DNA of 64,000 bases from assembly GCA_030550235.1 (NCBI GenBank), contig JAUQPU010000001.1, forward strand, positions 317,068-381,067. The letters run 5' to 3'. A program made the position numbers and the translations under genes. The notes beneath the pieces were generated by a model. The model did no database searches. It had not been told where the DNA came from and saw nothing but the letters and a program-made list of their open reading frames with translations. The first letter of the stretch is position 1. Every line of letters begins with the position of its first letter. This DNA comes from Thermoproteota archaeon (GTDB taxonomy: Archaea > Thermoproteota > Nitrososphaeria_A > Caldarchaeales > Calditenuaceae). Positions 1 through 64,000 of the stretch are shown here, in pieces.

Positions 1-841
1 TGAAGTGCTCAAATGGGACTATTGTGAAGCTGTACCTGGCGACAAGGTAGACTCCAGCCTTAACCATAGTTGCTGCATGTATTAGCGCTGAGACCGGTGT
101 GGGACCTTCCATGGCATCCGGGAGCCAGACGTGGAGGGGGAACTGGGCCGACTTCCCCATCGCCCCCCCGAAAGCCAGCAGTAGTATCAGCAACAGGAGG
201 CCCATCTCGACATGCCCTGCAGCTGCCCCATCCTCGATAACCTTTCTAAGCTCGCTAAACTCTAGAGTGTTGAAGGATGCAAACGTTATGAGTATTGAGG
301 CGAGAAGCAGGACATCGCCTATCCTTGTGGTAACGAAGGCCTTGATCGCAGCCTCCCTAGCCTCCCTCCGGTTGACATAGTATCCGATTAAAGCGTAGCT
401 GCATACGCCGACTATCTCCCAGCCAATGTAGAGACCGAGTAAGTTGGAGGAGGTGACTAGGAGGACCATTCCGCCTATGAAGAGTGTCATAAAGAAGAAG
501 TAGCGGCCAACACCCTCCTCATGCGACATATAACCGATCGAGTAGAGCATTATGAGCGTGCCGATTCCCGTGGCAATGAGGGCCATGATGACGGATAGAG
601 GGTCCAGTAGGATTCCTAGGCGCACCGAGCCGCCTCCTGGAAGGCTAATCCATGCGAAATCAACCGTTAGGCTCTTTCCGCCCCAGACCCTTGGAATTAG
701 TGTGAAGGTCAATAGCGCCGAGACGGCCACGACCGCCACTGAGAAAAGCTCCCCTACCCTCCTAGAGAGCTTTATCAGCCCAGGGACTAAGAAGGCAGCG
801 GAGACGGGTAGTAGCCAGATTAGCCACGCCTCAAGCATCAT
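1..841 (-). CDS. nuoL: NADH-quinone oxidoreductase subunit L (NuoL/ND5-like), truncated by window edge
   Basis: Reverse-strand translation from ATG at 841 gives MMLEAWLIWLLPVSAAFLVPG...GWEIVGVCSYALIGYY...KSAQFPLHVWLPDAMEGPTPVSALIHAATMVKAGVYL, the NuoL proton-channel signature. It is not in the ORF track because it runs off the window. Confidence 0.93.
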   Translation of the reverse strand, partial: MMLEAWLIWLLPVSAAFLVPGLIKLSRRVGELFSVAVVAVSALLTFTLIPRVWGGKSLTVDFAWISLPGGGSVRLGILLDPLSVIMALIATGIGTLIMLYSIGYMSHEEGVGRYFFFMTLFIGGMVLLVTSSNLLGLYIGWEIVGVCSYALIGYYVNRREAREAAIKAFVTTRIGDVLLLASILITFASFNTLEFSELRKVIEDGAAAGHVEMGLLLLILLLAFGGAMGKSAQFPLHVWLPDAMEGPTPVSALIHAATMVKAGVYLVARYSFTIVPFEHF

Positions 842-902
842 TAGAAATTGCAAAATGTCAATATTTTAACCCGCTTATCCGGCACAATCAAGCTACCTGG
901 GT

Positions 903-1511
903 CTAAGAGATCCTCTCCAGACATTCTCTAAAATCTTCTACACTCATCTCGGGTGTCAAGATGTATTGGAGGACGTGGTCGCGGTCGGCCACGTATATGA
1001 CTGCACTATGGCTGACGTAGTAGAACTCACCAGCCTTTTCAGCCGACTCATAATCCTCAACCCTTGCCACACCATACAATCTCCAAACCCTCCCTAACTC
1101 TTCAAGCTCACCCGTAAGAGCTATCGCCCCGGGGTAGTACTGCGAGACCCACTTAGCGAGTATTGGAGGTGTGTCACGAGCCGGGTCGACTGTTATGAAG
1201 ATGACGGCGAACTCGTCGGCCTTACCGCCCAGACTTTTCAGAGAATCCGCTATCTTCCTCATAGCCAGAGGGCAAATATCTGGACAGTTTGTATAACCGA
1301 AGAAAAGTATTACAGGTCTGCCCTTAACTGTGCTAAGGCTGAAGCTCCTATTGTACTGGTCCAGTAGCGTAAAGTCTGGCAGACGCTTGCCTCCCGTTAC
1401 TTTAAGGGTCTCATGCTCTTGAGGCGAGAAGATCGGAAGCGATAGAATAAGAAGGGTGGGGAGAGCTATAACGAATAAAAGCGCCACAATCCAAAAGCTT
1501 CTACTTATCAT
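903..1511 (-). CDS. SCO1/SenC family copper-binding thioredoxin-fold protein
   Basis: PVILFFGYTNCPDICPL (CxxxC) and a downstream conserved His (YVSHSAVIYV); N-terminal TM/signal segment. Confidence 0.93.
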   Translation of the reverse strand: MISRSFWIVALLFVIALPTLLILSLPIFSPQEHETLKVTGGKRLPDFTLLDQYNRSFSLSTVKGRPVILFFGYTNCPDICPLAMRKIADSLKSLGGKADEFAVIFITVDPARDTPPILAKWVSQYYPGAIALTGELEELGRVWRLYGVARVEDYESAEKAGEFYYVSHSAVIYVADRDHVLQYILTPEMSVEDFRECLERIS

Positions 1512-2998
1512 CGGGGGCGCTTCTCACTCCTGCTCAGCAGCACCACAGAAAATATAATGCCCAAGCCCAATAGGAATGCTAGAAGGGAGGTCAAGTCTAA
1601 TACTGGTCCTCCACCCCCGCCGAATGCGGCTGCCTTGTAGACGATTAACTTACCCATCATATATGGGTGTATACCGCAGATGTAGCTATAGTTTCCCTCT
1701 TTTGTGAATGTATACGAATATTGGTCGGCGTTCTTCAATATTTCTGATGCGAAGCTCTCCGGCCCAGCTGTCACTGCTATGTTATGTTGGCCAGTGACTT
1801 CTCCAGAGCCTATGCTTAAGACATCATCGTTTATCCAGACAACCTTTGAGCCAACCGGGACACTGGCAACCTTGGGGTAGAAGCTGTTACCCACTATACG
1901 TACCACCACTGGTTCCCCGGGTATGAAGGTCTTTGGCTCTGCAATATCCTCCGGAGAAGGCTCAAAGGGGGCGATAATCCTCTTAATGTCTTGTATCTGG
2001 GCTGGAGGAGGGCCGTTAGGGAGTATCACGTTGGCCCTCTCATTATCGATTTTAGAAGAGATGTAGCCAGCCGATCCTTTGAGCGTCTGTGTTCCGAAGG
2101 CGTGGGTAACCATCAGGAAGTTTCCCTCGGATGGCACACGCCACTCTATGACGTAGGAGTCTGTAGGCCCAACAGTCACTGTCTGGAGCCCCTTCTCAAC
2201 GTTGCTGGGATTCCCCCCATGATATACGTACTCCCAAATTCCACCGACAACGTGGAAGCTTGAGACGAGGTTTGGCCCCACATTCAGGAAGTAGAACCTG
2301 ATATAGTCGCCCGGCCTGGCCTTGATCGGTTCGGTCAGATACCTGAATGCCCTCCCGTTGAACAAGACATAGATTGGATTCCCTTGAGTGAAGTCGCGAC
2401 CATTGGCATAGACCTCGTGCTGGATTAGGAAGACTCTTATGTCAGGTTCGCGTCCCAGCTCCTCCTCCAACCTGTATTTCAGCTTCTTAGGCTCTACCAC
2501 TATCATGCCGTACATACCCGCCATCGTGTGGGTGAGGATACCATGGCCGCCTGGAGCGCAGTGGTACATGTATACTCCCGGAAAGTCCGCCTTGAAGACT
2601 ATCTTCCTAGACTCGCCGGGTGGGACGCTACCCACGAAGAATGATGTCTGAGTATTGGCTGCGTGGATTGAGGCACCATGAGTGTATTTGCCCTCATTCT
2701 TAAGCTCTATTTCTATGACGTCACCTTCCTCGGCATATATGAGTGGGCCTGGCACAGTACCGTTAAAGGTCCATGCCTTCAAGACCACGCCATCGCCGAT
2801 AACGACGTCATTCTCATTAGTTACTAGGAGGAACTGCTTGTTAGGTATAACATCGGGTGGAGGGTTCCCCGGGACATCAGCGGCGTAGACTAGGTTGTTT
2901 AGGCTATAGTACTCGGCCGAGGCAGCTGAGACTATCGTAAGAGATGCGAGGAGAAGAGCTAGACTATATCCTGCTAGCTTAGTCCACAAAGCCATCAA
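1508..2998 (-). CDS. Copper nitrite reductase-like multicopper oxidase fused to a C-terminal plastocyanin-like cupredoxin domain
   Basis: Signal peptide; type-1 Cu motif YHCAPGGHGILTHTMAGMYG; NirK-like FHVVGG and VTHAFG His segments; C-terminal QHNI...YICGIHPYMMGKLIV blue-copper motif; terminal TM helix. Confidence 0.85.
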   Translation of the reverse strand: MMALWTKLAGYSLALLLASLTIVSAASAEYYSLNNLVYAADVPGNPPPDVIPNKQFLLVTNENDVVIGDGVVLKAWTFNGTVPGPLIYAEEGDVIEIELKNEGKYTHGASIHAANTQTSFFVGSVPPGESRKIVFKADFPGVYMYHCAPGGHGILTHTMAGMYGMIVVEPKKLKYRLEEELGREPDIRVFLIQHEVYANGRDFTQGNPIYVLFNGRAFRYLTEPIKARPGDYIRFYFLNVGPNLVSSFHVVGGIWEYVYHGGNPSNVEKGLQTVTVGPTDSYVIEWRVPSEGNFLMVTHAFGTQTLKGSAGYISSKIDNERANVILPNGPPPAQIQDIKRIIAPFEPSPEDIAEPKTFIPGEPVVVRIVGNSFYPKVASVPVGSKVVWINDDVLSIGSGEVTGQHNIAVTAGPESFASEILKNADQYSYTFTKEGNYSYICGIHPYMMGKLIVYKAAAFGGGGGPVLDLTSLLAFLLGLGIIFSVVLLSRSEKRPR

Positions 2999-3157
2999 CT
3001 CGATCTATTATGGTGGAGGCAGAGAATTAGCTGTGAATGGAAACAGTAATTCAACTTTCTTGCTACTTTTTGCATATTTTTGTATAAAGTTTCATAAATT
3101 ACCGGCTTAGAAGTTCTTATACAAGTTGAAGAGTCTTTAATAACCTCTCTATAGGGT

Positions 3158-3817
3158 TTGGTTCAGATGCCGCGAACACCTCTCCGTACTCTCATCCTCA
3201 TAAAAGATTCAGACTGTAAGGTATGCCGCCTCTTTGAAGAAGGAAGCATTGAAGGTGTATTCAAGCATTTGAGATGTGGTGAAACTACCTCCACCCATTT
3301 GATTCAGATGACACGTAGGAGGCGGTCAGATGGCGCTAAGCTGCAACTGCGTGGTGTCTCGGCGTACCGCATGTCAGCTGGATTATACCTCATAGAATCA
3401 CCGAGCTGCACCGCCTGCAAGGTTATTTCGAGCTCCCCATCAATACCCCGGCAGGCCATTTACATCCCCCGAGTTGGCATAGTCTTCAACCTCCTCACAC
3501 CAGGCCCTAGGGTGTCAAAGAAGATTGTAGAGAGGCTGACCTACGCGGGGAAGGATGTCCAAGTAATTGAGGAGACACAATTCTTACTGCCCCGCGTCCT
3601 CACGGATCGGCAATATATGGTACTGGTCACGGCGATAAGGATGGGGTACCTCAACACTCCGAGGGAGGTGTCTCTCTCAGAGCTCTCCTCTGCAGTCGGC
3701 CTCTCAAAATCCACAGTGTATAAGCATTTGAAGGCTGCCCTTAAGAAACTAGCTCTAGAGGCTTATCTCCAGTACGAGCCTACACGAGGGCAGCGTAGAG
3801 TATCATTAATATATTGA
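3158..3817 (+). CDS. Bat-type (HTH_10 family) transcriptional regulator with paired cysteines
   Basis: C-terminal LTDRQYMVLVTAIRMGYLNTPREVSLSELSSAVGLSKSTVYKHLKAALKKL matches the bacterio-opsin-activator HTH; N-terminal half carries CKVC and CTAC. TTG start, or ATG at 3167. Confidence 0.8.
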   Translation: MVQMPRTPLRTLILIKDSDCKVCRLFEEGSIEGVFKHLRCGETTSTHLIQMTRRRRSDGAKLQLRGVSAYRMSAGLYLIESPSCTACKVISSSPSIPRQAIYIPRVGIVFNLLTPGPRVSKKIVERLTYAGKDVQVIEETQFLLPRVLTDRQYMVLVTAIRMGYLNTPREVSLSELSSAVGLSKSTVYKHLKAALKKLALEAYLQYEPTRGQRRVSLIY

Positions 3818-3839
3818 TGATAAGCCATCTTGTAGCGTT

Positions 3840-4508
3840 ATGAGGATACTTCAAGTTAGTGATATTCATGGCTCAAGAAGAGGCGCGGCTATGGTTGGTA
3901 AGAAGGCTGTGAGTGTCGGCGCGGAACTCGTGCTTGTTGTGGGCGACATTACTAATTTCGGCGATGTCGAGGAGGCTGAAAGTATTCTCTCCACAATCTT
4001 TAGTGAGGCAAAAATACCTGTTGCCTTCGTGCCCGGTAACTGCGATCCACCTCAGCTACTGAGCCACAACCCGAAAACCGAGAATCTCATCAATATTCAC
4101 GCGAAGAGACGCAACATCTTGGGGTACGAGTTCGTCGGCTTAGGTGGGAGTAGGCACACGCCACACAGAGGCACATGGATTGAATTTAGCGAGGAGGAAC
4201 TGGACGAGATGCTGTCAAGCATTAAGGCTGAGGACCTGAGGAACTGGGTTCTCGTCTCTCACAATCCCCCCAGCGGCGTTGAGGCCTCAAAAGCAGGCTC
4301 AGGCGTCGATCTTGGAAGCATCTCGATCAGAAGGTTTGTTGAACATTATAAGCCAATGGTGGTGTGCTGCGGACATGTCCATGAAGCAAGGAGCATATCG
4401 CATCTAAGCGGTATACCCGTTGTAAACGCTGGGCCGGTGAAGGATGGTTACTGCGCGGTCTTAGAGCTGCATGAGGGTCACGCTCACGCGCAGCTAGACA
4501 CCCTCTAA
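3840..4508 (+). CDS. Metallophosphoesterase (calcineurin-like)
   Basis: LQVSDIHGS, VVGDITNFG, VPGNCD, VSHNPP, CGHVHEAR motifs. Confidence 0.9.
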   Translation: MRILQVSDIHGSRRGAAMVGKKAVSVGAELVLVVGDITNFGDVEEAESILSTIFSEAKIPVAFVPGNCDPPQLLSHNPKTENLINIHAKRRNILGYEFVGLGGSRHTPHRGTWIEFSEEELDEMLSSIKAEDLRNWVLVSHNPPSGVEASKAGSGVDLGSISIRRFVEHYKPMVVCCGHVHEARSISHLSGIPVVNAGPVKDGYCAVLELHEGHAHAQLDTL

Positions 4509-5002
4509 ACAATACGTCTACCATCTAGTGCCTTCTCGATTTGGCCTAACAGGAACAAGGCGGTATCTCTCGGGTCAATAGGCCAAACATAGATTATGGG
4601 CTTCTCACAACTTAGCCTTGCCTCCTCGATGGTTGAGGGTATCTCATCCTCAGAGTGGTGGCCTCCACGTGTCAACATGACCGTAGACACAACTATTACA
4701 TCAACATCAGACTTGCAGGCCTCTTTAAGCGCCTCAAGCAGGGTGGGTTTGCAGAACTCATTAAAAGCAATCCAGACATTTGCGAACTTACCTATCCTCT
4801 TCAACTCATTCCCAATCTCCATTAGCCCGTAGAAGTAAGGGTCGTTCTCTGGTGTCCTACTCCAGGAGGATATCTCCTCTTCTAGTCGCTTGAAACGGGC
4901 ATCTTCAATCGCTGTCCTCCGTCTCGCCATGAGCTCAAAGTACTCACCCAAAATTTCTCGCGGTATGTCTTTTGGCAGCTCACCATGCCCAACCAGCACC
5001 AC
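4505..5002 (-). CDS. CbiX-like sirohydrochlorin cobaltochelatase family protein
   Basis: VLVGHGE N-terminus; FNEFCKPTLLEAL and VVSTVMLTRGGHHSEDEIPSTI chelatase-fold motifs. Confidence 0.8.
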   Translation of the reverse strand: MVLVGHGELPKDIPREILGEYFELMARRRTAIEDARFKRLEEEISSWSRTPENDPYFYGLMEIGNELKRIGKFANVWIAFNEFCKPTLLEALKEACKSDVDVIVVSTVMLTRGGHHSEDEIPSTIEEARLSCEKPIIYVWPIDPRDTALFLLGQIEKALDGRRIV

Positions 5003-5058
5003 TCCAATCCTAGGACCTTGTCCTTAACTCATCCAACCACCATTAAAGTCCCGCTATC

Positions 5059-6645
5059 CTAGCTGGGTGCAGACTCATAGGACTCCTCCGCCTCCTCAGC
5101 CTCAAGTCTTTCAACCTCTTTCACCATTTCATCAGTGACCCCAATCTTCTTTAATAGCCCCCTTATATCCGGGGGCTCCATATCGGCGAGTTCGGCTGAG
5201 AACTTCGCAATCTTTGGAAGATACTTGGCGTAAATGTTGAGCCTCTTCTTTACTGCCTCTCCTTTCTCAAGCCTGCTCAAATAGTTCCTGAGATGTCTTG
5301 CACATTCTCTAACTGCAAGGGTTAACTCTCTCTCAATTTCGGGTCTGTCTGCTATCGCCTCCTTCCCCACAGTCTTGTAGGGTATCTTTGGGGAGCAGAT
5401 ACTCGTGATGACGGCCAAAGGAGCTAGTTTAGGAACCTTGTATGCGGCCCAATCCACTCTCTCAGATATCACCTTCCAAGATACATCCGCTCTCTCATCA
5501 TAAAGGAGAGGAATCTTGTTTGCGAATCTGTATAGGTGGATATCTTCTGACAGGGGTATATTCCCACCCCAGGCCACAGCCACCTCCACAATGAAGGGTA
5601 TTCCGGAGTAGCTTGAAGGTGGCCTCTGAACTATATGGTAAAACTCGGGCTTGAGAAGAGACTTTACACCGGCCTCGAGGAATGAGACGCCCACTGGCGA
5701 TAGGGAGGTGGTGTCGGGCGCGCGGAAGCCCTGATAATTCTTCATCACACCTACAAGCCTCGCTATCTGCTCATGCGTCAAGTCAGAGGGCCTAGTCTGT
5801 GGGTCTATCTCTGCAAGCTTAAGCACCTCAAGGGCTGTTTTCTCACCCACCCTCTGAAACTCCTCGATAAGCATCCTCAAGACGCTTCTCGCCTTTGTAT
5901 CGCTCGCAATCCTGCTTACCGTCTCCGCATCAACACCCTGTGGGTGTGGCTTAGCCTCTTTAGGAGGTTCAGGAACTTGGCCGGTTACGCGCTTAAAGAA
6001 GTAGAAGCGGCCTTTCGGATCTATGAATGAGATGTTCGCGTGAGGATTGATGAGGGATGTCATCGCTAGGTATTCTATTATCTTTGACTTGCTCGTGCTA
6101 TAGTCTGCCTCTAAGGTGAAATCTACGATTGTGCCACGCCAACCCATCTTATTCTCGACTACTCTCCTCTCTATAACGCGCGGCTCATTCGAAACAATAT
6201 CAATCATTAACTCATACTCGAATATTTTTGCCCCACCTCTGCTGGATGTCACCTTGAATGACCTGTTGGTGGTTATTTGACCGTATAGGAGCGCCATGGT
6301 CCCTCCTACTCCGAACGTGCCCCTTGACTGCTTGAAGCCGTATTTGCTTCCGAAGAGAATTGTTCCAAAGGCCTTGGGGATGTAGTCGCCGTCTACACCT
6401 ATTCCGTTATCCCTGACGATCAGTCGGTATATCTCGTTTCCACTATCACTCACTGCCCCCTCGGAGTAAAGTTCGACCGAGATCTCGGGAAGTATCCTCC
6501 CTATCTCGCAGGCGTCCAGAGAGTTTTCAACAAGCTCCCTGATACTCATGTATAGCGACCTGGCGGGGCTACTGAAGCCCGCGATATCCCTGTTACGGTA
6601 GAAGAAGTCCGCTGGCGAGATCTGTTCGAACTTTACTTCAACCAT
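5059..6645 (-). CDS. top6B: DNA topoisomerase VI subunit B
   Basis: GHKL ATPase motifs LVENSLDACE, VRDNGIGV, GTFGVGGTMALLYGQ, then a transducer domain. Confidence 0.96.
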   Translation of the reverse strand: MVEVKFEQISPADFFYRNRDIAGFSSPARSLYMSIRELVENSLDACEIGRILPEISVELYSEGAVSDSGNEIYRLIVRDNGIGVDGDYIPKAFGTILFGSKYGFKQSRGTFGVGGTMALLYGQITTNRSFKVTSSRGGAKIFEYELMIDIVSNEPRVIERRVVENKMGWRGTIVDFTLEADYSTSKSKIIEYLAMTSLINPHANISFIDPKGRFYFFKRVTGQVPEPPKEAKPHPQGVDAETVSRIASDTKARSVLRMLIEEFQRVGEKTALEVLKLAEIDPQTRPSDLTHEQIARLVGVMKNYQGFRAPDTTSLSPVGVSFLEAGVKSLLKPEFYHIVQRPPSSYSGIPFIVEVAVAWGGNIPLSEDIHLYRFANKIPLLYDERADVSWKVISERVDWAAYKVPKLAPLAVITSICSPKIPYKTVGKEAIADRPEIERELTLAVRECARHLRNYLSRLEKGEAVKKRLNIYAKYLPKIAKFSAELADMEPPDIRGLLKKIGVTDEMVKEVERLEAEEAEESYESAPS

Positions 6646-6751
6646 CTATATCTATCTTTTCCTACCTCCTAATAGACTCATGCCCCAATTCGGCATGGAT
6701 AATGTCTAAGGGGAATGGCACGAAGCAGTTTTTGATGAGACCTGAAGGCTG

Positions 6752-7318
6752 CTAGTACATACGTTTAAACTTCCTCTTCTGGGCATATCCGTCTAGGAAC
6801 TTATAGACCGAGCTATGCGGCGCCCCGTTGATAAGCATCTCAACTGCCTCCCTAGCCGCCTCCACGTCTCCAGTACTCCCAATAATGGCGACTGTGTTGT
6901 GTCCCACGGAGACGTAGACGTGTGCCGTCTCCTCTATTATCCTCCGTGTCTTTCCCCCAGTCCCAATTATCCTAGCCTTGATCCTGGTATTATCCTCCTT
7001 ATCTTTCCCTGTGTAGGGGGATAAATCAATCACCGACAAGACCATCTCGTCCTGAGCAAGTGTCAGCGCCCTCTCGGGGCTGAAGCCTAGCCCGATGGCC
7101 TCAACCACGTCTCTAGCTTTAAACAGGTTTACAGGGTCCCAACTCTTTGAAGTGTCTGATCGCGGTGTAATCTCCACAATCCCCTCTCCCGAGTCTACTT
7201 TAAGTGAGACGTTCAATCTCTCCTCAATCTCCTTCTTGACGCTTCCTCCACTCCCTATCAAGACAGGGAGCCTCTCGAGCGGGATTCGCGCTATGAAACG
7301 GGTCTGGGGGGTTGACAA
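6752..7318 (-). CDS. KH-domain RNA-binding protein, Pno1/Dim2-like
   Basis: Two KH-like modules: LIGSGGSVKKEIEERL and RIIGTGGKTRRIIEETAHVYVSV. Confidence 0.9.
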   Translation of the reverse strand: MSTPQTRFIARIPLERLPVLIGSGGSVKKEIEERLNVSLKVDSGEGIVEITPRSDTSKSWDPVNLFKARDVVEAIGLGFSPERALTLAQDEMVLSVIDLSPYTGKDKEDNTRIKARIIGTGGKTRRIIEETAHVYVSVGHNTVAIIGSTGDVEAAREAVEMLINGAPHSSVYKFLDGYAQKRKFKRMY

Positions 7319-7367
7319 CTCCTAACCACCTATTTAGCTGGTAATTGATAGATTTATTCCTCCCGTC

Positions 7368-7952
7368 CTACTTTTTCTCTTCCTGCCCAGGCGGCTGCTG
7401 GCTGCTTGAGGAGGGCATAACCTCCTGTATCTTCCGCCGTATTGCGGAGGGGTTATCCTCTACACCCAGAAGCTCTGCAAAGAGCCTACTCGTCTTAAGC
7501 AGTGAGGACCGCCCCTTTCTCTCAATCTCTACGAGCCCTCGCTCAACAAGCTCCCTTATCTGTGTATAGGCGCGGCCTCCCCTGATAGCAGCGACGGTCG
7601 ATTTTTCTACTGGCTGATGATACGCAATAAATGATAGCGTCCTTAGGACTCCTATGCTTAGAACAGTTCTTCCCACATGTCTCTTGACAAGCGCCAGCCA
7701 CTCGGGCTTAACATGCATCATAAATCTCTCGCCCCGGAACCTAGAGATTGTAAACGCCCTGCCAGACTCCTCATACTCCCTCCTCAGCTCCTCCAAGACG
7801 GCCTCCACCCTCTTCCTACTCCTCAATCCGGATAATACCCTAAGCCGCTCAAGCGTGAGTGGCCTATCGCTTAGGAAGAGTGCTGCCTCTATCAGGGGCT
7901 TGGCCAGTGCCTCGCTCCTTCCCTCTTCTTCTGGCCTAGCTTTCTTCGACAT
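7368..7952 (-). CDS. scpB: Segregation and condensation protein ScpB
   Basis: IEAALFLSDRPLTLERLRVLSG... and FIAYHQPVEKSTVAAIRGGRAYTQIRELVERGLVEIERKGRSSLL; tandem winged-helix pattern. Start taken at the internal Met (MSKKARPEEE). Confidence 0.88.
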   Translation of the reverse strand: MSKKARPEEEGRSEALAKPLIEAALFLSDRPLTLERLRVLSGLRSRKRVEAVLEELRREYEESGRAFTISRFRGERFMMHVKPEWLALVKRHVGRTVLSIGVLRTLSFIAYHQPVEKSTVAAIRGGRAYTQIRELVERGLVEIERKGRSSLLKTSRLFAELLGVEDNPSAIRRKIQEVMPSSSSQQPPGQEEKK

Positions 7953-8610
7953 TCTGCACCCTCCGCCTAAGGAATATTCTACCAGTCTGCTCGTCCTCGA
8001 AGAGCTCGACAGCACCTCTGCCAGCTGCGATTAGCAGAAGGATGAATCTTCTGGCGGCTTCGAGCCTATCAACGCCCTTAAAAAGCTCGATTAAGGGGAG
8101 GTTATCCACTTCGCTGAGAAGTTCCTCGAGAAATTTAATGAAATCTTCAACCTCCTCCTCGATCTTGACCAGATAGCTGTCCAGGTTTATATCTGTCTGG
8201 AGTGTCTTGGCCGCTGTCGGCGCTGTTGCCGCTGTCTCTAGGACTGCTCTGAGAGCGTTTACGATCTCTAGAATAGTTGTTCCTAGCATTCCCGGCTTGA
8301 CTGGTATGTCGATTACTGGGGGGATGAGTAGGTCGGGCTTCGGCTTGGCCTCAGGCTCTCTCGCTGGATTGAGGAGGTTCTCAGACCTCACTCGGTGGAT
8401 GTAGGAGGCGCCCCAGAGGGCAACCCCCTCTTGGGGAAGCGTGAGCTTCTCTGAGGAAACAATTTCACGGAGCTGGGAGAGCAGCGTACTAAGGTTTAGT
8501 CTAAGAATGAGGCTCTTGCTGAGAAGATGGACCGCTAGCAGGATGTGCCAGTCGATCTCCTCAGGATTGATTTTCCTCGAGCCTCGTGACGACAACTCTT
8601 GACTCACCAT
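7936..8610 (-). CDS. scpA: Segregation and condensation protein ScpA
   Basis: PEEIDWHILLAVHLLSKSLILRLNL and C-terminal VELFEDEQTGRIFLRR; sits between SMC and ScpB. Start uncertain (ORF extends to 8658). Confidence 0.82.
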   Translation of the reverse strand: MVSQELSSRGSRKINPEEIDWHILLAVHLLSKSLILRLNLSTLLSQLREIVSSEKLTLPQEGVALWGASYIHRVRSENLLNPAREPEAKPKPDLLIPPVIDIPVKPGMLGTTILEIVNALRAVLETAATAPTAAKTLQTDINLDSYLVKIEEEVEDFIKFLEELLSEVDNLPLIELFKGVDRLEAARRFILLLIAAGRGAVELFEDEQTGRIFLRRRVQNVEES

Positions 8611-11600
8611 CCTGGTTATAGACGCCAATGAGCTGGTCAGCCTTCTCAGCAATAACATCCTTAAGACTTACGGCTATGACTTGCGTTCTCTTGGAGAACT
8701 CCCTTAGGAGGGAGGCCAAATTCTTGCTGTAGTTTGCGTCCATGTGGGCATCCACCTCGTCCATGATTAGAAAGTCTACAGGCGTGAGGCCTTGAAACGC
8801 CATGAGTAGGGCCACCGCGGCGACCGACTTTTCACCCCCACTAATGCTACGCGATGGCTTAGGCGACTTTCCAGGGAAAGTCACATACATCTCGACCCCA
8901 GATTCGAGGGGCTTCTCCGGTTCTGAGAATTCAAGCCAGGCCGAGCCACCTGTTAGGGCTGTGAAATACTTCCCAAACATCTCTGAGACTTTGCTAAAGG
9001 TCCTCATGAAGGCTTCAAGTTTCTTAGCATCCAGCATCTCCAATATCTCAAGTATCCGTCTCCTCTCCTCCTCAAGAATTGCAATATTCCCAGAGCGGCC
9101 CTTATACTCGACTATTAGCTCCGAGTATTGAAGGCCAGCCAGCTGGTTCACCATCACAACCTCTCCCAACTCAGCCTCAAGCTCCTTCCCCACATCATCT
9201 AGAAACTCGTCTGGCAAGTGAGATAGATCATCGATTGGCGCCTCAATCATTGAGGAGAGGCGCTCAAGTATAGAGTTCCTACTCATACTCAACTCAACCC
9301 TGGCCACCGCGAGGCTTCTGGCCTGAGTCTCAAGTGAGAGGAGCTTCGCCCTCTCCTCCTCAACTCTATTCTCAAGTAGCGACAACTCCTCGCTTAAAAC
9401 TCCTCTATCCTTAAGAGCCTCAGACATTTTGTTGGAGAGAGCCTCTAACTCCCCCATTCTCTCATTGGCGCTCCTCCATGCTTCTAGATAGAGCTGTGAA
9501 AGCTCCTTCAACCTTTTCTTCGAGATGTCGGCATCCCTTACAAGCCTTTCAACCTCCCCCTCTATCTCCTCTATAGTTTTAGAAAGCTCATCGCGCCTAG
9601 ACTTTATCCGCTCTAACTGCTGCCTGATAGATCTTACAACCGCATTCACCTCCCCCACTCTACGCTCAATGGCGTTTATCTCAGAGTTGATATCCTCGAG
9701 CTGGGATTGGAGCTCCTCAGCTTCGGTAGTTTGTGGCTCCGCGACTTCCTCAACCTTCCTTCTCACATGCTCAAGCTCCTCTTGGAGTAAAGCTATGCTC
9801 ATCTGGAGGTTATTATGCTCGTCCCTTAAGCGTTCACGTCGCTCCGATATTTTCTTCTCCTCCGCCTCGAGTTCCTCACGTCTCTCTATGAGCCTGGCTA
9901 TACGGGCGATGGACTCCTGTCTCTCGATACTGACACCTGCTATCCTCTCTTCAACCCGGCTGAGCTCCCCATGAAGTCCTCTAAGAATTGCCTCACACCT
10001 TCCTCCTACCTCCCCTAGACTCTTAACTGCTTCCTCAACCTCGCTGAGAAGCTTCTCCAGCCTCTTCTTTAAACCAACCTCCGCCAATACATGGAAGACC
10101 CCATGCCCATTGTAGTTTATCCCTGTTTGGTTAATAGCGGGCCGCCCCCTCTCAAACCATCCGTCCCCGCTGAATGAATGGTTTGGGTAAATCGTGTGGA
10201 GCAGCTTCCTCAACTCTTTGTTCCCTCCAGCCAAGGTGCATGCAAGGCAATCGTTAGCCCGGCAGTCCTGCCCATGGTCCTCCTCCAAGCTGATTACTGA
10301 GAGCCTTATCCCCCTCTCGGCCGCAGCTAATGCCAGGGCAAGGGCTAAACTATCCTTGCCGACGACTAGGGCCTCGAGATAGTCTAAGAGGAGTGGTGAG
10401 ATCTCTTCACCCTTAGGGCCTAGGCTGTGGAGGAGGTCTCTCAGTTTAGTGATTTCGGGCTGGGCTGGGGTTTGGTTGTTGCCTGAAACTGTTCCTCTGA
10501 CTTCTCCGAGCAGGTTTAGTGCCCCCTCAACCTCCGCCTTCAGCCTAAAAAGCTCACCACTCTTCACACGCGCCTCCTCCCTAACACCCTCATAATGGCT
10601 GATCCTGAACCTTAGCCTCCGCGACTCCTCCCGGAGATCTGATAACTGCTTATCATAGTCCGCAAGTGAGACCTGTGCACGGTCAAGCTCTGCCTCAATA
10701 AGGCCCTTCTCAACCTTGATCCTCTCAAGCGCCTCTTTATCCTCTGCTATCTTCTGTGACACTTCACTGATTCTCTGCTCGGTCAGAGTGATTCTTGCCT
10801 CAATTTGGCTTAGCTCCCTAGTCAGAGACGCACGCTTTGACTCTGCATCGGCTAGGGCCTCCCTCCACCTGGCCAGAGAGGCCAGAAGTATGGAACGCCT
10901 CTCTTTAAGATTGGCTAGGCGATGCTCCATCTCATCCAGCTCGGCGGTCTGCTGTCTACGCTTTTTCTCCGCCTCCCCATACTCTACCTCCAGCGCCGAG
11001 ACCTCTGCCCTGTTTATTTCGAGCCTCCTCCAGAGTTCTCTAATCTCTTGCTTGGTCTTCGAGTATCTCTTGCCTTCTCCTCTTATCGAGGATTTAAGCG
11101 ACTCGAGCGATGCTCCGCCTCCCCGGCCACCACTTCTCAGAACACTCATCCTCCTCTGGATTTCCGAAATCTCCTCCTCAATTCCCTTTAACTTGGAGAG
11201 CTTCTCCTGCCTCTCTCTGAGAAGGTCTTCTAGGTTTTTTGAAGCCTCAGCACGTCTCCCCTCGAGTAAGCGTTCCTCATTCCCCAGCGATAATAGCTTC
11301 TCATCAAGCTCATTTAGCTGCTCTAGGAGCTTCCTTCTCCTCAGTTGGGAGAGGTATCTAGAGATAAGCTGGTTTCTTGTGAGTCTACTTCTCTCGAGCT
11401 CAAGCTGCTTTACCCTGCTCTTAAGCTCTTCAAGCCCAGCTCGCGCAATGGCTACATTCTTCTCAGCCACCTCAAGCTCCTTCAAGGCCTCAGCTCTACG
11501 CCTATCAAACTCGGATACCCCCGCAACTTCATCGATTATTCTCCGGAGTTCCTCCGGGCTCTTCTCCGCTATGCTGAGAACAGCTCCCTGTGTTATTATA

Positions 11601-12016
11601 TTGAATCCGCTGGGCCTAATGTTCGCTGAGGCTAGGATTGATAGGAGCTCATTACGTGAGACGGTTTTACCGTTCACCCTATAGGTGCTTTCCCCATTGC
11701 TATAAATTGTCCTAGAGACCATTACCTCGTCTGTATCGAGAGGGAGCGATTTGTCAGAGTTATCTAGTGCGAGAGTCACCGTCGCCTGTCCCAGTCTTTT
11801 CCCATTATTCTCATGTATGAGGTCTGAAAGCTTCCCAACCCTCAAAGCGTTGACGCTGAGTTCTCCGAGGCTGAACTTTATCGCATCAAGGACATTACTC
11901 TTCCCCCCTCCATTCGGGCCTGTGATGACTACGAAGCCCCTCTCAGGCTTAATAACGACCCTCCTCGATCCAAAGGACTTAAAACCCTGAATTGAGACCC
12001 GCTTGATGTAAACCAT
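8561..12016 (-). CDS. smc: Chromosome segregation protein SMC
   Basis: Walker A GPNGGGKSNVLDAIKF, long coiled coils, central hinge, C-terminal signature SISGGEKSVAAVALLMAF and Walker B DFLIMDEVDAHMD. Confidence 0.97.
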   Translation of the reverse strand: MVYIKRVSIQGFKSFGSRRVVIKPERGFVVITGPNGGGKSNVLDAIKFSLGELSVNALRVGKLSDLIHENNGKRLGQATVTLALDNSDKSLPLDTDEVMVSRTIYSNGESTYRVNGKTVSRNELLSILASANIRPSGFNIITQGAVLSIAEKSPEELRRIIDEVAGVSEFDRRRAEALKELEVAEKNVAIARAGLEELKSRVKQLELERSRLTRNQLISRYLSQLRRRKLLEQLNELDEKLLSLGNEERLLEGRRAEASKNLEDLLRERQEKLSKLKGIEEEISEIQRRMSVLRSGGRGGGASLESLKSSIRGEGKRYSKTKQEIRELWRRLEINRAEVSALEVEYGEAEKKRRQQTAELDEMEHRLANLKERRSILLASLARWREALADAESKRASLTRELSQIEARITLTEQRISEVSQKIAEDKEALERIKVEKGLIEAELDRAQVSLADYDKQLSDLREESRRLRFRISHYEGVREEARVKSGELFRLKAEVEGALNLLGEVRGTVSGNNQTPAQPEITKLRDLLHSLGPKGEEISPLLLDYLEALVVGKDSLALALALAAAERGIRLSVISLEEDHGQDCRANDCLACTLAGGNKELRKLLHTIYPNHSFSGDGWFERGRPAINQTGINYNGHGVFHVLAEVGLKKRLEKLLSEVEEAVKSLGEVGGRCEAILRGLHGELSRVEERIAGVSIERQESIARIARLIERREELEAEEKKISERRERLRDEHNNLQMSIALLQEELEHVRRKVEEVAEPQTTEAEELQSQLEDINSEINAIERRVGEVNAVVRSIRQQLERIKSRRDELSKTIEEIEGEVERLVRDADISKKRLKELSQLYLEAWRSANERMGELEALSNKMSEALKDRGVLSEELSLLENRVEEERAKLLSLETQARSLAVARVELSMSRNSILERLSSMIEAPIDDLSHLPDEFLDDVGKELEAELGEVVMVNQLAGLQYSELIVEYKGRSGNIAILEEERRRILEILEMLDAKKLEAFMRTFSKVSEMFGKYFTALTGGSAWLEFSEPEKPLESGVEMYVTFPGKSPKPSRSISGGEKSVAAVALLMAFQGLTPVDFLIMDEVDAHMDANYSKNLASLLREFSKRTQVIAVSLKDVIAEKADQLIGVYNQDGESRVVVTRLEENQS

Positions 12017-12104
12017 TATCCGCTTTTCGCTACTGGGTATCTCGGGCTTATATAGAGATTACTCGCTCAAGCAGGCCAAATAATACGGGCTTCTCTGATC
12101 CGGC

Positions 12105-13490
12105 TTAACCTCTACCATACAAATACTTATAGTGTGTACCGAAGATGTCCTCAACCTTCTTACCCACGTCCTCAGGCTCAACATAGATGTCCATGAGAGT
12201 TTCTAGGTCTATTGGTTTTTCACCAGGCTTCCGCCACTTATTCTCCAGCATGTGCCTTATACTCCACCTGACCTCGGCAACGTCTATCTGGCTTATGACA
12301 GGCTCGAAGAAGCCCATTGCAACTAGTCTAAGAGCCTCATCTCTGCTCAGCCCTCGTGTCATAAGGTACCATATCTGTTCCTGATCTATTTGGCTGACAC
12401 TCGCTGAGTGGGTTGCCTTGACATTGTCGCTCTCAATCTCGAGACCGGGCACCGCATCTGCCCTGGCGTTGGGGCTGAGAAGCATCGCATGCTCTGCCAG
12501 GTAGGCGCTGGTGTTCTTCGCGCTCTGCTCGATCTTTATGATGCCCTTGAATATCATCCGCGAGGAGTCGAGCCCTAATCCCTTCACCAATACCCTCCCC
12601 GTGGTTCCCACACCTTTATGTATCAAGTTTGCCGTCACGTCGATTCTCTGTGAACCTGAAGCCATCGTGACCTCCAGTGTATCTGATCTCGCTCCATTAC
12701 CGGCCAGTATATTGTCTATGTGTGACTTTGAGACCCCTCCACCGAGATCTGCCCCAATCCAGGCCTGGGAGGCATAGTCCATTGTGTAGGAGCGTCTATA
12801 GACTGCCAGCTCAGCGTTCTGCGAGAGGTTGTTGAAGAGGGCGTGCTTGACTGATGAGTTCTCTCCACACAAGACTGTGATGAGGTGGCCGACGAATGAC
12901 TTCTCACCCGAGTCATAAGAATGATGCTCCTCCAATACCGACACTCGAGAGTCCCTGCCCGCGTAAATCAGAGTTACAGCGGATGTTACTCCACCGTCTT
13001 CACTCGTTAGCCATATAAGCCTAACCTTAACATCCACGTCGAGCCCGTCGGGCACATAGACCAGCACGCCGGAGTTCATCGCGCCATAGATTAATCCGAC
13101 AATCTTATCCTCCTCAGGCCTAAAACAATAGTCCATCAGCATCTTCTCAACAAGCTCCGGCCGCCTCCTCAAAGCCTCCCATAAGCTCTCAACCACAACG
13201 CCCTTCTCGGCTAGGCTCTCGGGCAGATTGGCGGCGACAAGCTTACCAGTCAAATGGACTGCTATAGGCTCTTCAAGCTTCTCCAAAAAAGGCGTGAACC
13301 TCTCAGGTACGCTGTCATGTCGCGGAACCCCCTTAGATCTTATCCACTCGTCGTCAACACTCAACTTCTCGTAATGTTTAACGTAGAGTGGATTTGTGAC
13401 ATAATCCATGGTCTTGAAGGTGTTCAGTCCCCTTAGCCTTAATCTATCGATTAGCATAGTGGGGCCACTCTTGTCTACCTCTTTGGACAT
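12105..13490 (-). CDS. SufB/SufD-family Fe-S cluster assembly protein
   Basis: SufBD beta-helix region (AELAVYRRSYTMDYASQAWIGADLGGGVSKSHIDN) and NVKATHSASVSQIDQEQIWYLMTRGLSRDEALRLVAMGFFEPVI. Confidence 0.92.
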   Translation of the reverse strand: MSKEVDKSGPTMLIDRLRLRGLNTFKTMDYVTNPLYVKHYEKLSVDDEWIRSKGVPRHDSVPERFTPFLEKLEEPIAVHLTGKLVAANLPESLAEKGVVVESLWEALRRRPELVEKMLMDYCFRPEEDKIVGLIYGAMNSGVLVYVPDGLDVDVKVRLIWLTSEDGGVTSAVTLIYAGRDSRVSVLEEHHSYDSGEKSFVGHLITVLCGENSSVKHALFNNLSQNAELAVYRRSYTMDYASQAWIGADLGGGVSKSHIDNILAGNGARSDTLEVTMASGSQRIDVTANLIHKGVGTTGRVLVKGLGLDSSRMIFKGIIKIEQSAKNTSAYLAEHAMLLSPNARADAVPGLEIESDNVKATHSASVSQIDQEQIWYLMTRGLSRDEALRLVAMGFFEPVISQIDVAEVRWSIRHMLENKWRKPGEKPIDLETLMDIYVEPEDVGKKVEDIFGTHYKYLYGRG

Positions 13491-13548
13491 GTACCGAGTG
13501 TTTTTACACTGCGCCCTATTTAAGTTAAGAATAACTATCCGGACTCGG

Positions 13549-13887
13549 CTACTTCTCTATCCGAGCCCTGAGAAACTCTGGAAGAACACCTCTTTGTGCC
13601 AGGGTGAGAGCCTGGTTCTTCGTGAACCTCCACCATATATCCCCCCTCGTTTCCCTCTGAAAATCCCATGGGCTCACAAGGACGAGGTCGCCCTCCTTCA
13701 CCCAGATCTTTCTCTTAAGCTGGCCCCTAATCCTGCATAGCCTCTGCTTCCCATCCGAGCAGTCGACAAGAACTTTATCGTATCCCACCATCTTTGATAT
13801 CACGCCATAAACATCATCCGCCCCCGGCTCCGGCATATTCTCCAGCTCCTTGGGCTCAGCGATTATCTTCCTCTTCCCCACGGCCAT
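13549..13887 (-). CDS. Translation initiation factor aIF-1A
   Basis: VISKMVGYDKVLVDCSDGKQRLCRIRGQLKRKIWVKEGDLVLVSPWDFQ, S1/OB fold of eIF1A. Confidence 0.95.
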   Translation of the reverse strand: MAVGKRKIIAEPKELENMPEPGADDVYGVISKMVGYDKVLVDCSDGKQRLCRIRGQLKRKIWVKEGDLVLVSPWDFQRETRGDIWWRFTKNQALTLAQRGVLPEFLRARIEK

Positions 13888-13970
13888 TATATACGCAGCC
13901 CGAGATTTAAAGATGGATAAATCTCATCTTCCTCTCCAAAAGTTTAAAGGCGCTGAAAATATAGAGGTCC

Positions 13971-14390
13971 GTGAATCTTAGTTCGCTTAAGGCATTAGAA
14001 CGGTCAAGTAGGGACAGGGTCTTGGCCGGGGTTTTCGGCGGACTAGGAGAGTACTTTAACGTGGACCCCAACATTCTGAGGCTGGTGGGCGTTGCTTTAG
14101 CCCTGTTGGCCCCTATCCCCATAATCTCACTGTATTGTGTAGCCGCAATAATCATACCGCGTAAGGATGGAGTCTCCTCGCTCTCACCCCACGTAGATAT
14201 TCCCAGGCTCTTCCCCCTTGCCGCCGGTCTCGTCCTATTTATTATAGGCGTTGGAATCATAGGTGTCAGGCCTTGGGAGTGGTTTGTCTGGAGTCTTTCA
14301 TCAATCTCCAAGCTTTTTACGAGCCTATTTGGCCTGCTGATGGCTATTATAGGTCTGGCAATATTGGTTGGCGAGCTGAGGAGGATCTAA
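13971..14390 (+). CDS. PspC domain membrane protein
   Basis: SSRDRVLAGVFGGLGEYFNVDPNILRLVGVALAL...IIIPR; GTG start; C-terminal TM segments. Confidence 0.88.
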   Translation: MNLSSLKALERSSRDRVLAGVFGGLGEYFNVDPNILRLVGVALALLAPIPIISLYCVAAIIIPRKDGVSSLSPHVDIPRLFPLAAGLVLFIIGVGIIGVRPWEWFVWSLSSISKLFTSLFGLLMAIIGLAILVGELRRI

Positions 14391-14472
14391 ACTATCCTCC
14401 CTAATTATTTTATTCTCATAGCCATTTCTCAGACCATAATTTTTATATTACACAATTCCAAGTCTCGATTTA

Positions 14473-15153
14473 ATGCTGCTTTCGATACCCACTCCGGATG
14501 AGTTTATTTACGTCATCGCCTTGTTTGTTTGGGTATTGTTTGTAAGCCACTATCTTTGCAAGAGGATATATAATGCACTTTTGAGGAGAGGGTATGAACA
14601 GAATGTAGCCGTCTATTATAATAGGAAAATAATCCACATATTGGCTGGGGGACTAGTCTCCATTCTAGTTCCATTTCTGTTTAAGAGCTTCACATTGATT
14701 GCTATACTTGTTACAGTCCTTGCTATAGGGAACTATCTTCCCCACAGGAGCGGAAGGATATGGTATTGGTACCAGGTAAAGGAAAACATGTATGAGGTTC
14801 ACTTCATAATAATGTGGGGGTTGATAATGGGTTTAGGATTTCTTTTGGGAAACTTGGCTATTGGTGTGTTGCCTATCCTTTTCATGAGTGTCGGTGATGG
14901 TGTTACTGGGCTCGTGAGAAACATGCTCTATCACCGGAGAACTAAGTCTTGGTGGGGGAACATAGCCATGGCTCTTTTCTGTATCCCAGCCGGGTTCCTC
15001 ACATTTGGAGTCTCGGGCGCGGTAGCGGGGTTTGCCGCCTCACTTGTGGAGAAACTAGAATTTAGGTGGATTGATGATAACATTACCGTGCCCCTTATCT
15101 CGTTCATAATTCTCCTAGCGTTACCTATGAGCGGGGTACCTGTTTTCGTTTAA
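14473..15153 (+). CDS. Polytopic membrane kinase/cytidylyltransferase-like protein (dolichol/phytol kinase family)
   Basis: RKIIHILAGG and SVGDGVTGLVRNML...KSWWGNIAM motifs typical of the SEC59/VTE5/DGK-like family. Confidence 0.75.
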   Translation: MLLSIPTPDEFIYVIALFVWVLFVSHYLCKRIYNALLRRGYEQNVAVYYNRKIIHILAGGLVSILVPFLFKSFTLIAILVTVLAIGNYLPHRSGRIWYWYQVKENMYEVHFIIMWGLIMGLGFLLGNLAIGVLPILFMSVGDGVTGLVRNMLYHRRTKSWWGNIAMALFCIPAGFLTFGVSGAVAGFAASLVEKLEFRWIDDNITVPLISFIILLALPMSGVPVFV

Positions 15154-15201
15154 AACCGCGGATTATCTCCGCTATTCTGTGTAAAAAATTTATTTTGGTT
15201 C

Positions 15202-15528
15202 ATGGGTGTAATTAGTTTGGAGACTGTAATGTCTTACTGGCTAAAGATGCATAGGTCGTTGACAGGCGATGTCGTTGTCGCCGTGTGCGACTCTGAGCTG
15301 GTAGGTTTGAAACTGAGAGTCCGGGACGGATATGAGGTATTTGTTAGCCCTGACTTTTACATGGGTAGAATGGTTGATTGGGAGGGGGTTAAAAGCGCTA
15401 TAGAAGGGGCAACGATCATAAATTTGTTGGGGAATGACGTGGTTTCAAGGGCGATATCTGATGGGTTAGTGTGTGAGTCTGCTTGCATAGAGGTCGGTGG
15501 CATAAAACATGTCCAGCTCTTCAGGTAG
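15202..15528 (+). CDS. DUF424 family protein
   Basis: YWLKMHRSLTGDVVVAVCDSELVGLKL...NLLGNDVVSRAISDGLV matches my recollection of the archaeal DUF424 pattern. Confidence 0.75.
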   Translation: MGVISLETVMSYWLKMHRSLTGDVVVAVCDSELVGLKLRVRDGYEVFVSPDFYMGRMVDWEGVKSAIEGATIINLLGNDVVSRAISDGLVCESACIEVGGIKHVQLFR

Positions 15529-16663
15529 TTTCACGCGTCAGGTTAACGAACTCCTCCACAGTCCGAAGTATCTTCGGCTTCTCCGGGCCTCGTATGGATA
15601 ATATCTTCTCCTCAAGAGCACTTATCTCTTCAGCTCCCTCAAATACGCTGAACTCAATCTCAATTTCTCTGCTCTCTCGCGGCGATAGGAACTGGAGTGT
15701 TCCGAAACGCCTCTCCACGTCTCTCCCTAACACAAGCGCATTTGCCGGTTCTACTCCCAAAACGTATGTTCCCTCTCCCATCATTTTCCACTCTATTAGG
15801 CGGTTGAGACTGGACTTTTTGAATCGTAGGACAGCGGCTAAGCCGTTGAAGAGCTTCTTATTTACAAGTGCTGCATATGCATATCCGTTTGAGTCGACTG
15901 CCAGGTCGTGGAAGTAGACCTTCTCCCTATACTCTTTTTGGGGCTCGTCGAAGGCGTCGAAATATTCCGCACCTACTGCCGCGTCTATGTCCCTTGGCAC
16001 GACTAATCTGGAGGTTGTGAGAAGCTTTGAATCTTTGCTGAGTAGGGGGTATCCGAAGTTGAAATGGTAGAGTATCATGAAGGGCTGTTGATACCATCCA
16101 TTGTTGACGACTAAATCCTTTATCAATATCTTGCTCTCGCCCAGCCTTGCCTCTATCCGCCGGTGGAGAGATATGTTAGGCTCAAAAACCTTAGCCTCCC
16201 TCACCTCACCCTCGATCTCCATGAGGTATTCATCACCTACCCACCTGCCCCTGCACACCCTCAGCCTAGCCGGAATATAGGAAACCCTCCCATGCAGCCC
16301 AAGCTGCTCACCCTCATCAACTGTCGGCCTTCCGAAGTATGTCAGGCCACAGGTTGTGAGTGCGCCTCCAAAGAATCCCCTCAACCAGTTGAGCCCCTCA
16401 GGCTCGTAGAATGCAGGGGCTTGGATACTGGTTGGGCTAATCCAGGCCAGCGGGACACCTCTGTATTCGAGGTTTGCAATGTCCAGAGCTCTGTCTACTA
16501 CTATAGATGCGCTTAGAAGCCCTGTTCTCAGGCTGATGCACCTAACACCCTGCTCAGGCCCGTCAATAAGCTGGTAGAGAGTTAGCCCGCCTACCTGCGA
16601 CACATCACCTACATATCGCTCCAGACTCTCCCTACTTAGCCTCCGACCAAAGAGGGTAACCAC
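15521..16663 (-). CDS. DUF4432 / galactose-mutarotase-like protein
   Basis: LDIANLEYRGVPLAWISP...EPEGLNWLRGFFGGALTTCGLTYFGRPTVDEGEQLGLHGRVSYIPA pattern. Confidence 0.8.
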   Translation of the reverse strand: MVTLFGRRLSRESLERYVGDVSQVGGLTLYQLIDGPEQGVRCISLRTGLLSASIVVDRALDIANLEYRGVPLAWISPTSIQAPAFYEPEGLNWLRGFFGGALTTCGLTYFGRPTVDEGEQLGLHGRVSYIPARLRVCRGRWVGDEYLMEIEGEVREAKVFEPNISLHRRIEARLGESKILIKDLVVNNGWYQQPFMILYHFNFGYPLLSKDSKLLTTSRLVVPRDIDAAVGAEYFDAFDEPQKEYREKVYFHDLAVDSNGYAYAALVNKKLFNGLAAVLRFKKSSLNRLIEWKMMGEGTYVLGVEPANALVLGRDVERRFGTLQFLSPRESREIEIEFSVFEGAEEISALEEKILSIRGPEKPKILRTVEEFVNLTRETT

Positions 16664-16704
16664 ATAAATGCTGATGTAATGCGACTATAATTTTTTTAGC
16701 TTGC

Positions 16705-17922
16705 CTATTGGCTTCTCAAGGTCTCGTAGAAGGCGTCTATTGCCTCGCCTGCCGAGGAGGTTGGGTATCCCAGCGACCTTACTGTCTCGGTTAGAGCGGA
16801 TATTGTAGGAATCAAGTATCGGGGACTTGCAGTCACGCCCATGTGGCCTATCCTGATAGTTGTGTCCTCGGTCGCGGCTATCCCCCTGCTAATCATGATT
16901 CCATAGTCGGTAAGCATCTTCCTGACCAGTTCCTCGATATGTGTGCGTAGTTGAGGTGGAAGCTCTATTGCCGTAATTGTGGGCGAAGCATAGGCCTCGT
17001 TCCTACTTAACAGTCCCAGACCCATCTTCTTCACTGCTGCTCTGAAGGCTGCGGCGATTCTCCGATGCCTCTCATACCTCTTCTCCAGACCCTCCTCTAT
17101 CGCCACCTCCGCGGCAACCCTAAGTGCAAGGTAGGCGTATGTGTTGATTGTTGTGGGGTAGGGGTGGCCATGGCTTGCCCAGTTAGCCCTATACCATCTC
17201 CAGACTCGGAGGTTTGTAAACCATGAAAAGGGGCTGACAATACCCTTCTCTACCCTCTCCCAGACCTCGCTGCTTATGGAGACTGGGGCAGCCCCTGGAA
17301 TCCCGCTTAGACACTTGTTCGGATATCCGACACATACGTCTACGCCCCAGCCGTCAACATCAAGCTCAGCACCTCCAAAAGATGAGACGGCGTCCACCAC
17401 AGTTAATAGACCATGCTTCTTCGCCACCCGTAAATACTGGCTTATGGGGTTGATGACTCCGGTGGCCGACTCGTTCTGCACGACTAGTAATGCTGCCGCG
17501 TCGGGGTGCTTGTCTAGGGTTTCTTCGAGGGATTCGACGGAGACAACGTAGCCAGGTGGAGCGCTCACCGTTACAACCCCCGTCCCGCAGTAGCTGGCAA
17601 TCTCGGCAAGCCTATCTCCGAAGAACCCATTAGTCAGAGCTACAACCTTCTCCCCCCTATTAGCCACATTGACAACCCCAAGCTCAAGCCCCAGACTACC
17701 CGGCGTAGGCATGATTATAGTCTCGTTCTTGGTCTTGAATATCTTCTTGACAGCCTCCTCGATGCCTGAATATATCTCGCCCCATTCATGTCCGTAGTGG
17801 GGATAAAACCTGCCGTTCAGGACCTCCTTAACCCTCGGATGAAGCTCTGAAGGCCCTGGAATCATGAGTATCGGATCTTCAAGCCAATACCGGCTCATCA
17901 CTAGATTTGACGTAATATTCAT
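16705..17922 (-). CDS. Class V aminotransferase (alanine-glyoxylate / serine-pyruvate type)
   Basis: IPGPSELHPRVKEVL, VQNESATGVINPI, VVDAVSSFGGAELDVDGWGVDVCVGYPNKCLSG (PLP-binding region). Confidence 0.92.
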   Translation of the reverse strand: MNITSNLVMSRYWLEDPILMIPGPSELHPRVKEVLNGRFYPHYGHEWGEIYSGIEEAVKKIFKTKNETIIMPTPGSLGLELGVVNVANRGEKVVALTNGFFGDRLAEIASYCGTGVVTVSAPPGYVVSVESLEETLDKHPDAAALLVVQNESATGVINPISQYLRVAKKHGLLTVVDAVSSFGGAELDVDGWGVDVCVGYPNKCLSGIPGAAPVSISSEVWERVEKGIVSPFSWFTNLRVWRWYRANWASHGHPYPTTINTYAYLALRVAAEVAIEEGLEKRYERHRRIAAAFRAAVKKMGLGLLSRNEAYASPTITAIELPPQLRTHIEELVRKMLTDYGIMISRGIAATEDTTIRIGHMGVTASPRYLIPTISALTETVRSLGYPTSSAGEAIDAFYETLRSQ

Positions 17923-17936
17923 GATAAAAAGGCTCT

Positions 17937-18914
17937 CTAAGTAAGGTCGCTGATATCCAGCTCCCCACGTGACAGGAGCCCGCGGAAGAATTCAGCCGTC
18001 CGGGCTATCCCCTCCTTGGCGGATGTTTTCTTTAGGGGGCCAAGGTCCCTTATTGTCTCGGAGTCATCCAAGTCGGCCGGTATGGGTAAGGGTTTATCCT
18101 CAAATGTTAAAAGACCCCTCACGCCTACCTCTTCCTCAATCAAGTCGATCAGCTTGGCTACGCTGATTACATCCCCTCTGACATTATAAACACGGGCACC
18201 ATCCAGATCCCTGATGGCTGAGGCCGCGAAGAGGTGGGCCACATCCTCCACATACTGCATATCGATCATGCCCCCAAACCTAATCCTGTAGGATCTACGG
18301 GCTATCGCCGCTTTTATGGCTCTGGTGGCATCAGAGGTCACGCCTACATCACGTCCATATCCATACACTACCTGGGGTCGTAGGCCTATGCTTGGGATTC
18401 CTGACTCATGCCAATAGGCGTTGGCGGTAAGCTCGTTACAGACTTTATAGGCCCCGTAGTGTGTTGTGGGTCTTAGCGGGACATTTACCTGTACTGGGCC
18501 GCTCCCATAGAGCTCTGGGGGGCCAAAAACTGCGGCCGAGCTTGCATATACTACGCGTCTAACAGATTCTCGATTCTTCCTAGCGGCCTCAAAGACCCTC
18601 AGAGTACCTACTACGTTTACAAGCGCCCCCCTGACGGGGTCTGCCCTACACTGTGGAATCTGGAAAGCGGCCAGGTGTATGATGGCATCGACTCCATATC
18701 TCCTGACGATATCTTCTATGAAGCCCTCCTCAACAATATCGCCTTTAACAAAGGGGAGCTTACCGGCATCCTCAACAACATGCCTCAGCCTCGAGAGATC
18801 TTCAGACGCATCGGTCAAAACAACCTTTTCACCAAGCTCTAGTAGACGCCTGACAGTCCACGCGCCTATAAATCCACAGGCTCCAGTAACAAGTATTGCC
18901 ATAGACTCTTCCAT
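17937..18914 (-). CDS. NAD-dependent epimerase/dehydratase
   Basis: VTGACGFIGAWTVRRLLE; YGAYKVCNE (YxxxK). Confidence 0.92.
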   Translation of the reverse strand: MEESMAILVTGACGFIGAWTVRRLLELGEKVVLTDASEDLSRLRHVVEDAGKLPFVKGDIVEEGFIEDIVRRYGVDAIIHLAAFQIPQCRADPVRGALVNVVGTLRVFEAARKNRESVRRVVYASSAAVFGPPELYGSGPVQVNVPLRPTTHYGAYKVCNELTANAYWHESGIPSIGLRPQVVYGYGRDVGVTSDATRAIKAAIARRSYRIRFGGMIDMQYVEDVAHLFAASAIRDLDGARVYNVRGDVISVAKLIDLIEEEVGVRGLLTFEDKPLPIPADLDDSETIRDLGPLKKTSAKEGIARTAEFFRGLLSRGELDISDLT

Positions 18915-18958
18915 TATTGCAAGGTGAGAGAGAATTTAAACACAGTGCTTAGGAGAGA

Positions 18959-19032
18959 AGCCCCGGGCGGGGTTTGAACCCGCGACCTGCCGCTTACAAG
19001 GCGGCCGCTCTACCTGGCTGAGCTACCGGGGC
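18959..19032 (-). tRNA. tRNA-Thr (TGT)
   Basis: Minus strand GCCCCGGTAGCTCAGCCAGGTAGAGCGGCCGCCTTGTAAGCGGCAGGTCGCGGGTTCAAACCCCGCCCGGGGC+T; complete cloverleaf, loop CTTGTAA, U73 discriminator. Confidence 0.95.
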
Positions 19033-19106
19033 TTCAGCCCATATTGAGATATTCCTCTATTTAGCCATCAAATTAAAGCTTACATAGTGATTAGGGGTTA
19101 AAATCC

Positions 19107-19688
19107 ATGGTGATTGAGGAGCTTTTCAGGAGCACTATTGTGCTCTTTGTGGTCGTAGATCCTCTCGGGAATCTGCCGATACTGGTTGAGCTGACGCGAG
19201 GCCTAGGCGCTGATGGACGTAGAAGAGCTTTTAACCTTGCTACGTTTGTGGGATCGATGTTACTACTCCTCTTTGCATTCGCGGGGCACCAGATTCTCAC
19301 GCTTTTCAATGTCTCGCTTCACAGCTTCAAGATAGCTGGCGGCATCCTATTCCTCTTTCTAGCCCTTCAGATCCTCGTCTATGGTGGTGAAAAGCTTTTG
19401 ACCAAGACGGGGGATGTGGGAGTATTTCCGATAGGTTTCCCACTCCTCGTGGGCCCCGGGGCCATCACAACTACAATGATAACAATAAACACGGCCGGGC
19501 AGCTGGTCGCGGTCCTCTCAGTGTTGATAGTGATGCTCGTCAGCTGGGTCATCCTCAGGAGGATAGAGAGCCTCTACCACTTTTTAGGGAAGGTAGGCGC
19601 CGACGTTATAGCCAGGGTCATGGCTATAATTATGGCTGCTATCGCGATAGAGTATATCCTATCAGGAGTCAGAGAGGCCCTCCAGTAA
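19107..19688 (+). CDS. MarC family integral membrane protein
   Basis: FVVVDPLGNLPILVELTRG...FPIGFPLLVGPGAITTTMI pattern. Confidence 0.93.
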   Translation: MVIEELFRSTIVLFVVVDPLGNLPILVELTRGLGADGRRRAFNLATFVGSMLLLLFAFAGHQILTLFNVSLHSFKIAGGILFLFLALQILVYGGEKLLTKTGDVGVFPIGFPLLVGPGAITTTMITINTAGQLVAVLSVLIVMLVSWVILRRIESLYHFLGKVGADVIARVMAIIMAAIAIEYILSGVREALQ

Positions 19689-19753
19689 ATAGTCGCTGTG
19701 AGATGCCGGGATTAGCCTTTAATATGAGAAAGGGTTTCTTTGAGAATGTAGAC

Positions 19754-19874
19754 CCCGGCGTAGCTCAGCCTGGTAGAGCATCCGGCTGTAGGGGCCGGCC
19801 ACCAGCCGCGCCTTTGCCAGCCTACTAGGCTAACAGAAACCGGAGGGCCGCAGGTTCAAATCCTGCCGCCGGGA
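19754..19874 (+). tRNA. tRNA-Tyr (GTA) with a 47-nt intron at 37/38 (intron 19792..19838)
   Basis: Acceptor CCCGGCG/CGCCGGG, T-arm GCAGGTTCAAATCCTGC, anticodon stem TCCGG/CCGGA; central BHB helix CTGT/ACAG with 3-nt bulges AGG and AAA cut as AG|G and AA|A. Confidence 0.93.
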
Positions 19875-19985
19875 CAGGATCCTCTACTCTGCCAAGCTTG
19901 ATGTCGAAAAGTTGTCTAGGGGGTATATGCTTGCATCTCCGGGGTGGGGGTTAAATAATTCAGTCTCCAATAATTATGGCTGGAC

Positions 19986-20414
19986 TTGGGGAACGGCGAG
20001 TTCGCGGCTAGGCAGCTGATTAAGGTTAGGAAGAGGTTCAGGTGGAGTCAGAGAGGCTATAAGGTTAGGATGCTCGGGCTTAAGGAAAAGTTTGACCCGC
20101 TGGAGGGAGCTCCTATGGCGAGGGGGATTGTGATAGAGAAGAAGGGGATAGAGTCTCGTCAGCCTAACAGCGCCGTTAGGAAGTGTGTCCGAGTCCAGCT
20201 TACTAAAAATGGCAAGGTTGTGACTGCCTTCTTGCCCGGGGATGGCGCCCTGAACGTGATCGACGAGCATGACGAGGTCATCATTCAAGGCATCGGCGGA
20301 ACCCTTGGAAAGAGCTACGGCGACCTACCCGGAGTCAGGTATGAGGTTGTCACTGTTAACGGCGTCCCCCTCAAGCTTCTTGTTTTGGGGAAGGTGAAGA
20401 AGCCGAGGCGCTAA
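19986..20414 (+). CDS. rps12: 30S ribosomal protein S12
   Basis: [62 protein letters not shown] start. Confidence 0.97.
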
Positions 20415-23022
20415 TTCTCCAACGCCTATCAGCAACTACGGCCGATACGGCTATTGATACCAGTGATGCCAGTAGTATTGTGTATAGGCTAATAGGAACC
20501 CGCACCTTGGCTTCACCGGCGATAAGCTCGGCGGTGGACTCGAAAACCATCCACCTGGCCCTAACCTCCCCGGCGGCTGGGCTGACAGTGTCAAGCTTTG
20601 CAACCCCTCCCTGGTCTGAAATATTAACCGACTCCTTAACCCCATCTGGCCTGAGCGCTGAGACCTCATAGAAGGGGGCGGGCAGGCCAAACACGTCCAA
20701 AACCTTTACATCAACCTCATCCACTAACAGGCCAACTTTGTATGCCCCGGGTCCGCTGATGTATACTTGTGTCTCATTTTTAACATCTCGGCCCAACCAA
20801 TCGGCACTAAGTATGCTCAGCGAGCCAGCCGGCAACCAGATATACTCACCGCTCGGAAACCTGTAAATCCCCCCCAACTCATCCTTAAGTGTCAGGATTA
20901 CATCTAGCGGCTTTGGACCAGTAGTGAACACTATCTTGTAGAGCTTCCTGTACTCCGCAGTCAAGGTTAGGCTTCTATTAACAGTTAATGTAATCATCAT
21001 TGAGGGCGACTCCACAGTGCCGGTCCATCTTACGAACTCAAGAGCCTCATCCTCTCCTAAAGTGATTATGGAGGGTGTTTCGAGATACAAGACTTGATTA
21101 ACCGGCACCCAACTCACCCGCTCCCCACCCTCTATTGGCAGCTTCAAAACGATACTTGCCTCCTCTCTCCAATACAGTATTACGGTCTTTGGCCCATCTG
21201 CTAAGACACGCAACTTACCCCCTCCAGCCTCCCCCTCAGATGAGCCTAGGAAGACCACTCTCAGACCATCACCCAACTCAACTAACTCGGGGACGGTAAA
21301 CTCATAGGCGTCCCCACGCTTAACCCACGAGGATGTGGCATCGATCTTAATCGAGGACTCGACCTCTACAAGGTAGTATTTCTCGTATACTGCTGTCATG
21401 ACGACGGGTTGTGTAACTTTTATGACGAGTGTGAGGGTTCTCCCTAGTTGCGGGTCAAGCCAGCCCGCGAAAACTGACTTTGTCCTATTGTCCCAGACCA
21501 CTTCCGGAGGTATTGAGATTGTCATGGCGGCTCCCTCTTCTACCCAGCTCGTCTCGAATAACTCACCCTCCACACTATTCACTGTAACCAGAAACTGTCT
21601 GATCCATAGGGCTTTAAGGTGGAGCGGGCCTGTCAAGACAACCGAAATCAATGGCTGCGGTGTCGTTAGTGTGCCGTTGAATCCCTTGAGCGCCAGCCTG
21701 GTATCATAACCCAGGTAGACGTATTTGGGGTCTACAGTTATATTTACGCGAGTTCCCATCGGCCACCAACCCACGCCTTCTGGCTCACCATAATCAGTCA
21801 AGACCTCTACCAGGAATTCCTTCCTATAAACTGCTAAGATGTTGACAGGCTTGTCAACCACAACCTCGAAGACCCTACTTGTAGTGTTTATAGTCCCCCT
21901 CCACTCTACGAAGACAAGTCTCACGTCGTCTGAGAGATAGCTTATCTCGGACGCGTTTATCATTATCTTAACTCCCCGCCTAAACCAACTGTCTATAGAG
22001 TGGTCGAGGCTATTCTCTATGAGGACTCTATATTCAACATCGTATATAGCGACATAGTCAACATGTCCTGTCGGCTTCACGATTATTGAGGAGTTTGTGG
22101 AGATGATCTGACCTGAGCCCTTGACGCTCCAGCCGGTGAAGACGTATCTCTCCCACCCAATCCTCTCGCCATTGACCAAAGGGTTTACATTCAGGGTGAT
22201 GCTCTGCCCCGCCGTGATGGTTATCGTCTGGTAGAGGACCTCCGAAGAGCCCAGTTGGAGGTATATTCTGACCCTAAGTCTGACGGGCTCACCGTTACTA
22301 CTTATGAGCTGTAGATATTGTATCTCGGAAGGTAGGGAGACGGAGTCTGGTGGGCGCTTGAAGTATCCAGCATCCATCCATGAATAGATCACCGCCAGAG
22401 CATAGAGGTTGAGCGTAGAGGGCCTAGAGCCTAAGACAAGGTATTCATACATTAAGTCCTTTGAGTTGGGCGTATGTCCTAGCCCCAAGGCGTGACCAAA
22501 CTCATGCATTCCCACCACTAGCGCATACTCTTCACGATCGTTGATACACTCTAATGATAGTTGAACGGTCGCTCTCCTAATCTCTCCATTGTATCCGTTT
22601 ACGTATGTGACCCCGCATATCCTCTCGCCTAGGCTTGGAACGTATTGTATGACTATATCGCCAGAGGTGCCGTTCACTCCCTGAACCAGCTTTACAAGCT
22701 CGAGCCTTGATAGATACTCATAACTATAAAGAGTAGTAAAAGTCTCGATGGCTCTCTTCCACATGTCGATAGCCCTACCCGCCCAGCTCGTGAAGCGCTC
22801 ATCCTCAATTGGAACTATGAGAATTCTAAGGGTTGCCTTCCCCCAAGCCCCTATAACCTCGATGTTATCTTCGCTTGTTAAAGCGTACTGGTGCTGAAGG
22901 TCTGATACGATATCGTCATGGTATAAGGTGCTGTAGAGCTTTTGAGCCGTGGGAGGCTCTGAAATCTCGATAAGCCCGAATACTAGGAGGATTGTGAATA
23001 GACAGCTTATCCCTCTGTGCAT
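20371..23022 (-). CDS. Secreted matrixin-like zinc metalloprotease with tandem beta repeats and C-terminal TM anchor
   Basis: Signal peptide; [15 protein letters not shown] (HExxHxxGxxH); about five 70-75 aa repeats ending in xxYRK/YEK/WR; C-terminal [31 protein letters not shown]. Confidence 0.82.
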
Positions 23023-23120
23023 CGGAGCTAGGAGGTCTTATGCGCAGCGGTATATATTTCTTTGACCAGTAATCGAGTCTTCCTAGATAATCCAGGCCTT
23101 TTCTCCTAAGGTATTAATGA

Positions 23121-23645
23121 CTAATCTATCACGGTTTGGAAGGCTTTTTTGACGAACTCTATTCCTTCCTCGCGTGTGAGCCGGTGGCGTCTGCTGATTT
23201 GAGACCTCTTTAAGCGTCTAACGGCGACTCTCACGCCGGGCCTCGATAAATGAACTATAACGTCCATCCCGATTATTCCTAGCTCAGGGTCGTATCTTGT
23301 CCCCGGGAATTCCAGATGCTCCTTTATCCCGAATGCGAAGTTTCCGTAATCGTCGAAATTCTCGCTAGAAAGTTTGTTACCCACTGCAGCCAAGGCTTTC
23401 TGTAGGAATTCCTCTCCCCTCTTACCCCTGAGGGTCACTAATGCTGCTATAGGCTCACCTCTCCTTATACCAAATCCTCTAATAGTCTTTTTCGCCTTCC
23501 TGATCGATGGCTTTTGGCCCGTTAGCATCTGGAGAATTTTCACTGCCTTCTCCAGCTTGACACCGCCTTCTCCTACAGATGAGTTTACAACCACCTTACT
23601 AACCCTTATTCTACGCATTGGGTTCTCTAGTATAACGTTATCCAT
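23121..23645 (-). CDS. rpl5: 50S ribosomal protein L5
   Basis: KAVKILQMLTGQKPSIRKAKKTIRGFGIRRGEPIAALVTLRG. Confidence 0.96.
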   Translation of the reverse strand: MDNVILENPMRRIRVSKVVVNSSVGEGGVKLEKAVKILQMLTGQKPSIRKAKKTIRGFGIRRGEPIAALVTLRGKRGEEFLQKALAAVGNKLSSENFDDYGNFAFGIKEHLEFPGTRYDPELGIIGMDVIVHLSRPGVRVAVRRLKRSQISRRHRLTREEGIEFVKKAFQTVID

Positions 23646-24358
23646 GGCTTATCCTCACCTACAGGCATAAAGTAGTCGAGGATAGTTGTTACCCTGCCAA
23701 TGCTAGACTCTATCACTGCGTGTCTCTTGGCAGGGTACCTCCTCTCAACTTCCATTGAAATGAGCTTACCATGAAGCCCCATCCTAGATCCAGCGGTGAT
23801 TAGGCAATAGGAGCCCTCGACCCTCTTGAAGACTGTCCGCACGGTCTTGCTTGGAAGTTCTATTAAGAATGTGTCGCCCACACTAATAGAGTGGACCTCA
23901 GGGCTGTTGGGGGGGAACTGTAGGTTACGTCCATCGTGTAAAGTGAACTGGATGCTACCGCCATCTACGTGTTGTTTACGCTTCACCTGGCATGGCTTAA
24001 TCTTCGCCTCATCCTCACTAATCTCTAGGAGTTCAAGACCTCTCCTGAACCGTGGAACGACTCGATAATTCTTATTTGTCGAGGGGATTGAGACTATATC
24101 CATCAGACCAATAGCGAATCTGGCTTCTCTGACAACCTCTCCGTCGACTAGAACCTTACCGAGACGGATAATTTTCTTCGCCTCAATATAAGTTGTAGCC
24201 AGACCCATTATGTCCCTTAACACAACAGCGAGAGGTAATGACATGTTTAGAGGATGTCTCCCTGGCTTTGGTCTAGGGACAAACTTATACCCCTTCCGTG
24301 GGATTTTGTAGGTGCTTGGAGCCGCTAACCTCTTCAGGTGCATACTCTCACCCCTCAC
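23627..24358 (-). CDS. rps4e: 30S ribosomal protein S4e
   Basis: MHLKRLAAPSTYKIPRKGYKFVPRPKPGRHPLNMSLPLAVVLRDIMGLA. Confidence 0.96.
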   Translation of the reverse strand: MRGESMHLKRLAAPSTYKIPRKGYKFVPRPKPGRHPLNMSLPLAVVLRDIMGLATTYIEAKKIIRLGKVLVDGEVVREARFAIGLMDIVSIPSTNKNYRVVPRFRRGLELLEISEDEAKIKPCQVKRKQHVDGGSIQFTLHDGRNLQFPPNSPEVHSISVGDTFLIELPSKTVRTVFKRVEGSYCLITAGSRMGLHGKLISMEVERRYPAKRHAVIESSIGRVTTILDYFMPVGEDKPWITLY

Positions 24359-24716
24359 CCAGCTTCACTTTCCTTAACCTGTCATCAAGGTTCAGAGTAA
24401 CTATCATGGTATTTGAGACATGGACTGGAATGTCCACTACCCTTCCATCAGCACGCTTTCTCGTAAGCCCCTCGATATACACTCGCTGATCCTTCCTGTT
24501 GACCCTTTTAACCTTTCCCTGAACGCCACTATACTCGCCACGTAAAACCTTAACGGTATCCCCAACCCTAACTGGGAGAGATCTTCTCCCATATTTTGTC
24601 CTGAGTTCGGGGCTGAGGTGGGCCGACATTAGTTTAGGTAGCCGGTGTTTAGGAGCATTACGCAGGATAAGCCTCTGACGTGACGGATCCTTCGAGGGGG
24701 AAACTTGCTTCATCAT
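24348..24716 (-). CDS. rpl24: 50S ribosomal protein L24
   Basis: LPVRVGDTVKVLRGEYSGVQGKVKRVNRKDQRVYIEGLTRKRADG (KOW). Confidence 0.95.
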   Translation of the reverse strand: MMKQVSPSKDPSRQRLILRNAPKHRLPKLMSAHLSPELRTKYGRRSLPVRVGDTVKVLRGEYSGVQGKVKRVNRKDQRVYIEGLTRKRADGRVVDIPVHVSNTMIVTLNLDDRLRKVKLGEG

Positions 24717-24723
24717 TCCACCA

Positions 24724-25167
24724 TCACACTATTATGGAGGCGATGTTCGCTATCTTCGACCACCTCTCCGCTGCTTCGCGAGCCACTGGGCCCTTAATCT
24801 CAGAGCCCTTAACATCGCCCTCAGGAGTGACTAGGACCGCCGCCGTGTCCTCGAAGGCAATCCAAGTACCATCGGGCCTCCTATACGGCTTCTTCTGCCT
24901 AATAATGACGGCGTGCATGACCTTCTTCCTCAAGTCAATAGGCCCTTTCTTCACAGTGACCGCAACTAGGTCACCAACCCCTGCCGCAGGCTGCCTCCTT
25001 AGCCTTTGTTTAAGACCAATCACCTGTATGACCTTGAGCACCTGTGCACCCGTGTTATCCGCGCATAAAAGATAAGCGCCCTTATTGATTGTCCTTGGTA
25101 TGTTTGGTCTCCGAAGTAGGATGCCGACCTCAGCAACAGCCCTGGACCTCTTCGACACGTCACCCAC
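24724..25167 (-). CDS. rpl14: 50S ribosomal protein L14
   Basis: [22 protein letters not shown]...[44 protein letters not shown]. Confidence 0.96.
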
Positions 25168-25510
25168 CTCTCCCTAGATTTTCGATAACAACAAAGCTAA
25201 TGGTCTTTGATATAGGTCTAGTCTCAGCTATCCTCACAGTATCTCCCACCTCCACGCCTATACAAGGTGGAAGATGGGCGGAAATCCTCGACCTTCTCCT
25301 CATATATCTCTTATACTTCTTGACATATTGGGTAGTGGTCCTCTCCACGACGATAGCCCCGCGCATAAGCTTCTTATGAACCCTGCCAGTAAGTATGATG
25401 CCCCGCACCCGCAGAGAGCCGTGGAATGGACAGTTTTCATCCTCGCACACATCTACTGGTGGACGGACATTGATGCCTATGTTAGCAACCTGTGTTCTCG
25501 ACATTCCCAA
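25160..25510 (-). CDS. rps17: 30S ribosomal protein S17
   Basis: [87 protein letters not shown]. Confidence 0.96.
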
Positions 25511-25561
25511 TCGGCCAGCCTGTATAATCTATGCCGAGACACGTTTTAATAAGGATAAACA

Positions 25562-25855
25562 CTAGCTGAGGCGCCCCTGTCTCAAGCGTTTCTGCCAATT
25601 ATGCCTGACCCGTTTAAGAGTCTGGGAAGGGCTGCCAACCAGCTCATCCCCGTCAGCCACCATCTTCACCCCATCACTCAGAATCTCGAATATGTGGCCC
25701 TTCTTCGGAAGCCTCTTCAGCCCTCCTGTTGTGCGGATTAGAACCGTATTTTCAGTCTCTCCTACTATGAGATCACTCAACTTCACGCCATCTGACTTCC
25801 TAGTTACAATGCAGTGGTATCCAACAAGCGAGACTACTCGATTATTTCTTCTCAA
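25562..25855 (-). CDS. rnp1: Ribonuclease P protein component 1 (Rpp29/Pop4)
   Basis: LVGYHCIVTRKSDGVKLSDLIVGETENTVLIRTTGGLKRLPKKGHIFEI; conserved position in the ribosomal operon. Confidence 0.9.
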   Translation of the reverse strand: MRRNNRVVSLVGYHCIVTRKSDGVKLSDLIVGETENTVLIRTTGGLKRLPKKGHIFEILSDGVKMVADGDELVGSPSQTLKRVRHNWQKRLRQGRLS

Positions 25856-26054
25856 GCTCCTTTTCCTTCAGTATAGTTGATATCCTAGCTATCCTTCGCT
25901 TAAGATTACGAATACTTGCGGTGTTCTCACCCTGGCCGGCCATCGAGAGTTTTATTATGAGGTTACGTAGCTCTATCCGCGCAGTGTCAAGCTCTGCTCG
26001 AAGCTCATCTACGCTTTTTTCCCTAAGCTCTCTAACTTCCCTAACCATCTTCAC
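25842..26054 (-). CDS. rpl29: 50S ribosomal protein L29
   Basis: VRELREKSVDELRAELDTARIELRNLIIKLSMAGQGENTASIRNLKRRIARISTIL. Confidence 0.93.
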   Translation of the reverse strand: MKMVREVRELREKSVDELRAELDTARIELRNLIIKLSMAGQGENTASIRNLKRRIARISTILKEKELEKK

Positions 26055-26683
26055 TCCTCTCCAGAGCCCTCTGCCTTCTTCTTCACCGTGACTGATACCT
26101 GCTCAGGCAAGGGCGCGTTAGGAGGATAAATCTTCACTTTCACCCCATATATCCCCGTAGCCAGCTGGATATGGGCTATACCGACCTTTACATACTTCAC
26201 GAACTCGCCAGACTTAGGCATCAACCCAGCCGTGAACTTCTCCGACCTCGACCGCGCCGAGGTTAGCTTACCAGATATCACTATCTCAGCGCCTGTCGCT
26301 CCCGCATCCATTATCCTCCGCAAAGCCCAGAATGCAACTCTCCTCCACCTGACACCACTCGCAACAGCCTGCGCAATCCTCTGCGCCATAACCTCCGGAT
26401 TCAGCTCGGGGACCTCAATCTCCGAGACAGAAATCTGGACATTTTCAAGGCCAAACCTCCTTTCAACCTCCTCTTGAAGAGATTTTATCGTCCTTCCGCG
26501 CGTCCCAATGACAATCCCGGGCTTCATGCAATAGATTATAATGTTTGTTCCTATTGGTGACGTTGTTATGGATATATCTCCTATGAGAGCATCTTTTATA
26601 CGATTCTTAATAAACTCGACTAGTTCCCCTCTCTTGATGTTCTTCTGAAGCATCTTGGTTACGGTAGTCACCAATCTAACCAT
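26051..26683 (-). CDS. rps3: 30S ribosomal protein S3
   Basis: KH domain VIGTRGRTIKSLQEEVERRFGLENVQISVSEIEVPELNPEVMAQRIAQAVASGVRWRRVAFWALRRIMDAGATGAEIVISGKL. Confidence 0.96.
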   Translation of the reverse strand: MVRLVTTVTKMLQKNIKRGELVEFIKNRIKDALIGDISITTSPIGTNIIIYCMKPGIVIGTRGRTIKSLQEEVERRFGLENVQISVSEIEVPELNPEVMAQRIAQAVASGVRWRRVAFWALRRIMDAGATGAEIVISGKLTSARSRSEKFTAGLMPKSGEFVKYVKVGIAHIQLATGIYGVKVKIYPPNAPLPEQVSVTVKKKAEGSGEE

Positions 26684-26729
26684 TCTGGCAGCCTGAACTC
26701 TATTTAAAGATTGGTCTACTCAAACAAGC

Positions 26730-27188
26730 CTAGGAGACCACTGCAGCTACGACCTCTATATGTACGAGTGTCTTGTTGTGGGGCGAGGCTCTGCCGAAGG
26801 CTCTCGGGAAGAACTTCTTTACCACTCGCCCCTTATGCGCCTCGGCATGCACAACTACCAGCTTATCTGTGTCAAGACCCTTGAACTCCGCGTTTGCCTC
26901 CAGCGAATCTAGAAGTTTGAGCATGTGTTTAGCAACCTTGACTGGGTACCCCCCTGGGCCCCTGGTCTGTGAGTGGTGTGCCCGTAGCTTCCGATAACGG
27001 CGATACGGTATCATCCGCCGTTTCTCTACCACATCCTCTAGAAGCCTCCTAGCCTCCTCAATCTTCATGCCCTTAATCGCTGCACATGCCTCTCTACTCC
27101 ACTTGGGTGATAGGTCAACCTCTCTGAGGGAGGCTCTAACCGAGCTGGCTGGATCCAGCCCCTTGACAGCATATCTCCAGTGTGGCAT
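26730..27188 (-). CDS. rpl22: 50S ribosomal protein L22
   Basis: RASLREVDLSPKWSREACAAIKGMKIEEARRLLEDVVEKRRMIPYRRYRK...GRVVKKFFPRAFGRASPHNKTLVHIEVV. Confidence 0.95.
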   Translation of the reverse strand: MPHWRYAVKGLDPASSVRASLREVDLSPKWSREACAAIKGMKIEEARRLLEDVVEKRRMIPYRRYRKLRAHHSQTRGPGGYPVKVAKHMLKLLDSLEANAEFKGLDTDKLVVVHAEAHKGRVVKKFFPRAFGRASPHNKTLVHIEVVAAVVS

Positions 27189-27247
27189 CTTCTGGTAATC
27201 CCATTTTGTGGAGCAATATAAAAATTGTACTTTTTCCTATCTAGGAA

Positions 27248-28141
27248 TTGTTGAGGGAGGAGCTGAAGAAGTATGTCCTCGACGAATATAACGATTATAT
27301 CACGTATAAGTCTCTCGCCGAAATGGAAAACGACGAAGTGCGGCGAAGGATACTGTCTAACCTCTCTACAAAGGAATATGAGCACTACACGTTTTGGCTA
27401 CAGCTTTCAGGGTATAAGCCTAATCCTCCCTCTAGAATCAGAATAAGGCTGATAATGATGTTTAGGCGTCTACTTGGGCTTGTCTTCATAGCGAGGCTTC
27501 TAGAAAGGCATGAAAGATCAGTTATCAAGTGGTATCGCGAACTCTACACTATCCTACCGGCAAAAGAGAGGGAGACGCTCTTTCACATAATTAGGGAGGA
27601 AGAGGAGCATGAGAAGATGCTTATAGGAGAGATTGAGGAAACTATTGTGAAGTATCTAGGTTATATTGTTTTGGGCCTTGCTGATGCCATAATCGAGATA
27701 AGTGGTGTTCATGCAGGTTTCCTAGGAGCTACAAGTGTAACTCTATTAGCAGGGGTAGCTGGGCTTGTAGTTGGTTTCGCCGCATCCATATCAATGGCAG
27801 TAGCAGCGTATCTTCAAGCTAAGCAAGCTCCGACGATTGTCCCACTCAAGGCAGCAATACTAACAGGAATAACATACATCTTAACCGTAATCCTTCAGGC
27901 TCTACCATTTTTCCTGACAACAGACATACTTAACGCATTCGCAGTCTCCATAATTATCTCAATCACACTCTTAGCCGGATTTACATATTATGGAGCAGTT
28001 ATCAGGGACATAGACTCACGTAGGGAAATCGCCACAAATATAGCGTTAACATTAGGGACGGCTACAGCGACGTATGTCTTCGGAGATTTACTATCAAGTT
28101 GGTTGGGGATAAAATCGTTTTATGGAGGAATACATGGCTAA
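27248..28141 (+). CDS. Rubrerythrin/ferritin-like domain fused to VIT1/CCC1 membrane transporter domain (MbfA-like)
   Basis: N-terminal KEYEHYTFWL and REEEEHEKML (ExxH) motifs; C-terminal VLGLADAIIEISGVHAGFLGATSVTLLAGVAGLVVGFAASISMAVAAYLQAK. Confidence 0.87.
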   Translation: MLREELKKYVLDEYNDYITYKSLAEMENDEVRRRILSNLSTKEYEHYTFWLQLSGYKPNPPSRIRIRLIMMFRRLLGLVFIARLLERHERSVIKWYRELYTILPAKERETLFHIIREEEEHEKMLIGEIEETIVKYLGYIVLGLADAIIEISGVHAGFLGATSVTLLAGVAGLVVGFAASISMAVAAYLQAKQAPTIVPLKAAILTGITYILTVILQALPFFLTTDILNAFAVSIIISITLLAGFTYYGAVIRDIDSRREIATNIALTLGTATATYVFGDLLSSWLGIKSFYGGIHG

Positions 28142-28153
28142 AATAAATCACGC

Positions 28154-28996
28154 CTATTTGGTCCCGTAGGAGTCTATCTCTATTCGGCTTCTTTCTACCC
28201 CGCCTTTCTCCAGCTTTTGCATCATGCCATCCTGCCCCATCTGTCTATCACCTGCAATAAACCTCGCACCACCGCAAATCCCATACCAGGCTTCCTTCCA
28301 ATTCTCCACGCGCGAGGCGATATCGTTAAATTCAAGCCTCCTCGCAAATAGAAAATCTATCCTTTCTTTCAGTTCATCCTTCAAGTCATAGACCACTTCA
28401 TAGAGTTCAGGTTTTGAGATCTCATGTTCCCTTGTAAAATTGAGGAGGAGTCTTAGTTTGGGATACCCCTCAAGCAGTTTGGGCAGTAGTCGGCGGTAAA
28501 TTAAGTCTAGGCGCGTCCGGTTAACATAGAATAGCCAGATATCGACGTCTAGCCCCGTGTCTATGGCGTATTCTATAAAGCAGCGGAAGGGGACTATCCC
28601 ACTCGAGGCGGCTAGGAACACCAGCGTATCGAGCTTCTTCTCCTCAATCATTTTTAGGGGTTTGCTGAGAAAACGTCCATAAGGCCCTTCGACGACATAT
28701 TGGTCTCCCACCTTAGCTTGGGCCAAAAAATAGGGTGCGAACTGCCCATGCTCGCTTTTAATCGTCAGCTCCATGTATTCTCTCCTTGTGGGTGATGAGG
28801 CTATAGAATAGAGCCTGAAGTCGTTTTTCTTTAAGGGTGTGTCAAAGTAGAGCTTTACATCTTGTCCTGGCTTGTAGGGGAAAATCTCTTGGTTTAAGGC
28901 GCTCACGAACCTATACGTCTTGCATTCATCAGTCTCTTCTCTTATATCTACAACCGACATAACTAGCCGGGTAGTCTTTAGTGAGACCTCCGACAA
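28154..28996 (-). CDS. FAD/NAD(P)-binding ferredoxin reductase-type oxidoreductase
   Basis: FRLYSIASSPT (FAD motif), GPYGRFL, FLAASSGIVPF, YGICGGARFI. Confidence 0.85.
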   Translation of the reverse strand: MSEVSLKTTRLVMSVVDIREETDECKTYRFVSALNQEIFPYKPGQDVKLYFDTPLKKNDFRLYSIASSPTRREYMELTIKSEHGQFAPYFLAQAKVGDQYVVEGPYGRFLSKPLKMIEEKKLDTLVFLAASSGIVPFRCFIEYAIDTGLDVDIWLFYVNRTRLDLIYRRLLPKLLEGYPKLRLLLNFTREHEISKPELYEVVYDLKDELKERIDFLFARRLEFNDIASRVENWKEAWYGICGGARFIAGDRQMGQDGMMQKLEKGGVERSRIEIDSYGTK

Positions 28997-29083
28997 TCCA
29001 AAGAAAACAGGCCACGCTCTTATATTACCTATTCACTAAGTTTAGCCGGGAAATATTTTTGAATAGCCGGTAAAATTACCCAT

Positions 29084-29575
29084 ATGTTGTCCCGGAGTGA
29101 ATATAGGTCGACTGTTCTTCAATCACTTAAGACGATGCTGATTGCTGGAAAGTACGGTTTAGAGAGGTGGAGCTATGTTTTACAGAGAATAAGCGGTGTG
29201 GTTGTAGCTCTATACTTTATAGCGCACGTGCTAGAGACCGGTAACTTCATCGGCGGAATTACCGTTTGGTCTGTTCCCGATTATTCTTTTGCTGAGAAGG
29301 CTTATGAGGAGACTGTTAAACTATTGAAAAACCCTCTTTTTGACGTTGGGCTCGCTGTCGTAGGGTTTTTAGTGACTTTCCATACGATAAATGGCATCCG
29401 GCTAATACTGGCTCACTTCGGGTTTTTCCTTGGGAAGCCTCGGAGGCCTGAACCCTTTGAGCCGCCCGTATCCTTCAGCACAAGACAACGGGCACTTTTC
29501 TGGCTCAGCATATCTTTGGCCGTTTTCGCCCTCCTATATGCTCTAGATTCTTTAATGAGGGTGTTTAGGACATGA
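29084..29575 (+). CDS. sdhC: Succinate dehydrogenase cytochrome b subunit (SdhC-like)
   Basis: WSYVLQRISGVVVALYFIAHVLET...LVTFHTINGIRLILAHFG; precedes SdhD/SdhB. Confidence 0.88.
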   Translation: MLSRSEYRSTVLQSLKTMLIAGKYGLERWSYVLQRISGVVVALYFIAHVLETGNFIGGITVWSVPDYSFAEKAYEETVKLLKNPLFDVGLAVVGFLVTFHTINGIRLILAHFGFFLGKPRRPEPFEPPVSFSTRQRALFWLSISLAVFALLYALDSLMRVFRT

Positions 29576-29940
29576 GGGAGCGCAATCTGATGCTTCTACA
29601 CTACATCACGGGATTGGGAATCCTCCTATTCGGCGCAATACATGTCTGGACGCTATTCTTTACATATCCCCTACAAGAAACTATCTGGGAGACGACTCTC
29701 CGATTCGATTCACTCCCCTACGCCGTTCTGCCGGTTTATCGGAATATTTTATTCGCTGCATCCCTCTTCGGCCTTTTACTATGCACGACAATCCATGCAA
29801 TGAACGGCATAAGAGCAGTCATAGCCGAGCTCATTGGAGCGCGAATAAGGTGGGTGGAAGCCGTGCTGGTTGCAGTAGGTGTCTTTCTGGTGGTTTATGG
29901 TACGAGGACGATCTTAATAGCAAATAATTTGTTGGTGTGA
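29572..29940 (+). CDS. sdhD: Succinate dehydrogenase membrane anchor (SdhD-like)
   Basis: LLHYITGLGILLFGAIHVWTLF...TTIHAMNGIRAVIAEL; overlaps sdhC by 4 nt and precedes sdhB. Confidence 0.8.
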   Translation: MRERNLMLLHYITGLGILLFGAIHVWTLFFTYPLQETIWETTLRFDSLPYAVLPVYRNILFAASLFGLLLCTTIHAMNGIRAVIAELIGARIRWVEAVLVAVGVFLVVYGTRTILIANNLLV

Positions 29941-29944
29941 AGAG

Positions 29945-30658
29945 ATGGCCGCTAGCGTTAAGTTTAGGGTTTACAGGTATCGCCCTGAAGATGGAGGGAA
30001 GGGGTTTTACAGAGAGTATGAGGTCCCGGTTAAGAAGGGGATGACGATTCTTGACGGGCTTCTCTATATCAAGGAGAGTCTAGACCCGACACTCTCGATA
30101 AGATACTCTTGTAGGATGGCGATCTGCGGCTCATGTGGCATGAGGGTAAATGGTATTGAAACCCTTGCGTGCCACACGCAGATCTCAGAGCTGAGACGCC
30201 GTGTCATAACAGTTGAGCCAATGAAGAATTTCCCTGTGATTAAGGACCTGGTGACTGATATGGCAGTCCTATTCAAAAAGCAGAGGGCTTTATTGACTTG
30301 GCTTATTCGCCGCGACTTGGTCGAGCAGGAGAACCCCACGCATCAATATATTCAAAGCGATGAGGAGCTAGAGAGATACCTACAGTTCACCTACTGTATT
30401 CAATGCGGGCTTTGCTACTCTGCCTGCCCGGTTGTCTCGACATTCCCCGATTTCTATGGGCCACAGCCTTTGATGAAGATGTATAGATATTTTGCTGATA
30501 GTAGAGATGAGGGAGGGAAGGAGAGAATTGATCTCGTTGATAAATTTGAGGGTGTTTGGAGATGCCACTTCGCAGGGTCCTGCAGCATGGTTTGCCCGAA
30601 GGGAGTTGACCCCGCCCTAGCCATACAGCTCCTAAGACGGGCCTCTCTTAGGGGATAG
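29945..30658 (+). CDS. sdhB: Succinate dehydrogenase/fumarate reductase iron-sulfur subunit
   Basis: CRMAICGSCGMRVNGIETLAC (2Fe-2S), CIQCGLCYSACPVV and CHFAGSCSMVCPKGVDP clusters. Confidence 0.96.
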   Translation: MAASVKFRVYRYRPEDGGKGFYREYEVPVKKGMTILDGLLYIKESLDPTLSIRYSCRMAICGSCGMRVNGIETLACHTQISELRRRVITVEPMKNFPVIKDLVTDMAVLFKKQRALLTWLIRRDLVEQENPTHQYIQSDEELERYLQFTYCIQCGLCYSACPVVSTFPDFYGPQPLMKMYRYFADSRDEGGKERIDLVDKFEGVWRCHFAGSCSMVCPKGVDPALAIQLLRRASLRG

Positions 30659-30703
30659 ATTGTAGAAAGCCTTTAAACGGGGCGCTGGCAATAGTCTCAT
30701 GTC

Positions 30704-31150
30704 TTGAGACAGGTTTACGTAGGTGACAAACCTTACATGTACCGTGAGGCTATCGCCGAGGGGTACATTAGGCTGAAGAGGGAGACGGTTGAGAAGATAC
30801 TCTTAGGACAGGTTGAGAAAGCTGACCCACTTGCGTTGGCTGAGTTGGGCGGTGTTATCGGCGCGAAGAGCACGCCACAGCTGCTCCCACTTTGCCACAA
30901 CATCAGGATTGAGTCGGTTGAAATGGATGTTTGGGTTGAGAGGGAATCCCAGAGAATAGGGGTGAGGGCGAGGGTGAAGGCACATGAGAAAACTGGCGTA
31001 GAAATGGAGGCGCTAACCGCAGTTGCCACTGCCCTCCTCAACATCTGGGACGCGGTTAAACAATATGAGAAGGATGAGAATGGGCAATACCCAGAGACGT
31101 TTATCGATGAGATAAGGGTCGTTGCTAAGGTGAAAGAAGGGGAGAGGTAG
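30704..31150 (+). CDS. moaC: Cyclic pyranopterin monophosphate synthase MoaC
   Basis: AELGGVIGAKSTPQLLPLCHNIRIESVEMDV...EKTGVEMEALTAVATALLNIWDAVK. Confidence 0.95.
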   Translation: MRQVYVGDKPYMYREAIAEGYIRLKRETVEKILLGQVEKADPLALAELGGVIGAKSTPQLLPLCHNIRIESVEMDVWVERESQRIGVRARVKAHEKTGVEMEALTAVATALLNIWDAVKQYEKDENGQYPETFIDEIRVVAKVKEGER

Positions 31151-31153
31151 CGG

Positions 31154-31936
31154 ATGAGAATAATGGTGCTAGGGGCAGGCTCCATAGTACCCACCGCTTC
31201 AAGATTCAGCTCAGGATTCTATGTTGAGGCAGGCGAGAGAAGGATGCTGGTTGACTGCGGCCCAGGTGTCCTAGAGAAGATGAGGAGACTCGCCATATCA
31301 CCTTTCAAGATAGACACTCTTCTCCTCACGCACTTCCACATAGACCATGTATCCGATCTCTTTCCACTTCTGAAAATGCGGGCTTTCACCCCCGAGGGTC
31401 TCCCCAGCAGGGCTCCTGAAAGGCTAAGAATACTCGGATCACAGGGGCTTAAGAGGTTCCTAGCCACGCTCATCGACAACAACGAGTTTTTCTCATATGT
31501 CAAGACACTGATGAGGTACGAGACGTATTGCAGTGTTGAGGAAGTTGAGCCTTGGAGAGTTTATGACTTGGGTGGGGCTCGACTAGTCTCAGCCCCGGTT
31601 GCGCATGATGGTGGGGTTGCATATAGGCTGGATTATGAGGGGGTCTCTATTGCTTTCTCTGGCGATACAGCCTTTAGCGAGAACATCATCAGACTTGCTG
31701 AAGGAGTGGACTTGCTGGTCCACGAGTGCTCGTTTCCAAGCGAGAGATTGGTTGGGAAGCATGTCTCGGAGGTGGAGCTGGCCAAGATAGTCAGCTTAGT
31801 GAGGCCTAAGATTGTGTTGGTGTCGCACCTATATCCTGTCTGGGAGCCTGAAGAGTTTAGGATAGTGGAGGCAATAGAGAAGAGTCACCAATGTAGGGTT
31901 ATTGTTGCTAGGGACTGCCTAGAACTTACGGTTTAG
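31154..31936 (+). CDS. Metallo-beta-lactamase fold hydrolase (RNase Z-like)
   Basis: [50 protein letters not shown]. Confidence 0.9.
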
Positions 31937-32465
31937 ACTGGGTTGTGCTGTTGAATTGAGGGAGCCTAACACCCTTCTGCCCCTGATACCGGCCCCTGTA
32001 TGGCTTTTCGACCTCTGAAGTTAGCTTAGCGAATACTAGATGGATAAACCTCTCTCCTGCCCGAAGCCTAACAGGAAACTCGCTTCCAATCATCTCTATG
32101 GTCAGCTGCCCCTCAAAGTTTGCGTCAACAATCGTCGGGGGTAGCGTCAAGCCTAGTCTGGCATAGCTGCTCCGAAGGTTTACAAAGCCCATAATGTCCT
32201 TTGGCAGGCTCAGATACTCTATTGTGTGGAGAAGAACATGCTCGTGAGGATTCACTAGGAATGTATCCCCCTTTTCTATTATGTAGAAGTCGTCAAGCGA
32301 GTCCGCCCTGGGGTCTAAGACCCTCTGAGTCTTCTTCAACCGCCCAATCTCATAGCCTATCCGCAAGTCCAGCCCATTCTCCCTCACAATATCCTCGCTA
32401 AGCGGCTCTACCTTCAACCTACCACTACGGATATAGTTCCAGAGATCAAAGTCTGACAGAATCAT
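31926..32465 (-). CDS. dcd: dCTP deaminase
   Basis: [22 protein letters not shown]...[13 protein letters not shown]...[31 protein letters not shown]. Confidence 0.95.
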
Positions 32466-32532
32466 TACACTTCATATCTCTTCTCGTAGAATTAAACTTA
32501 ACCCTTCACCCAGAAAGCCACCAACCCCTCTT

Positions 32533-32949
32533 TTAGGGATTTTCTCCTTGCTGCGAGGCTGACGACCGGTCTGCATAGTATCTTGAAATATTTTTGGGCT
32601 TCAAGATTTCACACAGGTAATCGAAAGCCTTTATGGGGTCACTTTTATCACCACAAGTGAAGATATCTAATGTAGCGTATCTGTAGCTGGGCCAGGTGTG
32701 TAGTGCTAGGTGGCTCTCGACGACAAGTGCAATAACTGAGACGCCACCCTTTTCACCTCCGAACTTCCAGCCTTTCAGCTCAACTAGAGTCATATTCGCT
32801 ACCTTTGACGCCTCCTGCACAACTTTCTTCAACAACCTCAGATTAGACAACACAGCAGGCTCACAATCGTATAGATTTCCGTAGACATGCTTCCCGACTA
32901 CTCCTGTACCGGACTCCTGCTCAACTAGCATTTCTCTAGAAATCGCCAA
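32533..32949 (-). CDS. speH: S-adenosylmethionine decarboxylase proenzyme
   Basis: VVESHLALHTWPSYRYATLDIFTCGDKSDPIKAFDYL, pyruvoyl cleavage-site motif ESHxxxHTWP. Confidence 0.95.
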   Translation of the reverse strand: MAISREMLVEQESGTGVVGKHVYGNLYDCEPAVLSNLRLLKKVVQEASKVANMTLVELKGWKFGGEKGGVSVIALVVESHLALHTWPSYRYATLDIFTCGDKSDPIKAFDYLCEILKPKNISRYYADRSSASQQGENP

Positions 32950-33139
32950 AAAAGAGATTGATAAAGTTGTTGAAAGCTCGGCTTGTGAGGAAAAGAGCAG
33001 CCCTCTAGCGCGAGCGAGAGAAGCCGATTTCTTTCAAAAAAAGACGTTAAACGACTTAAAAATACGGTTTTTTCAACAGCCCAGAAGAGCCATAGAGTCA
33101 GACCAAGAATTGGCCATAACAACAATAGAAATTTAGTAA

Positions 33140-33151
33140 AAGGTATACCTT
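33140..33151. promoter_or_regulatory. Perfect 12-bp palindrome AAGGTATACCTT, candidate operator
   Basis: Read directly in the intergenic sequence; near-copy at 33422..33433. Confidence 0.45.
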
Positions 33152-33421
33152 ACAAGGTAAACTATAAACTTGCTTGATGATAGAGGAAGAGCTCGCTATT
33201 CAGGAGAATTCAATTAAATCTGAATTGCTTAAAAGAGTACGCCGCTTAAATAGGTTCGGCTCCTAAACATCACAATTAAAATTGAATTGTCATGCATCCG
33301 AATGATTAATCCAGCGTATTTTGTGGATCTAACCTGGGAGACTGGTTTAGCTGATTCGAATCGGTTGAAAATATGTACGTGGAATCTTTTTTCATTATTT
33401 TCTGTGTTGGGTTTACTTTTT

Positions 33422-33433
33422 AAGGTAAACCTT
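33422..33433. promoter_or_regulatory. Near-palindrome AAGGTAAACCTT within inverted repeat GGTTTAC-N8-GTAAACC, candidate operator upstream of 33464 ORF
   Basis: Inverted repeat 33410..33416 / 33425..33431, just upstream of an AT-rich TATA-like element (TTTATACT). Confidence 0.45.
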
Positions 33434-33463
33434 TTAACCCACTTTATACTGGCTTATTGGTGA

Positions 33464-33739
33464 GTGTTTATGGTGAAGAAGGAACGTGTTGCTCAGAGGA
33501 GGCGTGTTGTAGTTGATAAGAAGTCCCTTATCCTGGCGAGGCAGGCGGCTAAGCGTCAGCCGAGGATTACTTTCTATTCACCTCTTAGCTCTCTGGTGCT
33601 TAACTATCTAAAGAATGTGACGCCTCGGTTTAGCATTAGCGACGAGGTGGCTAGGATTGTCGAGTCAGAGCTTGCTAGGCGTTATCCTGAGCTTGCAGCT
33701 ACGGGTAAGAAGATTTTGCGCCTCTCCAGGGGGAGTTAA
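33464..33739 (+). CDS. Small basic conserved-looking protein, function unknown
   Basis: 91 aa, strongly basic N-terminus (VKKERVAQRRRVVVDKK), clear upstream TATA-like element; ATG at 33470 likely start. Family not recognised. Confidence 0.6.
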   Translation: MFMVKKERVAQRRRVVVDKKSLILARQAAKRQPRITFYSPLSSLVLNYLKNVTPRFSISDEVARIVESELARRYPELAATGKKILRLSRGS

Positions 33740-34613
33740 GAGTATAATAACGGCTTATCCGAGTGAGGGGACAGGGATAGATTTGCTTAGGGACGTCTTA
33801 GAAGAAGCGTTGAGGGCTGCGAGGGATGTTTTGACAGATGTTGTTGAGCGAGGGGTCGTGGGAGAGCCAATGGGTCGAGGATTCTACGGCGATCTATCCT
33901 ATAGAGGGGACTTGGCCTGTGAGGAGGCGATTATCGAGGTTCTGAGAAGGCGACTCGGCAGTGTAGCCGTAGTCTCAGAGGAGCTGGGTGTTTCGTATGA
34001 GGGGTCAGATACACCGGAGTACTGGGCCTTGATTGACCCAGTAGATGGAAGCGCAAACATGGCGCGAGGGATAAGGTTTTACTCTTCAGGTGTTGCGATA
34101 GCGCGAGGTCCTCGTGTTAGGGATGTCGTCTGTACAGGCGTGATTGACCATGGTACGGGTGAGTTATTCATAAGGGAAGGCGAGTACAGCTCCCACAGGA
34201 ATTTCCACAGCCCTGACAGGTTTCCTCAAGACATTAAGGGTCGGCCAACAGCATTCTTCCATCACGTTTCCTTTAAGAGAGATGACCATATCCGGGAGAC
34301 CTCTGTTAAGATAGCTGAGAGGCTGCGTTTCTTCAGAGTTATGGGCTCCGCGCTTCTCGAGATTTGTAATGCATCAGTTGGGCGTGTTGACGCCTATCTA
34401 TGCTTAACCCCAGAGTTGAGGACGATGGATATTGTGCCTGCACTCTATTTTGCCCTCGGGATGGGGTGTAGGTGCGCCTCTTATCCCACACCGTTGCTCG
34501 AGGAGAGGTTGGACAGCAAGTCTCGTTTCAGCATAATAGTAAGCCGTAATCAAAGCATGTTCGATGAGATTCTATCGATGGTTGGGGCTAGTTGGGGGGT
34601 AATTAATTGGTAG
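33657..34613 (+). CDS. Inositol monophosphatase / fructose-1,6-bisphosphatase family protein
   Basis: YRGDLACEEAIIEVL, VVSEELG, ALIDPVDGSANMARGI, MDIVPALYFA motifs; true start probably downstream, e.g. TTG 33783. Confidence 0.88.
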   Translation: MSSQSLLGVILSLQLRVRRFCASPGGVKSIITAYPSEGTGIDLLRDVLEEALRAARDVLTDVVERGVVGEPMGRGFYGDLSYRGDLACEEAIIEVLRRRLGSVAVVSEELGVSYEGSDTPEYWALIDPVDGSANMARGIRFYSSGVAIARGPRVRDVVCTGVIDHGTGELFIREGEYSSHRNFHSPDRFPQDIKGRPTAFFHHVSFKRDDHIRETSVKIAERLRFFRVMGSALLEICNASVGRVDAYLCLTPELRTMDIVPALYFALGMGCRCASYPTPLLEERLDSKSRFSIIVSRNQSMFDEILSMVGASWGVINW

Positions 34614-34703
34614 CCCCTTCATGCTCACGTAAGGGTCTAATCTTAGGCTCAGGGCCAGAGGTGCAACATCCTTAATAATATTCCTGCATAGGAGTTTAGA
34701 AGA

Positions 34704-35486
34704 TTGAGTGAAGGGTCCCAAAGCAGGTTAGATGAGAGAGCATGGGCTGCAATAAAAAGGCTAGGCCTCTCCGAATATGAGATCAAAGCATACATAGCCC
34801 TCCTTTCTAAGAGGGGAGGAACTGCAAGCGAGATTAGCGCAGCAGCCCAGATCCCTGTTTCAAAGATCTACGAGACTTTGAAAACTCTAGAGAGGAAGGG
34901 GCTTGTGAAGGTGGAGAGGGGGCGGCCGATGAGGTACATGCCGGAGCACCCCCAAGTTGCTTCAGATGCGATTAAAGCGTCGATAGAAAATACTCTCAAG
35001 TCAGACCTTGAGATCTTCGTCTCTTCTCTAACCCAGATTTATGAGGGCGCTGGGCCAGAGCGTCCAGACCTATGGATAATAAGGGGAGAGGCCTCGCTAT
35101 GGAGGAGCGTTAAAGATGTGATGGGCAGGGCGAACAAACAGCTCTCCGTCGCCCTACCTATAATCCCGACGGAGCTTCAGCGGCTCCTAATCTCTACGGC
35201 CTCGCTGATTAGGGAGAGGAGGGGGATTGTGAGGATACTTTTGGGGCCACAGGCAATTGGTAAGGATGTTAAGGCTTTATCCTCTATAGCTGAGGTTCGT
35301 GTGAGGGAAATTTCATTCGGTGGAGGCGTTATTAACGATGTGTCTGAGGCGGTTTTACTGCTTCTAGCTAGCGGCGAGAATAGGCCACAGGTCGCGATTT
35401 ATTCTGCCCACCTCTCGCTTACGGCAATAGCTCAGCTCTACTTCGACATGCTCTGGGAGCACTCTGAAGAGCTCAGTAGCCGCTGA
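34704..35486 (+). CDS. TrmB-family transcriptional regulator
   Basis: RLGLSEYEIKAYIALLSKRGGTASEISAAAQIPVSKIYETLKTLERKGLVKVERGRPMRYMPEHP; TTG start. Confidence 0.9.
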   Translation: MSEGSQSRLDERAWAAIKRLGLSEYEIKAYIALLSKRGGTASEISAAAQIPVSKIYETLKTLERKGLVKVERGRPMRYMPEHPQVASDAIKASIENTLKSDLEIFVSSLTQIYEGAGPERPDLWIIRGEASLWRSVKDVMGRANKQLSVALPIIPTELQRLLISTASLIRERRGIVRILLGPQAIGKDVKALSSIAEVRVREISFGGGVINDVSEAVLLLLASGENRPQVAIYSAHLSLTAIAQLYFDMLWEHSEELSSR

Positions 35487-36201
35487 AAAGTTTGATGAAA
35501 CGCCTAGAATCCCTCTCCATCGTCACGTTATTGAACAAGACATAGATTATGTCTCCATCATACTCCTTAATTTTCCTATAGAGAGTCGCCAGGTCCTCGT
35601 CAGTGTATGAATAGTTGTACATGGTTTTCCCCGGAGGGCTGCCGTGCAGCCTAACATACACCACCTTATGTCTGCCTAGGGTGACGGGGTCCTGGAGGAA
35701 TGGGTCCGTCACATGGACTAGGCGAGCTCTCTTACAGAGCCTCGCGATAGAATCCGGAGACCAGCCCCTTGGCTCGAAGCCGATATCTATTGAATCTCTC
35801 TCTATGCTTGAGAAGAAGGCCTCCGCATTCCTATAGTTTTCAGGCGTATCTTTGAAGGAGCTGGGGGTTTGGATGAGGCAAAAAGGCGACCTCAGCTCCT
35901 CACATATACTCTTTGTAATCTTCCAGGATTCTTGGACTTCTTTGGTAGGCTTTAGTTCTCCGTGATTCTTCGTAGGCTTTATGTTTGAACGCCGCCAGGT
36001 GGGGCTTGATGGAGGGTGTGTTATGCCCTGAAAGGCTTTTACGGTGAAGATGAAGTCCTCGGGGACTTGGCTACGCCATTTCCTAGCAGTTTCAAGCCTT
36101 ATGACCCTGTAGAAAGTTGTCTGTAGCTCAACTAGTTTGAAATCACTCGAGTAGGCTTTCATGGACTTGGTGAACCCACAACACCCGACAAGCAGCTTCA
36201 A
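35473..36201 (-). CDS. DUF72 family protein
   Basis: VGCCGFTKSMKAYSSDFKLVELQTTFYRVIRLETARKWRSQVPEDFIFTVKAFQGITHP...YVRLHG. Confidence 0.92.
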   Translation of the reverse strand: MKLLVGCCGFTKSMKAYSSDFKLVELQTTFYRVIRLETARKWRSQVPEDFIFTVKAFQGITHPPSSPTWRRSNIKPTKNHGELKPTKEVQESWKITKSICEELRSPFCLIQTPSSFKDTPENYRNAEAFFSSIERDSIDIGFEPRGWSPDSIARLCKRARLVHVTDPFLQDPVTLGRHKVVYVRLHGSPPGKTMYNYSYTDEDLATLYRKIKEYDGDIIYVLFNNVTMERDSRRFIKLFSGY

Positions 36202-36204
36202 CTT

Positions 36205-36981
36205 CTACTCAAGCCCCCTTAAGGCCTCAATTAGGTCTTTCACAGACTTTGACATGCTCAGTATGAGTGGGATACCAGAGAACTCAGCCAGCTCCACAGC
36301 TAGTTTATCAACCTTTTCGGGTGAGGCGGGACCATGAAGAGCGACGGCCATGGGCTTCAAGGGATAGACCCTGACAGCTACCAGTGGGGATCTTCCAGTA
36401 GAGACGCTGGTGAAGATGAGTACTCTCATAGAGGTTAGTCCGAATAGCTGGATAAACTCTGTCGAGTCCATATATCTTATCGCGGCGATGCTGTCCACGA
36501 CTGTATATCCGTAGACCTCTTGTTCACGCCCCCTGCTTCTCCAAAGGTATACCCCATTAATTGCTTCCGTCAACTTGTTGATTGTGATCGGTATTGAGAA
36601 CTCTCGCATATCTAGGATGGCTTTATGCCTTGAGCGGGGGTAGTCTGAGTAGTGTCTGATGTTTGCTCCCCCCTTCTCTAGGTCCAGAGTTATCAGGCTC
36701 TCGACATATCGTTTCACGAATTTGATACCGGGAGACCTCTTACCCTGCTCATAGTCGCTAAGCACCGAGGGGGCGACACCCATACGAGCCGCAACATCGC
36801 GTTGCTTCTCACCAAATAGTTGCCTCCACTTCTTCATGGTTATTCCGGGCGACTTGGATGTCGCGATCTCCCCCGCAATCTTGACTTTTACGGACTCTAT
36901 ATCCTCTGAGCTAACTATGATTGGGTCGCTGTCATTGTTTACCGCCCCCCTCCTCGCCATTCTCCACCCATACGGTGTCAA
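36205..36981 (-). CDS. XRE-type HTH transcriptional regulator with archaeal C-terminal domain
   Basis: WRQLFGEKQRDVAARMGVAPSVLSDYEQGKRSPGIKFVKRYVESLI helix-turn-helix. Confidence 0.88.
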   Translation of the reverse strand: MTPYGWRMARRGAVNNDSDPIIVSSEDIESVKVKIAGEIATSKSPGITMKKWRQLFGEKQRDVAARMGVAPSVLSDYEQGKRSPGIKFVKRYVESLITLDLEKGGANIRHYSDYPRSRHKAILDMREFSIPITINKLTEAINGVYLWRSRGREQEVYGYTVVDSIAAIRYMDSTEFIQLFGLTSMRVLIFTSVSTGRSPLVAVRVYPLKPMAVALHGPASPEKVDKLAVELAEFSGIPLILSMSKSVKDLIEALRGLE

Positions 36982-37030
36982 ATCTCTCGAAAATAGGTTT
37001 TTAGCGTGCCCCCCTCAGGATTATTCAGAG

Positions 37031-37552
37031 TTGAAGGCGAAGAATTACCGATCCGTGGAACGGCCCTTCACGAGGGTTGACTATATCCACGGAGCTCCGC
37101 AGCCGAGGCTGGCTAAATATGACTACGGCGTATGGAAAGACGACTATGAATATAGATTGAGGCTGGCTGCTCATGAATCTGTTCAGATAAGAGATGTGGC
37201 GCTTGAGTCGGCCCGGGTTGCAGCCGGCAAGCTGCTTTCGCAAAAGATTGGCGACAACTTCTATCTTGTTATTAAGGCCCACCCTCACCACATTCTCAGG
37301 GAGAATAAGATGATTTTCGGGGCGCATGCGGATAGGCTTCAGGAGGGTATGAGCAGGGCTTTTGGGCGCCCTATAGGTAGGGCCGCTCAGGTTGAAGTAG
37401 GTGAAGACATACTCGAGCTATATGTCTATAGGAAAGATCTTGAGATTGCAAAGCAGGCAGTTAAGGTGGCTATCTCAAAGCTCCCCAAATCCTATAAAGT
37501 AGTTATCGAGCGTCTGGAGAAGCAGGAGCCCAGACCACCACCAGCTAGCTAG
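37031..37552 (+). CDS. rpl10e: 50S ribosomal protein L10e (L16 family)
   Basis: From TTG 37031: (M)KAKNYRSVERPFTRVDYIHGAPQPR...HHILRENKMIFGAHADRLQEGMSRAFGRPIGRAAQV. The called ORF start at 36836 is too far upstream. Confidence 0.93.
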   Translation: MKAKNYRSVERPFTRVDYIHGAPQPRLAKYDYGVWKDDYEYRLRLAAHESVQIRDVALESARVAAGKLLSQKIGDNFYLVIKAHPHHILRENKMIFGAHADRLQEGMSRAFGRPIGRAAQVEVGEDILELYVYRKDLEIAKQAVKVAISKLPKSYKVVIERLEKQEPRPPPAS

Positions 37553-38486
37553 TCCTGCCCATTATCCAAGCCAGCAGGGCAGCAGAAGTGTGCATCCTAT
37601 ACTCCGCTTGGTCGAAGATTATGGAACGGCTGGACTCCACCACCTCCTCTTCAACCTCTTCTCCCCTTTTGATGGGCATACAATGCATAAACTTAGCGCC
37701 TGGCCTCGCTACATCGAAGAGCTTCATAGTCACACGATAGCGGGGAAGAAAGTCGCGGAGTCTAGCCTCATACTCAGCCTCCATCCCCATCGAGACGAAA
37801 ACATCTGTGTAGATGAAGTCTACATCAGCGGCTGCCGCCTTAGGGTCCTCAGTAAACTCTAACAGGCCTCCAGCCAAGGATGCAATCTCCTTATACTGCT
37901 GAATCTCGCCGGCTGGTAACCAATATTTCTTGGGCGAGGCGACCGTGATTGGAATGCCGAATAGCGCGCACATCTGCACTAATGATCTGCAGACGTTTCC
38001 ACAGTCCCCGATATAGGCGACCTTAAACCTCCAACCACCTGCATATTCATGCATTGTGGCTATATCTGCTAGTGCTTGACAAGGGTGGTGTAGATTTGTG
38101 AGGGCGTTTATTACGGGTACGGAAGAGTAGTTTACAATCTCCTCGAGTGATGAGTGGAGGTTCAGACGGGCCACTATTACATCCACATACCGACTTAGCA
38201 CTCTTGCAGTGTCTTTCAAGGGCTCCCCGCGTACTAGCTGCAGCTCTGAAGAGGGAAGGTAGATTACATCACCTCCAAGCCGCAAAACAGCTGAGCTGAA
38301 GGAGACCCTAGTCCTAGTGGATGGCTTCTCGAATAAAAGAGCTGCTACCTTGCCGCGAAGCGGCTGTCCAACATAACCACCCCTTCTAAAACGCTTCGCG
38401 AGATCGATAATCCCAGCTAGCTCATCCCTCGACGCATCTAAAACTTGGAGGAAATGTCTCAAAGCCCATCCCCCGGATGCCCGCAT
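37545..38486 (-). CDS. argF: Ornithine carbamoyltransferase
   Basis: FEKPSTRTRVSFSSAVLRLGG, NALTNLHHPCQALADIATM, HCMPIKRGEEV. Confidence 0.94.
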   Translation of the reverse strand: MRASGGWALRHFLQVLDASRDELAGIIDLAKRFRRGGYVGQPLRGKVAALLFEKPSTRTRVSFSSAVLRLGGDVIYLPSSELQLVRGEPLKDTARVLSRYVDVIVARLNLHSSLEEIVNYSSVPVINALTNLHHPCQALADIATMHEYAGGWRFKVAYIGDCGNVCRSLVQMCALFGIPITVASPKKYWLPAGEIQQYKEIASLAGGLLEFTEDPKAAAADVDFIYTDVFVSMGMEAEYEARLRDFLPRYRVTMKLFDVARPGAKFMHCMPIKRGEEVEEEVVESSRSIIFDQAEYRMHTSAALLAWIMGRTS

Positions 38487-38510
38487 GTGTTTTTAAGAGT
38501 TAACGCCTAT

Positions 38511-39785
38511 TTATTGTCTGCCGTAGCCCTTCAGCAAACCTGCTACGCCACCGAAGGTTTTGAGGAACATTTCTCCCGACTCATGTTTCGACGAGACGAG
38601 CTCAACCTCTGTGCCCGCCTCCTCAGCTTCCTTTATGAGTATCTCGACGAGTTTCTCCTGTCTGTTTAGCTTAAAGCCCTGAACACCGCATTTAGGGCAT
38701 TTCTCGGAGAGTTTCTGGGGTAGCTGGGTGACTAGATCACCTTCGCTCAGCATCTCGGTGACCTCGTATCCACAGTTGGAGCAACTGTAACCTACCTGGA
38801 CCAGGTCTAGTTCTTCACTTATGACGAGTAACTCCAGCTGCTTTCCCCGCAGGGCCTGCCTCACAGAGTCCAGACCATAGACTACAGTATTCTGTGTCGT
38901 AACCCTCCTCATTAAATCATCAACAAGCCTCCTCTCCTTCACCAGCCTGAGATTGGCCAACATGTCGGCCGCCCTGTCTATGGCCTCCCTCACACCCTCC
39001 TCGCCAGCATAAGACGTATCAATCAGATGTATCTTGTCGCGGAAGGTGTAGTGTAGCTTCCCCTCCTTAAGAAAGATCTCCTTAGTGGGGCCAGGCCCTG
39101 CAATGATTATCACTTTGAGATCGGGGTAGCTTAGAAAGATCTCGTTGGCATGCTCGGCAATTCGCGAATAGTAATCTTGGAGTGCTTGCTCCCTTAACCT
39201 TTCAAACCTCCTAGACGACTGCCCTCCGGCACGATGTTTACCCGGGATTCCGCTCGTATATGTTCTAAGCTCAATCATCATCTTTCCCCTGAAAACTGCG
39301 ATAGCCGCATCCTCGTTATCCATCGCGATTATGCCATAGGTCTCACGCTCCTTTAACAGCTCTTTCAGGGGTTCGAGATAGAACTTAGAGTCGCATCTGT
39401 AGAGGAAGAAGTTGATTGGCTCAGGCGGATGCAGGTGGTAGACCTCTATCTTCTCAGTCCCCTCCCCATTCTGAGGTATAGCGCCGCTGAAGACGATAAG
39501 TCCGTTTGGTCCACTGTCCTTGAAGAGCTTGAGCCTCTGAATTGCACTCTCTATTGCGTCCATCACCGCCTTCCTAGTCCCTTTAGACTTAATGTTGGAG
39601 GCTGTTGAGAGCTCCTGCCTCAGGTATCCTATAACCTCGTCTATCCTCTTCCCAGGCGGAATATAGAGCGTTACCAGCTCCGTTCCACGACCTTGTCGGG
39701 AATCCAGAAATTCTATGAACCGCCTGAACTTGAACCTCTCTACGCTATTCCATTCAGCTATTCCATTCTCAGTCCCAGACCATAT
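38511..39785 (-). CDS. prf1: Peptide chain release factor aRF1 (coding frame open to 39785; start codon non-canonical or frameshifted)
   Basis: Called ORF plus 73 in-frame upstream codons: ...WNSVERFKFRRFIEFLDSRQGRGTELVTLYIPPGKRIDEVIGYLRQELSTASNIKSKGTRKA|VMDAIESAIQRLK. NIKS motif present; GGQSSRRFERLREQ is the GGQ motif. Confidence 0.9.
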   Translation of the reverse strand: MWSGTENGIAEWNSVERFKFRRFIEFLDSRQGRGTELVTLYIPPGKRIDEVIGYLRQELSTASNIKSKGTRKAVMDAIESAIQRLKLFKDSGPNGLIVFSGAIPQNGEGTEKIEVYHLHPPEPINFFLYRCDSKFYLEPLKELLKERETYGIIAMDNEDAAIAVFRGKMMIELRTYTSGIPGKHRAGGQSSRRFERLREQALQDYYSRIAEHANEIFLSYPDLKVIIIAGPGPTKEIFLKEGKLHYTFRDKIHLIDTSYAGEEGVREAIDRAADMLANLRLVKERRLVDDLMRRVTTQNTVVYGLDSVRQALRGKQLELLVISEELDLVQVGYSCSNCGYEVTEMLSEGDLVTQLPQKLSEKCPKCGVQGFKLNRQEKLVEILIKEAEEAGTEVELVSSKHESGEMFLKTFGGVAGLLKGYGRQ

Positions 39786-39881
39786 TCATCTGGGCTGAAT
39801 TTAACTATTAATTTTAGGTATTATATCGGCTGCGAGGCGGCGCAGTTTTAATTAAGGGGGAGGGATTCGGTTTTAAGTGAT

Positions 39882-40565
39882 TTGCGGCTGGTGCTAAAGA
39901 TTGGTGGGCATCTATTCTCAACTAGGGAAGGGATCTCGGTAGAGTGGATTAGGAGGGTGGCGGGGGTTCTCAGGGAGGCGCATTCTGAAGGGGATAAGTG
40001 GGTTGTGGTGGTTGGTGGTGGGGTGGCTGCGAGGGTCTTCATTGAAGCAGCTAGGAAGTTGGGGGCAGACGAGACAAAGTGTGACGAGATAGCAACTGAG
40101 GTAACTAGGATACATGCCGCCCTCTTCATAGAGGCTCTGGGTGAGAAGGCATATCCTCTGGTTGTGAAAAATGTTGACGAGCTAAGAGCTGCTCTTGTCA
40201 GCCGAGGAATAGCTGTGGCAGGGGGATTCTGGCCTGGCCAATCCACCTTCGCAGTCGCAAGCTACTGCGCCGAGACAGCGGGGGCTGAGAGAGTCATTGT
40301 GGCAACAGACGTCGAGGGCATATATAATAAAGACCCTAAAACCCACAGAGATGCGCGGATAATCCCCAAGCTAACCTACAGCGAGTTGAGAAATATGATG
40401 ATGGGGAGTCCACAGCTGGCCGGCGAGTATAAACTCATAGACAACGTAGGCCTATCGATCCTAGAGAGGAGTGGAATAAAGCTAGCAATGGTTGATGGGC
40501 GGAATGTAGAGAACATAAAGCGGGCAATCCTGGATGGGTATGCTGGAACAATAGTTGAGGGGTAG
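39882..40565 (+). CDS. pyrH: Uridylate kinase (archaeal-type amino acid kinase family)
   Basis: LVLKIGGHLFS...VVVVGGGVAARVFIEAARKLGADETKCDEIATEVTRIHA...ATDVEGIYNKDPKTHRDARIIPKLTY; TTG start. Confidence 0.9.
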   Translation: MRLVLKIGGHLFSTREGISVEWIRRVAGVLREAHSEGDKWVVVVGGGVAARVFIEAARKLGADETKCDEIATEVTRIHAALFIEALGEKAYPLVVKNVDELRAALVSRGIAVAGGFWPGQSTFAVASYCAETAGAERVIVATDVEGIYNKDPKTHRDARIIPKLTYSELRNMMMGSPQLAGEYKLIDNVGLSILERSGIKLAMVDGRNVENIKRAILDGYAGTIVEG

Positions 40566-40619
40566 GCCTGGTAGTTACTGGGGAATAACTAAAATCCAAC
40601 TAGACGACGGGTACTATAT

Positions 40620-41654
40620 GTGAAGATTGCCGTCGCGGGCGGCGGTGTTTCGGGAAGTTTCTTTGCCTCCCTAGTTGAGAACACCCAGGACGTGACCGTT
40701 TTTGAAAGGCAGAGGGAGAACGTCTTTAGGGCAATCTGCGCCTGGGGAACAAGCAAGCATGAGATGAGGCGTCTAGCTGTACGTATAGGGCTAAACTTTG
40801 ACGAATATATCCTTCACGAGGGGAGGGAAATGGTTGTCAAGCTCCCAGACAATGAATTCTCCATCAAGCTCAAGGGCCTCTGCACATTTGATAAAAAGAG
40901 ATTCATACTAGACATGCATAAGAGGTTGAAGATAAAATACAGCTTTGACGTCAAGAAGGAAATGCTCAATGGTTTTGATATTGTCGTCGACGCTACCGGA
41001 TTCCATAGGGCTCTTCTACCTAGAATAGCCCGCGATTACTACATCCCAACTGTAGAGTATCTTGTCGAGTATAGTAGCCCGCCCTTTGACGACTTTTATC
41101 TGATGCCGTTAACACACCTCGGTGGTTACTTGTGGTATTTCCCCCTTTCTAAAAATCGCGCTCATGTTGGTGTAGGTGACTATTTCTGCAGGCATAGAGA
41201 GGCGTTAGACGAGTTCGTCAGAAAATACTCCGGCGAGATAATAGACGTTGTTGGGCGCCCTGTCAGGATTGCTCCACCTCACCTCTGCACCCCCATAGCT
41301 ATTGATGGTGTGGTTGGGCTTGGGGAGAGTATTGGTGCCGTCCACCCGGTGATTGGTGAGGGAATTATCCCTGGGATGCAGTGTGCAGAGATACTAGCCG
41401 AGAGCCTCGAGGCTGGGTTAGACCAATACCCCTCAAAGGTGTTGAGACACTTCTCAGTGTTCTACTACATTTTCCAGTTTATCAAAAAGGTCCATAACTC
41501 TACTTTCAGCTATCTCCGAGACTTTAGGCTTCTCCTATCGCCTTTTATATACATGAAATTTAGGGAGGATAGGTTTGGAATGGAGATCAGGCTGAGAGAT
41601 TGGCTTAAGATTGTCACGGCATATCGTAGAGGGCGTGCCTCCACTAAAATATGA
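40620..41654 (+). CDS. Geranylgeranyl reductase-family FAD-dependent oxidoreductase
   Basis: IAVAGGGVSGSFFASLVE (GxGxxG); GLGESIGAVHPVIGEGIIPGMQCAEILAESL. Confidence 0.85.
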   Translation: MKIAVAGGGVSGSFFASLVENTQDVTVFERQRENVFRAICAWGTSKHEMRRLAVRIGLNFDEYILHEGREMVVKLPDNEFSIKLKGLCTFDKKRFILDMHKRLKIKYSFDVKKEMLNGFDIVVDATGFHRALLPRIARDYYIPTVEYLVEYSSPPFDDFYLMPLTHLGGYLWYFPLSKNRAHVGVGDYFCRHREALDEFVRKYSGEIIDVVGRPVRIAPPHLCTPIAIDGVVGLGESIGAVHPVIGEGIIPGMQCAEILAESLEAGLDQYPSKVLRHFSVFYYIFQFIKKVHNSTFSYLRDFRLLLSPFIYMKFREDRFGMEIRLRDWLKIVTAYRRGRASTKI

Positions 41655-42630
41655 GGACATATCCATTAATCCTATGAGCCCTTTGGAGGAGGATAAAGGC
41701 TCCGTGGATAGGGCCCCTGTCAAGGACTATACAGTCTCGGCGGATACGAGGATTCGGAGTCTTGTGGAGAGTTTTGCGGAGTCAGGTGGATTCATGGCCA
41801 GCTACCTCGCTGAGGGCTGTAGGATATTAAGGGAGATGGTCGGCGACCGAGAGTGTTTAAGGTGGTTGTCCTTTGTAGGCTCCATTACCGCTACTGGTTT
41901 AAGGGGTGTCTTGGCCCGCATAGTAAGGAGTGGCATCTTCAGATACATTGTGACGACTTGCGGGACGATAGACCATGACATAGCGAGAAGTTTGAACAGC
42001 TATTATAGGGGGGCGTTCGAGCTGGATGACAGCAAACTCCGAAGCATAGGGATACACCGTGTGGGCTCTGTAGTTGTGCCTGAGAAAAACTATGGCCTTG
42101 CTATAGAACGCTTTATGCTCAACCTTCTTGATGAGCTGTACAATAAGGGTGTGAGGGAGATCGGTAGTATTGAGCTGACGAGGGAGATTGGAAGGAGGCT
42201 CACGGAGGGCTCCATACTCAGGGCTGCCGCTGACGCAGGCGTTGACGTCGTCGTGCCAGGCGTGATGGATGGGGCGGCTGGGACCCAGCTCTGGATATTC
42301 CACACAACCCACCGGGACTTCCATCTAAACCTCTTCAGAGACTACGACCATCTATCAGAGACACTGTTCAAGCGGGTTAGGAGGGGTGGCCTCATAATTG
42401 GGGGAGGAATTAGCAAGCACCATCTTCTCTGGCTCAACCAGTTTGGAGGCGGACTGGACTATGCTGTTTACGTGACTACAGGGAATGAATGGGATGGGAG
42501 CCTGACTGGCGCTCCACTTCGAGAGGCTATTAGTTGGGGAAAGCTCAAAACCTCAGCCAGAAAAGTCACCATATATGGTGACGCTACAATAATCCTGCCA
42601 ATACTCGCCGCATCAATTCTTGAAGTCTAG
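41611..42630 (+). CDS. Deoxyhypusine synthase family protein (paralog 1)
   Basis: YIVTTCGTIDHDIARSL, PGVMDGAAGTQLW, IIGGGISKHHLLW, NEWDGSLTGAPLREAISWGKL (catalytic Lys). Start uncertain. Confidence 0.9.
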   Translation: MSRHIVEGVPPLKYEDISINPMSPLEEDKGSVDRAPVKDYTVSADTRIRSLVESFAESGGFMASYLAEGCRILREMVGDRECLRWLSFVGSITATGLRGVLARIVRSGIFRYIVTTCGTIDHDIARSLNSYYRGAFELDDSKLRSIGIHRVGSVVVPEKNYGLAIERFMLNLLDELYNKGVREIGSIELTREIGRRLTEGSILRAAADAGVDVVVPGVMDGAAGTQLWIFHTTHRDFHLNLFRDYDHLSETLFKRVRRGGLIIGGGISKHHLLWLNQFGGGLDYAVYVTTGNEWDGSLTGAPLREAISWGKLKTSARKVTIYGDATIILPILAASILEV

Positions 42631-43673
42631 GCCTCGCCGAATACCCAGCCCAGATCAGGCGGCTCCCTCCTCTGCCCCAGTTTTTCGTAGAGGGCGTGCG
42701 CCACAAGTGGCAAGGCGATGGTTGCATCGCAGAAACACTGGACAGTCATGCTCTCCGGCCCTTCCTTCCCCCAGCTCTTCGCTTCCTCTAGCGTCGCTCC
42801 TGACAATCCACCCCAATGGGGGTTGTCCGTCGTGATCTGAGCCGCAAATTTGTGGGGGCTTGTCTTGAAGAGGTCGCCTGAGGTCAAGACGGCTACTGCC
42901 ACAGCAGCTAGCTGTATAAAGTCTTTAGGAACTCCACCTCCTATGAATATAGCTGCGCTGTCGGTAAACCTGGACTTTATCCTAACCATTAACTCGTAGT
43001 CTAGGAAGTGGTCTATGAGTAGTCTGAAGCTGGCTCCATGGCGATACCTGTTGAGAAGATAGGCGATACCCATCCCAGAGTCGACTAGCGCGGGTGAGAA
43101 GACCGGTACCCCGCTTCTCCACGCTTCTGTGAGAATGCCATTAACGCCCTTCCCATCAAGCCATCCTCCTAGACGGTTTAGGAATCCCGCCGAAGAATAG
43201 GCCTTGCTATGGTCGATCTCTGCCATGAAGTCAGCCAGCATATTCTCCATCCTTACATAATCTCTCTCTCTAACAAACACATCATGGAATCTGTAGATGC
43301 CCGCTTTTTTCAGCTCTACATCATCGAGGTTTGGATCACCTATGTAGTATTTTGCTCCTAGAGCCTCGATCAAGTCCTCAGTAATGTTTGCTGGGGTCGA
43401 GACTAAGACATCGATGAACCTATTCTTTATGAGCCACTTTATAATCTCAGACTGGCCTGTGGTGCTGAGTGAGCCTGCCAGCCCGAGGAATATCACAGTA
43501 TTTTTAGAGTTGCATGCCGCCTCCCAAACCTTTACAACCTCTCCGAGCCTACGCCCCTGAAAGCCTGTCAGAGCCATTGAGTCGAGCAACTGGCTTATCT
43601 TCTTATCATCAATCTTTATCGACTTGAGCTCCCTTGTCAGAAACCTCTCCGCGTGTTCCACCATCTTATCCAT
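42627..43673 (-). CDS. Deoxyhypusine synthase family protein (paralog 2)
   Basis: FLGLAGSLSTTGQSEIIKWLI, VSTPANITEDLIEALGAKYYIG, IFIGGGVPKDFI, WGGLSGATLEEAKSWGKE (catalytic Lys). Confidence 0.9.
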   Translation of the reverse strand: MDKMVEHAERFLTRELKSIKIDDKKISQLLDSMALTGFQGRRLGEVVKVWEAACNSKNTVIFLGLAGSLSTTGQSEIIKWLIKNRFIDVLVSTPANITEDLIEALGAKYYIGDPNLDDVELKKAGIYRFHDVFVRERDYVRMENMLADFMAEIDHSKAYSSAGFLNRLGGWLDGKGVNGILTEAWRSGVPVFSPALVDSGMGIAYLLNRYRHGASFRLLIDHFLDYELMVRIKSRFTDSAAIFIGGGVPKDFIQLAAVAVAVLTSGDLFKTSPHKFAAQITTDNPHWGGLSGATLEEAKSWGKEGPESMTVQCFCDATIALPLVAHALYEKLGQRREPPDLGWVFGEA

Positions 43674-43755
43674 ACTTCAAAGAAGTGTTCAATCATTAAA
43701 TAAATATCTATCCACTTAGCCGTTACAACAATCTTCTTCTCGAATTTTCTGGGGG

Positions 43756-43848
43756 TGGGGCCGGTGGGATTTGAACCCACGTCCTCCAGCGTTCAGGACG
43801 CTAGTGGTTCCCCAGGCTGGCGTCATAGCCATGCTAGACCACGGCCCC
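43756..43848 (-). tRNA. tRNA-Pro (GGG) with an 18-nt intron at 37/38 (intron 43792..43809)
   Basis: Minus strand GGGGCCGTGGTCTAGCATGGCTATGACGCCAGC-CTGGGG[AACCACTAGCGTCCTGAA]C-GCTGGAGGACGTGGGTTCAAATCCCACCGGCCCCA; acceptor, D, T and anticodon stems all pair. Confidence 0.85.
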
Positions 43849-43884
43849 CTCAACCCAGTCTTTCAAGAGTCCCCATATTAATTT

Positions 43885-44094
43885 ATGTCTCTTATACTAG
43901 ATACTGGGTGGGTTGGCTCGGTGAGGGAGGAGCGCTGCAGGCATGAAGAGCTTGAATTTCTGGGTGGGCAGAGGACTGAGGGTGGTGAGAATCTATACTT
44001 CAGATGTAAAGTTTGTGGGGATGTAATCATCGTTCTCCCAGATAGGAAAAAGGGTTACATCATCCGTGGAGTGAAGCCTACCTTTCCTCGGTGA
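43885..44094 (+). CDS. Small putative zinc-binding protein
   Basis: 69 aa with CRHEELEFLG...YFRCKVCGDVI (CxH and CxxC pairs). Confidence 0.6.
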   Translation: MSLILDTGWVGSVREERCRHEELEFLGGQRTEGGENLYFRCKVCGDVIIVLPDRKKGYIIRGVKPTFPR

Positions 44095-45052
44095 TTTTTG
44101 CACCCTGGGCCGTGGGCCTTGTGTATATGATTCTTTCAACTCCACCCGCCATCCTCTCAATACGCTCTGACAAGTACTCCACCGCTCGCTCAACCCTATC
44201 CATACCTCTACGGATATCATAGATGAGAAATCTTGAGGGCCCTGAACCACTTATGCAGAGTGCCACTCCATACTCGTTTAGTAGCTTCTTCTTCTCTTCG
44301 AGGAGGCTCTCCCAGTTGTATCCTTCACCGTATAAGCCTGCATCCGCTCTCACCTTTTCGATGAAGGGGTCGAGGGGGATGAGTTTGAGCAGGAGGTCCA
44401 TCCTACCCTGGGCTATGGCTGCTGCAATCATAGAGGCCCTTGAGAGGGCCTGGACATACTCTTTAAGCATGGGCTGCTGGTTAAGGGCTTTCCTTGCCTC
44501 ATCGGTTGACTTCTTTACAAATGAAGGTATAATGACGACCGCGCCCATGTTCTCGGGAGGCTTTAGGTTTAGATAAGTTAGACTTTCCAGGGAGTTGTCA
44601 ATTATGTTGAAGCCCCCCAGCAGGGAGGCTATCACGTTATCGGCGTGATGGCCGGGCTCTGCCGATGATGCTGCCCTGATCCTCTCTTCAACTGTCAAAT
44701 CGAGCCCCAGGACCCTCTCACCTGCTACGACAGCACCTACCGCCTCAGCGCCCGAGGAGCCGAGGCCCTTGGCCACGGGGATTGAGGCGTTAATTGTTAT
44801 CTTCAAGCCAAGCCTTTTGCCGCTGAGCTCGATGAGCTGCTTGAGAGCCTTCGCAGCCGCGTTACGCTGAGGTTCTTTGGGGACTAATCCTCTATAGGGG
44901 CCTTGGACGTCGACGACGATCCCCTCCGCCCCCTCCAACGCCTCCACAGATAAATCCATATACGGCTCTTTAAGAGCCATTGAGAAGGCGTCGAAGCCTG
45001 GCCCAATGTTAGCGGTGCTTGAGGGGACCCGCACAGATGATCGCCTGACCAA
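44078..45052 (-). CDS. thrB: Homoserine kinase (GHMP family)
   Basis: RVPSSTANIGPGFDAFSMAL, VAKGLGSSGAEAVGAVVAGE, CISGSGPSRFLI. Confidence 0.92.
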   Translation of the reverse strand: MVRRSSVRVPSSTANIGPGFDAFSMALKEPYMDLSVEALEGAEGIVVDVQGPYRGLVPKEPQRNAAAKALKQLIELSGKRLGLKITINASIPVAKGLGSSGAEAVGAVVAGERVLGLDLTVEERIRAASSAEPGHHADNVIASLLGGFNIIDNSLESLTYLNLKPPENMGAVVIIPSFVKKSTDEARKALNQQPMLKEYVQALSRASMIAAAIAQGRMDLLLKLIPLDPFIEKVRADAGLYGEGYNWESLLEEKKKLLNEYGVALCISGSGPSRFLIYDIRRGMDRVERAVEYLSERIERMAGGVERIIYTRPTAQGAKITEER

Positions 45053-45141
45053 CCTGAGTGAATACTTTGGTAGCTAATCATTAAGATTTATTCGCAGCAT
45101 GCAGCCTGATTTATCACTGGGCTTGGGGTTGTATATGCGGT

Positions 45142-45570
45142 ATGAGAGGTAGGCGCTTCCTCGAGCATATGAGCGATGTCTACGTCGAGGCTTATGGCTC
45201 TGATTTGCGGGAGGCGTTTGAGGAGGCTGGGCTGGCCTTGTACGAGACCCTCATAGCGGGCCTCGAGTCAGTCTTACCCAAGGAGAAAAGGATGGTGGAG
45301 GCAGAGGGCTACGACTTATTATCACTGCTTTATAACTGGCTGGAGAGGCTCCTGCTCCTCTTCGAGATAGATAGGTTCGTTGGATGTAGGATTAGGGTTG
45401 GGGAGCTATCTGAGGCGGAGGATTACAGAGTGAAGGGGGAGGTCTGGGGTGAGCAATATGACGAGTCTAGACATAGGCCTGGCACGCATGTAAAGTCTCC
45501 AACATACTGGTTAATGGAGGTGAAGAAAGAGGATGGGAAAAGCGTCATACGATTCGTCCTCGACATATAG
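45142..45570 (+). CDS. Archease family protein
   Basis: FLEHMSDVYVEAYGSDLREAFEEAGLALYETL...YNWLERLLLLFEIDR...GTHVKSPTYWLMEV. Confidence 0.93.
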   Translation: MRGRRFLEHMSDVYVEAYGSDLREAFEEAGLALYETLIAGLESVLPKEKRMVEAEGYDLLSLLYNWLERLLLLFEIDRFVGCRIRVGELSEAEDYRVKGEVWGEQYDESRHRPGTHVKSPTYWLMEVKKEDGKSVIRFVLDI

Positions 45571-46432
45571 CGTTAAGGCCCCACCAGCAGCTAAGCCTGA
45601 GATTCACGTACTGATACCTAGCACCTATGGAGAGGACGCCGCACATCTCAGAGAGAAGACGATGCGTATAGGCTTCCTCTTCAGGGCTATGACGATCTAT
45701 AGAGTGGGGGAGATGATTATCTATGAGGAGGAGCCTGGTGTATCTGATAGAAATGCAGAGCTCATAAAACTATTATGCGAGTATATGTCTACACCACCAT
45801 ACCTGAGGAGAAGGCTCTACAGGCTGAGACCCGAGCTGAGATACGCTGGACTCCTCCCGCCACTAAACATACCGACTCATCCACAGTCACCCATCCCACC
45901 CGCTGATGGATGGGAGTTCCGCGAAGCATTGGTTGAGAGGAGGGGTGGTTTAACGGTGCTTCATGCAGGCCTGAAGAAGCCGATGGTTTTGGAGAAGGAG
46001 AAGAGGCATGGGAGCAGGGTCCTGCTGATGGTTAGGTCTCAAGGGAAGAGGATAAAGTTCAGGATTAAGAAGCCTGAGGAGCTGTCATACTATCTCGGGA
46101 CGAAAGTCTCGATATATCAGGGGACGTTGAAGGAGATTGTTAAGAGGTATAGTTATTCTATTGCGACGGATAAGGATGGTGAGCCTATACTAGATGTCTG
46201 GGATAAGCTAAGGGCAGCTTTTAGAAATGTTGAAGGGCCAGTCTGCGTGGTGTTCGGCTCCTATAAACGTGGACTGGGAGAGATAGCGGAGCTGCAGGGC
46301 TCGAGGCTTGAAGATATATTTGATATATGCATAAACTTCATACCCAACCAGGGTGTAAGAAGTGTGAGGACTGAGGAGGCAGTCCACTCTGTTCTGGCGC
46401 TACTCAATATACTCTGTCAATGGAAAGGATAG
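45533..46432 (+). CDS. SPOUT-class putative RNA methyltransferase
   Basis: IHVLIPSTYGEDAAHLREKTMRIGFLFRAMTIYRVGEMIIYEEE...CVVFGSYKRGLGEI...FIPNQGVRSVRTEEAVHSVLALLNIL. Confidence 0.88.
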   Translation: MGKASYDSSSTYSVKAPPAAKPEIHVLIPSTYGEDAAHLREKTMRIGFLFRAMTIYRVGEMIIYEEEPGVSDRNAELIKLLCEYMSTPPYLRRRLYRLRPELRYAGLLPPLNIPTHPQSPIPPADGWEFREALVERRGGLTVLHAGLKKPMVLEKEKRHGSRVLLMVRSQGKRIKFRIKKPEELSYYLGTKVSIYQGTLKEIVKRYSYSIATDKDGEPILDVWDKLRAAFRNVEGPVCVVFGSYKRGLGEIAELQGSRLEDIFDICINFIPNQGVRSVRTEEAVHSVLALLNILCQWKG

Positions 46433-46486
46433 CCTTCTCGAAAACGTACACAACATTTAAATTAACTGCATGATCTAAGCTACTTC

Positions 46487-47899
46487 ATGGCTGAGGGCGC
46501 CATCAATAAATGGCGCATTCTCTTAGGCCTGATTTCAGGCCTATTCATGGCATCCTTAGAAGGCACGATCGTGCCTATTGCGATGCCCCGAGCAGTACTG
46601 GAGCTCGGAGGCGAGTCCCTCTACAACTGGCCCATTACAGTCTTCATCTTCGCATCAACTGTCTCGATACCGGTCTGGGGCAGACTCTCCGACCTATATG
46701 GCCGTAGACTAATCTATAACACGGGGCTGGCAGTCTTTGCTGTAAGTTCTCTTTTATGCGGAGTATCTTGGAGGATGGAGTCGCTTATATTCTTCAGACT
46801 GCTGCAGGGGCTGGGCTCTGGGGCAGTCTTTGCCCTAACCTTCACAATCATCGGGGACCTATTCACTCTTGAGGAGAGGGGACGTGTAACTGGATATACC
46901 TCAACCGTCTGGGCTGTTGGAAGCATTCTTGGCCCACCGCTAGGCGGCGTTATCGTCGATGCGATTGGCTGGCGATGGGTCTACCTCATCAACATCCCTC
47001 CCGCGATGATTGCCCTCTTTATGGGTATGAGGGGGTTGAAAGGGCTTGCCGCCAGGAACCTGGATAGGAATCTCGACATAAAGGGCTTCATACTGTTTAC
47101 CCTCTTCGCCTCCTCTCTCCTCGTACTTATAGATGCCCCACTCTTGAATTGGCAGCTCCTTTCACTCACCGCATTGATAACTGTTGTTTCTGCCCCACTC
47201 CTCATCAGAGTCGAGCTTAGAGAGAGAACACCCTTCATCCCCTTCAAGCTCCTCGCCGAGAGGCTAAACTTCACACTCTTCACGCTAAACCTTGTGATAG
47301 GATTTGCGTTCTTCGGTACGGTAACAGTAATTCCCCCTCTACTCCAGTGGCTCTACGGTCTCCCACCAACAGAGGCCGGCCTGCTTATGGCGCCCTCAAC
47401 TCTGGGATGGGTCCTAGCTACGAACATCTCCTCGCGACTCATAGTCAGGTATGGCCCCGGGCCCCTGATCAAGACAGGTGTCATCCTCTTTATCGCGGCT
47501 CTTGTAATTCTAGTTATTGCCCATACCTCTACTCCCAGCCACCTGTTCCTAATACCTCCGCTAGTCATGATGGGCTCCTCTATGGGCTTGACGGTGCCCT
47601 CAACGCTAATTACAATCCAGACCATGGCCTCGCCTTCCGAGCTTGGATTTTTGACCTCTATCTTGACCTTCTTCAGGAGTTTCGGAGGCTCCATTGGCTC
47701 CCAGGCAATGTGGGCCCCTTACGCCCAGACACAGATTGCCGTGGGCGCGTTCGAGAACATATATTATCCGAGCATAGTCTCATTCGGAGCTGCGTTGACA
47801 TTATCAATGGTTAACCTCCCACTCGCATTCAGTATTAAGTGGCCTGATTTGAGGCTCGTAGAGATACAGAGGAAGCAGAGCCGTGAGACGAGAGTCTAA
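46487..47899 (+). CDS. MFS transporter, DHA2-like multidrug efflux type
   Basis: About 14 hydrophobic segments; GRLSDLYGRRLIYNTGLAVF, RLLQGLGSGAVFAL, GPPLGGVIVDAIGWRWVYLINIP. Confidence 0.93.
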   Translation: MAEGAINKWRILLGLISGLFMASLEGTIVPIAMPRAVLELGGESLYNWPITVFIFASTVSIPVWGRLSDLYGRRLIYNTGLAVFAVSSLLCGVSWRMESLIFFRLLQGLGSGAVFALTFTIIGDLFTLEERGRVTGYTSTVWAVGSILGPPLGGVIVDAIGWRWVYLINIPPAMIALFMGMRGLKGLAARNLDRNLDIKGFILFTLFASSLLVLIDAPLLNWQLLSLTALITVVSAPLLIRVELRERTPFIPFKLLAERLNFTLFTLNLVIGFAFFGTVTVIPPLLQWLYGLPPTEAGLLMAPSTLGWVLATNISSRLIVRYGPGPLIKTGVILFIAALVILVIAHTSTPSHLFLIPPLVMMGSSMGLTVPSTLITIQTMASPSELGFLTSILTFFRSFGGSIGSQAMWAPYAQTQIAVGAFENIYYPSIVSFGAALTLSMVNLPLAFSIKWPDLRLVEIQRKQSRETRV

Positions 47900-47985
47900 A
47901 AATAGTAGTGGCTCCCTCACCAAGTAGCCTTGTTATCCGAGGGAAGGGATGGAGAATTCCACCAATATAGATAAAGGATGGATAG

Positions 47986-48789
47986 ATGATGTGTCTAGAC
48001 CGAGACTTGACGGTTATACATGTCTTCGTGAAGCAGGTTCCAGACATCTCGACGCTAGAGTATGACCAGTCAAGCCTGGCCCCGAGGCTTGAGAAGGCTA
48101 CGCAGAGGCTGGGGGAGATAGACCTTGTGGCTTTAGAGGCTGCCGTGAGAATTAAGGAGAGCTTAGGAGGTGAAGTCGTTGTTCTCTCGGCCGGCTCTGG
48201 GGTGAGCGAGCTTGTCTTGCGGGAGGCCCTGGCTATGGGTGCTGATAAATGCTTCTACGTCAGCGACGAGAGGCTCTCCCGAGCTGACAGCTGGGTAACG
48301 GCAAACGTTCTCTCGAGGCTTTCACGAAGAGTGGGGAGTCCAGACCTGCTGCTTTGTGGTGAGGCCTCGTCTGACGAGGGGAACTACCAGCTTGGGCCAA
48401 GGCTCTCTGAGGCCCTTGCCATACCATGCGTGACCCATGCTGTTAAAGTTGAGCTTGACGGTAACGTCGCGCGTGTCAGGCGCGCCCTCGAGGATAGGGT
48501 TGAGACGCTTGAGTCCGCGCTTCCATTAATAGTCACAGCTAGTCTTGAGCTTGCCACGCCGAGGCTTCCAAGCCTCCTTATGATTAGGGCGGCCTCTAGA
48601 AAACCGCTAACGCGGATAGAGCTATCGGAGTTGGGCCTCAGCGAAGAGCTGGTCAAACCGTTGCTTGAGAGGGTCTCGGCCAGAATCTTGAAGACCACGC
48701 GGAGAAATATTGTATTGCAGGGCGAGCCCCGTGAGTGTGCTGAGAAGCTTGTTGAGAGTTTGGCTAGTGAGGGGGTGATTAGGGCTTGA
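47986..48789 (+). CDS. etfB: Electron transfer flavoprotein beta subunit
   Basis: VIHVFVKQVPD...DLVALEAAVRIKESLGGEVVVLSAG...REALAMGADKCFYVSD...CGEASSDEGNYQLGPRLSEAL. Confidence 0.93.
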   Translation: MMCLDRDLTVIHVFVKQVPDISTLEYDQSSLAPRLEKATQRLGEIDLVALEAAVRIKESLGGEVVVLSAGSGVSELVLREALAMGADKCFYVSDERLSRADSWVTANVLSRLSRRVGSPDLLLCGEASSDEGNYQLGPRLSEALAIPCVTHAVKVELDGNVARVRRALEDRVETLESALPLIVTASLELATPRLPSLLMIRAASRKPLTRIELSELGLSEELVKPLLERVSARILKTTRRNIVLQGEPRECAEKLVESLASEGVIRA

Positions 48790-49736
48790 GGCCTGTCTTG
48801 ATGGTGGCTGGCGATCTTGATGAGTTGCTGGAGCTTAGAGCTTTTATAGATTTGGTTGGAGCTTCGGATGCCAAGGCTCTGATTCCTGAAAACCTATTGA
48901 ATGATGGTAGACTCTCGACTTTGGGTCTGAGCCGGGTCTACTCTATCGAGGCCTTGGATGAGGCGCCCGCAGAGGCTCTCTCGACCACGGTCGCTGAGCT
49001 GGTGAGGAGGGATGGGCCAGGCATAGTTGTTGCGCCTTCGAAGAAGATATTCAGGGAGGTCTTCGCAAGGGCGGCTCAAAACCTCTCAGCACCCTGCGTG
49101 ACAGATTGCGTTGGGATTAGTCTTGTAGACGACCGGCTTGTTGTGGATAGACCCTTCCTTGGTGGGGGGTATATTGAGAGGCTTGCAGTAAGAAGGCTCC
49201 CTGTACTGTTGACTGTTCAGATGCAGGGGAGGAGGCCTTCCGCCAGAAAGGAGGAGGGCTTCGAGGCTGTGAGGCTGGGGAGGCTATCAGTTGAGGAAGG
49301 GACTTTGAGGCGTGTCTCGGTTGAGAGGAGTGCAAGAGGTGGGTCGGAGCTGGGGAAAGCCCGCGTGGTGGTCTCAGTTGGCCGCGGATTCAAGAGGAGA
49401 GAAGACCTGAAGCTTGCTGAAGAGCTGGCCCAACTACTTGAGGCGGAGCTGGCCTGCAGCAGGCCTATAGCGAGTGACCTGGGATGGATGCCTGAGGAGA
49501 AGCATGTTGGGCTCTCTGGCAAATGGATAAGCCCACAGTTATACATCGCTCTGGGAATATCAGGACAGGTCCAGCACATGGTAGGTGTCAGGAACTCGAG
49601 AGTAATCGTCGCCGTAAACAACGACGCCTCGGCGCCTATACACAAGGAGGCAGATTACTCCATACCGCTCGACCTCTATAAGTTTGTCCCTGCCCTAATC
49701 CAAGTTCTACGGGAGAGGAGGTCTCGTGCAGGGTGA
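48786..49736 (+). CDS. etfA: Electron transfer flavoprotein alpha subunit
   Basis: VSVGRGFKRREDLKLAEELAQLLEAELACSRPIASDLGWMPEEKHVGLSGKWISPQLYIALGISGQVQHMVGVRNSRVIVAVNNDASAPIHKEADYSI. Confidence 0.95.
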   Translation: MRPVLMVAGDLDELLELRAFIDLVGASDAKALIPENLLNDGRLSTLGLSRVYSIEALDEAPAEALSTTVAELVRRDGPGIVVAPSKKIFREVFARAAQNLSAPCVTDCVGISLVDDRLVVDRPFLGGGYIERLAVRRLPVLLTVQMQGRRPSARKEEGFEAVRLGRLSVEEGTLRRVSVERSARGGSELGKARVVVSVGRGFKRREDLKLAEELAQLLEAELACSRPIASDLGWMPEEKHVGLSGKWISPQLYIALGISGQVQHMVGVRNSRVIVAVNNDASAPIHKEADYSIPLDLYKFVPALIQVLRERRSRAG

Positions 49737-49771
49737 ATGGATATTAGACTGGTGGCAGGTGTCTGCCTAGG

Positions 49772-50602
49772 TTGAAGGTTGCATTTCAGGGGGAGAGGGG
49801 GGCATACAGCGAGGAGGCAGTGATACGTTACTTCGGCGAGAAGGCAGAGCCACAGCCACGGAAGACAATCTCAGCCGTCTTTATGAGCGTTGAGGCAGGT
49901 GAGGTGGATGCAGGCGTTGTACCAGTGGAAAATAGCATAGAGGGGAGTGTCGGCGAGTCTTACGACGCTCTATTGACAACGAGCCTAAAGGTGATTGGGG
50001 AGATCAACCTGAGAATCATCCACTGCCTAATCGGGCTGCCAGGGGCTAGGATTGAGAGTCTTAGAAAGGTCGTCTCACATCCCCAGGCCTTGGCCCAGTG
50101 CAGGGCATATATAGCCTCGCTCGGCCTCGAGCCGGTGAGTCACTACGACACAGCTGCGGCCGTCAGACTCTTGAAGGAGACAGGAGACGAGACCGTTGCG
50201 GCTATAGCGAGCGCTAGGGCTGCAGAGATTTATGGCATGGAGATTCTAGCCCGCGGTATAGAGGATTATGGGAGAAACTACACTAGGTTTCTTGTGATTG
50301 GGAGAAGTGAGCCTCCGAGGGCTGAGAAGGAGAAGACAAGCATAATCTTCTCCCTTCCACACAAGCCTGGGGCGCTGTATGAGGCGCTTGGAGCCTTCGC
50401 GAAGAGGGGGATAAACCTTACAAAGATAGAGTCGAGGCCGACGCGGGCAAGGCCTTGGCAGTACAACTTCTATGTCGACTTTGAGGGACATATAGGCGAT
50501 GATAGGGTCAGGGATGCGCTTTCTGAGCTGGCGACTAGGTCTATACTGTTGAAGGTCCTAGGCTCCTACCCTGCTTGGAACGAACCCGCCTCTGACAAAT
50601 AG
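49772..50602 (+). CDS. pheA: Prephenate dehydratase with C-terminal ACT domain
   Basis: VAFQGERGAYSEEAVIRYFG, VPVENSIEGSVGESYDALL, ACT domain KPGALYEALGAFAKRGINLTKIESRPTR; TTG start. Confidence 0.95.
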   Translation: MKVAFQGERGAYSEEAVIRYFGEKAEPQPRKTISAVFMSVEAGEVDAGVVPVENSIEGSVGESYDALLTTSLKVIGEINLRIIHCLIGLPGARIESLRKVVSHPQALAQCRAYIASLGLEPVSHYDTAAAVRLLKETGDETVAAIASARAAEIYGMEILARGIEDYGRNYTRFLVIGRSEPPRAEKEKTSIIFSLPHKPGALYEALGAFAKRGINLTKIESRPTRARPWQYNFYVDFEGHIGDDRVRDALSELATRSILLKVLGSYPAWNEPASDK

Positions 50603-50606
50603 ACAT

Positions 50607-52268
50607 CTAGATTATCCCGGCCTTAGAGAGGTTGAGCTCGCAGCAAGCCACAGGCATGTAGAGCCCGAAGTTCTCAAGCACGGCTGGGTGGACCTCGCCT
50701 ATGAAGCAGACCTCCACGCCATCCTTAATGAGAGCGGCTCCACGCCCAGGGATGAAGAACGGATAATCCCTAGCTGATAGGTCGTTGGAGATATCTAATA
50801 GGCGGAGAGCCTCCTCCAAGACTGACTTGGACTCGGAGAAGGATGCGGTGGAATGGCAGATTACGAATGCGAGGTGCTTCTCCCTGCGCGTCTTCTCGGG
50901 CGTCTCGTCGTCCCTGACAATTACATCTCCAATCTCGAAGAGGCGCTGCGGGTATGGGTTCTTCGAGTTGGTGGCTAGGTTTGAGAGGAGGCCAGGGATT
51001 AGAAGCTCTCTTAAACAATCGTAGAGTGTCGAGACTGGGTTCAAAATCTTCACGTCCGGCTCTTTAGGTATTAGCATCCACTTGAAGTCTCTCTCCGTGT
51101 TGGCTAGCGTGGTGTTGACCACTTCTGTGAAGCCCATGCTTAGCATGACATGTCTCAAGATATCGGAGGTCCTAGAGGACGCGAGAAGTGCCCCTAGGCC
51201 AGGGGTATCGGGTAGGATTGGTTCGAGGTTCTGATAACCTATACCTATCGCGACATCCTCCACCAGGTCGACCTGATGCAATATGTCTACCCTGTAGGGA
51301 GGAACCTCAACAATAATCTTCCCACGCGAGACCCTAGCGTCTAGCCTAGCCCTCCGCAATGCGTTTACAATCTCTCTCACAGGCATATCCAGGCCAATTA
51401 ACCTAGATACGAGGCTGGGGTCGAGCACCCACCTCCTCTTTAAGAGGTCTGGCGTGTAGACCCTCCTCCGCCTCCCCTCATAGGCCACGAGAGTTTTATA
51501 GGCTACGCCACCTAGGTCTATCAATGCTGTGACAAGAATGTTTAGAGCCTGGTTGACCGCCCTCTCATCGGTGCCTGTCACGTCTATGAATATCTCCTTC
51601 ACACCAGCCCTCAGCTCAGTTAGTGAAGAGTTGATGATTGGTGGGAAGGAGAGGATGTTACCCCTGCTATCCTGTATTATTGGGACGAGCTCCTTACCCT
51701 CCAGTATCCAGGAATATTTTCTACCGGTAGGGTGTTCAGAGAGTATCTGTTGTGGGGTCATCTCCTCATAGGAGTCGAGTGGGATGAAGCGTATCTCTGT
51801 TGGGCCAACTGCCCGATAGAGGAATGGAGGCCTGATCTTAGAGTAATCGTGGAGGCCTATCGCAACTTTACGCCTATCTCGCCCAAGTATCCAGTGGAGG
51901 TCCTCCTGCAGGCCCACCAAATCCGCAATGTCCTCCCCACTAAGGTTTAGGGAGCGGACTAGGGCACAGGCGATAAAAGGCCTCACAGCCTCGACGCTCC
52001 TTTCAGCCCTCACCACTATTCTGGAGGCCCTCGCATGATACTTCCCCGCACCCAACTCCAGGGCCAGCAAGCCCCTCACGGCCCTCGCGATGGTTATGTG
52101 GCTTCCGAAGTCGGGCCTGTTCGGATTATACTCGACCTTAACCTCAGCCTCTCCAACCTCCTCAACAGACATTCCAAGCGCAGCCGCCAGGTCTGCTATC
52201 TGCTGAGGAGTCAACTGAACTCCAACAAGCCTCGACAGCCTATCAACACTCAGCGTAACAGCCGGCAT
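50607..52268 (-). CDS. pheT: Phenylalanyl-tRNA synthetase beta subunit
   Basis: MPAVTLSVDRLSRLVGVQLTPQQIADLAAALGMSVEEV...VEYNPNRPDFGS...GFTEVVNTTLANTERDF. Confidence 0.95.
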   Translation of the reverse strand: MPAVTLSVDRLSRLVGVQLTPQQIADLAAALGMSVEEVGEAEVKVEYNPNRPDFGSHITIARAVRGLLALELGAGKYHARASRIVVRAERSVEAVRPFIACALVRSLNLSGEDIADLVGLQEDLHWILGRDRRKVAIGLHDYSKIRPPFLYRAVGPTEIRFIPLDSYEEMTPQQILSEHPTGRKYSWILEGKELVPIIQDSRGNILSFPPIINSSLTELRAGVKEIFIDVTGTDERAVNQALNILVTALIDLGGVAYKTLVAYEGRRRRVYTPDLLKRRWVLDPSLVSRLIGLDMPVREIVNALRRARLDARVSRGKIIVEVPPYRVDILHQVDLVEDVAIGIGYQNLEPILPDTPGLGALLASSRTSDILRHVMLSMGFTEVVNTTLANTERDFKWMLIPKEPDVKILNPVSTLYDCLRELLIPGLLSNLATNSKNPYPQRLFEIGDVIVRDDETPEKTRREKHLAFVICHSTASFSESKSVLEEALRLLDISNDLSARDYPFFIPGRGAALIKDGVEVCFIGEVHPAVLENFGLYMPVACCELNLSKAGII

Positions 52269-52271
52269 AGG

Positions 52272-53828
52272 CTAGAAGCTCACCCTTAACCTCTCAAGCT
52301 TTAGTGGGTTGAAGCTATAGAGCCATCTAAGGTCGTTCTGATAGAGTATCCTGGCGTCGTTTACGTCGAGTAATAGCAGGGCGAGCCGCTCAAGCCCCAG
52401 ACCCCATGCAAGGACAGGCTCACTGACTTCCAATGGCAGTGTAACCTCTGGCCTAAAGATACCCATGCCCCCAAGCTCAACCCAGCTCCCTCTCCTCTCG
52501 ACATATACATCCACTTCAGCCGAGGGCTCGGTGTAAGGGAAGTAGCTGGGCCTGAATCTAACCTTTTTAAGCCCCAGCCGGGAGTAGAACTCCCGTATGA
52601 GCCCCATAAGCTGTCTGAGATTCGCGGACTTGTCGACAAGTATACCCTCCACCTGATGGAACTCAGCCAGTCTCCTCCAGTCAACTCTCTCATTACGATA
52701 GACCCTATCGATTGTGAATACCTTCAGGGGCCTCTTGGAGCTCTGGGCCAGGTGTCTTATCGTGGTGGCTGTTGTGTGTGTTCTTAAGACGAGGCGTGAA
52801 GCCTCCTCAATGCTCCACTCGTATCCCCAGCCTCTTGAACCAGTCTCGCCCCCGTCTCGATGAACCCTACCGACTATGGCTGAGAGCTCTTTGGGGGGGT
52901 CACCCTTAGCTGGTGTGGCGAGATAGAATGTGTCGTGCATCTCCCTAGCTGGGTGGTCCTGGGGCTGGAAGAGGGCGTCAAAGTTCCAGAAGGCGAGCTC
53001 CACAAGCGGGCCTTGAACCTCCTCAAACCCAAGCTCAATAAAAATAGACTTGACCAGTTGTATGAGGTATGTGAGAGGGTGCGGCCTCGGAGCCTGGAAT
53101 GCCTTAACAGGCGTAGTGACATCATATCTTCTAAACCCTCTCTCCCTCCAAGCCCCACTACTAATTAGCTCGGGGGTCAGTTGAGATATCTCCTCCGTCT
53201 CCTCCAGCAGCTCTGGGGAGAGGCTCAAAGCCTTCTTTGTAGGTGTAAGAATGTATCTGGTCACCTCGTTTATCCTTAATATCCTAGGCCTCCGGCCCAG
53301 CCTTTCGCAGGCCTTTTGTAGGGGGCCCATGTCCTCGAGATTCGCAGCGCCCCTCTTCAAAACCTCCAACACAAGCTCCTCATCGGTCTTTGAGTCGGGG
53401 TATCTCTCCAGGCGGAACCTAACTTCGTTATCAGACTTGGAGACTGTAATCCACCCATTTCTCTTTGCCCATATGATTCCTATGTTTAGTTCATTCTTAT
53501 CCAAGATTCCCATCGCCTCTATCTGCGCGAGAGTAGCCTCTCCACCCATCGACCTCAGAGCATCGACCAGTCTCCTCTCCGGCAGTCCCTTCTCAACAAA
53601 TACAAGACCCTCCTCCCCCAGAGTCGCAACATGCGTCACAGAAGCTTTTGAGGACTCAGCCAAACCCTTCTCAGCCAGCCACTCAGCAGACTTCGCCACA
53701 GCACCCACATTCACCCCTAGCCTCGCAGCAACCTCATCAAAGCCAAGAGGCCCCTCTGAAAGAATCAGGCTAAGAACACGCTTCTCGAGCGGATGCAGCT
53801 CTATATTCTCAGCTCCTTGCCTCGACAT
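52272..53828 (-). CDS. pheS: Phenylalanyl-tRNA synthetase alpha subunit
   Basis: RPHPLTYLIQLVKSIFIELGFEEVQGP...LRTHTTATTIRHLA...FHQVEGILVD...GGMGIFRPEVTLPL, class II aaRS motifs. Confidence 0.95.
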   Translation of the reverse strand: MSRQGAENIELHPLEKRVLSLILSEGPLGFDEVAARLGVNVGAVAKSAEWLAEKGLAESSKASVTHVATLGEEGLVFVEKGLPERRLVDALRSMGGEATLAQIEAMGILDKNELNIGIIWAKRNGWITVSKSDNEVRFRLERYPDSKTDEELVLEVLKRGAANLEDMGPLQKACERLGRRPRILRINEVTRYILTPTKKALSLSPELLEETEEISQLTPELISSGAWRERGFRRYDVTTPVKAFQAPRPHPLTYLIQLVKSIFIELGFEEVQGPLVELAFWNFDALFQPQDHPAREMHDTFYLATPAKGDPPKELSAIVGRVHRDGGETGSRGWGYEWSIEEASRLVLRTHTTATTIRHLAQSSKRPLKVFTIDRVYRNERVDWRRLAEFHQVEGILVDKSANLRQLMGLIREFYSRLGLKKVRFRPSYFPYTEPSAEVDVYVERRGSWVELGGMGIFRPEVTLPLEVSEPVLAWGLGLERLALLLLDVNDARILYQNDLRWLYSFNPLKLERLRVSF

Positions 53829-53916
53829 GAAGCCAAAAACACAGGACTCAGCCTCTTAACATAGTTTATTCAAGACAAGACATGTTTTTAACCCCTCGTG
53901 CCACTGAGCTAGGGGA

Positions 53917-54444
53917 TTGGAGAGACCTAGACTTAAAGCTGTCCTGACTGAGGATCTCAGATGTAGGGTAGTTGGGGGGGATATTGAAGGTCTTGTGGCA
54001 AAGGGTTTTGGGGAGCTCACGGATGGCCAGTTGACGCTTTGGCCGGAGGAGTCACTCTACCTACTTGAGAGGAATGCCCTTAGCCTTACTGACAAGGATG
54101 GCACCCCCCTAGACTTCAAGAGCTACCTTGAACTACTCACAAAGGAGAGACCAGGCTTCTGGCCCCTATATGTCATCTACCGAGACCTGAGAAGGAGTGG
54201 AAGAATAGTGAAGAAGGGCTTCGGAGGAATGCTGAAATATAGGCTCTACGAGCCTTCAATGAGAGAAGCTTCAAAATACATCGTCCTCCCATTCCCAGAG
54301 GGCTCAACGCTAAGTATTGAGGAGCTCGTTAAGTCGGTGAGACAGGTTATGAGAAAAGGGAAGATACTAATCATCGCAGTACTGGAGAGGAGGGGCGAGG
54401 TGATTTACTACTCATGCTCGGACACGAATCTCTCAAACATCTGA
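53917..54444 (+). CDS. endA: tRNA-intron endonuclease EndA-like subunit (catalytic His apparently lost)
   Basis: VIYRDLRRSGRIVKKGFGGMLKYRLYEPSMREASKYIVLPFPEGSTLSIEELVKSVRQVMRKGKILIIAVLERRGEVIYYSC. Confidence 0.85.
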   Translation: MERPRLKAVLTEDLRCRVVGGDIEGLVAKGFGELTDGQLTLWPEESLYLLERNALSLTDKDGTPLDFKSYLELLTKERPGFWPLYVIYRDLRRSGRIVKKGFGGMLKYRLYEPSMREASKYIVLPFPEGSTLSIEELVKSVRQVMRKGKILIIAVLERRGEVIYYSCSDTNLSNI

Positions 54445-55277
54445 GGCTTAAGGGCTTCGTCAGGATAACCAGGCCTTTCAACGGCTTGATGATGGTCTTC
54501 GCAGTCTATGTAGGATACTATGTCCAGAGTAGTAGAGTCCCTGAACCACTAGAGGGTCTGCTGGCCACCGTCACGGCCTACGCCCTCTCAGCCTCCTCGA
54601 TGGTTGTCAACGACATCATAGACAGGGAAATAGATACTGTTAATAATCCAAGCCGTCCCATACCCTCAGGCCTGATTAAAGTCTCAGAAGCACTCATCCT
54701 CTCGTTTCTCCTAGGGGCTGCAGGCATAGTCTCCTCAGCGATACTTGGACACATGACGTTGATTGTTGCAGCTTTTTTCTACTCACTCGCCCTACTCTAC
54801 AACACTATTCTGAAGAGGACCGGTCTGCTCGGAAACGTCGCTGTGAGCGCCACGATAGCTGCACCCTACATTTACGGCGCAGTCCTCTCTGAGGAAGCAG
54901 TCGACATCTCAGTCGCCATCATAGCCACCATGTCCTTCCTAGCCGGTATGGGGAGAGAAATTGTTAAGGGTATATCAGACGTGGAGGGTGATAGGAGACG
55001 CGGGGTCATGACCTTCGCCATCACGCATGGTGAGAGGGCTGCAGCGAGACTGGGGGCCGCTCTCGTCTTCACAGCGGTAGCCATCAGCCCCCTGCCAGTA
55101 GCTATCGGGGCCATGAGTCCACTCTACATCCCACCAGTCTTAGCCGCCGACATCGGCTTCACATACTCGAACATCAGGTTATTGAGAGATCCGTCGAGGA
55201 GCAGCAAGATAAAGGGAGAGTATCTGCTTTGGATGTTCACTGGCCTGGTAGGGTTCCTCTTAGGGGCCTATAAGTAA
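54414..55277 (+). CDS. UbiA-family prenyltransferase, probable geranylgeranylglycerol-phosphate geranylgeranyltransferase
   Basis: RITRPFNGLMMVFAVYVGYYV...VVNDIIDREIDTVNNPSRPIPSG...REIVKGISDVEGDRRRGVMTFAI. Confidence 0.9.
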   Translation: MLGHESLKHLRLKGFVRITRPFNGLMMVFAVYVGYYVQSSRVPEPLEGLLATVTAYALSASSMVVNDIIDREIDTVNNPSRPIPSGLIKVSEALILSFLLGAAGIVSSAILGHMTLIVAAFFYSLALLYNTILKRTGLLGNVAVSATIAAPYIYGAVLSEEAVDISVAIIATMSFLAGMGREIVKGISDVEGDRRRGVMTFAITHGERAAARLGAALVFTAVAISPLPVAIGAMSPLYIPPVLAADIGFTYSNIRLLRDPSRSSKIKGEYLLWMFTGLVGFLLGAYK

Positions 55278-55328
55278 CTCCCTGAGAAACCATGATATAC
55301 CGGAGAGGAGAGGTGTGGATAGCTAGTT

Positions 55329-56522
55329 TTGAAGCTGATTAAAGACCCCGTCCACGGTTATATCGCTCTCTCAGACTGGGAGCTCAGCATTATCGATACC
55401 CTTGCAGTTCAGAGGCTCCGGAGGATAGGTCAACTGCCACTCGCCTACCTAGTGTATCCGGGCGCTCGTCACTCCCGCTTCGACCACTCCCTCGGCTCAA
55501 TGGTGCTGGCAGAGGAGTTTTCAAAGAGCCTCGGCTTAGAAGAAGATGAGAAACGCCTCTTTAAAGCAGCCGCTCTACTACACGACGTTGGGCATCCCCC
55601 ATTCTCTCACCTTTTCGAAGAGTTCCTCATAGAGAAAGGGACCACACATGAGGCGATTGGCCGAAAAATAATATCCGGTGAGCATGAGTTGAGACGAGCC
55701 ATCGAGGAGGCGGGCATAGACGTCGAGGAGCTTTTGAGGCTCCTTGAGGGTGGGCACAGGCTGAGTAAGCTAATCTCCGGGCCGATAGATGTCGATAGGC
55801 TGGACTTCCTCCTCCGCGATTCATACTTCACAGGCGCGACCTATGGTGTTATTGATGTGAGGCGGCTCATCTATTTGACGACAATTGAGGAAGGGGAGGT
55901 CTGCATAGATGAGAGGGGAAGAGGTGTTTTGGAGGAGCTCGCGGTGGCGAGACTGCACTCCTTCCTCAACATATATTTCCACCACGCGGTCAGGGCAGCC
56001 CAGCTCCAGCTCCTAAGAGCAGCAGAGGAGCATGGCGAGGAGCTTACAGCCATAGCCCAGCTTCCTTTGAACCAATACCTCGAGCTCGACGATTTCACAG
56101 TCTGGTGCATGCTAAAAAACAACCCAAAATCGAGGAGGAGAATCGAGGCTCTTTCTAGGAGAATACTCCCCAAGATGATTTTAGAGGGTGAGGCAGAGGC
56201 CCCCCATATCTCCGACCTGTCGGGCGTGAAGAGAAGGGAGCTTGAGACTGAGCTGGCGGATGCACTTAAACTGCCAGAGGACATGGTCTACCTCGACTCC
56301 TCAGTCATACCCCCACTAACTAAGTATGGACCGTCTGAGCTGATGATAAGACTAAGGGGAGGTAGGGAGAAGCGCGAGGCCAAGTCACGTGTAATTGAGA
56401 TGACCTCAAAGCCCGTATTCATTGTCAGAGTCTACGTCGAGAGAGGTGTGGGAGAATATGATACTCTGAGTGAAAGGGCTCGGAGATTCTTCATAAGCCG
56501 AGGGCTAGCCGGCGCCGCATAA
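55329..56522 (+). CDS. HD-domain phosphohydrolase (dGTPase-like)
   Basis: IKDPVHGYIALSDWELSIIDTLAVQRLRRIGQLPLAYLVYPGARHSRFDHSLGSM, ALLHDVGHPPFSH, GPIDVDRLDFLLRDSYFTGA; TTG start. Confidence 0.93.
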   Translation: MKLIKDPVHGYIALSDWELSIIDTLAVQRLRRIGQLPLAYLVYPGARHSRFDHSLGSMVLAEEFSKSLGLEEDEKRLFKAAALLHDVGHPPFSHLFEEFLIEKGTTHEAIGRKIISGEHELRRAIEEAGIDVEELLRLLEGGHRLSKLISGPIDVDRLDFLLRDSYFTGATYGVIDVRRLIYLTTIEEGEVCIDERGRGVLEELAVARLHSFLNIYFHHAVRAAQLQLLRAAEEHGEELTAIAQLPLNQYLELDDFTVWCMLKNNPKSRRRIEALSRRILPKMILEGEAEAPHISDLSGVKRRELETELADALKLPEDMVYLDSSVIPPLTKYGPSELMIRLRGGREKREAKSRVIEMTSKPVFIVRVYVERGVGEYDTLSERARRFFISRGLAGAA

Positions 56523-57396
56523 TCTGCCTCCTAAGTCCCTCCTCCAAGCCGACGATTGGCGTGTAGCCTAGAAGCCTCTTGATCTTCTCGATGGATGGAT
56601 AGCTTATCATGGGTTCAGCCTCCTCCGCACTTCTAGGAGGAGCCTCTCTAATCGTAACTGAGGAGGCGGTCAACTTCTTTATCAGCCCAGCTAGCTCCCT
56701 TATCGAGACGGCATTACCAGTCCCTATGTTGAAAACCTCACCCACAGCCTCCTCCCTGCTCAAAGCCAGCTCAACTGCTCGGCCCAAGTTGTCGACATGA
56801 TAGGGGTCTGTAACATCCCTACCCCCATTGTAGAGTATTATCTCACCCCCCTTTAGGCATGCATCGATGAACCGTGAGACTGCGCTCTGAGGTGAATCGT
56901 ACTCTCCGAAGACCTTCCAAGACCTGAAGACTACCGTAGGTACTCCATATACTCGGTTGTAGCTCTCGACGCATTTCTCCGCAATAACTTTAGAGTAGTC
57001 ATAGACGGTACGCGGAGCTAGGGGGCTTTCCTCTGAGACTGGGAGGGGTGGGTGGGAGCCGTATACATTGGCTGATGAGAGGTAGATGAACCTCTCTACG
57101 CCAAGCCTCCGCGCCGCCTCAAGCATATTCACAGTCCCTATGACATTTGTGTTAAGACAGTTGTGTGGGTCCACTCTGCATGAAGTGGGGTTTGAGACGG
57201 CCGCCAAGTGCACTATGTTTCCCGGCCTATACTCTCGGAGCGACATCAATATATCGTCGAGGGAGAGGATATTGGCTTTTATCTCCGCACCATCGGAGAT
57301 GTCAAGGCCGATAATAGAGTAACCCCTCTTCTCAAGGTACTCTCTAAGACTTCTCCCAATAAACCCCTGCGAGCCAGTGATAAGCACTAGTGCCAC
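56491..57396 (-). CDS. NAD-dependent epimerase/dehydratase (UDP-glucose 4-epimerase-like)
   Basis: ITGSQGFIGRSLREYLEKRGY...VYDYSKVIAEK (YxxxK)...VGEVFNIGTGNAVSIREL. Confidence 0.92.
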   Translation of the reverse strand: MALVLITGSQGFIGRSLREYLEKRGYSIIGLDISDGAEIKANILSLDDILMSLREYRPGNIVHLAAVSNPTSCRVDPHNCLNTNVIGTVNMLEAARRLGVERFIYLSSANVYGSHPPLPVSEESPLAPRTVYDYSKVIAEKCVESYNRVYGVPTVVFRSWKVFGEYDSPQSAVSRFIDACLKGGEIILYNGGRDVTDPYHVDNLGRAVELALSREEAVGEVFNIGTGNAVSIRELAGLIKKLTASSVTIREAPPRSAEEAEPMISYPSIEKIKRLLGYTPIVGLEEGLRRQIMRRRLALGL

Positions 57397-57443
57397 AAGG
57401 TATGCAAAGACCTATTCCCGATAAAAACCTATTATTGTTCTCT

Positions 57444-60101
57444 TCAAGAGATTACGCAGCTGGTCCAGCCGCAATCCAGACACCTGACACAGCCCTCCTG
57501 CCATATCAGGTTCCTACCCCGACACTCGGGGCAGATGCTGTATTTCCCTCCATTACCCCCCAGCTCGAAACTAACTATCGGCTCCACTTGGACCTCAGCT
57601 AGCGATGCTTGAACTGGAAGAGCAGCAGTCCTCACCGTCTCTGCTGATGGGACCTTAACCTCGACAGCGAGGCCTCTCATAATCTCCAGTGTCTTATTTT
57701 CTACTGTGGTGATGTATCGAGACTCCCTCTGGCTTGGAGTCACTAGAACTTGAGTAGACTTTGAGAGGTCTCTATAGATTGTGATGCCCTTTAACCCTAG
57801 CCTATATGCGAAGAGGTATGCGTTCTTGACATCCTCCACAGTAACCCAGCTGGGCATGTTAATTGTCTTGCTGACAGCGGCGTCTACCCAGAGCCCCACA
57901 TGATACTGGGCCCTAACATGGTCCCACCACGGAATATCGTACGCAACAACAAAGACGCGCCTAGCCTCCTCTGGAAAGACATCAAGGCCCTGAATCGAGC
58001 CGCCGTTATCCGCAACCATCTTGAAGATCTGCTCATTATGTAGCCCCGCCTCCTTCAAATAATTCTCAAACTCGGGGTCTATGTAGTGGAATACACCCAC
58101 GGTCACATGCTTCTCGTATATGAGGGCGAATACAGGTTCAAGCCCTGAACTCGTGTCTGCAAGCATTGAGATGCTTCCAGTGGGTGCTATAGACATCAGA
58201 AAACTATTCCTGATTCCATACTGCTTCGCATCCTCGGCGATTCTTTCCCAGTCCATTGTCCAGAGCTCTCTCCGATAGAAACCCTCCAGCGGTAACTGTC
58301 CCTTAACATAGCTACTCTGCCAGTAGAGCGGAAAGACTCCTCTCGTCTTAGCTCTCTCAATGCTCTCACTATAGGTGTGATATGCTATGAACTCGGTTAT
58401 CTTCTGCATGAGCTCGAACCCCTCCTCGCTGTTAAAGGGTATCCTTAGGGCGAAGAGTAGGTCGGCGAGCCCCATAAAACCGAGCCCTATCCTTCTCGTC
58501 TTCTTCGACATCTCATCTATACTCTGAAGCGGGTAGTTGTTCACATCTATCACGTTGTCTAAGAATCTATAGGCTATACTGACAGCTTCCCTCAACCCAT
58601 CCCAGTCTATCTCCCTCCCCCTCTCCGTAGACTTCACAAATGCATATAGGTTGAGTGAGCCTAGGTTGCAGGACTCGTACTCGTAAAGTGGCTCCTCACC
58701 ACATGGGTTTGTGGACCGTATCTCACCTAGTGCTTTTCTCAATGGGTTGCGTCTATTAATATTTTCGAGAAAGAGGACTCCAGGGTCTGCTGTCTTCCAA
58801 GCCATCTCCGCTATAAGATGGAAGAGGTGTGAAGGGCTCTTCACCCCCCAGACTTTATTGTCACGCGGATTCCTCAGCTCATAGGGAGTATCGGTCTCGA
58901 GACACTTCATAAACTTGTCATCTATTAGGACGCTTATGTTGAAGTTCTCTAGGAAACCTTCGCGCTCCTTTCCTCGGATAAACTTCTCAATATCAGGATG
59001 CCAAACCTCCAGGATTCCCATGTTAGCGCCCCTCCTCTTACCGCCCTGCTTCACAACCTCAGTCACTGTGTCAATTATTCGCATAAAGGTCACGGGCCCT
59101 GAGGCCACACCAGAGGTTGAGAAGACAACATCACCCTCAGGCCTTAGTTTAGAGTAGTTAATTCCTATCCCACCACCACTCTTGAAGATTATAGCCGCCT
59201 CGGTCGCAGCCCTCATAATAGACTCGATATTGTCCTCTATAGGTAGGACAAAGCAGGCTGAGAGCTGGCCGAGCCGTGCGCCAGCGTTAAAGAGGGTGGG
59301 GCTGTTAGGCATGAATTTCTTCTCAACCATGAGGTTGTAGTAACTGAGATAGTCTTTGTAGTGGTGGTCGAATACCCCTGAGAGAAGCATCTCCCAGAAG
59401 ACGCTCCAGGGATGTCTCATCATCCCTTGGGAGTTGAGGTTGTCGTAGAGCTTCTTCATCCTCTCAAGATGCCACCTATTCCAGTAGACCTGGTAGCCTT
59501 GCCCCTCTCTTCCTAGCCCTACCTTGCCGGCCCAAAGCTCTGGGTTAAAAGATTCTTGCGGATGAATCTTCTGTTTACCTTCCTTATCAAAGATCTGGGG
59601 GTCGTAAAGTATGTCAGGAATCACTATTAGGGCAGCTACCCTCTGAAAAAGTTGTTTAGGACGCTCTGCGAGTTTCCCTTCCTCATTCTTGAGTAGATAT
59701 CTGCTGGCCATCAGTCTGAGGGCGTTAACAGAGAATCTCTTATCAACCTCGTCAAGATAATCCGTCTCCAGAATAAGCATCTTCTCCTTCCTGATACGCT
59801 CCCTCTGTTTCCTATACAAGATGTAGGACTTAGCCACTTCATAGAGGTCGAACCGGACTAGTGCAAACTCGACAATGTCCTGCACATCCTCTACGTGCGG
59901 TGTCCGTGTAGCGCCATACTTCTCCGCTATGACTTGCAGAACATATTCAACCACCTGGTTGAGGAGATTTTCATCATACTTATCTACAGAGATCATAGCT
60001 TTCTTTATGGCTTCGCGGACGCGAAGATGATCAAAATCTACGACTCGCCCATCCCTCTTGATGATCTTCTTCACCGGATACTCCTCGAGTTTAATGCCCA
60101 A
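57444..60101 (-). CDS. nrdJ: Adenosylcobalamin-dependent (class II) ribonucleoside-diphosphate reductase with N-terminal ATP cone and C-terminal Zn finger
   Basis: ATP cone VKKIIKRDGRVVDFDHLRVREAIKKA; GARLGQLSACFVLPIEDNIESI; STNPCGEEPLYEYESCNLGSLNL; C-terminal CPECRGRNLIWQEGCVRCLDCGWTSC. Confidence 0.93.
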   Translation of the reverse strand: MGIKLEEYPVKKIIKRDGRVVDFDHLRVREAIKKAMISVDKYDENLLNQVVEYVLQVIAEKYGATRTPHVEDVQDIVEFALVRFDLYEVAKSYILYRKQRERIRKEKMLILETDYLDEVDKRFSVNALRLMASRYLLKNEEGKLAERPKQLFQRVAALIVIPDILYDPQIFDKEGKQKIHPQESFNPELWAGKVGLGREGQGYQVYWNRWHLERMKKLYDNLNSQGMMRHPWSVFWEMLLSGVFDHHYKDYLSYYNLMVEKKFMPNSPTLFNAGARLGQLSACFVLPIEDNIESIMRAATEAAIIFKSGGGIGINYSKLRPEGDVVFSTSGVASGPVTFMRIIDTVTEVVKQGGKRRGANMGILEVWHPDIEKFIRGKEREGFLENFNISVLIDDKFMKCLETDTPYELRNPRDNKVWGVKSPSHLFHLIAEMAWKTADPGVLFLENINRRNPLRKALGEIRSTNPCGEEPLYEYESCNLGSLNLYAFVKSTERGREIDWDGLREAVSIAYRFLDNVIDVNNYPLQSIDEMSKKTRRIGLGFMGLADLLFALRIPFNSEEGFELMQKITEFIAYHTYSESIERAKTRGVFPLYWQSSYVKGQLPLEGFYRRELWTMDWERIAEDAKQYGIRNSFLMSIAPTGSISMLADTSSGLEPVFALIYEKHVTVGVFHYIDPEFENYLKEAGLHNEQIFKMVADNGGSIQGLDVFPEEARRVFVVAYDIPWWDHVRAQYHVGLWVDAAVSKTINMPSWVTVEDVKNAYLFAYRLGLKGITIYRDLSKSTQVLVTPSQRESRYITTVENKTLEIMRGLAVEVKVPSAETVRTAALPVQASLAEVQVEPIVSFELGGNGGKYSICPECRGRNLIWQEGCVRCLDCGWTSCVIS

Positions 60102-60328
60102 TTCTTAGCCACCAGGCAGGGCCCAGTGCTTAACCCCCTTATAATTTATCCCTTCAAACATTTTTAAGAGTTGCCATACACCTCTTTGAAAATTAAGAAA
60201 ACGGTTAGATTACACCCCATTGGCCATTCAACCTACGGGCCGTCACCATCTTCAGGCCAGTCGGGTATTGGAGGAAAACTCGGCGGGTTATTAGCATATA
60301 TATCCGGCTTATTGAGGCTAGGCTTGGG

Positions 60329-61288
60329 ATGGTAATTACTGCTTCGCCTGAGGAGGTTGGGAAGGCTTTAGCCGATGCCTCCGTGGAGGTCTTGACGGAG
60401 GAGGAGCTATACAGCCTCCTAAAGATGGGCGGGGTCAGGGCATATATCGGTATTGAGCCGAGTAATGTCCTACATCTAGGAACTCTTGTTGCTTGTGAGC
60501 CCCTCATCCGGCTGGCCAGGGCCGGTTTTAAGACAATCTATCTCCTGGCGGATGTTCACGGCTGGCTTAACGATAAGGGGGAGTTAGATCAGCTTCAGGA
60601 GATAGCCAAGAAGAACCAGGAGCTCCTCTCTAAGATATTGAGGTCGAGAGGTGTAAGCGAGGCCGATGTAGAGTTCGTCCTCGGGTCAAGCTATCAATTC
60701 GATACAAAATACGTCATGAAGATGATGCATCTGGCCAAGCTCGTCACAGCCTCGGAAGCGCGAAAAGCAATGGACACAATCAGTAAAAAAGACGTCATGC
60801 ATAGGGTTGGATCCGAGTTCTATGCCCTTATGCAATGCCTAGATATCGGCTATCTGGGCGTCAATGTGGCTGTAGGTGGTATGGACCAGAGGAAGATCCA
60901 TGTCATGGCACGGGAATACCTGAGGAAACTAGGATATGCGAAGCCGGTTGCGATACATACGCCGATCATACTCGGTCTTGACGGGAGGGCGAAGATGTCT
61001 AAGAGCCTAGACAACGCCATCTTTCTCGACGACGATGAGGATAGTGTTTCGCGAAAGATTTTCCAGGCATTCTGTCCCGAGCATGAGATGGAGGGTAATC
61101 CTTTAACAATGCTTGTCAGATGGGTTGTTTTCCCGTGGCTAGGCTTTTTTGAGGCTGGCGGCAAAACCTATCAAAGTTTTGAAGAATTCGCGGAGGATTG
61201 GAGGAGTGGTTACCTGAGGGCTAAGATCCTGAAGGAGGGGCTGACAGAGGCCCTGAGCAAGATAATGCGGGGAATCCGATCTAGCTAG
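60329..61288 (+). CDS. tyrS: Tyrosyl-tRNA synthetase
   Basis: AYIGIEPSNVLHLGTLVA (HIGH-type), VGGMDQRKIHVMAREYL, GLDGRAKMSKSLDNAI (KMSKS). Confidence 0.94.
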   Translation: MVITASPEEVGKALADASVEVLTEEELYSLLKMGGVRAYIGIEPSNVLHLGTLVACEPLIRLARAGFKTIYLLADVHGWLNDKGELDQLQEIAKKNQELLSKILRSRGVSEADVEFVLGSSYQFDTKYVMKMMHLAKLVTASEARKAMDTISKKDVMHRVGSEFYALMQCLDIGYLGVNVAVGGMDQRKIHVMAREYLRKLGYAKPVAIHTPIILGLDGRAKMSKSLDNAIFLDDDEDSVSRKIFQAFCPEHEMEGNPLTMLVRWVVFPWLGFFEAGGKTYQSFEEFAEDWRSGYLRAKILKEGLTEALSKIMRGIRSS

Positions 61289-61300
61289 GATATTGATCTA

Positions 61301-62242
61301 TCATTGGTGTTTTAGGTTTCTGAGCTCTCTCGCTATTCTTCGCGCCTTGTTAACAACCTCGACAGGCGTCTTACCGAAGATGTATATTGCTGGCTCCAGC
61401 CCCACCCCTCCCATGTCTATTACAACATCCGCCTCAGGATTCTTCTTCAAAGCATCAATCACATCAAAGACGACATCGTCCTCGCTCCTCTTACCCTTGC
61501 CTGGCATAGTGTTAACAGCTTCTAATCCAGCTTTTCTTATAGCCTCTTCCACTCCCTCAACCATCTTCAAGTTCATCACACTTCTCTTCTCCATGCTTAT
61601 TCTGATGACCCCTAGGAGTATTGATGCTAGGTGTTTTGAGACGCCGAAGGCGGGCTTGCTGACAGGGACTAGGCGCGTCCCAACCCTGACTATCCTGCCT
61701 GGAAAGGCTGCGACATCATTTAGGCTAGATGAGCTCTCTAGCGCGGTGGCTATGTTTATCGAGACCTCTGGGTAAAGGCTGAGGAGCTCGGGCGACCGTT
61801 CCACGAGATCGGCGGCCAATCTAAGTCCCTCCAGTAGCCTCTCCTTCTCAAAGGGTTGCCTTGTCTCGATGCCTATGCAGACATCGCATTCAGCTAGCTC
61901 TGGGTAAATCCTCCTATGCAGCTTGCAGATGTAGCCGCTTGAGAGGAGCCTCCTCCATGCCATGTGGAGGACTTGTGTTAGACGCGGCGCACCCTCAGAG
62001 GCCGCGCTGGCTAGGGAACTTACAAGTGCGTCAATCTCCTCCTCTGGTATGCCGAAGCTTTTCAACCTATCAAGATATGTGGACTGACTCCGAGACAGGT
62101 AACCGCTAACAGCGGCCTGGCTAACACCCAGAACAGCCGATATCCTCGATTGACTATATCCTCGTGCCCTCAATGTATGGGCCAGTAAACCCCTAGTATT
62201 CGGGAGAACGTATCTTAGGAGAACCTCCTCGGGGGGCCTCAT
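61301..62242 (-). CDS. HTH-ThiN domain protein (ThiR-like thiamine-responsive regulator)
   Basis: N-terminal YSQSRISAVLGVSQAAVSGYLSRS HTH; C-terminal NTMPGKGKRSEDDVVFDVIDALKKNPEADVVIDMGGVGLEPAIYIFGKTPVEVVNKARRIA (ThiN-type). Confidence 0.87.
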   Translation of the reverse strand: MRPPEEVLLRYVLPNTRGLLAHTLRARGYSQSRISAVLGVSQAAVSGYLSRSQSTYLDRLKSFGIPEEEIDALVSSLASAASEGAPRLTQVLHMAWRRLLSSGYICKLHRRIYPELAECDVCIGIETRQPFEKERLLEGLRLAADLVERSPELLSLYPEVSINIATALESSSSLNDVAAFPGRIVRVGTRLVPVSKPAFGVSKHLASILLGVIRISMEKRSVMNLKMVEGVEEAIRKAGLEAVNTMPGKGKRSEDDVVFDVIDALKKNPEADVVIDMGGVGLEPAIYIFGKTPVEVVNKARRIARELRNLKHQ

Positions 62243-62679
62243 CCACCTGCCTCTACGGGCAGCTTCTCCTGCCGTATAAATCTGAGAGCGGCCTCAACAG
62301 TATCTGGGTCCACCCTTCTATACACATTGACCTTCAGTGACCCCATATCCCACGCTACCCTACCGTTCTCCACGGTGTAGTCAATCTCAACCCTAACCAT
62401 ATCCCCCTTCGAGAGAACTAGCTTCTCGACTAGGGCCGAGTAGAGCTTCTGGTTTAGCTCGCCCGCAGCCCTCGCCACTTCGCTAGAATCAAGCTGGCCA
62501 GTCTTCAACAACTCCCTGTTCTGAGCGAAGAGTATTCGTCGAATCTTGGTAGCATAATAGCCCACTATCACTGTTCCGGTGTGGAGCCGCGGCAAGGCAG
62601 ACCACCTAAATATAAGGATGCCGATATATATTATTACCACCACTCTATGGGAGAATAGGGCCCCCGCCAACCACCCCAA
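62239..62679 (-). CDS. DUF2258-like archaeal protein
   Basis: LHTGTVIVGYYATKIRRILFAQNRELLKTGQLDSSEVARAAGELNQKLYSALVEKLVLSKGDMVRVEIDYTV; overlaps the ThiR-like gene by 4 nt. Confidence 0.65.
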   Translation of the reverse strand: MGWLAGALFSHRVVVIIYIGILIFRWSALPRLHTGTVIVGYYATKIRRILFAQNRELLKTGQLDSSEVARAAGELNQKLYSALVEKLVLSKGDMVRVEIDYTVENGRVAWDMGSLKVNVYRRVDPDTVEAALRFIRQEKLPVEAGG

Positions 62680-62713
62680 GACTTATCGGTGGGCGTCGTG
62701 ATCCATTACCAGG

Positions 62714-64000
62714 ATGGGCAGGATAACCGATGAGCTTTGGAACCGAATAAGGGAGAAGCGTGACAGATATTTGGGAATCTTGGAGGAGCTGCTGAGCTTT
62801 CCAAGCATCGCGGCAACTGGAGAGGGAATGGATGAGGCTCCTGACCACGTGGTTGAGGTGCTGGAGAGAGTGGGGCTTAGAAGCCATTTGTTCACAGACC
62901 ACGGCGGCTACCCTGTAGTGTGGGGTGAACTTAGGGAGGAGCGGCACGGCACACTGTTAATCTACAATCACTATGATGTCCAGCCGCCCGACCCTCTCGA
63001 AAAGTGGACCTCACCGCCCTTCAAACCATCAATCAGAAATGGAAGAATATATGCGAGGGGGGCCTGTGATAATAAGGGGAACCTAGCTGCCAGACTCTGC
63101 GCCATCGACCTCCTCATGGATGTAATTGGCGAAGTGCCTTTGAATGTTAAATTCCTCATCGAGGGGGAAGAAGAGATAGGTAGTCCACATCTCAGCAAGT
63201 TTTTCCAGAATCACAGTGAGATACTTGGAGCCGATGCCTGTCTATGGGAGATGGGGGGCACGAGCCCGAGTGGTAGACCCCTCATCTATCTGGGGGCAAA
63301 AGGCATATTATACTTGGAGCTTGTCGCTTCTGAGAAGAGGACTGACCTCCACTCTTCTTGGGGGGCTATTATACGGAACCCAGCTTTTGAGCTTATCCAC
63401 CTACTCTCAACGATGAGGGATAGGAAGGGGCGCGTATTAATTGAGGGATTTTACGACGACGTTCAGATGCCTGATAAGGATACTCTCGCATTGCTGGATG
63501 AGTTGGGAGACTTTGAGTCAGAGCTCAAGGCTATAGGTGGGGAAGATGGGCTCCTATCTAACAAGCCTTCAAAAGATTTACTTGTCGATCTGACACTGAT
63601 GCCCTGTATCAACTTATGTGGCATAGTGTCTGGTTATATAGGTCAAGGTTCGAAGACGGTGCTGCCGGGCTCCGCATCTGCCAAGATTGACGTGAGACTA
63701 GTTCCGCGCATGCGACCCGAAAAGGTGTTAGAGCTTATACAAAAGCATGTGGAGAGGGTGAGCAATGGCAGGATAGCTGTTAGGCCGCTCGACATGGGCT
63801 ACCCAGCTGCGAGGACACATCCAAGAGAGCCCTTCGTTGAGCTTATAGCAAGGACAGCCTCCGCTGCATACGGTGTGAAGCCCCTGATCTATCCATCAGC
63901 AGCCGGCTCCGGGCCAATGTACTTGATCACAGATTTCTTAAAGATACCCTGCGTAGCTGCAGGCATCGGGGATCACCTATCAAACATACACGCACCGGAT
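62714..64000 (+). CDS. M20-family peptidase/deacylase, truncated by window edge
   Basis: Translation from ATG 62714: MGRITDELWNRIREKRDRYLGILEELLSFPSIAATGEG...LLIYNHYDVQPPDPLEKWTSPPFKP...IYARGACDNKGN...LIEGEEEIGSPHL. Not in the ORF track because it runs off the end. Confidence 0.93.
   Translation, partial: MGRITDELWNRIREKRDRYLGILEELLSFPSIAATGEGMDEAPDHVVEVLERVGLRSHLFTDHGGYPVVWGELREERHGTLLIYNHYDVQPPDPLEKWTSPPFKPSIRNGRIYARGACDNKGNLAARLCAIDLLMDVIGEVPLNVKFLIEGEEEIGSPHLSKFFQNHSEILGADACLWEMGGTSPSGRPLIYLGAKGILYLELVASEKRTDLHSSWGAIIRNPAFELIHLLSTMRDRKGRVLIEGFYDDVQMPDKDTLALLDELGDFESELKAIGGEDGLLSNKPSKDLLVDLTLMPCINLCGIVSGYIGQGSKTVLPGSASAKIDVRLVPRMRPEKVLELIQKHVERVSNGRIAVRPLDMGYPAARTHPREPFVELIARTASAAYGVKPLIYPSAAGSGPMYLITDFLKIPCVAAGIGDHLSNIHAPD

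Follow-up and report, generated by a model that had tools for sequence, protein, structure and literature searches.

Locus and Reading Frame

The window analyzed here, a stretch of 64,000 nucleotides from a genome in the Calditenuaceae (Aigarchaeota), carries on its minus strand a gene for the archaeal class-I release factor aRF1 (Table 1). Read from 39761, the product scores 460 bits against TIGR03676 (aRF1_eRF1; cutoff 234.7) and matches all three eRF1 Pfam domains, eRF1_1, eRF1_2, and eRF1_3 (PF03463, PF03464, and PF03465). The translation contains both motifs of the class-I release factors, NIKS within TASNIKSKG and GGQ within AGGQSSRRF. Comparison with solved structures yields archaeal and eukaryotic matches, the best being 4af1_A (E 5.6e-77). 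The gene is intact, and it is single copy in this multi-contig draft genome; a search for a second copy found none.

The reading frame, followed base by base, occupies 38511..39785 (-) and is open upstream as far as a TGA at 39788..39786. Its first canonical codon (ATG, GTG, or TTG) is codon 73 of this open frame, the GTG at 39566 that a mechanical ORF caller selects as the start. This GTG lies downstream of the NIKS motif, which is required for stop-codon recognition by eRF1 and aRF1. The original prediction held that the upstream extension encodes the eRF1 N-domain with its NIKS motif and must be translated, and that the frame offers no usable canonical start; the family model and domain matches confirm the former, and the base-by-base reading the latter. 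Because the first ATG, GTG, or TTG falls beyond NIKS, aRF1 either starts at another codon or is entered from another frame.

Two other observations concern the surroundings of the gene. The start of an L10e-like ribosomal protein on the plus strand of the window is probably TTG 37031, not the ATG 36836 of the ORF caller. Two putative deoxyhypusine synthase-like genes, so named from their sequences, lie at 41611..42630 (+) and 42627..43673 (-); they are convergent, and their ends overlap.

Table 1. Features of the aRF1 locus (window coordinates) and other genes whose conserved N-termini lack a canonical start
Feature	Location	Strand	Remarks
aRF1 coding sequence, read from ATA	38511..39761	-	416 codons plus stop
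NIKS motif, N-domain	39585..39596	-	From the translation; upstream of the ORF caller's GTG
Mini-ORF AUG-GAA-UAG, out of frame	39758..39766	-	Invariant in six species; UAG overlaps AUA by two bases
Proposed aRF1 start codon ATA	39759..39761	-	ATA in 6/6 species; aligns with the sister-genus ATG start
Inferred 5′ leader GGGACTGAGAATGGA	39762..39776	-	Conservation begins abruptly at GGG
ATG AAT ATG GTC TGG GAC TGA	39769..39789	-	Most likely promoter DNA plus leader; not conserved
aRF1 promoter TATA element GTTAAATT	39798..39805	-	Invariant in six genus members
MetRS	G000:C8:195140-196822 (L056); G005:C139:601378-603057 (L097)		N-terminus without ATG/GTG/TTG
purF-like	G000:C8:203938-206022 (L057); G005:C139:611601-613685 (L097)		No canonical start near the N-terminus
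cofD-like	G000:C8:403041-403979 (L064); G005:C139:806262-807209 (L107)		ATC/ATT or ATA start
rpoL-like	G005:C139:247548-247868 (L079)		CTG behind GGTGG-N6, three genus members
spt4-like	G005:C139 near 517995 (L092)		CTG in G005, TTG in G000

Comparison with Relatives

The genus is represented by the window and by five further aRF1 loci, L002, L003, L004, L006, and L013 (genomes G005, G004, G002, G003, and G001, respectively). A usable canonical start is absent from all six. In five aRF1 loci from other genera of the Calditenuaceae (L023-L027), the column that holds the genus-invariant ATA is occupied by ATG, and the N-terminal sequence M-S-K-R-D-S-V of the sister genera aligns with I-A-K/E-W-x-S-V/L of this genus (for example, I-A-K-W-D-S-V). 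ATG or TTG is also found near this column in loci from other families of the order. A near-cognate codon thus stands at the homologous start position throughout the genus, and ATG in the family loci outside it.

The six loci have in common the block GGGACTGAGAATGGAATAGC, which in L004 takes the form GGGATTGGGAATGGAATAGC. Five genus members each contain its 14-mer GAGAATGGAATAGC once, the sixth has a version that differs by one base, and none of the 56 other genomes searched contains it. The shared 14-mer, together with ATA in all members of the genus and ATG in its sister genera, places the loss of the ATG at the base of the genus. No in-frame canonical start codon lies between the GGG of this block and the ATA in any of the six species. 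In L013, where the sequence preceding GGG is AACGTGATTT, an in-frame TGA stands 3 nt (one codon) before GGG, so that ATA is the only near-AUG codon there. ATA 39761 had been mentioned earlier merely as a passing candidate; its alignment with the sister-genus ATG makes initiation at AUA the favored reading.

Promoter and Predicted Leader

Apart from TTAAAT, contained within GTTAAATT, no upstream element is shared by the six genus members; the TATA-like element named in the original prediction is not the conserved one. In every species 25-27 nt separate the center of TTAAAT from the invariant GGG downstream, and the intervening sequence drifts. Archaeal transcription begins about 25-27 nt after the TATA center, and a scan of these genomes shows a peak of TATA-like hexamers 26-37 nt upstream of start codons. 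From this spacing and the genome-wide peak we infer that the transcript starts at GGG, at about 39776, and would carry a leader of about 15 nt. The distance from the TATA center is 35-37 nt for AUG 39766 and 40-42 nt for AUA. No clear Shine-Dalgarno (SD) sequence is present in the leader, as judged against an assumed anti-SD sequence, since the 16S 3′ end was not found in the surveyed stretches. The leader has no shared fold; its best Rfam match, 'pan', scores 23.2 bits, below the gathering score of 36.2, and was taken as chance.

Conservation of the leader is far above that of neutral sites. Across the six species 13 of its 15 sites are invariant, and the other two differ in single species: GGG, AAT, GGA, and the following ATA never change, and ACT and GAG are each altered in one species only. 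G000 and G005 agree throughout the 15 nt that precede ATA (15/15), a score reached by only 3 of 225 intergenic start regions. In the coding body, by comparison, where the amino acid is identical in all six species, the codon is invariant in 34 of 133 two- or three-fold columns and in just 2 of 106 four-fold columns. The block therefore appears to be an initiation region rather than free coding sequence. The alanine codon that directly follows ATA varies freely among GCT, GCC, GCA, and GCG, and strict constraint thus stops at the proposed start. Nor is the invariant AATGGA before ATA an ordinary spacer, since the equivalent six nucleotides before the start of MetRS vary freely between species.

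Other Apparent Non-canonical Starts in the Lineage

Start codons were surveyed in 446 kb of G000, 1.2 Mb of G005, and about 1.2 Mb of G006; G000 and G005 were compared with G006, a member of a sister genus, in 276 and 683 tested pairs, with gene names assigned by sequence reading. Shadow ORFs and rRNA dominated the first scans for missing starts, and the only genes retained, by manual selection, were those that showed homology in independent genomes. A small set of genes lacks a canonical start at a conserved N-terminus: MetRS, purF, cofD, rpoL, and, in G005, spt4 (Table 1). In the genus and in G006, MetRS carries GGTGA-N6-CTC; members of family f4, and likewise G007, have GGTGR-N6 followed by CTA or CTC. 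The arrangement of CTC (CTA in family f4) six nucleotides after GGTGA or GGTGG recurs in 12 genomes of the order, plus G000. For purF the pattern is GGTGA-N6-CTG in G000, G005, and G006. In cofD, GGTGA-N6 is followed by ATC or ATT and then by ATA, which overlaps the TAA of the upstream gene in G000 and G005; the corresponding position in the sister-genus genome G009 reads TTG-ATG. Canonical starts in G005 and G006 likewise most often have a spacing of six nucleotides.

The lineage thus seems, from these alignments, to use near-cognate and even CUC or CUA start codons in a few genes, and their occurrence at conserved N-termini suggests that relaxed use of start codons is habitual in the lineage. 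The aRF1 gene stands apart from the others in its AUA, its short leader, and its lack of an SD sequence.

A small gene at G005:C139:40888-41460 (L069) may be noted separately. Its start aligns with a CTG, which the TGA of the upstream gene overlaps as CTGA, and AGTGA lies six nucleotides upstream.

Proposed Initiation at AUA

On balance, the comparative evidence suggests that translation of aRF1 probably starts at AUA 39761..39759. The ancestral ATG would have changed to ATA in the ancestor of the genus, and a short-leader mRNA with its 5′ end near 39776 would initiate at the AUA, presumably read by the ordinary CAU initiator tRNA. The two genomes examined each carry a normal initiator tRNA with anticodon CAU. 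An unusual initiator was sought, and the CAU species proved to be the sole initiator-like tRNA in the searched parts of both genomes; a Lys tRNA fits the same loose anticodon-stem pattern. A weak start might serve to keep aRF1 output low or tunable. If a rare AUA start has indeed been kept across the genus, weak initiation is probably useful there.

Several observations weigh against an AUA start. Most of the other non-canonical starts follow GGTGA or GGTGG by six nucleotides, but the leader of aRF1 has no clear SD sequence. According to a review of archaeal initiation (PMC7531240), leadered mRNAs without an SD sequence were untranslated in a Saccharolobus cell-free system. In addition, its distance from the TATA center places the AUA at the far edge of the usual range, and AUG 39766 fits better. 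The start codons given in the same review are AUG, GUG, and UUG, and a literature search of incomplete coverage turned up no paper that deals with archaeal AUA starts. Among 61,358 ancestral AUG starts surveyed, two changed to CUG, one changed to AUU, and none is listed as having changed to AUA (PMC5622118). Those switches resemble that proposed for aRF1 in that ATG is replaced by another start codon inside a genus, but the aRF1 switch is fixed genus-wide in an essential gene.

Alternative Explanations

The original prediction proposed entry from another frame by a prfB-like +1 frameshift at GAC-UGA-G, which would join ATG 39789 to the aRF1 frame and give the N-terminus MNMVWDENGIAEW. ATG 39789 is indeed out of frame and runs to the UGA as described, and the window sequence permits the shift. 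Such a shift is nevertheless very improbable, because the five other species of the genus all lack the arrangement of ATG 39789 and UGA 39771; when the 5′ regions of the relatives are aligned, the UGA with its offset frame is not conserved across the genus. L013 has only TGA TTT ahead of the GGG block, and the nearby ATG of L002 is in frame. The conserved promoter, moreover, places the start downstream: the center of TTAAAT is only 12 nt upstream of ATG 39789, which, given a transcript start at 39776, would lie in promoter DNA. As had been recognized, no slippery codon or internal SD stimulator is evident on reading the sequence 5′ of the UGA. It is scarcely credible, too, that an assembly or sequencing indel masks an ordinary ATG start. 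The window does come from a multi-contig draft, but GGG...AATGGAATAGC is the same in six genomes that were assembled separately, and in no case does an in-frame ATG reappear at the start site. Their agreement on the block excludes an assembly error, and the suggestion of one extra G in the GGG run fails because GGG is present in all six.

The species might instead use starts of their own: an upstream in-frame ATG, a downstream GTG or TTG at the position of DSV, or near-cognates elsewhere. In-frame upstream ATGs do occur in L002 and L004, and GTG or TTG is found at the DSV position in L002, L003, L004, and L013. This patchwork is improbable, however, in that the window and L006 have GTA at the DSV position, the window lacks any canonical start upstream of NIKS, and the ATGs of L002 and L004 lie upstream of the predicted transcription start.

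The invariance of AUG-GAA-UAG over the AUA raises the possibility of a switch that senses aRF1 itself. Ribosomes would start at AUG 39766, translate GAA, and bring UAG into the A site. They might then terminate and restart at the overlapping AUA; alternatively, when aRF1 is scarce, tRNA-Glu might slip -1 from GAA to GGA, so that AUA-GCN would be read in the aRF1 frame and the protein would begin MEIAEW. Either reinitiation or slippage, in delivering ribosomes to the aRF1 frame, would make expression dependent on aRF1. This reading, the main rival of AUA initiation, is tentative and on the unlikely side, although the evidence in its favor is of several kinds. AUG 39766 is the only AUG of the leader and stands at a typical distance from the TATA element, and the AATGGA before the AUA is held invariant whereas its MetRS counterpart is free to vary. 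The stop overlaps the restart codon (A-UAG) in all six species with the same -4 nt geometry as the most frequent type of junction between genes in these genomes (70 cases: 33 ATGA, 28 TTGA, and 9 GTGA), and archaeal termination-reinitiation at ATGA/TGATG overlaps is documented (PMC6728339). In aRF1, however, the ribosomes would come from a mini-ORF of two codons and restart at AUA. Against such a switch, the entire leader is conserved, not the AUG alone; the UAG follows automatically from ATA and an alanine GCN, so that only the AUG needs explaining, and an ATG at -5, seen at 26 of 1331 starts, is not unusual. A slippery heptamer and a shared fold are both absent, and reinitiation alone would produce positive rather than negative feedback. 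We regard as doubtful the proposal that AUG-GAA-UAG over AUA constitutes an archaeal aRF1-sensing switch, whether slow termination at UAG leads to a -1 slip or ribosomes restart at AUA.

Relation to Known Systems

The bacterial gene for RF2, prfB, undergoes a programmed +1 frameshift at UGA (PMC12421855). Both genes encode class-I release factors, and in each a stop codon beside the start region could sense the factor; in aRF1, however, the frame has no internal in-frame stop, the conserved overlapping UAG lies in another frame, and the shift would be -1. A -1 slip at UAG, if it occurs, would parallel prfB autoregulation in logic. The earlier suggestion that aRF1 regulates its own synthesis has lost its basis in a UGA frameshift, and the idea is kept as a hypothesis founded on the conserved AUG-GAA-UAG overlap. 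To our knowledge, there is no earlier case of translational autoregulation of an archaeal release factor. The term aRF1 is absent from a review of archaeal recoding (PMC8211752), in whose consulted passages no release-factor case is described.

The favored reading, initiation at AUA, finds a close likeness in a different system. The infC gene of E. coli starts with AUU and is autoregulated by IF3. It is likewise a translation-factor gene whose conserved, inefficient start codon could tune its own output. The aRF1 gene differs in that it specifies an archaeal release factor that acts at termination, not in start-codon proofreading, and has AUA rather than AUU; its autoregulation is hypothetical.

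Implications

If the AUA is the start codon, a gene that is both essential and single copy has retained one of the rarest start codons while an archaeal genus diversified. Conserved non-canonical starts occur in central genes of these organisms, as exemplified by the CUC or CUA of MetRS in two families of the order, and ordinary gene callers truncate such genes. Together, aRF1 and the other non-canonical starts make start-codon fidelity in the Aigarchaeota directly testable. Use of the mini-ORF would make the aRF1 leader part of an archaeal release-factor feedback loop comparable in logic to that of bacterial prfB.
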